From IMG/VR virus record IMGVR_UViG_3300031800_000005, positions 1 through 36,183 of that record: DNA of 36,183 bases, one strand, 5' to 3'. Of this stretch, positions 1 to 36,183 are shown in pieces. Below the pieces are notes generated by a model, which was given only the letters and a program-made list of their open reading frames with translations, had not been told where the DNA came from and made no database searches. Source of the DNA: a virus. The position numbers and the translations under genes were made by a program. Each line of letters starts with the position of its first letter. Positions within the stretch are counted from its first letter, which is position 1.

Positions 1-127
1 CACCAGCGAGCGCGGGTTCCGCTTCCCGAAGCCGTTTGCGCGCAGCCTGCGCGACGGGGCCGAGCAACTGGCGCAGGCAGTGGACGAACTCGCGGCCACG
101 GAAACCGCTCGGAGGGCAAACAAATGA
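1..127 (+). CDS. C-terminal end of an unknown phage protein (5' partial)
   Basis: An open frame runs from base 2 to a TGA at 125-127 and encodes about 41 residues rich in Ala, Arg and Glu, probably helical (AEQLAQAVDELAATE). Its start lies outside the window. The stop overlaps the next start as ATGA (124-127), which supports it being a real translated frame coupled to the next gene. No family is recognised from this fragment. Confidence 0.55.
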   Translation, partial: TSERGFRFPKPFARSLRDGAEQLAQAVDELAATETARRANK

Positions 128-222
128 GCGGCGGCGAGGTCATCAACCTGGCGGTGCTGAAAACTTTGTGCTGGACGGTCGCTGGCGCGGCGCTTGCGCG
201 GGTGCTGGCGGTGGCGCTATGA
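124..222 (+). CDS. Small hydrophobic protein, 32 aa
   Basis: Begins at ATG 124 behind a good ribosome binding site (GGAGGG near 111-116) and overlaps both neighbours by ATGA. The 32-residue product has a hydrophobic stretch (LKTLCWTVAGAALARVLAVAL) that could form one membrane helix. It is too short for family assignment. The support is the Shine-Dalgarno sequence plus two four-base overlaps. It could be a small membrane-associated early phage protein; its function is unknown. Confidence 0.5.
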   Translation: MSGGEVINLAVLKTLCWTVAGAALARVLAVAL

Positions 223-701
223 GCAGCAAAGACCCGGACGACTACGACTACACGTTCCCCCATCACTCACAGTTCTCGCGGACGGAGGCCAACGAGGCTG
301 GTGCCGAGGTGGAAGACCCAGGGGCGTGGGCAAAGCCAGCCCCGTGGCCGAAGTATTCAGCCGCCGAGGAAATGCAGAAGCGGCTGGACGACGGGCAGCA
401 CACGCCAACCGTATATGTCAAAGAGCAATGGCACCGGAAAAAACCCCAGAAGGCGATCCCCGTCGGCCCGTACCGGGACAGTTGGCTGCTCGCGTCGTAC
501 AACAGCAAGCGTACTCCGACGTGCGCCCATTATGTCCAGGCAGCGGGGACTGGAGCAACCTACGTCGTGGGATGCCCAACCTGCGGCAAAGAGTACACGG
601 GCGCTCAAGGTCGGCCCCTTGAGTACGGTCGCCGCGAGGCTGCATTTGATACTGCCGACAAGTGGATATGCCCAAACAAAAACAAGGAGGGAACAACATG
701 A
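219..701 (+). CDS. Hypothetical phage protein with CPxCG-type cysteines, 160 aa
   Basis: I start this gene at ATG 219 (ATGA overlap with the gene before) although the frame stays open further upstream, because the upstream part is out of register with two better supported small genes. The N-terminus is very acidic and aromatic (SSKDPDDYDYTF). The C-terminal half carries CAHYVQ, then GCPTCGKEYTG, then WICPNKN. This cysteine spacing could bind one zinc. No enzymatic motif is seen. It belongs to the small-gene early operon and ends in an ATGA overlap with the next gene. Function unknown. Confidence 0.6.
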   Translation: MSSKDPDDYDYTFPHHSQFSRTEANEAGAEVEDPGAWAKPAPWPKYSAAEEMQKRLDDGQHTPTVYVKEQWHRKKPQKAIPVGPYRDSWLLASYNSKRTPTCAHYVQAAGTGATYVVGCPTCGKEYTGAQGRPLEYGRREAAFDTADKWICPNKNKEGTT

Positions 702-772
702 AAGGGAAACTGACAGAAATCCGAATCAAGAAGAACGGCCGATGGGTCATCAGGAGGCGATACAAATGGTAG
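698..772 (+). CDS. Very small basic protein, 24 aa
   Basis: ATG 698 follows a near-perfect ribosome binding site, AAGGAGG at 684-690, and overlaps the upstream stop (ATGA). The 24-residue product is strongly basic and aromatic (KKNGRWVIRRRYKW), so it may bind nucleic acid or protein acid patches. Its last bases contain the ribosome binding site and start of the next gene (ATG 766), so translation of this frame may mainly serve coupling. No homolog is recognised. Confidence 0.45.
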   Translation: MKGKLTEIRIKKNGRWVIRRRYKW

Positions 773-1011
773 ACGTAGTGCTAGAGGAACTGGTGCAGCG
801 GACGTGCCACGTCGGCGGCGAGAGCGTGGTCGTGACGCGCTACCACAACCCAGCCGGCGTGGAGTTTATCGAGGTGGACTTCGGCGGCGTGAGCGACCAA
901 CCAGGGTTGGTGCTGCCGGTGGCCGAGGCCGAGAACCTGGGGCGAGCATTGCGCGAGTGCGCGGTGCAGCTCCCAGACCCCCAAGGAGGGACAGAAAATG
1001 GCGACAGTTGA
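766..1011 (+). CDS. Hypothetical protein, 81 aa
   Basis: Starts at ATG 766 behind AGGAGG (752-757) and overlaps the preceding stop by 7 bases. The product is a small acidic, mostly beta-like protein (VVLEELVQRTCHVGG, FIEVDFGGVSD). No domain is recognised. It ends inside the start of the RecT-like gene (overlap 998-1011), and its 3' end carries that gene's ribosome binding site (AAGGAGGG, 983-990). It does not resemble the missing N-terminal half of RecT, so the pair is not a simply split recT. Confidence 0.6.
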   Translation: MVDVVLEELVQRTCHVGGESVVVTRYHNPAGVEFIEVDFGGVSDQPGLVLPVAEAENLGRALRECAVQLPDPQGGTENGDS

Positions 1012-1738
1012 GTTCATAACGGCGCAAGAGATAATCCAGACGGCGATGGCTGGGAAAGCCGTCCGCAGATGGGACGTGGACGTTGTCCGCGAAGGCGACA
1101 AGTTGTTTGAGTACACCAGCGGCGACAGCCCGAGCATTGCCCACTCCTACGACGCGCTCGACCCCGCGCGAGAGTCGAGGGAGATACTGGCCGCGTACAG
1201 CATCGTTAAACTGGCCAACGGCGAACGCCTGTACGAGGTAATGCCGAGGGCCGAGCTCGACAAGGCCCAAGCGCAGAGCAAGGCCAATGGGCCGAACAGC
1301 CCTTGGGCGAAGTGGCACAGCGAGATGTGCAAGAAGTGCGTGCAGAAGCGGCACGCGAAGCGGTTCTCGACTTCGCCCGAGCTGGCGGCGCTTATTCAGG
1401 CCGACCACGATGCGGAGGGTGCGCGCGAGCCCATCCACCACGACCAGCCCCCGACCGACTCCAACCGGGGCGGCTACGACCGAGCCGCCGACGACAGGCT
1501 GATCACCGAGCCGCAGCGCAAGCGGCTGTTCGCCATTGCCAAGAAGGCGCACGGCGACCAGGCAAACCAGGCCGTCGAGGCCGCGTTGTCGGCGGCGGGC
1601 CTTTCAACCACCAGCGACATCAAGCGCAGCCAGTACGACGCTGTAGTCGCTGAAGCTGAGTCTTGGGTCGAGCCCTCGCCCGAGGGTTACGTCGAGGCTG
1701 GGGGGGCAGATACGCCTGCCGGCGACGTATCGTGGTAG
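998..1738 (+). CDS. RecT-like recombinase C-terminal region with extra C-terminal domain
   Basis: RecT family proteins anneal single-stranded DNA in phage recombination. Residues ~1-135 match the second half of RecT: a VVREGDKLFEY segment, the IAHSYDA segment, AAYSIVKLANGERLYEVM, a PRAELDKAQAQSK segment, and PWAKWHSEMCKKC followed by a basic stretch (QKRHAKRF). The usual first ~90-100 residues of RecT are absent. The start is firm (ATG 998, AAGGAGGG 8 bases upstream). A linker of ~30 residues leads to a QRKRLFAIAKKAHG domain of ~55 residues, a tail often seen on phage recombination or replication proteins. No RecE- or lambda-Exo-like partner lies in the window. It may be a truncated or divergent annealing protein, or a non-annealing derivative. 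Confidence 0.72.
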   Translation: MATVEFITAQEIIQTAMAGKAVRRWDVDVVREGDKLFEYTSGDSPSIAHSYDALDPARESREILAAYSIVKLANGERLYEVMPRAELDKAQAQSKANGPNSPWAKWHSEMCKKCVQKRHAKRFSTSPELAALIQADHDAEGAREPIHHDQPPTDSNRGGYDRAADDRLITEPQRKRLFAIAKKAHGDQANQAVEAALSAAGLSTTSDIKRSQYDAVVAEAESWVEPSPEGYVEAGGADTPAGDVSW

Positions 1739-1773
1739 CAGTCAACGACGTTTCGGGTGGGCGACGGCAGCCA

Positions 1774-1914
1774 ATGGTCGTGATCGGAGTCCACCTGCCC
1801 GAGGCACTACTGACCCGCTTGGCCGCCCAGGTCGAGAAGAGCGGGCTTAACCGCGCGGAAGTGATCCGCGCAGCGATTTCACGCGGCCTGCGCCGCATGG
1901 AACGTCAACCATAA
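1774..1914 (+). CDS. Ribbon-helix-helix DNA-binding protein, 46 aa
   Basis: The product has the CopG/MetJ-like pattern: a beta strand (VVIGVHLPEALL), helix 1 (TRLAAQVEKSG), then helix 2 with LNRAEVIRAAISRGL. Such proteins dimerise and bind operator DNA, so a repressor or antitoxin-like role is likely. Start choice is uncertain: ATG 1774 gives a minimal RHH, and GTG 1732 would add 14 residues and overlap the RecT-like stop. Neither has a strong ribosome binding site. No toxin partner is seen beside it. Confidence 0.62.
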   Translation: MVVIGVHLPEALLTRLAAQVEKSGLNRAEVIRAAISRGLRRMERQP

Positions 1915-1932
1915 CCAAGGAGGAGCGAAGCA

Positions 1933-2421
1933 ATGCAACAGGGATTATTAAACGAGAAACAGGCGTGTAAAATGCTCGGGGTGTCAGCAGCCACGATGCA
2001 GAATTGGAGGTGTCTCAAAAAGGGGCCAGCGTTCACGAAGCTCGGCGACAGCATACGGTCGCCCGTGCGATACACGCTCGAGGCGGTCGAGGAGTTCTTC
2101 GGCGGGAAACTGACCGTCCCGCAGCCGAAGCGGTACGCGAAGAAACGGGGCAAGCAGCGGCGGCGTGGCGTTAGTCCGAACGGCGAGGTCGTTCGGTATG
2201 GCAAGGTTGACCACGACCAGCCAGCGGAAGCGGCGCAGGACAATGAGCCTGCCCGCGTGGTGGAGGTCACGCCGCCCAAGCCTGGTGTCCCCGACGAGTC
2301 CAGTCCCCTGACCGTGGACGCGCGACAACTGGCAGCCGTCATCCACAAACTGCTCAACCAACTGGTTGAGATGAAACAGCCAGTGACGCTCGACCGACTG
2401 GTTGAGCTGATCTCGGACTAG
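1933..2421 (+). CDS. Excisionase/MerR-like helix-turn-helix protein, 162 aa
   Basis: ATG 1933 is preceded by AAGGAGGAG (1917-1925). Residues ~5-55 read as a winged HTH_17 type domain: LLNEKQACKMLGVSAATMQNW as helix-turn-helix, then the KGPAFTKLGDSIRSPVRYTLEAVEEFF wing and helix typical of excisionase-like and phage AlpA/MerR-like proteins. A basic stretch follows (KRYAKKRGKQRRRG). The C-terminal part (AAVIHKLLNQLVEMKQPVTLDRLVELI) is probably helical and may dimerise. It likely binds DNA as an excisionase or early regulator. No integrase is in view, so a role in excision is not shown. It is the last gene before the terminator. Confidence 0.7.
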   Translation: MQQGLLNEKQACKMLGVSAATMQNWRCLKKGPAFTKLGDSIRSPVRYTLEAVEEFFGGKLTVPQPKRYAKKRGKQRRRGVSPNGEVVRYGKVDHDQPAEAAQDNEPARVVEVTPPKPGVPDESSPLTVDARQLAAVIHKLLNQLVEMKQPVTLDRLVELISD

Positions 2422-2482
2422 GAACCCCACGGGTGCCCGGCGGGGGCTTGGAATTCCCCTTCTCACCGCCCTACCCCCCCCC

Positions 2483-2514
2483 AAACCAGCGCAGTGCCGG
2501 GAGCGTTGGTTTTT
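2483..2514 (+). terminator. Intrinsic terminator of the plus-strand operon
   Basis: A 10-bp stem (AAACCAGCGC with GCGTTGGTTT, one G-T wobble) encloses a 10-base loop and runs into TTTTT. It sits 61 bases past the HTH gene stop and 4 bases beyond the stop of the convergent minus-strand phosphoesterase gene. A run of nine C lies directly upstream. Read from the minus strand, the stem is followed by GGTTTGGGGG and lacks a proper U run, so it should act mainly on plus-strand transcripts. The rest of the 97-base convergent gap holds no gene. Confidence 0.75.
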
Positions 2515-2518
2515 CCCC

Positions 2519-3322
2519 TTACAGCTTGAGCTGCCGCCCGTCGGGCAGCACCGCCTGGTCGCGGTGGTCTATCGTGACCGTGTAGTCGGTGAACGTGTTG
2601 CTGCTCTCGCCCGTGTAGATCACCGAGAACCCACGCACCCAGTCGTTCGGAACCCCGTGCTGGTACTTCATCTCGAGCGAGCTCAGGGTGCCGGGGCACC
2701 AGGCTTTGATGACCTTGCCCGAAAACGGATCGCGCGTGGCGACCGACATCTGCCTGTGAACGTGCCCATGTACCACCGACCTGCCGCCAGTCTTCGCGCG
2801 CTCAAGGTGCTGGGCGCTCGCGTTCTTTGCATACGACCAGCCGTGCACGGCGATCAGCGTCCCGGTCACGATGGGATAAAAGCTGTCCACGCCAGACCGG
2901 GGAATGTACGGCACCCACTGAAAGCCGTCGATGTCCTTGGCCAGGAGGCGCTTCGGCTCGAGCAGGTCGTGAACTCCAACGCCTGCCATCCCGATCTTGG
3001 AGCACCAACGAGCCACCCTGAACTCGTGGTTGCCCTCCAACTGAATCCACTTTTCGGCCCCGCTGCGCTTCAGGCACTCCTGCATCCAGGCGCGCGCAGG
3101 ATCCACCTCGTCGTTGAGATATGAATGAGTTCTGGCCGCGTCCTCGATGGCCGGGGGGTGGCTGGTAAAAATAAGGCAGTCCAAAAGATCGCCTAGATGT
3201 ATAATTCTGGATGGCTTCAGGACGGAGCAAGCCTTTACGACGAGCTCGCAAGCCGCTTTGTCCTGCTCACCGAAGTGCGCGTCGGGCAGGACTAGGGTGG
3301 TGTTGGGCTGTGGTGTTGGCAT
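2519..3322 (-). CDS. Calcineurin-like metallophosphoesterase
   Basis: The 267-residue product has all metal-binding blocks of the calcineurin-like phosphoesterase fold: DAH at residues 14-16, GDLLD near 45, GNHEF near 97, and paired histidine motifs VHGWSY and VHGHVHR near 160-190. These ligate two metal ions and hydrolyse phosphodi- or monoesters. Phage members of the family include nucleic-acid phosphatases or nucleases; the substrate cannot be told here. It is the last gene of the late operon, separated from the spanin genes by a structured 76-base gap and followed directly by the convergent terminator. ATG 3322 lacks a clear ribosome binding site. Confidence 0.88.
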   Translation of the reverse strand: MPTPQPNTTLVLPDAHFGEQDKAACELVVKACSVLKPSRIIHLGDLLDCLIFTSHPPAIEDAARTHSYLNDEVDPARAWMQECLKRSGAEKWIQLEGNHEFRVARWCSKIGMAGVGVHDLLEPKRLLAKDIDGFQWVPYIPRSGVDSFYPIVTGTLIAVHGWSYAKNASAQHLERAKTGGRSVVHGHVHRQMSVATRDPFSGKVIKAWCPGTLSSLEMKYQHGVPNDWVRGFSVIYTGESSNTFTDYTVTIDHRDQAVLPDGRQLKL

Positions 3323-3337
3323 AAGGGGTTTGGCCTA

Positions 3338-3398
3338 CCCTGCCGTCGCCGACAGGGCAGACCGCGCGAGCGCGGGAGGAGGGCGTAGTGCGCTCGCG
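3338..3398 (-). other. Two intergenic stem-loops between spanin and phosphoesterase genes
   Basis: Read on the minus strand, a 9-bp perfect stem (CGCGAGCGC with GCGCTCGCG, 3365-3398, loop 16) begins directly after the outer-spanin stop. It is followed by an 8-bp stem with a GCGA tetraloop (CCCTGTCG/CGGCAGGG, 3338-3357, one wobble). Neither has a U run, so they are not ordinary intrinsic terminators. They may stabilise the lysis mRNA, mark an RNA processing point, or attenuate the phosphoesterase gene. This is one of the few sizeable non-coding gaps in the minus-strand operon. Confidence 0.55.
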
Positions 3399-3671
3399 CT
3401 AGTCCTCCGTGCAGGCTGCGCGCTGGCCGCCGAGGGCCAGACACGCGGCGCGCAGTTCAATGACCAGCTCTGACAGATCGGAGGCCAGCAGGCTGACGCA
3501 GGTCGCAGGCTCGCCTGCCACTTCGCAGGCATATTCAGTCGGCTGGGCCTTCATCGTTGGGATTATCACGAGGTACGGGGACGGAGGGCGCGCCCGGCTC
3601 CACCCGGAACCGCACCCGGCCACGGCGACCAACACGCCAACGCAAAGCAGCGTTCGCGCGCTCCATCGCAT
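3399..3671 (-). CDS. Outer-membrane lipoprotein, o-spanin (Rz1-like)
   Basis: I choose ATG 3671, which gives a lipoprotein signal: MRWSARTLLCVGVLVAVAGC with lipobox VAGC. The mature part begins with a Ser/Arg/Pro-rich segment (SRARPPSPYL), then a domain with three cysteine-bearing blocks (YACEVAGEPATC, ELRAACLALGGQ, AACTED). The gene starts inside the neighbouring small membrane protein gene in another frame, which is the hallmark architecture of Rz/Rz1 spanins. Spanins fuse the inner and outer membranes at the last step of lysis in Gram-negative hosts. The frame is open further upstream, but that would bury the lipobox. Confidence 0.68.
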   Translation of the reverse strand: MRWSARTLLCVGVLVAVAGCGSGWSRARPPSPYLVIIPTMKAQPTEYACEVAGEPATCVSLLASDLSELVIELRAACLALGGQRAACTED

Positions 3672-3786
3672 CGACCAGGGCAACCGCCTCGTCACGCTCC
3701 CGGTTCTCCCGCCGGCCAGCCCACCACCGCAGCGCAGCCATCGCCAGCACGGCAATGAGCTGCGCGACCAGCGAGCCAACCGACAC
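3535..3786 (-). CDS. Inner-membrane i-spanin candidate (Rz-like), 83 aa
   Basis: Starts with GTG 3786, sharing its first base with the TAG of the lipoprotein gene before it. The N-terminus carries one membrane helix (LVAQLIAVLAMAALRWWAG), followed by a charged, probably helical periplasmic region (RRENRERDEAVALVDAMERA). Two thirds of the gene overlaps the o-spanin gene in a different frame. At 83 residues it is short for an i-spanin, so the call rests on topology and gene overlap rather than sequence identity. Confidence 0.6.
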   Translation of the reverse strand: MSVGSLVAQLIAVLAMAALRWWAGRRENRERDEAVALVDAMERANAALRWRVGRRGRVRFRVEPGAPSVPVPRDNPNDEGPAD

Positions 3787-3944
3787 TACTCCGCAGCGTT
3801 CGCGTCACCGCCAACGCTCACACAATGCTCGAGCACGCACGCCTGCGCGTACAGGTCAGCCGACGGCGTGGTCGTCATCTCGCTTTCCCAAGACAGCGCG
3901 CAGCCGGAAAGCATGACCAGGGCCACCACCACCAGCGCCTTCAC
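3786..3944 (-). CDS. Small lipoprotein in the lysis cassette, 52 aa
   Basis: Starts with GTG 3944 in a GTGA overlap with the holin stop and ends in a one-base overlap with the next gene. The N-terminus is a lipoprotein signal (VKALVVVALVMLSGC, lipobox MLSGC) followed by about 37 mature residues with two cysteines (QACVLEHC). This makes a second small lipoprotein next to the Rz1-like one. It could be an extra lysis factor, a superinfection-exclusion lipoprotein, or the real partner of the inner-membrane protein. Confidence 0.55.
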   Translation of the reverse strand: MKALVVVALVMLSGCALSWESEMTTTPSADLYAQACVLEHCVSVGGDANAAE

Positions 3945-4132
3945 GACGAGCCTCCGGGGAGTAGCGTCTGCGGCCCGGTGGTCAGGAATCGCAGTGCGAT
4001 ATTTACGATGGAAATGGCGTAGACCATCACCTGCGCCGATACCCAGCCAGTCTCGCCCACAGCGCCTAGCGCCGCCGCCAGTACCATCAGGACGTTGATA
4101 ACCAATGTCTTCTTACCGCTCAGAAAGTCCAT
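3941..4132 (-). CDS. Putative holin, 63 aa
   Basis: Small protein with a charged start (MDFLSGKKT) and two hydrophobic segments (LVINVLMVLAAALGAVG and SAQVMVYAISIVNIALRFL) separated by a short turn, as expected for a two-helix phage holin. Holins open the inner membrane to time lysis. It lies directly after the transglycosylase gene (13-base overlap) and before the lipoprotein/spanin genes, so context agrees. The start is ATG 4132. The upstream minus strand carries AGGAGGC, a good ribosome binding site. Confidence 0.8.
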   Translation of the reverse strand: MDFLSGKKTLVINVLMVLAAALGAVGETGWVSAQVMVYAISIVNIALRFLTTGPQTLLPGGSS

Positions 4133-4552
4133 GTGTATGCCTCCTTGTAGTATCTCTCGATCCGATCGAGGTATGTCCGCGTTTCACGCGGGATTTGTAG
4201 CCGCCAGTCCCCCTGGTGAGTTGAAAGTATGCGCCCGAGTAGGCCCACGCCGCAGTTGTACGCCGCCGTTGCTTGCAGGCGGTCGCCGCCCATGCGCTCT
4301 GCCAGCCAGTTCATGTACGCAGCCTGGGTCATGATCGCGTGTTCGGGGTTGAAGGGGTCTTTCCCCTTCGCCCACTCTGCCCAGGTCGCCGGCATGAACT
4401 GAGCCAACCCCTGCGCGCCCGCCGCGCTGACCGCTCGCGGGTCGATGTCGCTGCCCGACTCTGCCCTGGCCTGTGCACATAGCCACCGCCAGTCGATCGG
4501 CGGCCTGGCGTAGTACTGGAACAGGCTGTCGAAGCGTTCGGCCTTGCGGATG

Positions 4553-4563
<11 letters not shown>
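4120..4563 (-). CDS. Endolysin: SLT-type lytic transglycosylase/lysozyme
   Basis: The 147-residue product has the goose-lysozyme/SLT pattern: catalytic Glu35 in ARAESGSD, then AVSAAGAQGLAQFMPATWAE, NPEHAIMTQAAYM and TAAYNCGVG. It cleaves the glycan strands of peptidoglycan. There is no signal peptide, so it needs the neighbouring holin for release. I use ATG 4563. The frame remains open upstream, but only as a Thr-run read from the out-of-frame (GTCGTT) repeat of the neighbouring gene, so that extension is not coding. It overlaps the upstream gene by 11 bases and the holin by 13. Confidence 0.88.
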
Positions 4564-4781
<218 letters not shown>

Positions 4782-4795
<14 letters not shown>

Positions 4796-5084
4796 CTGGC
4801 ACCGTCACCCCCTGCTTCTCAGCGAGGCCGCGCAATATTGTCTCGGCAATGGCCTGCCCTTTTTCCAGTTGCCGAATGTCCTTCCTGATAGATCGCAAAT
4901 CCGAGCGAACCTGGAGCTGCTCGTCCTGCACGCCATCGAGCTCCGCGCCCCACGCTCCCCACTGCGTCAACCCGGTGGCCAGGCCGGCGAGGCACAAGCC
5001 CGACAGTGTGACAGCCACGCGGGATAGGATCATTTCGCCTTTCTGCGTCATCGTTTCGCCTATGATTTCACCTGGCAACGGCAC
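4782..5084 (-). CDS. Small membrane-anchored coiled-coil protein, 100 aa
   Basis: A hydrophobic segment (LSRVAVTLSGLCLAGLATGL) is followed by a heptad-like charged region (LQVRSDLRSIRKDIRQLEKGQAIAETILRGLAEK), so the product is probably an inner-membrane protein with a periplasmic or cytoplasmic coiled coil. The start is uncertain: GTG 5084 gives 100 residues, ATG 5051 gives 89. Neither has a strong ribosome binding site. The topology resembles small phage proteins found beside endolysins, including i-spanin-like ones, so it is an alternative i-spanin candidate. Confidence 0.58.
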
Positions 5085-5098
5085 GCCCCTGGCTCACG

Positions 5099-5335
5099 CT
5101 ACTCTGCGAAGTCGAGCTGCGCCTGCCTGGTCGCCTGCAACTCGGCCAGCGTCAGTGTGTCCAGGCGGTCACTAGTCCGCAGCGGGCCGGGGCTAAAAAC
5201 CCCGACGGCGGCCAGTTCGGCGATCAGCGCCTGGTCGCTGTCTAGGATCTCTTGCTTGCAGGTCGCCACGTCGGCGCAAAGCGCAAAAGCGGATACGGGG
5301 GACAGCAACAAGGCGGCGAATATCAATCGGATCAT
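5099..5335 (-). CDS. Small secreted protein with signal peptide, 78 aa
   Basis: Starts at ATG 5335 (ATGA overlap with the gene before; GGAGGG about 11 bases upstream). The first ~18 residues form a Sec signal peptide (MIRLIFAALLLSPVSAFA, cleavage after AFA). The mature protein begins LCADVATCKQEI, with a likely disulfide pair, and ends in a helical segment (LTLAELQATRQAQLDFAE). It is the smallest and last of four consecutive signal-peptide genes. No family is recognised. It could be a periplasmic chaperone or an assembly partner for the large secreted fibre proteins. Confidence 0.6.
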   Translation of the reverse strand: MIRLIFAALLLSPVSAFALCADVATCKQEILDSDQALIAELAAVGVFSPGPLRTSDRLDTLTLAELQATRQAQLDFAE

Positions 5336-6369
5336 CTGAAACAAACCCTCCAGCTACAGGCCATGTTGAGGGCGTTGGTGGCCGGCCCTGTCGCCTTGAC
5401 GTACACCAGATCGCCGGCCGTGAACCAGTAGATATCGGCAGGAGCTCCAGCGCAGGCATAATCGCTGGTGCCGGTCGTGCCGGTTATAGTGCAAACGGTT
5501 GTAAAGGTATTGCCTGAGAGCCAGCAGTCGTTCTGTGCGCCGTCGGCGCTTGTGTCCGCGTCACAGTTGTCGGTGGTAGTCTCGGCCAGCAACACCAACC
5601 AGGTTGATGCATTTGCAACGTCATTCGTGGCGCGGCAGCTCATACTGTCCACCGATATCGTATGCGTCAGCGGCACAGTCTGTTGGGGGTGATAGCCGAG
5701 CGCGATCCATTGCCCCGTAATCTCGCGCCCCCCCATGACTGGGACGTAGGAGTTGGTGAAATTGCCCGCGCTATTCACGACGGTGGCGAAATGCCCCGAG
5801 GCGAGGAAACAGTCGCGCGACGATGTTGTCGTGCTGGCCTCGTAGCCGTGCTTGACCCGGCGCTTGCGCCCAGTGTTGTCGCAGTAGAACAGGTCAGGCC
5901 CGACAATGGACATCCTGCCAGCCGTGTCGTCATAGCAGTGCAGCGTTTCCGTGCCTGAGTGAATAAACCCAGGGTCTTGGGATTCGCTATCGTGCGTGTA
6001 GTTCAACGGGTCATTGCACTGGCTGTCGTCAGTGCAGGCACGGCTCGACCCCTCGCAGAGGCTCCCGGTGCAAGTGCCGGTGTGCCCAAATGCGCGCCCC
6101 CAGATCAGCGAGTCACAGATCCCGTCGCAATCGCTGTCTACCGTGCATGGCAGGGAGTCGCCGTCGGTGTAGCACCAGCCATCGGTACAGGTGCCCGTGC
6201 AGTCAGCATCAGCGGCGCACAACTGCCCCTCTTTCGTCGTGCCCTCGTTCTGGCAGTGGACGGGAGTGCTGCCCGGCGCGTGGCTGCCCGACGAGCCTCC
6301 CGAAGTGCCCGCGTGATCTGCCGCCGCTGGCGTGGCCAACAGCAACAAGGCCAAGATCAAACTAATCAT
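5332..6369 (-). CDS. Secreted Cys/Asp-rich surface or fibre protein
   Basis: A clear signal peptide (MISLILALLLLATPAAA) is followed by a Gly/Ser/His linker and ~110 residues of dense disulfide-type modules: CAADADCTGTCTDGWC, CTVDSDCDGICD, CTGSLCEGSSRACTDDSQC. Repeats of DxDCxGxC are known from secreted proteins of deltaproteobacteria and could bind calcium. The C-terminal ~170 residues (from about CFLASGHFATVV) look like a beta-sandwich with paired cysteines (CDADTSADGAQNDC, ACSWRVCFR). It overlaps the next gene upstream by 8 bases. It may be a fibre subunit or receptor-binding protein that travels through the Sec system. The function is inferred from context only. Confidence 0.62.
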   Translation of the reverse strand: MISLILALLLLATPAAADHAGTSGGSSGSHAPGSTPVHCQNEGTTKEGQLCAADADCTGTCTDGWCYTDGDSLPCTVDSDCDGICDSLIWGRAFGHTGTCTGSLCEGSSRACTDDSQCNDPLNYTHDSESQDPGFIHSGTETLHCYDDTAGRMSIVGPDLFYCDNTGRKRRVKHGYEASTTTSSRDCFLASGHFATVVNSAGNFTNSYVPVMGGREITGQWIALGYHPQQTVPLTHTISVDSMSCRATNDVANASTWLVLLAETTTDNCDADTSADGAQNDCWLSGNTFTTVCTITGTTGTSDYACAGAPADIYWFTAGDLVYVKATGPATNALNMACSWRVCFR

Positions 6370-7579
6370 TCTCGCCGCCCCCCATATACTCGATGAAAAG
6401 GTGAGACTGGTTCGCTGTCCATAAAAACATTCCCTTCCTGTCGTCCTGTCGAGCTGACAATGCTGCCATTCGCACGCGGTCGCAGCGGTCGAGCAGCAGG
6501 ATGCTGCTGGCCGAAACGCCTATGTCTTGGCCACTCTCCTTGAAAACATTCGCGCCAGAGTAGAGGGCCGCCGTGCCGGTCGGCGTTGTGTCCGGCCCTT
6601 GGCCCGTTGGCCACGCGCCGAAGGTGCAGGCGGTACACAGGGTGGTAGGCAGAGCGCAGGTGGCCTCCCTGACCTCGCCGCGCACCGCGAGGTAGCCGCT
6701 GCGGGAGCCCTGGAACTCAGGCGTAAGGGCGACCGTGATCTGGTACACGCCGGCCTTTTCCACCGTCACGGTGCCGTTGTCAACGGATGGGGAGGTTGGG
6801 TCGAGCGTGAAAAAAGCAGGGTCAGGCGTGGTTGGAATCGACGTGTCGAGGTCGGCCTTCTCGAAGCTGGTGCCGATGCGGTCGCCATCGTCCCCGCAAG
6901 CGTTCGACGTTCCTGCCCCGTCGCAGTCGGTGTCGCGGTAATGCACGAACTTGCGAGGCTGGAGTTTGTAGAGCAATCGGTCGCCGCCGCAATATTGCAG
7001 CGTCTGGTCAACGATCACCATCTCGCCGCCCCGGTCGCACTGGGAGTCGAGTCCCACCGCGTCACACACAGCGGCCTCGTCGTCCGCGCAGTGCATACAT
7101 TCGCTGGTGCAGGTGTTCTGCGCCACCACGCAGGTGCCAGTCGGGCAGTCGCCATCAACGTTGCAGTAAGTACAAGCCTCCCCGGATGCGGTGCATGATC
7201 CCACGTCACCGGCTACGCCCGCGCCCGCCACCACACACGCGTTTCCCGTGTCCCATATGGGAGCCACCACGTCGCCTGGCGCGACACACGGGTTGACCGA
7301 GGCAGTGGATGCTCCGCAAACGAGCGCGTTATCCGCGCCGGTCTTCGTTTGCACGAATGACCGCTTTGCACTATCGCCGTCGGATGTTTCCCATGATTGA
7401 GCTTGGCAGCAGTTGGCAAACGCAGTGCCTGACCCGCCGACGCTGCACTCGGTTGCGCTGCCGCCGTCTGTACACTCAGCCCCAGAGTTCGGGCCGCAGG
7501 TGCAGTTATAGCCGGCGGTCGCCCAGGCGTTGCCAACAGGGAGAATGAGTGCGAGAGCTAAAACCAAAACCTTTATCAA
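6362..7579 (-). CDS. Secreted Cys-rich protein with C1q/TNF-like C-terminal domain
   Basis: Start chosen as TTG 7579, forming TTGA with the stop of the collagen gene; upstream extension would be out-of-frame shadow of that gene. The signal peptide reads LIKVLVLALALILPVGNAWA. Residues ~30-180 are Cys-rich (NCTCGPNSGAECTDGG, TYCNVDGDCPTGTC, TSECMHCADDEAAVC). The last ~140 residues fit a C1q-like jelly roll: TVTVEKAGVYQITVALTPEF, SGYLAVRGEV, a SILLLDRCDRVRMAAL strand pair and HLFIEYMGG at the end. C1q-like heads commonly trimerise on collagen stalks, which the upstream gene encodes. It is likely a fibre-head or adhesin subunit. Confidence 0.66.
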   Translation of the reverse strand: MIKVLVLALALILPVGNAWATAGYNCTCGPNSGAECTDGGSATECSVGGSGTAFANCCQAQSWETSDGDSAKRSFVQTKTGADNALVCGASTASVNPCVAPGDVVAPIWDTGNACVVAGAGVAGDVGSCTASGEACTYCNVDGDCPTGTCVVAQNTCTSECMHCADDEAAVCDAVGLDSQCDRGGEMVIVDQTLQYCGGDRLLYKLQPRKFVHYRDTDCDGAGTSNACGDDGDRIGTSFEKADLDTSIPTTPDPAFFTLDPTSPSVDNGTVTVEKAGVYQITVALTPEFQGSRSGYLAVRGEVREATCALPTTLCTACTFGAWPTGQGPDTTPTGTAALYSGANVFKESGQDIGVSASSILLLDRCDRVRMAALSARQDDRKGMFLWTANQSHLFIEYMGGGEND

Positions 7580-10500
7580 GAGCCAATCCTCACGACCGAA
7601 AGCACCATCGAGCCGCCGACCGGCGAGCCGCCGCCCGAGTTGCCCATCTGAACGAAAACAGGGGTTCCGGATGATGCGACGGTAAAAATCCAGTTCGCCG
7701 CAAAAGCGTTCTCGCCTGACGTGTTCCTGCCCACAGTCATGGTAAGGGTCTGGCGCACCGTTGGCGGCGTGCCAGTGCCCTGCCGCAGGGTGACATTGTG
7801 GGTGCTCTCCTCGCCGATGGCGATAGAGCCAGTGAGGTGCGCGGTGTACACGCCAGCACAAGCCTCTGTCTGGGTGATTTGTATATCGTCGCTGCCTGCG
7901 CTGCCTGCGCTGGCAGTGACGCAGGCAGTACTATTCGCCCCAGCGCCCCAGCCGCCGTATTTCGTCGCGTTGGAGCCGGCCGACGAGTTGCTCGACAACA
8001 TCCCCCAGATGGCTGTAGCGCCGCCGCCACCACCATCGTCAGCTTGGCACGTCCAGTCAGTATTCGCGCTGTTGCGCTTGACCACCTGGTCAGCGGCGCA
8101 GCTAAAGTCGGAAAAGGTAGTCTCGTCCGTCGTGTCGGAGTTGGGCCAGTCAGCCGCCACGTTGACCCACAGCTTGTCGTTCGAGGGTTCGGTGAAGATC
8201 GAGTTCGTGTCGCCAGTCACCGCGATCTCGTTCAGGTCGAGGGATTCGTTTTCTCCATCGTCCCCGAGGTCGTAAACAATAACCGATCCGTCGGCACCAG
8301 CCGCGCCGTCGATCCCGTCGCCACCCGTCAACCCAGTCAGCCCAGTCGCGCCATCGCTGCCGTTGGCCCCGGCTGCGCCCGCCGCGCCCGCCGAACCAGT
8401 AAGGTCAGCGCGTAGAGTCCAGGTCGAAGCGCCTGTCTTTTCTTTCACCTCGTCGGTGTCGGTCTGAAAATAAAGGTCGCCCACCGCGCCGAGCGCACCT
8501 GCCGGAGCTTCAGCGCCCGTGTGCCAGGTGGCTCCGTCGCTGCCGACCGCACCAGCGGCTCCGTCATTACCATCAGCACCAGGAGCGCCCGTCGTGCCGG
8601 TAGCGCCAGTCGTGCCGGTTGCTCCATCTAACCCGGCAGCCCCGGCTGCGCCTGCCGCGCCGGTCGAGCCGGTAGCGTCTGCGATCTCTGTCCAGGTCGA
8701 GGGAGCTCCGGTCTTCTCAAATATTTTGTCAACGCCCGCTCCTGTCTGGAAGTACAGGTCGCCCACTGCTCCAATAGAAAGTGGCACGCCCCCGCCCGTG
8801 TGCCAGGTCGAGCCGTCAGCACCAGCAGAGCCAGCGGCTCCGTCATTACCATCAGCACCAGCCGTGCCGGTGGTGCCGGTAGCGCCGGTCGTGCCCGTAG
8901 CTCCGGTCGATCCGTCGTTGCCAGCGGCCCCAGTGCCTCCCGTTGCCCCCGTTGCGCCTTGGCAGTCAGCCACGTCGCAGTCAGTATCGCCGTCGGTGTC
9001 CTCTGTCGCCAGGTTGCAGACACCGTTGGCGTTTAAGTCCCAACAGGCAGCCCCGACAGCACCCGCCGCTCCATCTACCCCGTCAGCCCCGGCTACCCCG
9101 GTGGTGCCCGTTGCGCCAGTCAATCCAGTCGCGCCGGTTGCTCCATCTACCCCGTTGGCCCCGGTAGTGCCTGTCGCGCCCGCCGCCCCGGTAGCGCCCT
9201 GGCAATCGTTCACGTCGCAGTCAGTATCGCCGTCGGTGTCTTCGGGGTCGAGATTACAAACGCCGTTGGCGTTCAAGTCCCAGCAGGCAGTACCGCCTGC
9301 ACCCGCCGCTCCGTCTAACCCGTCAGCCCCGGCTGGGCCGGTAGCACCGGTGGTGCCGGTAGCTCCTGTCGTTCCGGTCGTTCCCGTAGCTCCGGCAGCC
9401 CCATCTACCCCGTCAGCGCCAGCGGCCCCGGTGGCCCCTTGGCAGTCAGCCACATCGCAGTCAGTGTCGCCGTCGGTGTCCTCAGTCCCCAAGTCGCAGG
9501 ATCCGTTCGCGTTTAAGTCCCAGCAGGCCGTACCGCCCGCCCCGGCTGCGCCGTCTACCCCGTCAGCCCCAGCAGCACCAGCCGTTCCGGTTGCTCCTGT
9601 CAGTCCAGTCGATCCAGTCGCGCCATCGCTACCGTTGGCCCCAGCCGCCCCGGTTGTGCCTGTGGCCCCTGTGGCCCCCTGGCAGTCAGCCACATCGCAG
9701 TCGGTGTCACCGTCGGCATCCTCGGTCGCCACGTCGCACACGCCGTTGGCGTTCAAGTCCCAGCAGAAAGTCCCGGCGGCACCGTCGGCCCCGTCGGCAC
9801 CGGCGGCCCCGGTAGTACCTGTTGCCCCGGTGGTGCCTGTCGCGCCGGTCGCCCCATCAGCCCCATCGCCGCCAGCCGCACCATCGGCCCCAGTCAATCC
9901 AGTCTGGCCGGTAAAATCGCCTCGAGATGTCCAAACGGCGAGCCCGGTTTTCTCGAACCACTCATCTGACGTGGAGTTGAGGTAGAAATCACCCTGAACG
10001 CCCAGCCCGGTCGCCGGATCTGGTGTGCCTGTATGCCAGGTGGCTCCGTCATCACCAGCAGCGCCCGCAGCTCCGTCACTCCCGGCAGCCCCGGCTGCGC
10101 CATCACTACCGTCGGCACCCGCAGGGCCAGTCGCCCCGGTTGTGCCGGTTGCGCCCGCCGACCCATCAGCTCCGTCAACGCCGGCAGCCCCGGCTGCGCC
10201 GGTAAGGCCCGTGGCCCCCGTCGGCCCAGGAGCGCCCGTGGTGCCGGTAGCGCCCGTGGTGCCTGTAGCGCCCGCAGCGCCGTCGTTGCCGTCTGCTCCC
10301 GCCGCGCCCGCAGGCCCGGTAGCACCCGTCGTGCCGGTTGCTCCCGCCGCGCCGTCGTTGCCAGCGGTGCCCTGTGCCCCGGCTGCGCCGGTAGCTCCTG
10401 TCGTTCCGGTCGCGCCTGTAGCCCCGTCAGCGCCGCCCTCGGCCATTAGATCCATAACCGTCGTCCAGTTACCGCCCACGCCCGGTTCAGTCGAGCCGCC

Positions 10501-11574
10501 AGAGGTATGGTCGGCCGTGATTATGTAGCTCGATCCACCGTGCGCCACCGCGTCGTCGGCCACATATCCGGTCAACGTGACCCACGCGCCCTGCCAACTC
10601 ACCGAGCCGCCAGCGGCACCAGTCACGTCAGCGATGATCGTCCACTGAGCGCCGCCGGTCTTCTTAGAGATCGCGTCGGTCGTCGTGTTGAAATAAAAGT
10701 CGCCGCTGACCCCCAGGCCACTGTCAGGCGCTGTACTCCCCGAAAACCACTCCGCACCGTCTGTGCCTTGCGGCCCGGCTGCACCGGTGTTCCCGTTTAC
10801 GCCCTGGTCGCCGGTTAGGCCAGTATCACCCTGCACCCCGGCTGGGCCGGTAGCGCCGGCAGGGCCGGTCGCGCCAGCAACGCCGGTGCCGCCCTGCTGG
10901 GCTAAAAGATCCATCTTCGTTTCCCATGACACGCCGGTGCCCGGCTCTGTCACGCCGCTCGAGGTGTGCGCCGAGGTCACGATATAGCTCCCCCCACTGT
11001 GAGAGAAAGCATCATCGACGGCGTAAGCCGTCGCCGTAGTCCACGCGCCCTGCCAGTTGATGACCCCGCCAGGGTCAACGCACGGCTGCCACTCAAAATC
11101 CCCAGTCGTGTCCTCGTAAGTCAGGCATTCCTCATCGAGGGCTGAGTCCACCGCCTTGAGCATCGTCTCCACGACCTCGTTGTCTCCAGGCAGGCCGTCA
11201 TCAGTGCCGTCAGCGAAGCCAGCCGGGACTCCACTGAGCGAGTCCCAGGGAACGACATCGTCAGTATCCAACGTGCAGTTCAGCGTGGCCTCCCCGCAGT
11301 TGGTATCGTTACCGCTGGCTGCTGCCAGGGCCACCCAGGTCACGCCGTCGCTGCGGCACATAACCACATTCCCGGCGACCCCGGCGAGCCCAGTCGTGCA
11401 GTCAGTCCCATTCGCGCCGTCAGTTATCGAGCAGAGCATCCCCTTGCGCGCGGCTGAAGGCAGACTGCCAATCGTGGTGGGCGAGGAACAGCCGGTGCCG
11501 CCCTGCTCGGTACGCAAAGCCGCGTGCGCTGGTGTGGCAAGAATGAGGGCCAGGATGGTTGCTGCTATTTTCAA
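7576..11574 (-). CDS. Giant collagen-like secreted fibre protein, 1332 aa
   Basis: Begins with TTG 11574 (TTGA overlap) and a signal peptide (KIAATILALILATPAHA). Domain order: a globular N-region to ~165; a CBM5/12-like module (WQGAWTTATAYAVDDAF, ~170-228); collagen Gly-X-Y repeats; a GDFYFNTTTDAISKKTGG module; a second WQGAW module (~328-378); long Thr/Ala-rich Gly-X-Y tracts (GATGTTGATGPAG); four GDxYF...EKTG modules in all; four CWDLNANGVCD...DTDCDVADCQG modules; and a C-terminal jelly-roll-like domain (IFTVASSGTPVFVQMGN). Phage collagen-like fibres form triple helices stabilised without hydroxyproline. The Sec signal is unusual for a tail fibre and suggests surface display or secretion. 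Confidence 0.85.
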   Translation of the reverse strand: MKIAATILALILATPAHAALRTEQGGTGCSSPTTIGSLPSAARKGMLCSITDGANGTDCTTGLAGVAGNVVMCRSDGVTWVALAAASGNDTNCGEATLNCTLDTDDVVPWDSLSGVPAGFADGTDDGLPGDNEVVETMLKAVDSALDEECLTYEDTTGDFEWQPCVDPGGVINWQGAWTTATAYAVDDAFSHSGGSYIVTSAHTSSGVTEPGTGVSWETKMDLLAQQGGTGVAGATGPAGATGPAGVQGDTGLTGDQGVNGNTGAAGPQGTDGAEWFSGSTAPDSGLGVSGDFYFNTTTDAISKKTGGAQWTIIADVTGAAGGSVSWQGAWVTLTGYVADDAVAHGGSSYIITADHTSGGSTEPGVGGNWTTVMDLMAEGGADGATGATGTTGATGAAGAQGTAGNDGAAGATGTTGATGPAGAAGADGNDGAAGATGTTGATGTTGAPGPTGATGLTGAAGAAGVDGADGSAGATGTTGATGPAGADGSDGAAGAAGSDGAAGAAGDDGATWHTGTPDPATGLGVQGDFYLNSTSDEWFEKTGLAVWTSRGDFTGQTGLTGADGAAGGDGADGATGATGTTGATGTTGAAGADGADGAAGTFCWDLNANGVCDVATEDADGDTDCDVADCQGATGATGTTGAAGANGSDGATGSTGLTGATGTAGAAGADGVDGAAGAGGTACWDLNANGSCDLGTEDTDGDTDCDVADCQGATGAAGADGVDGAAGATGTTGTTGATGTTGATGPAGADGLDGAAGAGGTACWDLNANGVCNLDPEDTDGDTDCDVNDCQGATGAAGATGTTGANGVDGATGATGLTGATGTTGVAGADGVDGAAGAVGAACWDLNANGVCNLATEDTDGDTDCDVADCQGATGATGGTGAAGNDGSTGATGTTGATGTTGTAGADGNDGAAGSAGADGSTWHTGGGVPLSIGAVGDLYFQTGAGVDKIFEKTGAPSTWTEIADATGSTGAAGAAGAAGLDGATGTTGATGTTGAPGADGNDGAAGAVGSDGATWHTGAEAPAGALGAVGDLYFQTDTDEVKEKTGASTWTLRADLTGSAGAAGAAGANGSDGATGLTGLTGGDGIDGAAGADGSVIVYDLGDDGENESLDLNEIAVTGDTNSIFTEPSNDKLWVNVAADWPNSDTTDETTFSDFSCAADQVVKRNSANTDWTCQADDGGGGGATAIWGMLSSNSSAGSNATKYGGWGAGANSTACVTASAGSAGSDDIQITQTEACAGVYTAHLTGSIAIGEESTHNVTLRQGTGTPPTVRQTLTMTVGRNTSGENAFAANWIFTVASSGTPVFVQMGNSGGGSPVGGSMVLSVVRIGS
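8959..9770. repeat. Four CWDLNANG modules at exact 240-bp spacing
   Basis: Near-identical ~92-bp blocks start at 8959, 9199, 9439 and 9679, an exact 240-bp (80-codon) period. Each encodes a module of the form CWDLNANGxC, then ED(T/A)DGDTDCDV, then a DCQG that runs straight into Gly-X-Y collagen. The intervening ~48 collagen residues keep constant length but differ more in sequence. The Asp spacing suggests calcium binding and the four cysteines suggest disulfides. The pattern fits expansion by unequal recombination. Confidence 0.9.
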
Positions 11575-11963
11575 GGTTTGACCTGCGGCTCGGCCGCTCG
11601 AGCCTGGCGCTCAAATACGTTGTCGGCGTATATTCTGCGCCCAGAGAACGCGGCTGACAAGGACGCGATGAGATATGCAGGGAAAAAGGCCGGCCCCCAC
11701 CGTCGCCCCTGCGCGACGTGTTCGAGCTCGTGGCGCACGCGGGTACGAGTAAACGCGAGCTGGCTGCGGTAAAAAACACACTCGCCCAGCGTGATCGCCA
11801 TGATGCCCATGCGATTGGCCAGCCGGGCGAAGCGAGAACCTGGCAGCGCGATAAAATGAGAGTCCCCACGGACATCGAACGACGACCATCCGCACGCGGC
11901 CCGCAGGCCCATGCCAACCAGGGTGTTCGTGCTGTTCCAGCACTGGCCAACCATTTCGTTCAT
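11571..11963 (-). CDS. Small HExxH metallopeptidase-like protein
   Basis: The product holds a zincin-type motif in RVRHELEHVAQGRRWGPAF, followed by a hydrophobic FFPAYLIASLSAA segment and YADNVFERQAR. The same order (HExxH, then an Asn-x-Phe-Glu-x-Gln-Ala-Arg end) is seen in small bacterial and phage putative metalloproteins. I start at ATG 11963, with GGGAG six bases upstream. GTG 11984 would give a GTGA overlap with the J-like gene and 7 more residues. It lies between the tip protein and the collagen fibre gene, so processing of a fibre or cell-surface target is possible but unproven. No signal peptide is seen. Confidence 0.62.
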   Translation of the reverse strand: MNEMVGQCWNSTNTLVGMGLRAACGWSSFDVRGDSHFIALPGSRFARLANRMGIMAITLGECVFYRSQLAFTRTRVRHELEHVAQGRRWGPAFFPAYLIASLSAAFSGRRIYADNVFERQARAAEPQVKP

Positions 11964-11980
11964 AATGAGCTCCCGGTCAT

Positions 11981-14900
11981 TCACAGCGTTGGGTCTGGCG
12001 GGACTACGACGTAAGTCAGGATGACCAGCATTTTGCCCTCGGTCGGCGCGGCTCCCGATCTTATGTAGGTGATATCGGCGGTGCGCGCAGTGGCAGAATA
12101 CTCGTCGATGGCTGCGCCTGGCGTGGCCTCCGAAACAGACCCGTCGGCGAACATCTGCCCATATTCATTAGTTTGCGGCCCCTCTGTGTGCCCGACCGCG
12201 TGGATATCTAATCCTTCGCTGTTGAACACATCGACCAGCCGCATTTCGATGGCCTTGACGATGTGATTGGCGGGCAATTCACCCAACGCCTTGATGGTTT
12301 GCACCACCGCAATCGACGGGTCGGTGTCGTCTAGGTGCGTGAACCACCCGGCGAGCGAGTATTGAATCTGCGCCGCGCCGCTGCCCGCTGACGATGCCCC
12401 CGTGGCAATGCCACCCCCATCCGAATCTAGGAAGCCGCCACCTATCAGGGAGCCAGTTGATCGGTCGAACTCAAGCAGTTGGGTCGCGTTGGTGGCCAGG
12501 CTGGTCGCGCTGGTCGTCGTCCAGTCGCCGCGCAGCAGCCCCACGCCGCGCGCGCGAACGTACACCGTTTCCGAAACCAAAGGAACACTGTTGCCCAGGT
12601 AGGGCGCTGAGATGCTGGTCGCGTTTGTCCACCCGACCGTCGTCCATGCGCCCGGTGATTGGCTGCCCCCTTGTGTGCCGTCGGTGAAATACGCGGAGCT
12701 GGTGTCGCCGGCGATGAAGTCGCCGTAGGCGAACTCGCCCGTTACCGCGTCGTAACCGACGAAGGCATCGCCGGTTGTGCCCGCGCCAATGGCAGTGCCC
12801 GAGGCTCCGGTCGGCAGCCGATAGGTGTCCGCGTATTGCACCCCGCCACCGCCTGTGTTGTTAGATGCCGACAGCGGTATCGTAAAATCGCTCGGCCCCG
12901 CCACTGTGATTATGTGCGGCCCATTGAGGTCGCTGGCTGGAGTGCCGGTAATCGCCTGCGCGCCAGTCACCAGGACGCGATCTCCCGTCGTAAGCCCATG
13001 CGGCGAAGCGGTGGGCACTGTGATGAAGGCCACGCTCTGCCCCGCGATGATATTCATCGACAGGAACTCGACGGGAGTGGAGTACGCGCGCAGCGTTTCG
13101 CCATCCTGAATCGGGCCGTCGGTGATAACACCGCCGCTCGCTGCCACGATTCGGCTGCCCTGCCATGCACCGTGTTCCACCTCGTAGCCCATCGCGCCTG
13201 GTGCCGGGTTCCAGGCCGCAGAAATCACGCGGTTGTTGACCGGGCCGCTTAGGAAGGCCGTCAGCCCGGTCAGGGTGGGCGCGTCGGGGATCGGATCTAG
13301 GAAGTCGTCGGCGAGCGTGCCGACGTATGTCTCGTCGTCGGCTGTATGCACACGGGAATCCTCGTTCACCATCCGCATCTGCACCCGATTGTCGCCTCTC
13401 GGGATAATCGCAGTGACTCGGCAGTCAGTCGTCCAGGATGTAGTAGATCCGAAGGCGTATGAAGTCGGCTCGCGCGTGCCGAGCTCGGTGGTGGGAGTGA
13501 AGCCAGGCGCAGACAGCAGCTCCATCTCGTTCGCACGCACGGTGCCCGCTCGGAATGGCGCGCTCACGCCGTCCGCGTCGTAATCCGTGATCGGGTAGCA
13601 GCTAGTCGGGCCGACCGGCTGCCCCTGGTCGCCCTTGAGCGTGACCACGAACGGGCCTTTATAGACGCGCACGTCGTCGATCAGTAGCTCCGTGTTCGCC
13701 GCTGGCCCCGCCATTACTAACATCAGGTGGATGCTGGTGCGATCTCCACGAATAATCCGGTGCGTGCAGAAAACCTCCTGCCATTCATCCGTCACCGTGT
13801 ATGAAAAACGGGTTAGTTCGTAGTCGCCGTCTGACGCTGCGGGTGCCTCCCCACCGCCGACAGGCCCATCCTCTCGAAACTCCATCAGCAGCGTATGGCC
13901 AACCGCCGCCTCATTGCCTGCCTTCACCCACGCCCGCGCGGCGACCACTGTATCCTTTGAGGTGCCGACCTGCGCGTGTAGATAGTCCCACGTCGAAGCC
14001 CAAGTCTTCGCGTCGTTGGCCCCCTTGGCCAATCTCATACAGGCATTGCCGGTTTTGCTGTCGCTAGTGTCGCGCGTGATCGTGACGTTATCGCCGCCGC
14101 TGCTCCATTCAGCGAGGTCAGTCTCGAAGCCGCCGTTGGGCATCACGTTGTCGCCGCCCTCCCAGACCAGCGGCTCGCTGGTGGTCAGGTACGGGCCAGC
14201 TCCGGTCGCTGTCTCGTAGCCAGTCACGTCGCCTGACTGGCGGTCGAGGCTTAACACGTCATGGGTCACGGCCACCAGGTCGCCCACGGCTGCAATATGA
14301 CCCTCGAAGTCGGTGTCGAACGTGATACTGCGTCGGCGATGACGACTATCCGAAACTGAGTACATACCCTCGCGCCAGCTCTGTGCTCGACTCGTGCATC
14401 CAAATAGAGCCATCCGGGCGGGTTTGTCCCGGCTACCCGCTTTGTGAATGGTGTAGTCTTGGGCAGTGATGGCAATAGTATCGGGCACGGGCGGGTCCAC
14501 CCTCAACACGTTTTCAGCCAGCACCTCGATGACTGTAAACGCATCGGCTGCACCAGCGAACTTAAATCTCCCCCCGATCAGCGCGTCACCCGCGCCAGCG
14601 CCCTCCAACCAGTCAGGCTGTACCGTGAGGTCATCAACGCCGTAAATCAAGCGGCGGCTGGGGTTGCTACTCACTTGGGGCCTTGCCTTCCCCTCCGAGT
14701 ACACGCCGCCATCGTAGAGGTAGGCGTGAACACTGGCTGGCTTCCACGTCACAGAGTCCATGAACTCCACTTCAACCGACGTTGGTGTCTCTGAGCTGTC
14801 GAATCGGTAAGAAATGGCCAGTGATCCGCGCGTCATATTGCGGTTGGAATACATCGCTGTGCGCAGCGGTTGGGTCTGGTCGCGCACGATGGTGGCCTTG

Positions 14901-17446
14901 CCCTCGGGCAGGAACAGGCGGGCGCGCCCTACGCGCGCGATCAGACTCACGGCCTGGGTCACGGCCATCTGGCGGTCAAAAACCGCGTTGAACTCATCGC
15001 CGTGGTCTTGCCATGTGTTCGCCAGGGTAATCAGGCCGTCGAGGTCAATCTTACTGTCGGCCAGGCCAACGCTGTAAACGCTGGAGCGCAGTGCGTCGGC
15101 AATGGCCCACGCTGGTGACGTGGTGGCCTGCGTGGCAGTAAAGCCGCCCGCGCCGGTCGCCGTAATGCTAGAGCCGCCGGTCGCCGTACTGCTCGCATTG
15201 GTCGCCACGATGACCGAGTAGGTGTTATCGTCCACGCGCGTGATCGAGTGCGTGGCGTTTAGCTCCGCAACTGGCACGCCGCCGACATCCCCAGAAAAGC
15301 CGCTTAGAACCACCTGCGCGCCCGTAGGCAGCCCGTGGCCCGCGTGGGTGATGACAACCTGGCTGCTGCCGTCCGTGGTGGCCGCTGGCGAGCTAGAAAG
15401 CGACGTGCTAAAGGCATCACCCTGGTAGATGGGTAACTTGCGGGTGGCGATGACTGATACTTTCTGGAAATTCTGCGTATTCAACTGGCCGGAGGCCCGG
15501 ATGACCATCGCCAGCGTGGTTACGCCGTCGTATTTCCGGTCGGCTGATGTGATATGCGCCCGCAGGCCGTCCCACTTGACGGTATTGGACGAAGTCTGCG
15601 CGTGGACAAACTTGCGCGTGGTGCGCCGCCCGCGCACCTCGTACCGCGCCAATTGCACGTTGTAGGTGAAAGTTAAGGCGAGCGGGTGTAGCTCGAAGCC
15701 GGTGCCAAACAGTCCAATGGTGGCACGGTAACTCGCCGTGATGCCTCTGGCATCACGGTCGTTGTTGCTGACACCGATATATCCTTGTTTGATTCCATCC
15801 CCGACGAGGCCAGTGGCAGGGTCGGGTGTTCCAATGTGCGGCCAATCATCGTAATCGGCCCCGAGCGCCGTCCACTCGCCAGCGGTCGAGGTCAGGGGCG
15901 CACCGTCGTCGTCAATCTGCCGTTTCTCAAACCGCAGGCCGAGCGCCAGCCGGTGAATATTCCCGCTGCCATCTCTCCCAAACAACGGAGAGCCAATGAC
16001 ATCAATAGAAATCCGGTTAGTGGTTGTGTCCCGCGAGTTCGCTGCAAACGGGCCGACCCATGCGTCCCTGATGTGGAATCCGGTGTGCCCTGAGTGCTCG
16101 GGGTGGTAGTGTTCATCCCAAACTGGGCGAACATAAAGGGTGTTGTTGCTGTTGGCGTACACCGTCCGAATGCGGGCGGGGTGAACCACCCTGTCGGCGG
16201 GGGCGCTACCCGACTCCTCGTCATAATTCTCGTTCGAGTAACCCCAAGACCGTCCAAGCTGCTGCCCGTTCACGTTCTGGTATGGATATCCCATGTATCC
16301 TTCCGGCGAATTGGGCGTGCCGCCTTGCGCGGCGGTAGCGTTGCCAATGTAGACAACCTTCCCGACCCACTCGTTCTCAGTCCACGGCGTTCCGGTGACA
16401 GAGACTTTGCCGTACTGCGCGCCGTCGGCCAGCGGCACTAAGCCGGGAATACCCTCAGCCCCCGTGGCCGTGTAATTGCCGCCAGAGTCGGCCAGTAGCC
16501 CCACGCTCCAATCCTCTGGCTCGACCTGCCCGTCCTGAACATCGTCCTTTCCGGGGGCCTCGTCATAATCAGAAGGGTCGAGGTCTTTGGTGTTGCCCAC
16601 GCCGGGCAAGTCCAGCCGACGCACCTCCGATGACGTTTCCACCGTCGCCGGAACCAATGTTATCGGCTCCCCTGGCCCTGAAATCTCGTACTCAATCTCC
16701 TCGTATCCGTCCACGTCCGTCGTGCCCATCCTGACCGACTCAATGTCCATCTCGCCTTGGCCCAGGCAGAACACCTGGTAAAGGCGCTGTTGGGCCGCGT
16801 GACCACCCGTGCCAGCAGCGCCCGGCTCCGCGCCTGGCCGCTCAGTCTGGCCGGTGTAATCGGTGTACGGCGACTCTGCGTAGTCGCAAGTGAGGAGGTG
16901 CCGCCCATACAACACAGGAATAGCTTCTCGGGGACGCGGGCGGTTGTTGCGTTGCGTAACCGTGTAGGTTGGGGAAGGAAGCAACGAATCAGGCGAGTCC
17001 GGTGCCTGAACAGGAAGCAATGCATTGATGAGCATTGCGCCGCCCATCATTACAGCCATTTGCGCAGCGTGAACGACCATCATCTGCCCGGTGGTGAAGG
17101 ACGCGCCCGCCGCAAGCTCTCCGAACAGCAGCTCCCCGCCGATCATCCCCTGCGTGGCAAGAATCAGTCCGATCATTAGGATCATGCGCAGCGGGTCGGT
17201 GCCCCCATCGCCGCCACCCTGCGGTAGCGCCACGAAACACAGAACGTCGTCGTCGGCCAGGTGGGTGATCTCCCACTGTGAGCGCATCAAGCCCTCGCCG
17301 TTGTAAATCGCAACAGTGGGCCGGTCGAACTCGTCAATGCCGCGATCGTCTAGGTAGTCGCGGACGGTGATCGGTTGCTCGACCGCTACAAGCTCCCGGT
17401 CGCTCAAGGCAAACGGGTTTGGAAAGTGGCCAACGGACGCGAGCAT
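11981..17446 (-). CDS. J-like tail tip / host specificity protein, 1821 aa
   Basis: Start chosen as ATG 17446, sharing a base with the NlpC/P60 stop (TGATG) and preceded by AGGTGG. The N-terminal ~60 residues resemble the ubiquitin-like start of such proteins. Hydrophobic segments follow (PLRMILMIGLILATQGMIGG), then the signature NNRPRPREAIPVLYGR and YQVFCLGQGEMDIESVRMG blocks. Further on there is a GHGLPTGAQVVLSGF domain (~690-750), a carbohydrate-binding-like insert (NGGFETDLAEW to LLIDDVRVYKG, ~1090-1265), FN3-like sequence (~1375-1460) and a second SPHGLTTGDRVLVTG domain (~1480-1540). The C-terminal ~150 residues are beta-rich, as in receptor-binding tips. Confidence 0.85.
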   Translation of the reverse strand: MLASVGHFPNPFALSDRELVAVEQPITVRDYLDDRGIDEFDRPTVAIYNGEGLMRSQWEITHLADDDVLCFVALPQGGGDGGTDPLRMILMIGLILATQGMIGGELLFGELAAGASFTTGQMMVVHAAQMAVMMGGAMLINALLPVQAPDSPDSLLPSPTYTVTQRNNRPRPREAIPVLYGRHLLTCDYAESPYTDYTGQTERPGAEPGAAGTGGHAAQQRLYQVFCLGQGEMDIESVRMGTTDVDGYEEIEYEISGPGEPITLVPATVETSSEVRRLDLPGVGNTKDLDPSDYDEAPGKDDVQDGQVEPEDWSVGLLADSGGNYTATGAEGIPGLVPLADGAQYGKVSVTGTPWTENEWVGKVVYIGNATAAQGGTPNSPEGYMGYPYQNVNGQQLGRSWGYSNENYDEESGSAPADRVVHPARIRTVYANSNNTLYVRPVWDEHYHPEHSGHTGFHIRDAWVGPFAANSRDTTTNRISIDVIGSPLFGRDGSGNIHRLALGLRFEKRQIDDDGAPLTSTAGEWTALGADYDDWPHIGTPDPATGLVGDGIKQGYIGVSNNDRDARGITASYRATIGLFGTGFELHPLALTFTYNVQLARYEVRGRRTTRKFVHAQTSSNTVKWDGLRAHITSADRKYDGVTTLAMVIRASGQLNTQNFQKVSVIATRKLPIYQGDAFSTSLSSSPAATTDGSSQVVITHAGHGLPTGAQVVLSGFSGDVGGVPVAELNATHSITRVDDNTYSVIVATNASSTATGGSSITATGAGGFTATQATTSPAWAIADALRSSVYSVGLADSKIDLDGLITLANTWQDHGDEFNAVFDRQMAVTQAVSLIARVGRARLFLPEGKATIVRDQTQPLRTAMYSNRNMTRGSLAISYRFDSSETPTSVEVEFMDSVTWKPASVHAYLYDGGVYSEGKARPQVSSNPSRRLIYGVDDLTVQPDWLEGAGAGDALIGGRFKFAGAADAFTVIEVLAENVLRVDPPVPDTIAITAQDYTIHKAGSRDKPARMALFGCTSRAQSWREGMYSVSDSRHRRRSITFDTDFEGHIAAVGDLVAVTHDVLSLDRQSGDVTGYETATGAGPYLTTSEPLVWEGGDNVMPNGGFETDLAEWSSGGDNVTITRDTSDSKTGNACMRLAKGANDAKTWASTWDYLHAQVGTSKDTVVAARAWVKAGNEAAVGHTLLMEFREDGPVGGGEAPAASDGDYELTRFSYTVTDEWQEVFCTHRIIRGDRTSIHLMLVMAGPAANTELLIDDVRVYKGPFVVTLKGDQGQPVGPTSCYPITDYDADGVSAPFRAGTVRANEMELLSAPGFTPTTELGTREPTSYAFGSTTSWTTDCRVTAIIPRGDNRVQMRMVNEDSRVHTADDETYVGTLADDFLDPIPDAPTLTGLTAFLSGPVNNRVISAAWNPAPGAMGYEVEHGAWQGSRIVAASGGVITDGPIQDGETLRAYSTPVEFLSMNIIAGQSVAFITVPTASPHGLTTGDRVLVTGAQAITGTPASDLNGPHIITVAGPSDFTIPLSASNNTGGGGVQYADTYRLPTGASGTAIGAGTTGDAFVGYDAVTGEFAYGDFIAGDTSSAYFTDGTQGGSQSPGAWTTVGWTNATSISAPYLGNSVPLVSETVYVRARGVGLLRGDWTTTSATSLATNATQLLEFDRSTGSLIGGGFLDSDGGGIATGASSAGSGAAQIQYSLAGWFTHLDDTDPSIAVVQTIKALGELPANHIVKAIEMRLVDVFNSEGLDIHAVGHTEGPQTNEYGQMFADGSVSEATPGAAIDEYSATARTADITYIRSGAAPTEGKMLVILTYVVVPPDPTL

Positions 17447-17844
17447 CAGTCGCGCCACCTGTAAAAAGACTGGTGCTGGTATCCCAAGGCTGGAAGCCGA
17501 CGGCGCGGGGCTACCACCACTCCGCACCCACGTTCACAATGCGCCACCGCACCGCCGACCAAGTCCTTTACAAAAATGCCACAGTGACTCGCGTAGCGGC
17601 CAGAGCGCAGTAGAACCACGTCGCCGTCAATCGGCTCGGACACCGGCTGCCAGCGGGAGTCGCACTCGTCGCGGAACGCCCGTAGGCAGGCCCGCAGGTC
17701 GTCGGGGTCAATAGCCATCTCGGGCAACTCGCGCCCAAAGTCTGCCAGGCTGACCCAGCGAACGAACGACCAGCAGTCGAAGGCATCCGGGCCAGGTGCC
17801 GCAGCTTGCCAAGGTCGGCCAACGTATTTCGCCGCCCAGTGCAT
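17446..17844 (-). CDS. NlpC/P60 tail-tip peptidase (lambda gpK-like)
   Basis: The 132-residue product has the papain-like catalytic pattern of NlpC/P60: Cys in DAFDCWSFVRWV (~residue 23), then GDVVLLRSGR, and His in ASHCGIFV (~residue 87), with VAHCERG after. Such proteins cut peptide cross-links in peptidoglycan during DNA entry or help tail-tip assembly. The position between the DUF1833 gene and the J-like gene is the standard one. It starts two bases after the preceding stop. Confidence 0.88.
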   Translation of the reverse strand: MHWAAKYVGRPWQAAAPGPDAFDCWSFVRWVSLADFGRELPEMAIDPDDLRACLRAFRDECDSRWQPVSEPIDGDVVLLRSGRYASHCGIFVKDLVGGAVAHCERGCGVVVAPRRRLPALGYQHQSFYRWRD

Positions 17845-17846
17845 CG

Positions 17847-18386
17847 CTAAACCCCGAACAGTGCAGGAAACAGTGCTTGGCTATACACCGCTGAAGGGAA
17901 TCTCCTGTTCACCAGGTCGGTGTAAACACAGGTGCCCGTGACCTGTAAAGCGTCAACAGTCACTTGGGTAAGCTGGAGGGTGAGCGGCGGGTTCATCTCA
18001 GGCTGCGCGAGGTCGTCGCTTAAATACGGCCGATAGGTTACTTCAACCGGCTGGGGGTCTTCCATCGCCTGTTCGAGGTGTTCCACAATCTCGCGGCCTA
18101 CCGCGTCAATCGAGAGAATGAGGCGCGGTGATTCGTTGTCTCGCACCGCCGGCAGCGTGAAGTCGAAGCCCAGGGCGATGAACTCGACCGCCGTTGATGG
18201 GTCGAGCGGAGCGCCAGCCTCGAGCGTGGCCGTTAGGTTTTGCTTGTCACGCACCACCCGGATGGCTACGGCGCTGCCTTCGGAGTCCTTGAATGATGGG
18301 TGCCGAAGCTCAAGGGTGTGGAGGATAACGCTCGTCGTCGGGGCAACGGCGTAAGCCTCTTTCAGAGCGTCGGTAAGAGGTGCCAT
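17847..18386 (-). CDS. Minor tail protein, DUF1833 family
   Basis: Start at ATG 18386, in a TGATG overlap with the gene before, gives 179 residues. The pattern LKEAYAVAPTTSVILHTLELRHPSF, FIALGFDFTLPAVRDNESPRLILSIDAVGREIVEHLEQA and PVEVTYRPYLSDD matches DUF1833, a family regularly encoded just before NlpC/P60 in lambda-like tail modules. It probably sits at the tail tip/baseplate. No enzymatic motif is seen. Confidence 0.85.
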   Translation of the reverse strand: MAPLTDALKEAYAVAPTTSVILHTLELRHPSFKDSEGSAVAIRVVRDKQNLTATLEAGAPLDPSTAVEFIALGFDFTLPAVRDNESPRLILSIDAVGREIVEHLEQAMEDPQPVEVTYRPYLSDDLAQPEMNPPLTLQLTQVTVDALQVTGTCVYTDLVNRRFPSAVYSQALFPALFGV

Positions 18387-19288
18387 CAGGTATTCGCCAC
18401 GCTGTCGAGCAGCTCCAGGCGGGCACTCACCGACCAAGTGTCAGCCGTGCGATAGGTGATCCGATAGGGCATGGCAAACCGCGCCTGCTGGTCGTGAAAG
18501 CCGCTCTCGGGCGTGTTGCCGAGGTAAATGTCGTCAACGTAAACGACGGCACCGTCTGGGGCGGCACTGGTCATGCCGATGTAAACCTGAAATCGCAGCC
18601 TATCAGATTGGGCGATGATTCCAGACGAGGCTAGGTATTGCCACTCCCCATTGGAAACCACCGTGGTGGTGCCGACGCTGGCATTGGCGACGGCTCCGTC
18701 CACCTCGTATGGGATCAACTGGCAAGTTGTCCCAATGCCATTCGTGACCTTGACCCACCCTGAACAATAAATAGGAGAGTCTTTCGCAATGACCAGGCCG
18801 TCAGTCGCCACATGAGTGCCGGTGGTTGTGTATATTTGTTGGATGAGCCGGTTGAGACTCGTGCCGCCCGTCGTATTCTCCACCTTGAGGGAATACCCGC
18901 CGGTGACTTTTTCCGATGAAGACCGAGTGACCGTCAGCGCCCCTGGGTTCCCCAACCAGTCGCCCAGTGTGACACCCCCGCCAACGGGGACGACCTCCAT
19001 GTCTGCGTTCTTGGCCTTGTTCGCGCCCGCGCTGCCAGCGTACACCGGCAGGGTGAAAGGCTCGGTGCCGTCGGCCAAGCTGGCGTGATAGAAGTCGCGG
19101 AAAATACGCAACTGGGCAGCGTCCAGCAGCCAGGAACAGTCCAGCGTCGTGCTGGTGAATGTAGACGTGCGCCGGACTCGAGTTCGCCCAGAATCCATCT
19201 GGGTTCGCAGGAGGTTGTCCTCGAGCTCCATGCGATACCCGCGCGTGTCGTAGTTGGGCAGGCCGACCGGCCAAGCGTCAATCGCCAT
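18386..19288 (-). CDS. Minor (distal) tail protein with carbohydrate-binding-like insert
   Basis: The first ~90 residues (WPVGLPNYDTRGYRMELEDN, RTQMDSGRTRVRRTSTFTST, LRIFRDFYHASLADGTEPF) and the last ~35 (ARFAMPYRITYRTADTWSVSA) together resemble the compact phage minor tail protein that follows the tape measure. Between them, ~165 residues form a CBM4/9-like beta-sandwich: NADMEVVP start, TGGYSLKVENTTGG, YCSGWVKVTNG, DGAVVYVDDIYLG. The insert may bind a surface polysaccharide. It abuts the tape-measure stop with no gap. Confidence 0.72.
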   Translation of the reverse strand: MAIDAWPVGLPNYDTRGYRMELEDNLLRTQMDSGRTRVRRTSTFTSTTLDCSWLLDAAQLRIFRDFYHASLADGTEPFTLPVYAGSAGANKAKNADMEVVPVGGGVTLGDWLGNPGALTVTRSSSEKVTGGYSLKVENTTGGTSLNRLIQQIYTTTGTHVATDGLVIAKDSPIYCSGWVKVTNGIGTTCQLIPYEVDGAVANASVGTTTVVSNGEWQYLASSGIIAQSDRLRFQVYIGMTSAAPDGAVVYVDDIYLGNTPESGFHDQQARFAMPYRITYRTADTWSVSARLELLDSVANT

Positions 19289-21757
19289 CTACCTGGTCGC
19301 TCCCGCCACGCGGTTCAGCCCGTACTGGTTCTCGAGGGCCGGGGCCAGGCCACCGCCGCCCCCGATGTTGGAAGCTATCGCGCCCTCTATCTGTTCGACC
19401 ATGATGTCGAGATTGAGCCCACCGTCTGCCCCTGTCGTCTGCTGCACGTCCGACTGTGTGCCCGCCGGCGTGCTGATATTCACGTTGACCTGTGGCCGCG
19501 GAGCCTTGAACGAGCCCTGCTCTGGGATGCGTAGTTGTTGCGGCTCAAATTGCAAGTTGCCCGGTACGTCGGGCGCGGTCGGCACGTTGGGATTGCTGCC
19601 GGGCTTCCCTTGGCTCATCAAGTCGGGGGACAATGCAGGCCCGCCGGTGAACAGGGACATGAGGTTGAGAACCATCGCCTTCGCCTGTATCTCGACCATC
19701 ATGGCGATGATGCTGCGCGCCAGGGACTCGAAATCGGCTTTGCCGTTGGCCACCATCTGCCCAATGCCTGCCGCGATACCGTCCACCGCCTCGTTGAATA
19801 CCGACTGCATCGTGGTCGAGGTTTCCTTCGCATCATCGACCCACTTCTCGAAGGTGGGCTTCTCCTGGATGCCAGTCAGGTCGTCGGCCACCCTTGCAGT
19901 CGCGTCGGCCAGCCCGTTGGTCGCGTCGGCTGCCTTCTCGGCCATGTCCGCGATTTCCGCTAATACGTCCGGGTCGAGCTCGTCGGTGGGTCGAAAAGCG
20001 CCCATGCCATTGCCCACCAGGTCGGAGCCCGAAGGCCCGATGCCGGCAGGGCCGACAAACGGGTCGCCCGCCTGCGCCCGGATGTTCATCCGCTGCTCGA
20101 GCTCGGCTTGAAGGCGCTCTTGCATCTCCCACCAGGGCTCGGACTGTGTTGTCGGCAGAGGCCCGAGGTCGCGCTCGCGGGCCATCATTTCGGCCCAGAT
20201 TTCTTGCTTGTCTTGCCGACGGTCACGCCAATCAGGGGCTAAAACGTCGGAAGCTACTTCAACGCCCTTTACTGCGGCGTATCCAGCCAGCGCGACCGCT
20301 GCGAGGGGGCCGAGGCCCGAACGCCAGACCGCAGTCGCCCCCAGCGCCTTCATCTCGATCACCAGCAAGCGGATGCCCTTCGCAGTCGAACCTGCCCAGG
20401 ATAAGACGTTGACAGCGATGAGGGCTCCCAGAGCAACCTTAAGTTCGGAGCTGTGCTCGGTCAGGAACTTGAACGAGCCAGTCAGCCCTTCGACCGCCGT
20501 CTTGAACGCGCCGCCGATCATTTTGGCCCATTTCTCTATCTTGCCAGTCTCGCCCGCCTCCTTGAGCCAGGCGCGGAAATTGTCAGTCACCTCGAGGATG
20601 GTCGGCGCGAGCTCACGGCCCACAGCCGCCGCCGCACGGTTGACTGAGTTTTTGACCAACTGCATCTGTGCGCTGAACGACGTGGCTGCCATCATGGCTT
20701 CCTCGGTCAGCGCCGCGTTAGCCACCCACTCGTCGTTCGCCATGTTAAGGCTGCGGGTGAGCTCGTCGTTACGTTCGGCCAGGGTCGAGAGGACAGGCAC
20801 GACGCGCACGCCAGACAGGCCGAGCGTTTCGAGCATCGCGGCGTAATCGCGCCCCTCGTCATGCCCGCGCTTCAGCCCTTGGATGAACACCTCGAACGCC
20901 CTGGCCGGCTTCTCCTTGAACAGGTCGCCCATCGCCTTGCGGCTCTTGCCGGTGATCGACTCGAGGGCGGCCATGTCCTCGCCGCCCTTTACAATGGCAT
21001 CGCTGATGGCCTGGAAAGCTCGGATCGTGCTGGAGCCAGAGAGCTCGGCTTCCACGCCCACTGCGGTCATCGCGGTGGCGATACCCACCACGTCCTTTGC
21101 CGCCACGCCAAACGGGGCCGTCGCCTGCGCCACGCGCTTCGACGCTTCTGCGATCTGCGACTCGGTAGCCGCGAAGCTGTTACCCAGGCGCACTATCGTG
21201 GAGGCCAGGCGATCCACGTCAGCCACGTCGGTGTTTGTGATGGTCAGAATACGGGCGAGCGCCGTCGCAGCCACGTCGCCCTGAAGGTCACTGGCCAGCC
21301 CGAGCTTGCCCACCGTTTCGGTGAACCGCTCAATATTGGCTGCGCCGCTCACGCCCAACTGGCCGGCAGCCTGCGCGATGTCGAGCAACTGGCTGGTCGC
21401 TACGGGTAAGCGTTCCGCAATATCCTGCACGCGCACGCCCAGGCGCTCGAGCTCCATGTCGGCCAGGCCCGTGGTCTTGCCCACTCCGATCAGCCCGCGC
21501 TCAAAGTCGGCAAACTCGCCCACCAGCTTGCGTGCGACGAACGCACCGCCAAGCCCGATCATCGCGCCCTTGACACTCAGGATGCTGGACTTGATGCGCC
21601 CGAAGGCTGTGCCCAGGCCAGCGACAGACCGCTTTGCGATAGACATGTCGCGCCTGGCCGCGTCCTTGATGTTGGCAAACGCTCGCTTGACTTGCTCGGC
21701 ACCACGCTTGGCACCGCTCGCGTCAATTTTTACCCTGATCCCTGTCTCGAAGGCCAT
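19289..21757 (-). CDS. Tail tape measure protein, 822 aa
   Basis: The N-terminal ~350 residues follow the TP901-type tape-measure core: FADFERGLIGVGKTTGLAD, LDIAQAAGQLGVSGA, ATALARILTITNTDVADV, FAATESQIAEASKRVAQA, GVEAELSGSSTIRAFQAI. Two hydrophobic segments (LKVALGALIAVNVLSWAGS and GPLAAVALAGYAAVKGV, ~430-510) may enter the host membrane. The C-terminal part holds SLARSIIAMMVEIQAKAMVLNL, as in lambda-like tape measures. It is short for the family, suggesting a tail of roughly 120 nm if the usual ~1.5 angstrom per residue rule applies (inference). Confidence 0.92.
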   Translation of the reverse strand: MAFETGIRVKIDASGAKRGAEQVKRAFANIKDAARRDMSIAKRSVAGLGTAFGRIKSSILSVKGAMIGLGGAFVARKLVGEFADFERGLIGVGKTTGLADMELERLGVRVQDIAERLPVATSQLLDIAQAAGQLGVSGAANIERFTETVGKLGLASDLQGDVAATALARILTITNTDVADVDRLASTIVRLGNSFAATESQIAEASKRVAQATAPFGVAAKDVVGIATAMTAVGVEAELSGSSTIRAFQAISDAIVKGGEDMAALESITGKSRKAMGDLFKEKPARAFEVFIQGLKRGHDEGRDYAAMLETLGLSGVRVVPVLSTLAERNDELTRSLNMANDEWVANAALTEEAMMAATSFSAQMQLVKNSVNRAAAAVGRELAPTILEVTDNFRAWLKEAGETGKIEKWAKMIGGAFKTAVEGLTGSFKFLTEHSSELKVALGALIAVNVLSWAGSTAKGIRLLVIEMKALGATAVWRSGLGPLAAVALAGYAAVKGVEVASDVLAPDWRDRRQDKQEIWAEMMARERDLGPLPTTQSEPWWEMQERLQAELEQRMNIRAQAGDPFVGPAGIGPSGSDLVGNGMGAFRPTDELDPDVLAEIADMAEKAADATNGLADATARVADDLTGIQEKPTFEKWVDDAKETSTTMQSVFNEAVDGIAAGIGQMVANGKADFESLARSIIAMMVEIQAKAMVLNLMSLFTGGPALSPDLMSQGKPGSNPNVPTAPDVPGNLQFEPQQLRIPEQGSFKAPRPQVNVNISTPAGTQSDVQQTTGADGGLNLDIMVEQIEGAIASNIGGGGGLAPALENQYGLNRVAGATR

Positions 21758-22456
21758 TGCTAAGCTCCAGGAACTCCCTGTCCAATACGGTGAGCAGCTC
21801 GATCAGCTCGAGGCGACCCTCCCCTGTTACTCCGTGCAGCGCGCAATACGCTTGCACCTCGGTCAAGGGAATGGAGCCTGCGCCGGCCATTGAGATCGGC
21901 CGACTCCCTGACAGCGCCACGAACGCCGACCATATCCACGCCACGTCGGCGTAAACGTCTGGCCGCTCCTTGAGCGTCTTGGGTGTCCAGCCTGTCTCCG
22001 CTTCCAGCTCGACGAGCCAGCGTTCCTGCGAGGCGTGCTGGAATTGCCAGCGCAGAAACGAGGTCAGTTTCCCGAGGCATCTTCCACCGCCTGCTGCCGA
22101 TAGAGCTCGGCCGACTGCGCGATCTCTGCGATGCACTCGCGGAAGTCACGCAGGTCGGTCAAAGCCTCTGTGGCCGCCTTGGAGCTGTATTTGAGCGCCT
22201 TGCCCGCGCGGGTCACGCCCTTCCAGTCGAGCAGGATCGTTGAGGCCATTGCCCCTATGGTGATCTTCTCGAGCACTGAGTCCGGCAGGGTGCCTGCTCG
22301 TACCTGGTGCCGATATGGTTTCATTGCCGCCTGGACGTGCGCCTGGTAACGCGGGTTGTTCAGCCGCGCGACCTTCACTCGAGCGGTATCGCTCAAGTCT
22401 ACCCAAACGCCTTCTGTTTCGGCCGCCTCGTTGGTTTGGAATCTATCAAGATCCAT
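21723..22456 (-). CDS. Tail assembly chaperone gpGT-like frameshift fusion, ~244 aa
   Basis: Ribosomes translating the gpG-like gene can slip -1 at GGGAAAC (22067-22073), bypass the TGA and continue in the overlapping frame to 21723. This yields 130 + 114 residues. The extension (LTSFLRWQFQHASQERWLVEL, GWTPKTLKERPDVY, EGRLELIELLTVLDREFLEL) has no good start of its own and overlaps the tape-measure start by 35 bases. This matches lambda gpG/gpGT, in which the T extension bridges tape measure and tail tube. Confidence 0.82.
22064..22456 (-). CDS. Tail assembly chaperone gpG-like, 130 aa
   Basis: ATG 22456 follows GGAGGG. The product (FQTNEAAETEGVWVDLSDTA, NNPRYQAHVQAAMKPYRHQV, VLLDWKGV-type segment, RDFRECIAEIAQSAELYRQQ) is a helical protein typical of the first chaperone located between tail tube and tape measure. 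It coats the tape measure before tube assembly. The zero-frame product ends at TGA 22064-22066, immediately after the slippery site. Confidence 0.85.
   Translation of the reverse strand: MDLDRFQTNEAAETEGVWVDLSDTARVKVARLNNPRYQAHVQAAMKPYRHQVRAGTLPDSVLEKITIGAMASTILLDWKGVTRAGKALKYSSKAATEALTDLRDFRECIAEIAQSAELYRQQAVEDASGN
22067..22073 (-). promoter_or_regulatory. Programmed -1 frameshift site GGGAAAC
   Basis: The heptamer fits X XXY YYZ in the zero frame (codons GGA AAC, then TGA). After a one-base slip, Gly-tRNA pairs with GGG and Asn-tRNA with AAA, and CTG is the next codon. It differs from the lambda G/T site (GGGAAAG) only in the last base. The stop codon directly follows, which should favour slipping. 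Confidence 0.85.
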
Positions 22457-22475
22457 GTTGTGCCCTCCTTCATGG

Positions 22476-23636
22476 TCACGCTATCGAAAAACGAGCGGTG
22501 ATCGCCTCCGCATCGTCGTGCACCGCCGTCCAGTTGAGCGACAAAATTACGTCATCGTTTCCGCTGTTGACATTAGCCGCCCCACCCGACAGGAACACGC
22601 GCGGGAAATACCACCCGACGGCCTTGTCGCCTGTCTGGTCGAGGGCCGAGAACATCAAGCTCACAGGTGCCTCGGCAGTCAGAAGGTCGTAGAGCGCCTT
22701 CTGTTCGTAGTAGACCTCGAGCGTGCCCGATATGTCGAGGAAGCCAGGCGACACGCCGCTCGTCTCTGAGCTGCCGACCTGGAACGTCTGCCGGAGGTTA
22801 TTGTTGAGCGTGAAGCCAACCGACCGCACCGCGCCGCCGCTGGTCGCATCGACCACCGTGCCATCGACAACCACGTTGCCGGCGTTGACCGTAGCCGAGA
22901 ACGGATTGCTCGAGGCTGGTGCCGAGGTGCTCGTGTAGACGCTGGAGCCGCTGACCTGGCTGGACTTACCGGAGAACGAGAACGACCCGGTTATGTTCTG
23001 CTGGGCGGCCAGGTTGATGCCCATGCCGCCCACGCGCACGCCGTTGTAAGCCATAAAGTCACTGGCCGCGTCCACGCCGGGAAAGTTCTTCTCGACCAGG
23101 AACGACTTGGCGGTGCTGCCGTTATCCAATCGCCTGCTGGTGATCGCGCCGCCCTGGGCCGCTGTCAGCCCGCCGCCAGCGACGGTAACAGTGGTCGCGC
23201 TCACGGCAGCGACCTGGTAAACGCCGGCGTTACTGCCCGACCCGCACTTGATGACCTGCCCCAGCTTGATCTCTTGGGGAGAGGCTAGGCCGGTGAACTG
23301 GGTCGAAGTCGATCCCGAGGCTGTTTCGCTGTTGGCAGCCCCCCAGGTGCTCGTCAGCGCCCCCTCCATCAGCAAAGCCACGCCCTCGGTGCTGCCCACA
23401 GGCGCGAGCTCGAAGTTCACGTCGCCCTCAACGCCGCTGGTGTTCACCGCCGCGCCTGCGCGAGCTCGGTCGCTGCGGATAGTCTCGGCCTGCGTGAGCG
23501 TCTTGTTCAGACTCAACGACTCGCCGGTGATCGGCACCTGCTGGCCCACCCCCGACGCAGGGCTGGGGAAACCAGCGCCCCACGATCCTTCTGCCTTTAC
23601 CGACCAGGTGGTTGAGTTCGTGTCTTGTATTGCCAT
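22476..23636 (-). CDS. Major tail tube protein, 386 aa
   Basis: A beta-rich protein starting MAIQDTNSTTWSVKAEGSWG, with SLSLNKTLTQAETIRSDRAR and VEGDVNFELAPVGSTEGVA, the usual opening of phage tail tube proteins. The C-terminal half (VRSVGFTLNNNLRQTFQVGS, LDISGTLEVYYEQKALYDLL, VILSLNWTAVHDDAE) matches the family's second beta domain. The placement just before the gpG/gpGT pair fits. It is larger than lambda gpV, and the middle carries an extra Ser/Ala/Thr-rich stretch. Confidence 0.86.
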   Translation of the reverse strand: MAIQDTNSTTWSVKAEGSWGAGFPSPASGVGQQVPITGESLSLNKTLTQAETIRSDRARAGAAVNTSGVEGDVNFELAPVGSTEGVALLMEGALTSTWGAANSETASGSTSTQFTGLASPQEIKLGQVIKCGSGSNAGVYQVAAVSATTVTVAGGGLTAAQGGAITSRRLDNGSTAKSFLVEKNFPGVDAASDFMAYNGVRVGGMGINLAAQQNITGSFSFSGKSSQVSGSSVYTSTSAPASSNPFSATVNAGNVVVDGTVVDATSGGAVRSVGFTLNNNLRQTFQVGSSETSGVSPGFLDISGTLEVYYEQKALYDLLTAEAPVSLMFSALDQTGDKAVGWYFPRVFLSGGAANVNSGNDDVILSLNWTAVHDDAEAITARFSIA

Positions 23637-23648
23637 CGTTGTTGTCTC

Positions 23649-24068
23649 CTAATTAAAAGTGTCGCGTTGAAACGGGATTGTTACGTCCAGTTGGTGATAT
23701 CCGTCGCTGGTTCCGCGCGACGATAAGTAAGCCGGCCCGGTCGTTATTACGTCGGCCCCGCTGGTGAATTGCACAATATTGAAAACACCGGCAGCAGAGT
23801 CCGCGATTTCCCTGGCCTCATGCGTGCCCTCGTTTGCCGGCGCGTAGACGCTGACCTGGATCAGGCCTCCGATGCGCGTGACGCGCGGGCCTATGGTAAT
23901 CACGTCTGCCGCCCCGTTGCGGATATAAATGGCCACCCACGGGTCTGCCTCGAGTGGTGGTGAGAAATCGACGTTTTCATAGGCCACAGGCACCGTTGAA
24001 TGATCGGTCGCAGCCCACTCGGTTGCAAACCGCGCCTCGATGGAGGTGCGCTCGGCAGCGAAGCTCAT
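23649..24068 (-). CDS. Tail terminator protein
   Basis: The 139-residue product starts SFAAERTSIEARFATEW and contains PWVAIYIRNG, IGGLIQVSVYAPANEG and GYHQLDVTIPFQRD. This is the pattern of the DUF4128-type, lambda gpU-like terminators that cap the tail tube. It starts in an ATGA overlap with the HK97-gp10-like gene and lies just before the tail tube gene, the usual place. Confidence 0.8.
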   Translation of the reverse strand: MSFAAERTSIEARFATEWAATDHSTVPVAYENVDFSPPLEADPWVAIYIRNGAADVITIGPRVTRIGGLIQVSVYAPANEGTHEAREIADSAAGVFNIVQFTSGADVITTGPAYLSSRGTSDGYHQLDVTIPFQRDTFN

Positions 24069-24505
24069 AGTCCTGCCTCACTGGTCGCCTCGTCGATAAA
24101 CTCGTCGAACCTGGCCTCGACCTCGGCCATAGCCAGGCGCACCATGCCCTCTGGAGCCTGGGTCGAGTGCCCGAACTCTAGGGCTTCGATGTACGGCAGC
24201 GAATTAGACCAGAAATAGCTGCTGTAGGGATCGCCGAAGACGAGCTGGTTCATTGTCCCGCGCGCCTGGTCGCCAGCCGCCCGCTTGCCGCCCGAGAACT
24301 TCCGGGTCGTTCCCGCTGGCGTGCCGCCCTGCGTTGCCGCCCAGTTGGCCCTCGCGGTGCCGGTATCAACCGGCGTGCGCTTGATAATCCCGCGCCCAAG
24401 GTCGAAGACCACCTTTTTCAGCACCAGGCCCACGCTCACGTCGATCAGGTCAGCCGCCTTCGCCAGGTCGAGCTCCATAGCCTTGATGGTTTCGCGGACA
24501 GGCAT
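24065..24505 (-). CDS. HK97 gp10-like neck protein
   Basis: Conserved pieces of the family are visible: RTPVDTGTARANW near residue 44, the FSGGKRAAGDQ loop, and SLPYIEALEFGHSTQAPEGMVRLA near residue 105. The protein helps join tail to head or complete the tail end. It overlaps both neighbours (TGATG with the head-closure gene, ATGA with the terminator gene). Confidence 0.87.
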   Translation of the reverse strand: MPVRETIKAMELDLAKAADLIDVSVGLVLKKVVFDLGRGIIKRTPVDTGTARANWAATQGGTPAGTTRKFSGGKRAAGDQARGTMNQLVFGDPYSSYFWSNSLPYIEALEFGHSTQAPEGMVRLAMAEVEARFDEFIDEATSEAGL

Positions 24506-25395
24506 CAGGCTCGGATCACCAGTGAATGCATGACGGCGGTGCCGCCAGGGTTCGTCGCTTGTACCTGGATAACGTGGAAATCAGTCCCGTCGATCCGCAC
24601 CCGGTCGTCAACCAGGGGACTCGAGTCGAATACGGCCAGCACCGTCCGGTCGTCGGCCAGGATGGTCGTGCCATCGACCAGGCTGCGGCTGATAGGCATC
24701 ACAGCTCCACGGAAGCTGATCGCGTTCTCGGTGGTCGTCACCAGGCCAGTGGATGCGTCATAGGCCGAGCTGGCCCTGTGCCGGAGCTCGAGATCGCGTC
24801 CAAAGCTGGCTAACAGGCGAGCGGCCGTCGAGCGGAGCCCCTTGTAGAAAGTACCCTTGTCGCTGTATCCGGTGGTCGTGGCTGCCAGCGTGGGTGCTAT
24901 CGTCGCCAGGTAATCGACAGATATGCCGTCGGTCGCCGTCAGCGATGTCCCCAGTGTGATGACAGCGCCAGAAATCGAGAACTCGTTGGCTAAAGGCGTG
25001 CCGGTGACTCGGGTGAACCTGACGGCGGGCGTGCCGGCCCAGACCACGACAGAATCCGCGTCGTATGGCGTATTGGCCAGCGTCCAGGTCACAAGGCTGC
25101 CCGTTGGCCGCTCGTTTCGCACCAGGCTGGTCGTGAGCGATGCACCGGGAGTCGGGTAATCGGCGACCAGAGCGTCGGTCGAATATGGGGCGAGCCCCAC
25201 CGTGATCGTCGTGCCGCTGATCGAATACTGGTCAGGCGTGAGCGTGCCGCTCGATTGCTCCAGCCGCACGCCAGGCGTGCCGAAATAAATGGCCAGCTTC
25301 GTGGTGTCTGTGGGCGTGAAGGCGACGGTGTAGGTTAGGTTGACCCCATCCTTTGTCCCTGTCAGCGCCTCGTTTAGAATCAGGCGGTCGCTCAT
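24505..25395 (-). CDS. Head-closure protein with duplicated N-terminal beta domains
   Basis: Residues ~190-296 (YKGLRSTAARLLASFGRDLE, STGLVTTTENAISFRGAVMP, DDRVRIDGTDFHVIQVQA) resemble phage head-tail joining/closure proteins of ~110 residues. In front lie two copies of a ~85-90-residue beta domain: LNEALTGTKDGVNLTYTVAF...YSISGTTITVG and RNERPTGSLVTWTLANTPYD...FSISGAVITLG. The duplication makes it almost three times the usual length. The extra domains probably decorate the neck or bind a partner. Confidence 0.75.
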   Translation of the reverse strand: MSDRLILNEALTGTKDGVNLTYTVAFTPTDTTKLAIYFGTPGVRLEQSSGTLTPDQYSISGTTITVGLAPYSTDALVADYPTPGASLTTSLVRNERPTGSLVTWTLANTPYDADSVVVWAGTPAVRFTRVTGTPLANEFSISGAVITLGTSLTATDGISVDYLATIAPTLAATTTGYSDKGTFYKGLRSTAARLLASFGRDLELRHRASSAYDASTGLVTTTENAISFRGAVMPISRSLVDGTTILADDRTVLAVFDSSPLVDDRVRIDGTDFHVIQVQATNPGGTAVMHSLVIRA

Positions 25396-25910
25396 GCGCG
25401 CACCGCCTCGACGGTAGTGCCACCGCCTTGCAGGAAGTGGCGCAGTAAGCCATCGACCTGCCGGAAATCTGTGTCGCCCGAGGCGCGATCCAGGTACTCC
25501 ACTTCAACCTCGCCTACCTTCTCGCGCTTGACGTGCCCACTGCGCTCCAGATCGCTCAATGGGTCGGTGCCGGCCTTCAGTCGCCTGGCGACCTCTGCCT
25601 GCGCGTACCCAAGCTCGGTTGGTATCTCGTCGGAGCCGACGGTGTAGCCGTCGAGGTCATAAACGCCCGTTCGTGGCCAGGCAAGCGCCTGCGCGCCCAG
25701 TGAACGGTCGCCCTTCCACCTGGCCGCGTACACGTTGTCGAGGTAGCTCGCCGCTCGGCGCATCAGCGCATCCTTGTCGTCGCCTGCCCCCATCGAGACA
25801 AATGCCTCGGTGGAGCCGTAGCGGTTCGACAGGTAGGTCGTCGCGGCAGCTGTGCTGACGTAACTGTCAGCCGTAGCCGAGCTCGAGCCTGTTTCGACGG
25901 TGAGCGCCAT
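25392..25910 (-). CDS. Head-tail adaptor (DnaT-like/connector) protein
   Basis: The sequence ATADSYVSTAAATTYLSNRYG, DKDALMRRAASYLDNVYAARWKG, ALAWPRTGVYDLDG, IPTELGYAQAEVARRL is the pattern of the phage family labelled DnaT-like ssDNA-binding protein. Context right after the major capsid gene shows it is the connector adaptor between portal and head closure. It starts at ATG 25910 behind AAAGG and a T6 run. Confidence 0.82.
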   Translation of the reverse strand: MALTVETGSSSATADSYVSTAAATTYLSNRYGSTEAFVSMGAGDDKDALMRRAASYLDNVYAARWKGDRSLGAQALAWPRTGVYDLDGYTVGSDEIPTELGYAQAEVARRLKAGTDPLSDLERSGHVKREKVGEVEVEYLDRASGDTDFRQVDGLLRHFLQGGGTTVEAVRA

Positions 25911-25958
25911 AAAAAACCTTTGCCCGACCGACTGCCGCCCGAAGGCAGTAGTCGGCCA
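25911..25958 (-). promoter_or_regulatory. Stem-loop and T-run after the major capsid gene
   Basis: On the minus strand, CCGACT and AGTCGG bracket an inner GCC-TTCG-GGC tetraloop hairpin. About 10 bases later comes TTTTTT (25911-25916) directly before the adaptor ATG. It could act as a partial terminator that lowers downstream expression relative to capsid, but stem and T-run are farther apart than in a canonical terminator. Confidence 0.4.
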
Positions 25959-25968
25959 GGCGTTTCGG

Positions 25969-26940
25969 TCAGTCCGTGGTCAGGGCCACGCCAGCGCAGG
26001 ACTTAACGTCCGCAGCCACCTGATCCCAGTTGGTTCCGGTGTTCAGTGCCGGGTCGGTCGGGTTGGCCCCGCCATTCGTCACGTCCCACTGGAAGCCCTT
26101 GAGATTTAGGCTCATGGCATATTCGCCTTGGATCCTCAAGACCAGGTTTTCCAGTCCGGTTACGGTGTCGGACACGATCTCGCGCGACTCCGACTCCTGG
26201 ATGACGATGCCGTTCTGCACCAGCCCGAGCGTGGTGTAGACATCCGACGCGCCAGTGGTGTCGATCAAGCCGCTCGAGTCGGTGATAATCACCGGCCTGC
26301 CGAACGTCGCCACGTTGCCCTGGATGATGGACGTTCCAGCTACCTCGTAGACCTTATCGGTCATCGCCTGGCCGATCAGATCGAAGTAGACCTTCGAATG
26401 CATCACCAGGCAATCGATATTGCTGGCAGCGTCTCCGAACTTCGCCAAGGCGAGGTTCAGGTTCGCGTGGGTGATCGTGCTGGCGGTGCCGTCCAGCTTG
26501 AGTGCAGCGACGTTCTCCAGCGCGTTGGCCGCCGCTCCGCAGGCTACGTCAACGTAGTCCACAGCCACGGCCTTGCCCCACTGCTGCCCCAATACGAACG
26601 ACATTTCGCTCGCGTCCGCGCCGATCTTGCGCCAGGCATCGAGCGTCTGAGCGACCGGGCCGATCTTGCGATTGACCTTCACGCCGATGTTCTCGGCCTG
26701 CGTTGCCGCGAGATCATCAATGCCAGCGATCGATGTGGTGTCGCGCCTCGTCACCAGCGACGCTATGGACGCAATGAAAGATTCCTTGTTGTAGTCGCCC
26801 TTGAGGGCGGCGGGTACGAGCCGGATGCAGTTGTTAGAGGCAGAATTAAAAATTTCGGTTTCCTGGGTGAGTGTCTCACTCATCCCACCGAAAAACTCCT
26901 CCTGGTAAATTACAAAGTCAGATGCTTTTCCAATGGCCAT
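25969..26940 (-). CDS. Major capsid protein
   Basis: The 323-residue product begins MAIGKASDFVIYQEEFFGGM and has VTRRDTTSIAGIDDLAATQA, IGADASEMSFVLGQQWGKAV, HSKVYFDLIGQAMTDKVYEV, GRPVIITDSSGLI and EYAMSLNLKGFQWD, a known phage coat-protein pattern with the HK97 fold expected (inference). It follows the scaffold gene and has a strong ribosome binding site (AAAGGAG). Confidence 0.9.
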   Translation of the reverse strand: MAIGKASDFVIYQEEFFGGMSETLTQETEIFNSASNNCIRLVPAALKGDYNKESFIASIASLVTRRDTTSIAGIDDLAATQAENIGVKVNRKIGPVAQTLDAWRKIGADASEMSFVLGQQWGKAVAVDYVDVACGAAANALENVAALKLDGTASTITHANLNLALAKFGDAASNIDCLVMHSKVYFDLIGQAMTDKVYEVAGTSIIQGNVATFGRPVIITDSSGLIDTTGASDVYTTLGLVQNGIVIQESESREIVSDTVTGLENLVLRIQGEYAMSLNLKGFQWDVTNGGANPTDPALNTGTNWDQVAADVKSCAGVALTTD

Positions 26941-27024
26941 TTTGCTGAAACTCCTTTGAGAGATTCAGGCGTGTGGCTGCCACAGTGCCGCCAGTTACCC
27001 GGCAGCGTCCGGTTGAAAAACCGT

Positions 27025-27807
27025 TTACTGCCGAGGCAAGTCCATGTACGCCTGGTTCCCGTGCTTGTGGATGAACGCAGATTTCTCTAGCGTTCCAACC
27101 AAGTCAGCTCGGGTTTTAGGCGCGCGAACTTTCCCAGTCCCTGCGTGCGATTGTGTGGAGGCACCGCCTCCAGAACTGCCAGAGGCATCAAACGCCCTGG
27201 CGAAACGCTCGTCGCTGCGTAGCTCGTCAACAAGTTCAGCGACACTCATGTAAGCGTCACTGGATGGGTCGAGCGACACCCGTGTCGCCCCGGTCTGCTT
27301 GTCGAGAACACGCACAACGAACTGGCCATCGTCCTCGACGGCCCGTGCGGAATTGAGAACCAACGGGAGCAGCAGTGCAGGCGAACCTTTCGCCTCGATG
27401 ATGGCCCTGGTGGCCTCTGCATCGACCAGCGTGCGGCTGATCGCGTCGGATAAATCTGTGATGCGAAGATCACGCTTTTCGATCTCGGCGGTGTGCTTCG
27501 CGGTGTACTGCGCCTTGAGCTTGTCCCACTCGCCGGCGGCGGCAGCTTCATTCTCTGCGCGTTTCTCCGCGTCTGCCTGGAATGACTGGTAAGCCTCGAG
27601 GTCGATCCCCTCGAGCTTTGCCTTGAGCTCGGTCACTGTCTCGCGGGCCTTCTTGCCGCGCTCGCGCTCGGCCTTCAGGGACTGCTTGAGCTCGGCCCCA
27701 TCGTCATCCTCGGCTTGGAGGCGGTAGCCCCCGCCGTCGGCCTGAGTGTAGAACTCGCGGGCCTGTTCAGGGATGTCGGCAATGTCGTCGGTCGTTCGCG
27801 GTAGCAT
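27025..27807 (-). CDS. Capsid scaffold protein
   Basis: Starts LPRTTDDIADIPEQAREFYTQ, followed by a long, highly charged coiled coil (LKQSLKAERERGKKARETVT, LTDLSDAISRTL-type heptads), then FVVRVLDKQTGATRV and a small C-terminal basic region (GKVRAPKTRADLVG). This architecture and its place just before the capsid gene fit GP20-like scaffolding proteins, which guide procapsid assembly and are then removed. ATG 27807 has no clear ribosome binding site. Confidence 0.87.
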   Translation of the reverse strand: MLPRTTDDIADIPEQAREFYTQADGGGYRLQAEDDDGAELKQSLKAERERGKKARETVTELKAKLEGIDLEAYQSFQADAEKRAENEAAAAGEWDKLKAQYTAKHTAEIEKRDLRITDLSDAISRTLVDAEATRAIIEAKGSPALLLPLVLNSARAVEDDGQFVVRVLDKQTGATRVSLDPSSDAYMSVAELVDELRSDERFARAFDASGSSGGGASTQSHAGTGKVRAPKTRADLVGTLEKSAFIHKHGNQAYMDLPRQ

Positions 27808-27895
27808 CAGGGATGGTTATGCGCCCAAGAAGTCCGATGCGCAAGTACACTACTCTGGACTGATGCAATCGGTATTGCGTAGAATAATGAACAAA
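27808..27895 (-). other. 88-base non-coding gap with weak promoter-like sequence
   Basis: More AT-rich than its surroundings. On the minus strand, TTGCGC (27839-27844), a 17-base spacer and CATAAC (27816-27821) form a weak sigma-70-like pair only ~8 bases before the scaffold ATG. A transcript from it would be nearly leaderless. No ribosome binding site is visible for the scaffold gene. Confidence 0.3.
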
Positions 27896-28096
27896 CTACA
27901 GCAATGCCCCCTCTGGAGGTGGGCCTCCGAACAACGCCCACCACTCGTCGTCGGTCAGTGGCTTGCCTCGGTCGATGGCAGCCTGGAGCGCCCCGAGGAC
28001 TGCCGGGCGGTTGAGGGATTCCGGGCTGATGGTGATGAAGTCCAGCCCCTCCGGATACTTGGCCAGGTAGACTGTAATCAGATCCCGGAATGTCAT
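27896..28096 (-). CDS. Small hypothetical protein, 66 aa
   Basis: Begins at ATG 28096 four bases after the MuF gene's stop, with GGGAG in that gene's last codons as ribosome binding site. The product (TFRDLITVYLAKYPEGLDFI, NRPAVLGALQAAIDRGKPLT, DDEWWALFGG) looks like a compact helical protein. No family is assigned. Its place between the MuF and scaffold genes suggests a head-related role. Confidence 0.65.
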   Translation of the reverse strand: MTFRDLITVYLAKYPEGLDFITISPESLNRPAVLGALQAAIDRGKPLTDDEWWALFGGPPPEGALL

Positions 28097-28100
28097 TGTC

Positions 28101-30182
28101 TTATGCTCCCGCCAGTATGGCTTCGATCAGTTCATCGAACCCGCGCGTGGTTTCCGGCGCAAACCGTTCCATGACTGCGCGCCACAACTTCCGCTCGTGT
28201 GCTGGCGCGCCCATCATTGCCCAATATTCTGCGAACGCTTCTGTCGTGTTCTGGGTGGTGATGCCCCGCGCTCGCTGCGTCCCCTTGAATGTCCTGGTGT
28301 AGTAATGGGTGCTGTGGCCACTCCCAACCTTGTTGTTGGTGATGGCCCCGAGGAAATCCCCGAACACGCCGGGCATTTCCCGGTCGAACGAGCCGGGGTT
28401 GTTCCAGTTGACAACCTTGGACACCTGCTCGAGGTCGAGCTTCTCGAAGCCAGAAGCCACCACCGCGCGGTCGGCCCGACTCAGCTCGGCGGGTAAATCC
28501 GAAGCCGACAACCCGAAACGACGCAGTACCTCCTCGATTGCATCATCACCAGCGGCCGCTAATTCGTCAGCCCGGCCATGCATGAACGCTGGCCACTCCC
28601 CTCTGGGCAACGCGCTGAGTTGTTTCCTTCGCAGCCGCACCGCCTTGACCAGTGGGGCGCGATCTGCGAGTAACGCTGGATGTTTTGCCCAGGAGGCCGC
28701 CTTAAAGTCGCCCCCCCCGTTTACGAAATCGACCGCGTGCCCGTATTCGTGCCGCCACGTTCTCAACTCAGCCCCTCGCTCCAGCACCACTTCACTCAAG
28801 GAGGGATCGAGGGCTGGTTGGTAGTAGGATCGCCGTTGTGTGGACTGGTGAACTCTGACCGGCGGCATTTTCTCAATAACCCGGCCCAGCTTGTCAGGCA
28901 CGTCAGGGCCGAACGCCTTGTCGTGCCACTCGGCCTCAAGCGGCGTAGTGTCGCCCCACGTTCTCGCCTCCACCTGGGGAGTCGGCTTCGGCTTGGGCCT
29001 CGGCCTGGGCTTCGGCTTGGGCTTCACTGCCCCCAGACGCGCCTCGAGCTCGGAGATCGTCAGCGGGCGGCCTGACTGATCAACCAGGTCGCGCAGGTTG
29101 GTCAGCTTGCCGTCCTCCCACAACTGCGCCTTCCCTGGGCCAAGGATCTCGCGCCGCTGCGCTGCCGATTTCCCCTTGAGCCATTTCTCGTAGGTCGTAT
29201 CGCCGGCGACCTGGCCGTCCATCGATGCACGCTGGCCCATCTTCTGCTTGGCGATCTGCTTATCGGTGAAGCCGCGCTTCTTGAGGCCGGCCTTGAATCT
29301 GTTCTCGAGCGACTGCGACGGCGTGCCGCTGCCACCTGGCAACCGGGGCTTACTCGAGAGCTCGCGCCAGCTTCGCGTGACTGGCACCAGGCTCGAGCGG
29401 CATCTGAAGTGCCTGGGCGGGCCGCCGTTGTATGGTGGGCTGCCGTCCAATGCGTTGTAGTCGGGCAGCGACCAGGTGGCTCCGCTGTACGCCTGGCAGA
29501 TCGGCGATGTGCGCCCGTCGAGCGTGGATATCTGTTGGATCGCCTTGATAACGTCGGTGTTCGCCTCGAACAGGTCTTGCCGGGCCGCCTGCGACACCTC
29601 CTGAAATCCCGTCCTGGCCAGTGTGATGGCGTGGTGCTTGTTGGTCGTGACGAACGCACGCTCGCGCAGGCGCTTGGCTAACTGGTTGATCGTTTCGCCG
29701 TTCCGCATCCCCGTCCGCATCGAGGAGGCGAATCGCTTGGCGGTGCTGGCCTCGGCCGTCTTCCACGCTTCCTTGATGGTCGATCCCTCGATAAGCACGT
29801 TGGACGTGAGCGCCCGTATCTGCTCGCTCGACAGGGCCACGGTCGCCAGCTCCATGCCCACGGCCTCGTTGACCAGCACCCGGCTGGCCCCGGCCTCGAG
29901 CTTGGCCAGTGAGGCCAGTTGCTTACGGCTCGCCCCGCGCATCTCGCCATATGCCTGGCTGATCGTGGACACCGACTCCTTGACTAGCTTGGCCAGGCGC
30001 TTCTGCCGGTACAGCAGGCGCGTCGGCTCAGTCGGGTCGATGCGGTACACCAGGTCGGTGAGCTCGCGGGACAGGCGCTCAATGGAGGCAAGCGTTTCTT
30101 TGCGAACGCCGGCGAACAGGCGCTCGAGGTCTACGTCGTGGCCGACGAACAGGTCGAGGACTTTTTCCGAGGCGTTGGGCAC
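28101..30182 (-). CDS. MuF/gp7-like head morphogenesis protein fused to HExxH domain, 693 aa
   Basis: The N-terminal ~280 residues are the phage head morphogenesis (Mu gpF/SPP1 gp7) family: VDLERLFAGVRKETLASIER, TTNKHHAITLARTGFQEVSQ, then TLDGRTSPICQAYSG, PDYNALDGSPPYNGGPPRHF and RCRSSLVPV. A basic Lys-Pro/Arg-Pro linker (KPKPKPRPRPKPKP, ~400) leads to a C-terminal domain with TWRHEYGHAVDF (HExxH near 476) and TTEAFAEYWAMMG (near 650), the order seen in zincins such as the lethal-factor type. It starts at GTG 30182. MuF proteins with toxin-like C-termini are known. This one may be co-packaged and act on a host target. Confidence 0.8.
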   Translation of the reverse strand: MPNASEKVLDLFVGHDVDLERLFAGVRKETLASIERLSRELTDLVYRIDPTEPTRLLYRQKRLAKLVKESVSTISQAYGEMRGASRKQLASLAKLEAGASRVLVNEAVGMELATVALSSEQIRALTSNVLIEGSTIKEAWKTAEASTAKRFASSMRTGMRNGETINQLAKRLRERAFVTTNKHHAITLARTGFQEVSQAARQDLFEANTDVIKAIQQISTLDGRTSPICQAYSGATWSLPDYNALDGSPPYNGGPPRHFRCRSSLVPVTRSWRELSSKPRLPGGSGTPSQSLENRFKAGLKKRGFTDKQIAKQKMGQRASMDGQVAGDTTYEKWLKGKSAAQRREILGPGKAQLWEDGKLTNLRDLVDQSGRPLTISELEARLGAVKPKPKPRPRPKPKPTPQVEARTWGDTTPLEAEWHDKAFGPDVPDKLGRVIEKMPPVRVHQSTQRRSYYQPALDPSLSEVVLERGAELRTWRHEYGHAVDFVNGGGDFKAASWAKHPALLADRAPLVKAVRLRRKQLSALPRGEWPAFMHGRADELAAAGDDAIEEVLRRFGLSASDLPAELSRADRAVVASGFEKLDLEQVSKVVNWNNPGSFDREMPGVFGDFLGAITNNKVGSGHSTHYYTRTFKGTQRARGITTQNTTEAFAEYWAMMGAPAHERKLWRAVMERFAPETTRGFDELIEAILAGA

Positions 30183-30233
30183 TACAGGCGCATTCCCGTC
30201 AATAAACCGCCAGAATGTGCCTGACGCGATGCG

Positions 30234-30515
30234 CTAGGCACGGAACTGCCTGAATACGACCGACCCGTCGTCAGCCTTGGTGGCGAAGGTGGGCGTGACG
30301 TTCTTCACCCGGTCGGTGATGTTCGTGAGCCCCTGCCACTCAGCCAGGCCGATCTCGCCGTGCCGCTTGATCGCCACCAGGAGGCTGTGCTCGCCGTTGC
30401 TCGGCTCGAATCGGTACGGGAAGGCGGCGAACACCACAGGGCGGGTGCCGACCACGCGCAGCACGCGATAGCCGCGCAGCCTAAGTGCCCGCTCGACCGT
30501 TCGTCTAAACATCAT
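30234..30515 (-). CDS. Small hypothetical protein, 93 aa
   Basis: ATG 30515 forms an ATGA overlap with the nuclease stop. The product starts MMFRRTVERALRLRGYRVLR and continues as a beta-rich protein (RPVVFAAFPYRFEPSN, HSLLVAIKRHGEIGLAEWQG, TPTFATKADDGSVVFRQF). No family is recognised. Its TAG (30234-30236) lies in frame with the MuF gene, and 17 sense codons separate it from that gene's GTG. Confidence 0.6.
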   Translation of the reverse strand: MMFRRTVERALRLRGYRVLRVVGTRPVVFAAFPYRFEPSNGEHSLLVAIKRHGEIGLAEWQGLTNITDRVKNVTPTFATKADDGSVVFRQFRA

Positions 30516-30952
30516 GGCTTTACCCCGCCGCAGTATGGATCGGCGTGCCCGTGGGCGAGCAGCCAGTGATTCAGGCTGCCCTGGTCGCTTTCAATCACGC
30601 CCAGGCGGTTGAACTTGCCCTTCCCCGCATCACGCAGGCGCAGGTTGTTGGCGCGCGACAGCCAGCCCTTGACCAGCATCGTCACCCGCTTGCCCGACAG
30701 CGCCTCCGGGCCTCGCATCTCGGGCGTATCCACGGCTGCCAGGCGTACCCGGCGGTCGATATGCAGGCCGAAGCCAGGCACCGACACGCGCACGTCAATG
30801 GTGTCGCCATCCACCACGCGGACGACCTCGATGGGGTAAGCCAGGCTCGGCATCCGGCCGCAGTAGAGCTCGCCGCCGGCTGCCACGGCCACCGCAGCCG
30901 CCAGGGCGAACAAAAGGCAAAAGGCCAGCCAGGCCATCAATTTGTCAGTCAC
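30512..30952 (-). CDS. Membrane-anchored or secreted staphylococcal-nuclease-like enzyme
   Basis: Starts with GTG 30952 in a GTGA overlap with the portal stop. A hydrophobic N-terminus (KLMAWLAFCLLFALAAAVAVA) is a signal peptide or anchor. The SNase core follows: VVDGDTIDVRVSV, RRVRLAAVDTPEMRG (Asp/Glu catalytic region), then NRLGVIESDQGSLNHWLLAHG with the second arginine. Such enzymes cut DNA and RNA with calcium. The gene sits between portal and head genes, and the export signal suggests action outside the cytoplasm, where it would not attack phage DNA during replication. Confidence 0.82.
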   Translation of the reverse strand: MTDKLMAWLAFCLLFALAAAVAVAAGGELYCGRMPSLAYPIEVVRVVDGDTIDVRVSVPGFGLHIDRRVRLAAVDTPEMRGPEALSGKRVTMLVKGWLSRANNLRLRDAGKGKFNRLGVIESDQGSLNHWLLAHGHADPYCGGVKP

Positions 30953-32322
30953 AGGGCGGGTGCCTCCGCTGCGATCAGCTCCCGCTCGTCCTCGACCTCG
31001 AGGCTGGCCATCAGCAAACCACGGCGCTTGAGCTCGGCCAGGAACGTGGCCTGCGACAGGTCGCCAGCCGCCCGGCTCTTGAGCAGGGAGTCCACGTCGC
31101 TCACGTCGCGCAGGCTGATGCCGAAGTCCTGGTGGATGTCCACCCCATCGGTCACGTCGGCCATGCCGACCCAAGCGCCCATGAGCCCCAGCGCGCTCTC
31201 GAGCGAGCTCTCGAGGCCGCGAACCATCCCGGCGAGCTCTGAGTCGAACTGCGCCTGGTCAAGTGCCCGCTCCGTCGCGGTCATGCTGCCAGTGCGTTGC
31301 CCGACCATGAGCTCCAGGCCCATGACCCTCATCCTGTCTTGTATATCTGAAATTGAGTCGCGGCCGGCTGATATCGCCCTCCCGCTGTGCTCCACATAGC
31401 TCAACGTGGCCTGGGTGTCCGGATGTTGAATAACTCGGTTCGGCCCGATCTCGAACAGATCGCCGTCGAATCCCGTGGCCAGAAGCAGGGGCACGCGCGC
31501 GTAGTGAAGGATATTTCCTTGATCGCTACTGCTCTGCCAGTGCTCGACCGCCAAATGGGCCAAGTCACGCAGGGGCGGGGTCGCCTGCATGAAGCCCGTG
31601 CGGTGCGTGTAGACAGCGACCAGTGGGATATCGCTCATGCCGGGCGTTGCGCCCTCGTCCACAAGCAGATAGTCCGTCACCTGGTCATCGTTCACGACGC
31701 GCTCGAAAACGCGGAACGAGCCCGGCTCGAGTACCCGTATGCGCTCGGCCACGGCCTCCCCGAAATCACCGTCGGCGATAACGCTGTCTTCGCGGATGCG
31801 TACCTGCACCAGGCGCTCCCGACCGCCCACAGCGGCCGTCTGCCACCCGATCACCTGGCGGCAGTCGATGTTGACCAGGTAGGGACGCACGCCGGCAGAT
31901 TGTTCGTCGGCCAGGGTCATCTCGTCGTCGGTCTTCGGGAAGTCCACCAGGATGTAGCTCACGCCGTCGCGCACAGCCGCCTCGAAGCAGTCACGGGCGA
32001 ACGTGTCCAGATCGGTGCCCTGGAGGTCAACGTCGTCCATCCAGGCCAGCAGCATCGAGTCAGTGCCCTCGCCCAGCCCCACTGGGCGGCTGAACGGCTT
32101 GCCCGCCAGTGTCCTGATCGTCCGCTTGAGGGCGTTGAACAGCACCGACCGCTCGAGTCTGATCTCATAAGCCTCGTCAGATTCAGCCGGCTCCTGCGGC
32201 AGGTAGGTGCGGCCAGCCACGCGCATGGCCTTTGTGCCGCCCCAGAGTGCGCCGACCAGGTTCCAGTCGTCAAGCAGCGAGTTGTAGGTATCGGAGGGGG
32301 TTTGGACTTTATCGGTGGGCAT
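30949..32322 (-). CDS. Portal protein, DUF4055 family
   Basis: The 457-residue product matches the DUF4055 portal pattern: WNLVGALWGGTKAMRVAGRT, YLPQEPAESDEAYEIRLERS, FNALKRTIRTLAGKPFSRPV near the start, and PPLRDLAHLAVEHWQSSSDQ in the middle. Portal dodecamers form the DNA entry channel of the capsid. The place right after the large terminase gene (TAATG overlap) is standard. Confidence 0.9.
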   Translation of the reverse strand: MPTDKVQTPSDTYNSLLDDWNLVGALWGGTKAMRVAGRTYLPQEPAESDEAYEIRLERSVLFNALKRTIRTLAGKPFSRPVGLGEGTDSMLLAWMDDVDLQGTDLDTFARDCFEAAVRDGVSYILVDFPKTDDEMTLADEQSAGVRPYLVNIDCRQVIGWQTAAVGGRERLVQVRIREDSVIADGDFGEAVAERIRVLEPGSFRVFERVVNDDQVTDYLLVDEGATPGMSDIPLVAVYTHRTGFMQATPPLRDLAHLAVEHWQSSSDQGNILHYARVPLLLATGFDGDLFEIGPNRVIQHPDTQATLSYVEHSGRAISAGRDSISDIQDRMRVMGLELMVGQRTGSMTATERALDQAQFDSELAGMVRGLESSLESALGLMGAWVGMADVTDGVDIHQDFGISLRDVSDVDSLLKSRAAGDLSQATFLAELKRRGLLMASLEVEDERELIAAEAPAL

Positions 32323-33638
32323 TAAAATAGAACCTCTTTCGTTACGGCGCGGCGGCCTGCCATTGGGAATTGCTGCATGACCAGGTAGCCGAGCGCATCG
32401 GCCTGGTGATCCAGGCCACTGGTTTTATCTGGCTGGTTGGTTTCGGGCTTGTAGACCAGGCCGTCGAGCGACTTGATGAGATGCTTGCAGCGCGGGTGTA
32501 TCTTGAGCCGCCGATGTCCCGCCGCGTCCTTCAAGAGCGCGTTCACGGTGTTGATTCGGTCAACCACAGCAGGGGCGCTGGAGGGGGCCGACACTTTCCA
32601 GCCGTGCCGACGTAGGATCGTAAAATCGGTCTGTCCCACTGGTGCACTGGTCTTGCGGGCCTTGCCCGACGGATCGGGGCAGATAATCACGTCCCGCCGG
32701 CGGGTGGTCACGCCAGTGGTGCCCTCTACCCTACCAGCGGCACGGATCCGCTCGAGCTCCTGTTCGGTCAGGCCACGGGTCGCGTACTTGGCCTCGATGT
32801 GGTCGGCCATCTCCTCGGTGTTGGAGTTTGACAGCACCACCTCGTCGAATATGTGGAGCTCGTCTGCGGCACGGCAGCCTACCACGCAGCTCATGGGGTC
32901 TACGTTGAAGTCCATTCCGATCAGCAGCGGGCCGCCCTGGTCTTCTACCTGGCTCGAGACACTGAGCTCGCGGTCAAAACCCCAGTACACCCGCCCGGCC
33001 ACTGACTCGAAGCTGGCCTCGTATTCAGCGCGGTAAGTCTTCTCGTCCATCTCGCTGCGGGCGCTGACCAGCTCCTCTGGCGGCACCCACCCACCGTCGG
33101 CGGTCGTGAACTGCCAACCCCACCAGTCGCGGTTCGCTGGGTCGGTGGCGTGGCAATAGAGATCGTAGAAATGATTGAAGCCGCCAGGGGTGCCGATGAA
33201 CATCGCCCGCCCGAGCTTGTCGGACAAGGCGGGCCTAAGCACCTCCTCCCAAGCGTCCGGCTTCATCGTGGCGAACTCATCTAGCACCAGGTTGTCCAGG
33301 CCGGCACCGCGAAGCGAGTCGAAATTGTCAGCGCCCTTCAGCCGAACCATCGCCCCGTTCGTGAGCTCGAGGGACAGCTCTGTCTGGTGTACGCCGTGGA
33401 CAATCTCAGGTGGGCACATGGTGTTCAGAGCCTTCCAGGCGATCAACTTGGCTTGTCGGTATGTCGGCGCGACGTACCAGTTCTCCGAGCCGGGGTTGCC
33501 CATCGCAGCCGCCAGCAGCTCAGTGAGCGCGAGCGTGGTCTTGCCGAACCGCCGGCCAGCGACCACGACACGGAAACGCCGCTCGGCGCGCGCGTTGAAG
33601 ATTCGACTTTGCGCCAGCGATAGCTCAACTTTCATCAT
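32322..33638 (-). CDS. terL: Terminase large subunit
   Basis: The ATPase part has Walker A VAGRRFGKTT (~26-35), the VAPTYRQAKLIAWKAL segment and Walker B NLVLDEFA (~116-123), followed by FIGTPGGFNHFYD. The RNase H-like nuclease part shows GMDFNVDPMSCVVG (first Asp) and ends in LDHQADALGYLVMQ (last Asp). The enzyme pumps and cuts genome DNA at the portal. Two start codons in a row (33638, 33635) overlap the small subunit gene. Confidence 0.94.
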   Translation of the reverse strand: MMKVELSLAQSRIFNARAERRFRVVVAGRRFGKTTLALTELLAAAMGNPGSENWYVAPTYRQAKLIAWKALNTMCPPEIVHGVHQTELSLELTNGAMVRLKGADNFDSLRGAGLDNLVLDEFATMKPDAWEEVLRPALSDKLGRAMFIGTPGGFNHFYDLYCHATDPANRDWWGWQFTTADGGWVPPEELVSARSEMDEKTYRAEYEASFESVAGRVYWGFDRELSVSSQVEDQGGPLLIGMDFNVDPMSCVVGCRAADELHIFDEVVLSNSNTEEMADHIEAKYATRGLTEQELERIRAAGRVEGTTGVTTRRRDVIICPDPSGKARKTSAPVGQTDFTILRRHGWKVSAPSSAPAVVDRINTVNALLKDAAGHRRLKIHPRCKHLIKSLDGLVYKPETNQPDKTSGLDHQADALGYLVMQQFPMAGRRAVTKEVLF

Positions 33639-34035
33639 CGTCGGGTTTCGATGCCTCGTCTGGCTCGCCCTGCGTGACGATCTGGAAGGCTATCGGCTGC
33701 GAGCCTGTCACGTTCACGTCCTGGCGGTCGTGTCGGCCCCACTTGGTTGGCGAGCGGCGCTCGAGGAACCAGGCGGCTGCCCGCCAGTCGTCCCTAGACG
33801 CGATCTGCACCCGTTTGAGGCTGTCATTGAGCGCCTCCGAGGTCGCCTGCGCTACTGCCTGCACTAACTCCCAATGCGGGCCGCTGTCTGACTCGCGTCC
33901 GAGCTTCATCCATTTGTAGTACGTTGTCTCGCTGATACCGACGGCGGCGGCTGCGTGCTCGGCGTAACAGCCTTGCCGCAACAGGGAGACAATGCCGTCG
34001 TGCACCTCTGGTGTGAGCTTTTTTGGTCGGGCCAT
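33625..34035 (-). CDS. terS: Terminase small subunit
   Basis: The N-terminus is a helix-turn-helix of the phage small-terminase type: PEVHDGIVSLLRQGCYAEHA, AAAVGISETTYYKWMKLGRE. It is followed by a helical region (WELVQAVAQATSEALNDSLK) and DDWRAAAWFLERRSPTKWGR, a motif shared by many small terminases. It recognises the packaging site and loads the large subunit. The start has AGGAAC upstream. Confidence 0.88.
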   Translation of the reverse strand: MARPKKLTPEVHDGIVSLLRQGCYAEHAAAAVGISETTYYKWMKLGRESDSGPHWELVQAVAQATSEALNDSLKRVQIASRDDWRAAAWFLERRSPTKWGRHDRQDVNVTGSQPIAFQIVTQGEPDEASKPDDDES

Positions 34036-34041
34036 GTGTTC

Positions 34042-34293
34042 CTAATCTGCGCCCCTGAGCGTGGCGCGCAAGTACGCCTGCCGGTGTTCAAGCCATCCGA
34101 TGACCTTGTTGAGGTCTTCGATCTCTGATTCGGAGGCGCTTTTGCCTGGCGCGAGCTTCAATCCAGCGCGGTAAATGTACTCGATCACGATGGCCTTGTA
34201 GCCCGGCATTGACGAGCTCACGATCATGTCCCGAGGCTCGATGCCGCCATATTGCGTGTAATGGCTGTCGTCGGGCTTCTCGTCAGTCGCCAC
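34042..34293 (-). CDS. DUF3310-like small protein, 83 aa
   Basis: Begins with GTG 34293. The pattern HYTQYGGIEPRDMIVSSSMP, YKAIVIEYIYRAGLK and EIEDLNKVIGWLEHR matches DUF3310, often annotated in phages as a nucleotide-kinase-related protein. The biochemical role of the short, single-domain form is unclear. Next gene downstream is the small terminase. Confidence 0.75.
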   Translation of the reverse strand: MATDEKPDDSHYTQYGGIEPRDMIVSSSMPGYKAIVIEYIYRAGLKLAPGKSASESEIEDLNKVIGWLEHRQAYLRATLRGAD

Positions 34294-34414
34294 AGCAGTT
34301 CTCTTGCATCATGCGGTAGAGCTCGCAGGTGACGTTCAGGCAGTACGCCTTGAGCTTGATCGGCGTGAGCGGGCCGCCGCAGGACACGCAGCACGGTGAG
34401 CGCGGGACGGCCAT
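34283..34414 (-). CDS. Small zinc-ribbon-like protein, 43 aa
   Basis: ATG 34414 shares a base with the upstream stop (TGATG). The product has CCVSCGGPLTPIKLKAYCLN and a further C, plus a CC near the end, consistent with one zinc site. A longer reading to 34537 would run antisense-like through the neighbouring gene and is not used. Function unknown. Confidence 0.6.
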   Translation of the reverse strand: MAVPRSPCCVSCGGPLTPIKLKAYCLNVTCELYRMMQENCCGD

Positions 34415-34734
34415 CAGTCTGCCTCCTCCTGTGTTCGCAGTCGCCAGGGCATCGGAGCGCCCTCGAGCTTCTGGTAAGGGCGGTGGCCCATCAGCGGGCA
34501 CTCTGTCACTTCGCAGTTTCCGATTCGCCATTGCCAACCGGGATCAGAATCAAAGCCCTGGCAGCAATAGCACATCGAAGCGATTGCCAGCTTCTTCGAG
34601 CCAGGCGTGCGTTCAGCTCGGTCGGTGGGGCTTAGTACCTGCCGCTTTTTTCCTTCCGCTCGGAGCTGTGCGAGTTTTGCCTGCGCTGCCTGAATCCCTG
34701 CGGCTCCGCGAGTTGCCTTCTTCTTTGTCGCCAC
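34414..34734 (-). CDS. Phage zinc-binding protein, CxxC...C...CPL type, 106 aa
   Basis: GTG 34734 has GGAGGTG as ribosome binding site. After a basic, helical N-terminus (ATKKKATRGAAGIQAAQAKL) comes AIASMCYCCQGFDSDPGW and IGNCEVTECPLMGHRPYQK, a cysteine pattern widespread in small phage proteins of unknown role near endonuclease and terminase genes. Likely binds one zinc. It overlaps the endonuclease gene by 122 bases in another frame, one of the longer overlaps here. Confidence 0.7.
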   Translation of the reverse strand: MATKKKATRGAAGIQAAQAKLAQLRAEGKKRQVLSPTDRAERTPGSKKLAIASMCYCCQGFDSDPGWQWRIGNCEVTECPLMGHRPYQKLEGAPMPWRLRTQEEAD

Positions 34735-35086
34735 TGCCCACCTCCATGCGGCTTAACGCCGCCATCACCTGTTCGGACACCCTGAGAGGATCAGCCTTGA
34801 GCATCGCCGCCGTGTATCGCAGCACCAGCCACCCCTGGGTGAGCGCGGCGTTGTACTTCTCGCAGTCGGCCTCGAAGCCCTTGCCTCGAGTGTGCCTGCC
34901 GCCTGACCAGGTGCCGCCCTCGGTTTCGACCGCCACGCCGCCGCAATCAGCGTTCCCGCAATGCGCCGGCCAGGCGAAGTCAAAGCGCCAGCGGCGGGTG
35001 CTGTCGAAGCGGTACTCGCGGACAGGCGCGCGCCCGTTGCCTAGCAGCTCCCACATCCCGGCGAAGGTCTCCTCGAGTGCGCTCAC
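34613..35086 (-). CDS. PD-(D/E)XK-like phage endonuclease (Vsr/DUF559-like)
   Basis: Residues ~20-100 read as a small restriction-fold nuclease: APVREYRFDSTRRWRFDFAW with the catalytic Asp, VAVETEGGTWSGGRHTRGKG with Glu, then EADCEKYNAALTQGWLVLRY. Phage enzymes of this kind may resolve DNA junctions or trim ends before packaging. The C-terminal ~45 residues are basic and disordered (SRSRRDSGSAGKTRTAPSGR). It starts at GTG 35086, just after the acetyltransferase gene. Confidence 0.8.
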   Translation of the reverse strand: MSALEETFAGMWELLGNGRAPVREYRFDSTRRWRFDFAWPAHCGNADCGGVAVETEGGTWSGGRHTRGKGFEADCEKYNAALTQGWLVLRYTAAMLKADPLRVSEQVMAALSRMEVGSGDKEEGNSRSRRDSGSAGKTRTAPSGRKKAAGTKPHRPS

Positions 35087-35093
35087 CTAGTCG

Positions 35094-35675
35094 TCATTTC
35101 CTGTTGGCCCATGCCATTTTGGGTAGCTGTACGGCGGGCTTGAACCCACGAGGAGCAGAGTCCAAGAATCCAGAGTCATCATATCGGCTATCAATCCGAA
35201 CCTCACTTGTGGGCAGCACCGCGATGCTGTGAATGCTGAACAGTTGAGGTGTAAGCCACATCTGCCACGCGTTGATTGTGCGCCCACGCCTCGCCCCGCC
35301 GGGGCATGAGCCTACGCAAGAAAATCCCATATCACGCCAAAAGACATTGGCTTCGAGATCGGCGGCGCAACGAACCCGCACTTCGTCAAGACCCACCCCC
35401 TCGATTCGGAGAAGGGCCGCGAGCAGGGCTTCGCCAAACTTACGCCGTCGAGCGTCGTACTGAATACACGCCTGCGGTATCCGCACAACGCCACCGCTGC
35501 GGTCGTACATGACATAACCAACAGGGTCTACATCCTCGCGGGCGATAAGCACCGTACCGAGGTGCAGCCGTTCGATAACGGCGGGTTGGGGCAACCCACC
35601 GACGGATTCTCGGTTTTTCCGCATTAACGACATCACATATTTTACGTCGCTTGGTTTGCCGACACCGATTTTCAT
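35094..35675 (-). CDS. Phage GNAT-family acetyltransferase
   Basis: Contains LMRKNRESVGGLPQPAVIER, VGYVMYDRSGGVVRIPQACI, YDARRRKFGEALLAALLRIE (acetyl-CoA loop with RxxxxG) and VRVRCAADLEANVFWRDMGF, a recognised phage GNAT pattern. The target is unknown; members may modify host proteins or inactivate toxins. Start is ATG 35675, in an ATGA overlap with the upstream gene. The last ~50 residues (from ~145) are an extension past the usual fold. Confidence 0.83.
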   Translation of the reverse strand: MKIGVGKPSDVKYVMSLMRKNRESVGGLPQPAVIERLHLGTVLIAREDVDPVGYVMYDRSGGVVRIPQACIQYDARRRKFGEALLAALLRIEGVGLDEVRVRCAADLEANVFWRDMGFSCVGSCPGGARRGRTINAWQMWLTPQLFSIHSIAVLPTSEVRIDSRYDDSGFLDSAPRGFKPAVQLPKMAWANRK

Positions 35676-36183
35676 GCCCCGTTCTCCTCGAAGTCGGGAA
35701 GCGCCCGGCTGGTGATCGAAACGACGGTCGCTCGCCGCTTGCCGCCTCGGCGTTTCCGCTGCCTGCCCCGCTCGCGCTCAAACACGGCCACGCGGATGCG
35801 CTCTGCGTTCCACTCGCTCTCGCCCAGTGTTTGCAAATAGGAGCAGCACCAGTCGAGCGAGAAAGGGCGGTTGCAGTCCGGGTCGATCTCACGGAACCAG
35901 GCCACTGCGTCCCTGTAGTCAACCGAACGCCCGTCCTGCCGTGAGATGTTGTGCGGGCCTCGGTCGAGGTCTGCCCGCGCCTGGTTGATGACCGCCATGA
36001 GCAGCTTGAGCTCGTTCGCGGTCGCGTGGCCGAAGCCCTTCGGCTGGCTGACGACATACACGTCAGGGAAGAAGCCAGGCGCGTGGGCACGCCGGTCGCG
36101 CTTGTTCGCGCGTAGGTGCTGCGGCAGGTCGCGGTTGATTTCGCTCAACCCCTCAATGACGTGATCGGGAGGGCGGTTGGCGT
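35672..36183 (-). CDS. Unknown phage protein, 5' end outside the window
   Basis: The frame is open to the right edge. The first conventional start inside is TTG 36148, but upstream codons (RPPDHVIEGLSEI) read like coding sequence, so the gene is probably truncated by the window. Features: a basic early region (LRANKRDRRAH), KGFGHATANELKLLMAVINQ, WFREIDPDCNRPFSLDWCCS, and a basic KR-rich stretch (RERGRQRKRRGGKRR). Possibly DNA-associated; no family recognised. Confidence 0.6.
   Translation of the reverse strand, partial: ANRPPDHVIEGLSEINRDLPQHLRANKRDRRAHAPGFFPDVYVVSQPKGFGHATANELKLLMAVINQARADLDRGPHNISRQDGRSVDYRDAVAWFREIDPDCNRPFSLDWCCSYLQTLGESEWNAERIRVAVFERERGRQRKRRGGKRRATVVSITSRALPDFEENGA

Follow-up and report, generated by a model that had tools for sequence, protein, structure and literature searches.

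A short RecT-like reading frame in an uncultivated phage lacking the N-terminal half of RecT

A 246-aa open reading frame near the left end of an uncultivated phage record raises the question of what a RecT that begins in its own middle can be: a working protein, a regulator, a remnant or a product of assembly. The window analysed here is the whole of virus record IMGVR_UViG_3300031800_000005 (36,183 bases). The frame, referred to below as the short RecT, lies at 998..1738 on the plus strand.

Extent of the RecT similarity

The short RecT was matched by PF03837 (E 2.9e-14; profile positions 66-185 of 198) and by phrog_148 (E 2.1e-27; profile positions 115-318 of 387). Its PF03837 score of 53.5 bits lies above the Pfam curated cut-off of 24; the scores obtained with NCBIfam TIGR00616 (33.2 bits, cut-off 52.65) and NF007351 (43 bits, cut-off 296) lie below theirs. 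Judged by these profiles, the frame is related to RecT, with a similarity far above chance. An AAGGAGG ribosome-binding site (983..989, plus strand) precedes the ATG by 8 nt. A sequence-only reading of the locus had described a RecT relative that begins mid-RecT behind a strong ribosome-binding site, and both the profile coverage from position 66 and the AAGGAGG motif bear this out. That reading had also rejected a start-call error, which can be ruled out: the in-frame stop upstream is the TGA at 890, and no ATG, GTG or TTG is found in frame between it and the ATG of the short recT.

In 83 relatives, 64-183 residues are open 5' of the point equivalent to the first Met of the window's frame. 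The earlier estimate of about 90-100 absent N-terminal residues was therefore reasonable, but the 29 residues that follow also show little likeness to RecT, and by sequence comparison the loss goes deeper into RecT than had been stated. Following alignment with 39 relatives, 0/9 conserved columns were kept in residues 1-29 (998..1084, plus strand), against 23/31 in residues 30-140. Of the 40 sequences, the short RecT came last in the first stretch and fourth from last in the second, whereas L252, with an equally diverged C-lobe (23/33), still keeps 7/9 in the first. Using two profiles of relatives, the score of residues 1-29 was reached by 489/2000 and 1185/2000 shuffles, and residues 30-60 outscored 2000/2000. 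As a control, the segment equivalent to residues 1-29 was scored in nine divergent relatives; eight outscored all 1000 shuffles, and for the ninth (L002) 339/1000 shuffles were as good. The Pfam and PHROG alignments both begin at residue 13, and removal of residues 1-29 cost 5.0 of 53.5 bits (Pfam) and 6.9 of 97.7 bits (PHROGs). Because the signal from residue 13 is weak and residues 1-29 score poorly, the edge of the RecT similarity is placed somewhere within residues 13-30.

The source of the N-terminal sequence was sought with residues 1-38, which gave no phage match at E <= 10; their best PHROG matches were weak (phrog_18887, E 0.018; phrog_28849, E 0.093). A frame-shifted upstream region encoding the missing half, named in the sequence-only reading as the finding that would overturn it, was sought and not found: a RecT N-half profile, run at full sensitivity against all window frames of at least 15 aa, gave a best match of only E 1.9. 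In the control, the profile recovered 83 ORFs at E <= 1e-3, these being the same sequences from which it had been built. Apart from the short RecT itself, PF03837 had no match at E <= 10 anywhere in the 36,183-base record.

Retained C-lobe and C-terminal domain

The conserved core had earlier been said to be retained, and the 23/31 columns kept in residues 30-140 (1085..1417, plus strand) agree with this. An AlphaFold2 model of the short RecT was built from 37 aligned sequences. Mean pLDDT per ten residues was 43 for residues 1-10, 61 for residues 11-20 and 91-97 over residues 21-120; over residues 171-220 the mean was 79-83. Foldseek against the PDB (E <= 0.001) returned two matches, both LiRecT. 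Model residues 5-133 were superposed on LiRecT 107-224 of 7ub2 (Z 11.4, rmsd 3.2) and residues 9-125 on LiRecT 110-219 of 7ubb (Z 9.7, rmsd 2.7, 108 aligned), the latter being the LiRecT chain in the ssDNA complex, with 112 residues modelled. As in the LiRecT C-lobe, the beta3-beta5 sheet and helix alpha-3 are present in the model, and the alpha-3 contacts K206/R210/N211/K215 of LiRecT correspond to K113/K117/R118/K121, within a helix at residues 107-124 (1316..1369, plus strand).

Missing in comparison with LiRecT are the three-helix bundle of the N-lobe, the beta1-beta2 wedge hairpin and a recognisable alpha-2 sequence. The alignment shows neither clamp lobe nor wedge hairpin in the short RecT, the LiRecT hairpin residues V98, Y100 and K101 having no counterpart. 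At the place of alpha-2 a helix (residues 9-18) was modelled at low confidence, and the input alignment, which includes full RecT sequences, may favour placing it there. Residues K111 and G112 of LiRecT alpha-2 align with Q10 and E11. The alanine mutant of K111 disrupts DNA binding, but the loss of this residue says little, because the position is Gly in the L168 group; only G112 is telling, being Gly in 39/39 relatives and Glu in the short RecT.

Residues 164-229 (1487..1684, plus strand) form a putative Redbeta-like C-terminal domain in the model; they align with 64/69 residues of the Redbeta C-terminal domain (8tfu_B; rmsd 2.8, Z 6.7), at 6% identity and with a Z below the tool's safe level for helical folds. 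The stretch QRKRLFAIAKK had previously been taken for an added domain. This was not supported: because phrog_148 spans the stretch, continuing to residue 218, and the model there matches the Redbeta domain, the stretch probably belongs to a known module. According to passages of PMC8093625, this C-terminal module is common to many annealing proteins.

As modelled, the remaining part is expected to fold and may make contact with single-stranded DNA. A working reduced form could be built on this, with a C-lobe filament binding ssDNA and the C-terminal domain bringing it to DNA that is coated with SSB or resected by an exonuclease. What 7ubb shows of LiRecT on ssDNA is approximately the part kept here, and both the conserved C-lobe positions and the basic residues of alpha-3 are retained. 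Against such a form stand the loss of G112 and of the alpha-2 segment's 9 conserved positions, and the location of some of the LiRecT inter-subunit contact in the missing N-lobe. Moreover, Redbeta deprived of only its first 19 or 37 residues was inactive in recombination assays, according to passages of PMC5052646, and no other phage among those surveyed uses a reduced form. We consider it fairly unlikely.

Alternatively, the product might act as a regulator or poison, joining the full-length RecT of its own or a co-infecting phage through the retained lower interface and the C-terminal domain, and capping its filaments. The C-lobe region that forms the lower inter-subunit core in LiRecT is indeed retained, but the LiRecT interface residues F171, W216 and I218 read E76, R122 and S124; I114 is retained (I13), and L118 corresponds to M17. 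This mapping decides little, since relatives also differ from LiRecT at those places. A full-length partner was looked for and not found in the record, which is itself a fragment. Of the readings considered, the regulator is the one we think least probable.

Relatives and origin of the short form

Among the matches listed, the N-half was present in 247/249 related C-half ORFs (158 different C-lobe sequences, loosely grouped into 31 clusters), which argues that the short form is derived. The survey omitted L001, L006, which is the window itself, and L166, which shares a contig with L167. Each search behind it required the C-half, and 82 of the surveyed sequences had gone into building the N-half profile. 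The two exceptions were L167 and L002. The latter gave no N-half profile match, yet it is 312 aa long and carries a divergent N-half of its own. Thus, the survey of similar short forms suggested earlier yielded one contig in which the N-half has been replaced; the other exception is full length. In 299 genomes of one phylum, 13/14 PF03837 matches began at profile positions 2-11; the fourteenth (G095) covered 115-194 in a 423-aa frame. No report of a natural RecT without its N-lobe was present among the literature matches listed, in which 'rect' also matches unrelated words.

L167 is IMG/VR contig 3300020044_004051, with recT at nt 1070-1843 and its N-half swapped for unrelated sequence. Compared with L168, similarity (80% over 807 nt) sets in abruptly inside recT at nt 1258, before KVQYMPM; upstream of this point lie unrelated DNA and a foreign recT 5' end. 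No convincing match was found for the origin of the foreign N-terminus. The joint lies earlier than in the short RecT, the alpha-2 segment being kept in L167, and the two foreign 5' ends differ. On these comparisons L167 represents an independent replacement of the same recT half. Both known joints spare the C-lobe, but this carries no weight, because the searches could find C-lobe carriers only. By eye, an ORF with a P-loop-like GRPGTGKT motif was noted in the upstream DNA of L167, in place of the exonuclease.

The contig might instead join two genomes inside recT as an assembly chimera. The change sits 1 kb from the contig edge of a metagenomic virus record, near its left end, and a search of viral contigs for a second copy found none. 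A random join, however, would rarely come with a single start, a strong ribosome-binding site and an upstream ORF coupled to the frame, and L167 has a similar recT joint in another contig, though it too is possibly chimeric. We judge a chimera unlikely.

The reading that we favour, at about even probability, is that a mosaic joint in recT has left a product that does not anneal DNA, although it may retain some binding to ssDNA or to a partner. What is observed is that the N-half is missing, the frame is intact, the C-lobe and the basic residues of alpha-3 are kept, and the gene occupies its customary position ahead of an HTH gene. On this reading, the 5' part of the gene would have been exchanged for unrelated phage DNA by mosaic (illegitimate) recombination, and a new start and ribosome-binding site would have given an intact frame for the C-lobe and the Redbeta-like C-terminal domain only. 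No ancestor or sister allele was found, and the replacement event is therefore one that we infer. In passages of PMC9772228, the LiRecT C-lobe binds ssDNA with the N-lobe in a disordered state, and a clamping role on the annealed duplex is proposed for the N-lobe. With the whole N-lobe and most of alpha-2 missing, the short RecT is probably non-annealing, on the precedents of LiRecT and of truncated Redbeta. Presumably it is translated and folds alone; with no N-terminal clamp or wedge hairpin and little of alpha-2, it would fail to consolidate annealing. At most, weak ssDNA binding and contacts of the C-terminal domain with SSB or exonuclease would be left, and the product would behave as the vestige of an exonuclease-RecT operon, without annealing activity. 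A point against this is that a truncated EcRecT of about 200 residues kept its activity in a dCas9 editor; the passages of PMC8843813 leave unstated which end had been cut.

Several observations count against a remnant. The frame is without signs of decay (246 codons, no stop), its base composition by codon position is neighbour-like (0.65/0.48/0.83, compared with 0.64/0.45/0.78 in the terminase gene), and 23/31 kept C-lobe positions is the level of full-length relatives of similar divergence. Nevertheless, known phage mosaicism explains the short RecT more readily than a new system does. Of the three options raised in the sequence-only reading (a reduced annealing protein, a regulator and a decayed gene), a non-annealing remnant thus comes out as the most likely and the other two as less so. 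If the short RecT is a mere remnant, then together with L167 it would indicate that mosaic joints occur inside recT and leave open C-lobe frames, which still get annotated as RecT.

Neighbouring genes and the 81-aa protein

A YqaJ-type exonuclease gene stands beside recT in 221/249 relatives (among the matches listed). In the window, a frame open at the contig edge (2..127, plus strand; ending ...RGFRFPKPF...) may be the tail of such an exonuclease. The resemblance, to exonuclease ends found upstream of full-length recT, is weak: 114/2000 shuffles score equally and the frame lies outside the top six of 1012 window frames. The YqaJ profile itself found nothing in the record. Two further ORFs lie between recT and the contig end, a 160-aa ORF (219..701, plus strand), without a notable Pfam or PHROG family match, and an 81-aa ORF (766..1011, plus strand). 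Downstream of recT are genes for a ribbon-helix-helix (CopG-like) protein (1774..1914, plus strand; PF01402, E 1.7e-7) and a helix-turn-helix protein (1933..2421, plus strand; PF12728, E 3e-7). The latter corresponds to the HTH gene found after recT in relatives, with 23/51 residues (45%) identical to that of L168 (E 3e-14).

The gene order in MW202722 (ctQRb9) and MW202640 (ctEw122) is exonuclease, recT, HTH gene and convergent lysis genes; in the window it is recT, ribbon-helix-helix gene, HTH gene and convergent genes beginning with a phosphoesterase. Both phages and L168 share with the window the C-lobe sequence and the recT-HTH order before convergent late genes, but all three retain the N-half, with an exonuclease gene (annotated or recognisable) immediately before recT; neither is visible in the window. 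Searches of viral contigs with the 160-aa ORF, the 81-aa ORF and the phosphoesterase gene found no relatives, and so supplied no close relative of this region.

The 81-aa ORF overlaps the start of recT by 14 nt and has no family match in Pfam, PHROG or NCBIfam. A single-sequence model (pLDDT 74, pTM 0.60) has the order beta-beta-beta-beta-alpha. Its best structural match is PUR-alpha, an ssDNA-binding protein (Foldseek E 0.22, probability 0.95; Z 7.2, below the tool's reliable level), and this modelled likeness is a lead only. The ORF was also considered as a split, diverged N-half of RecT and judged unlikely to be one; its model is unlike the LiRecT helix bundle and hairpin, and it gave no score with the N-half profile.

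For a working reduced form, the overlapping and co-translated 81-aa protein might add a second ssDNA-binding surface, although the PUR match lies under the reliable level and comes from a single-sequence model. The fullest version of that alternative, a naturally clamp-less RecT whose C-lobe and C-terminal domain coat or hand over ssDNA and which is made together with a PUR-like protein, seems to us very unlikely. If true, it would split ssDNA binding from the proposed RecT/Redbeta clamping step in one natural protein. A natural protein reduced to the C-lobe would also be a ready reagent to test binding against clamping, as proposed for LiRecT in passages of PMC9772228.

ERF and SSB profiles gave nothing on the record at E <= 10. 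The record ends near recT, and L007, a close relative whose terminase is 95% identical, extends about 1.9 kb beyond the right end of the window, so sequence is missing. The record being a fragment, an intact annealase may sit outside it.

Window 32162-36175 aligns with L007 in three blocks of 88.7-95.9% identity, with unrelated genes between them. A GNAT-like ORF in the window (35094-35675) stands where L007 has a PAPS-reductase-like ORF, and L007 also carries a methyltransferase with a ParB-like N-terminus. Elsewhere in the window, GTCGTT is repeated in 6.7 copies at 4571-4610, inside ORFs near a transglycosylase gene. Finally, a 1332-aa ORF on the minus strand (7576-11574) has long Gly-X-Y (collagen-like) stretches and contains 240-bp tandem repeats at 8945-9869.
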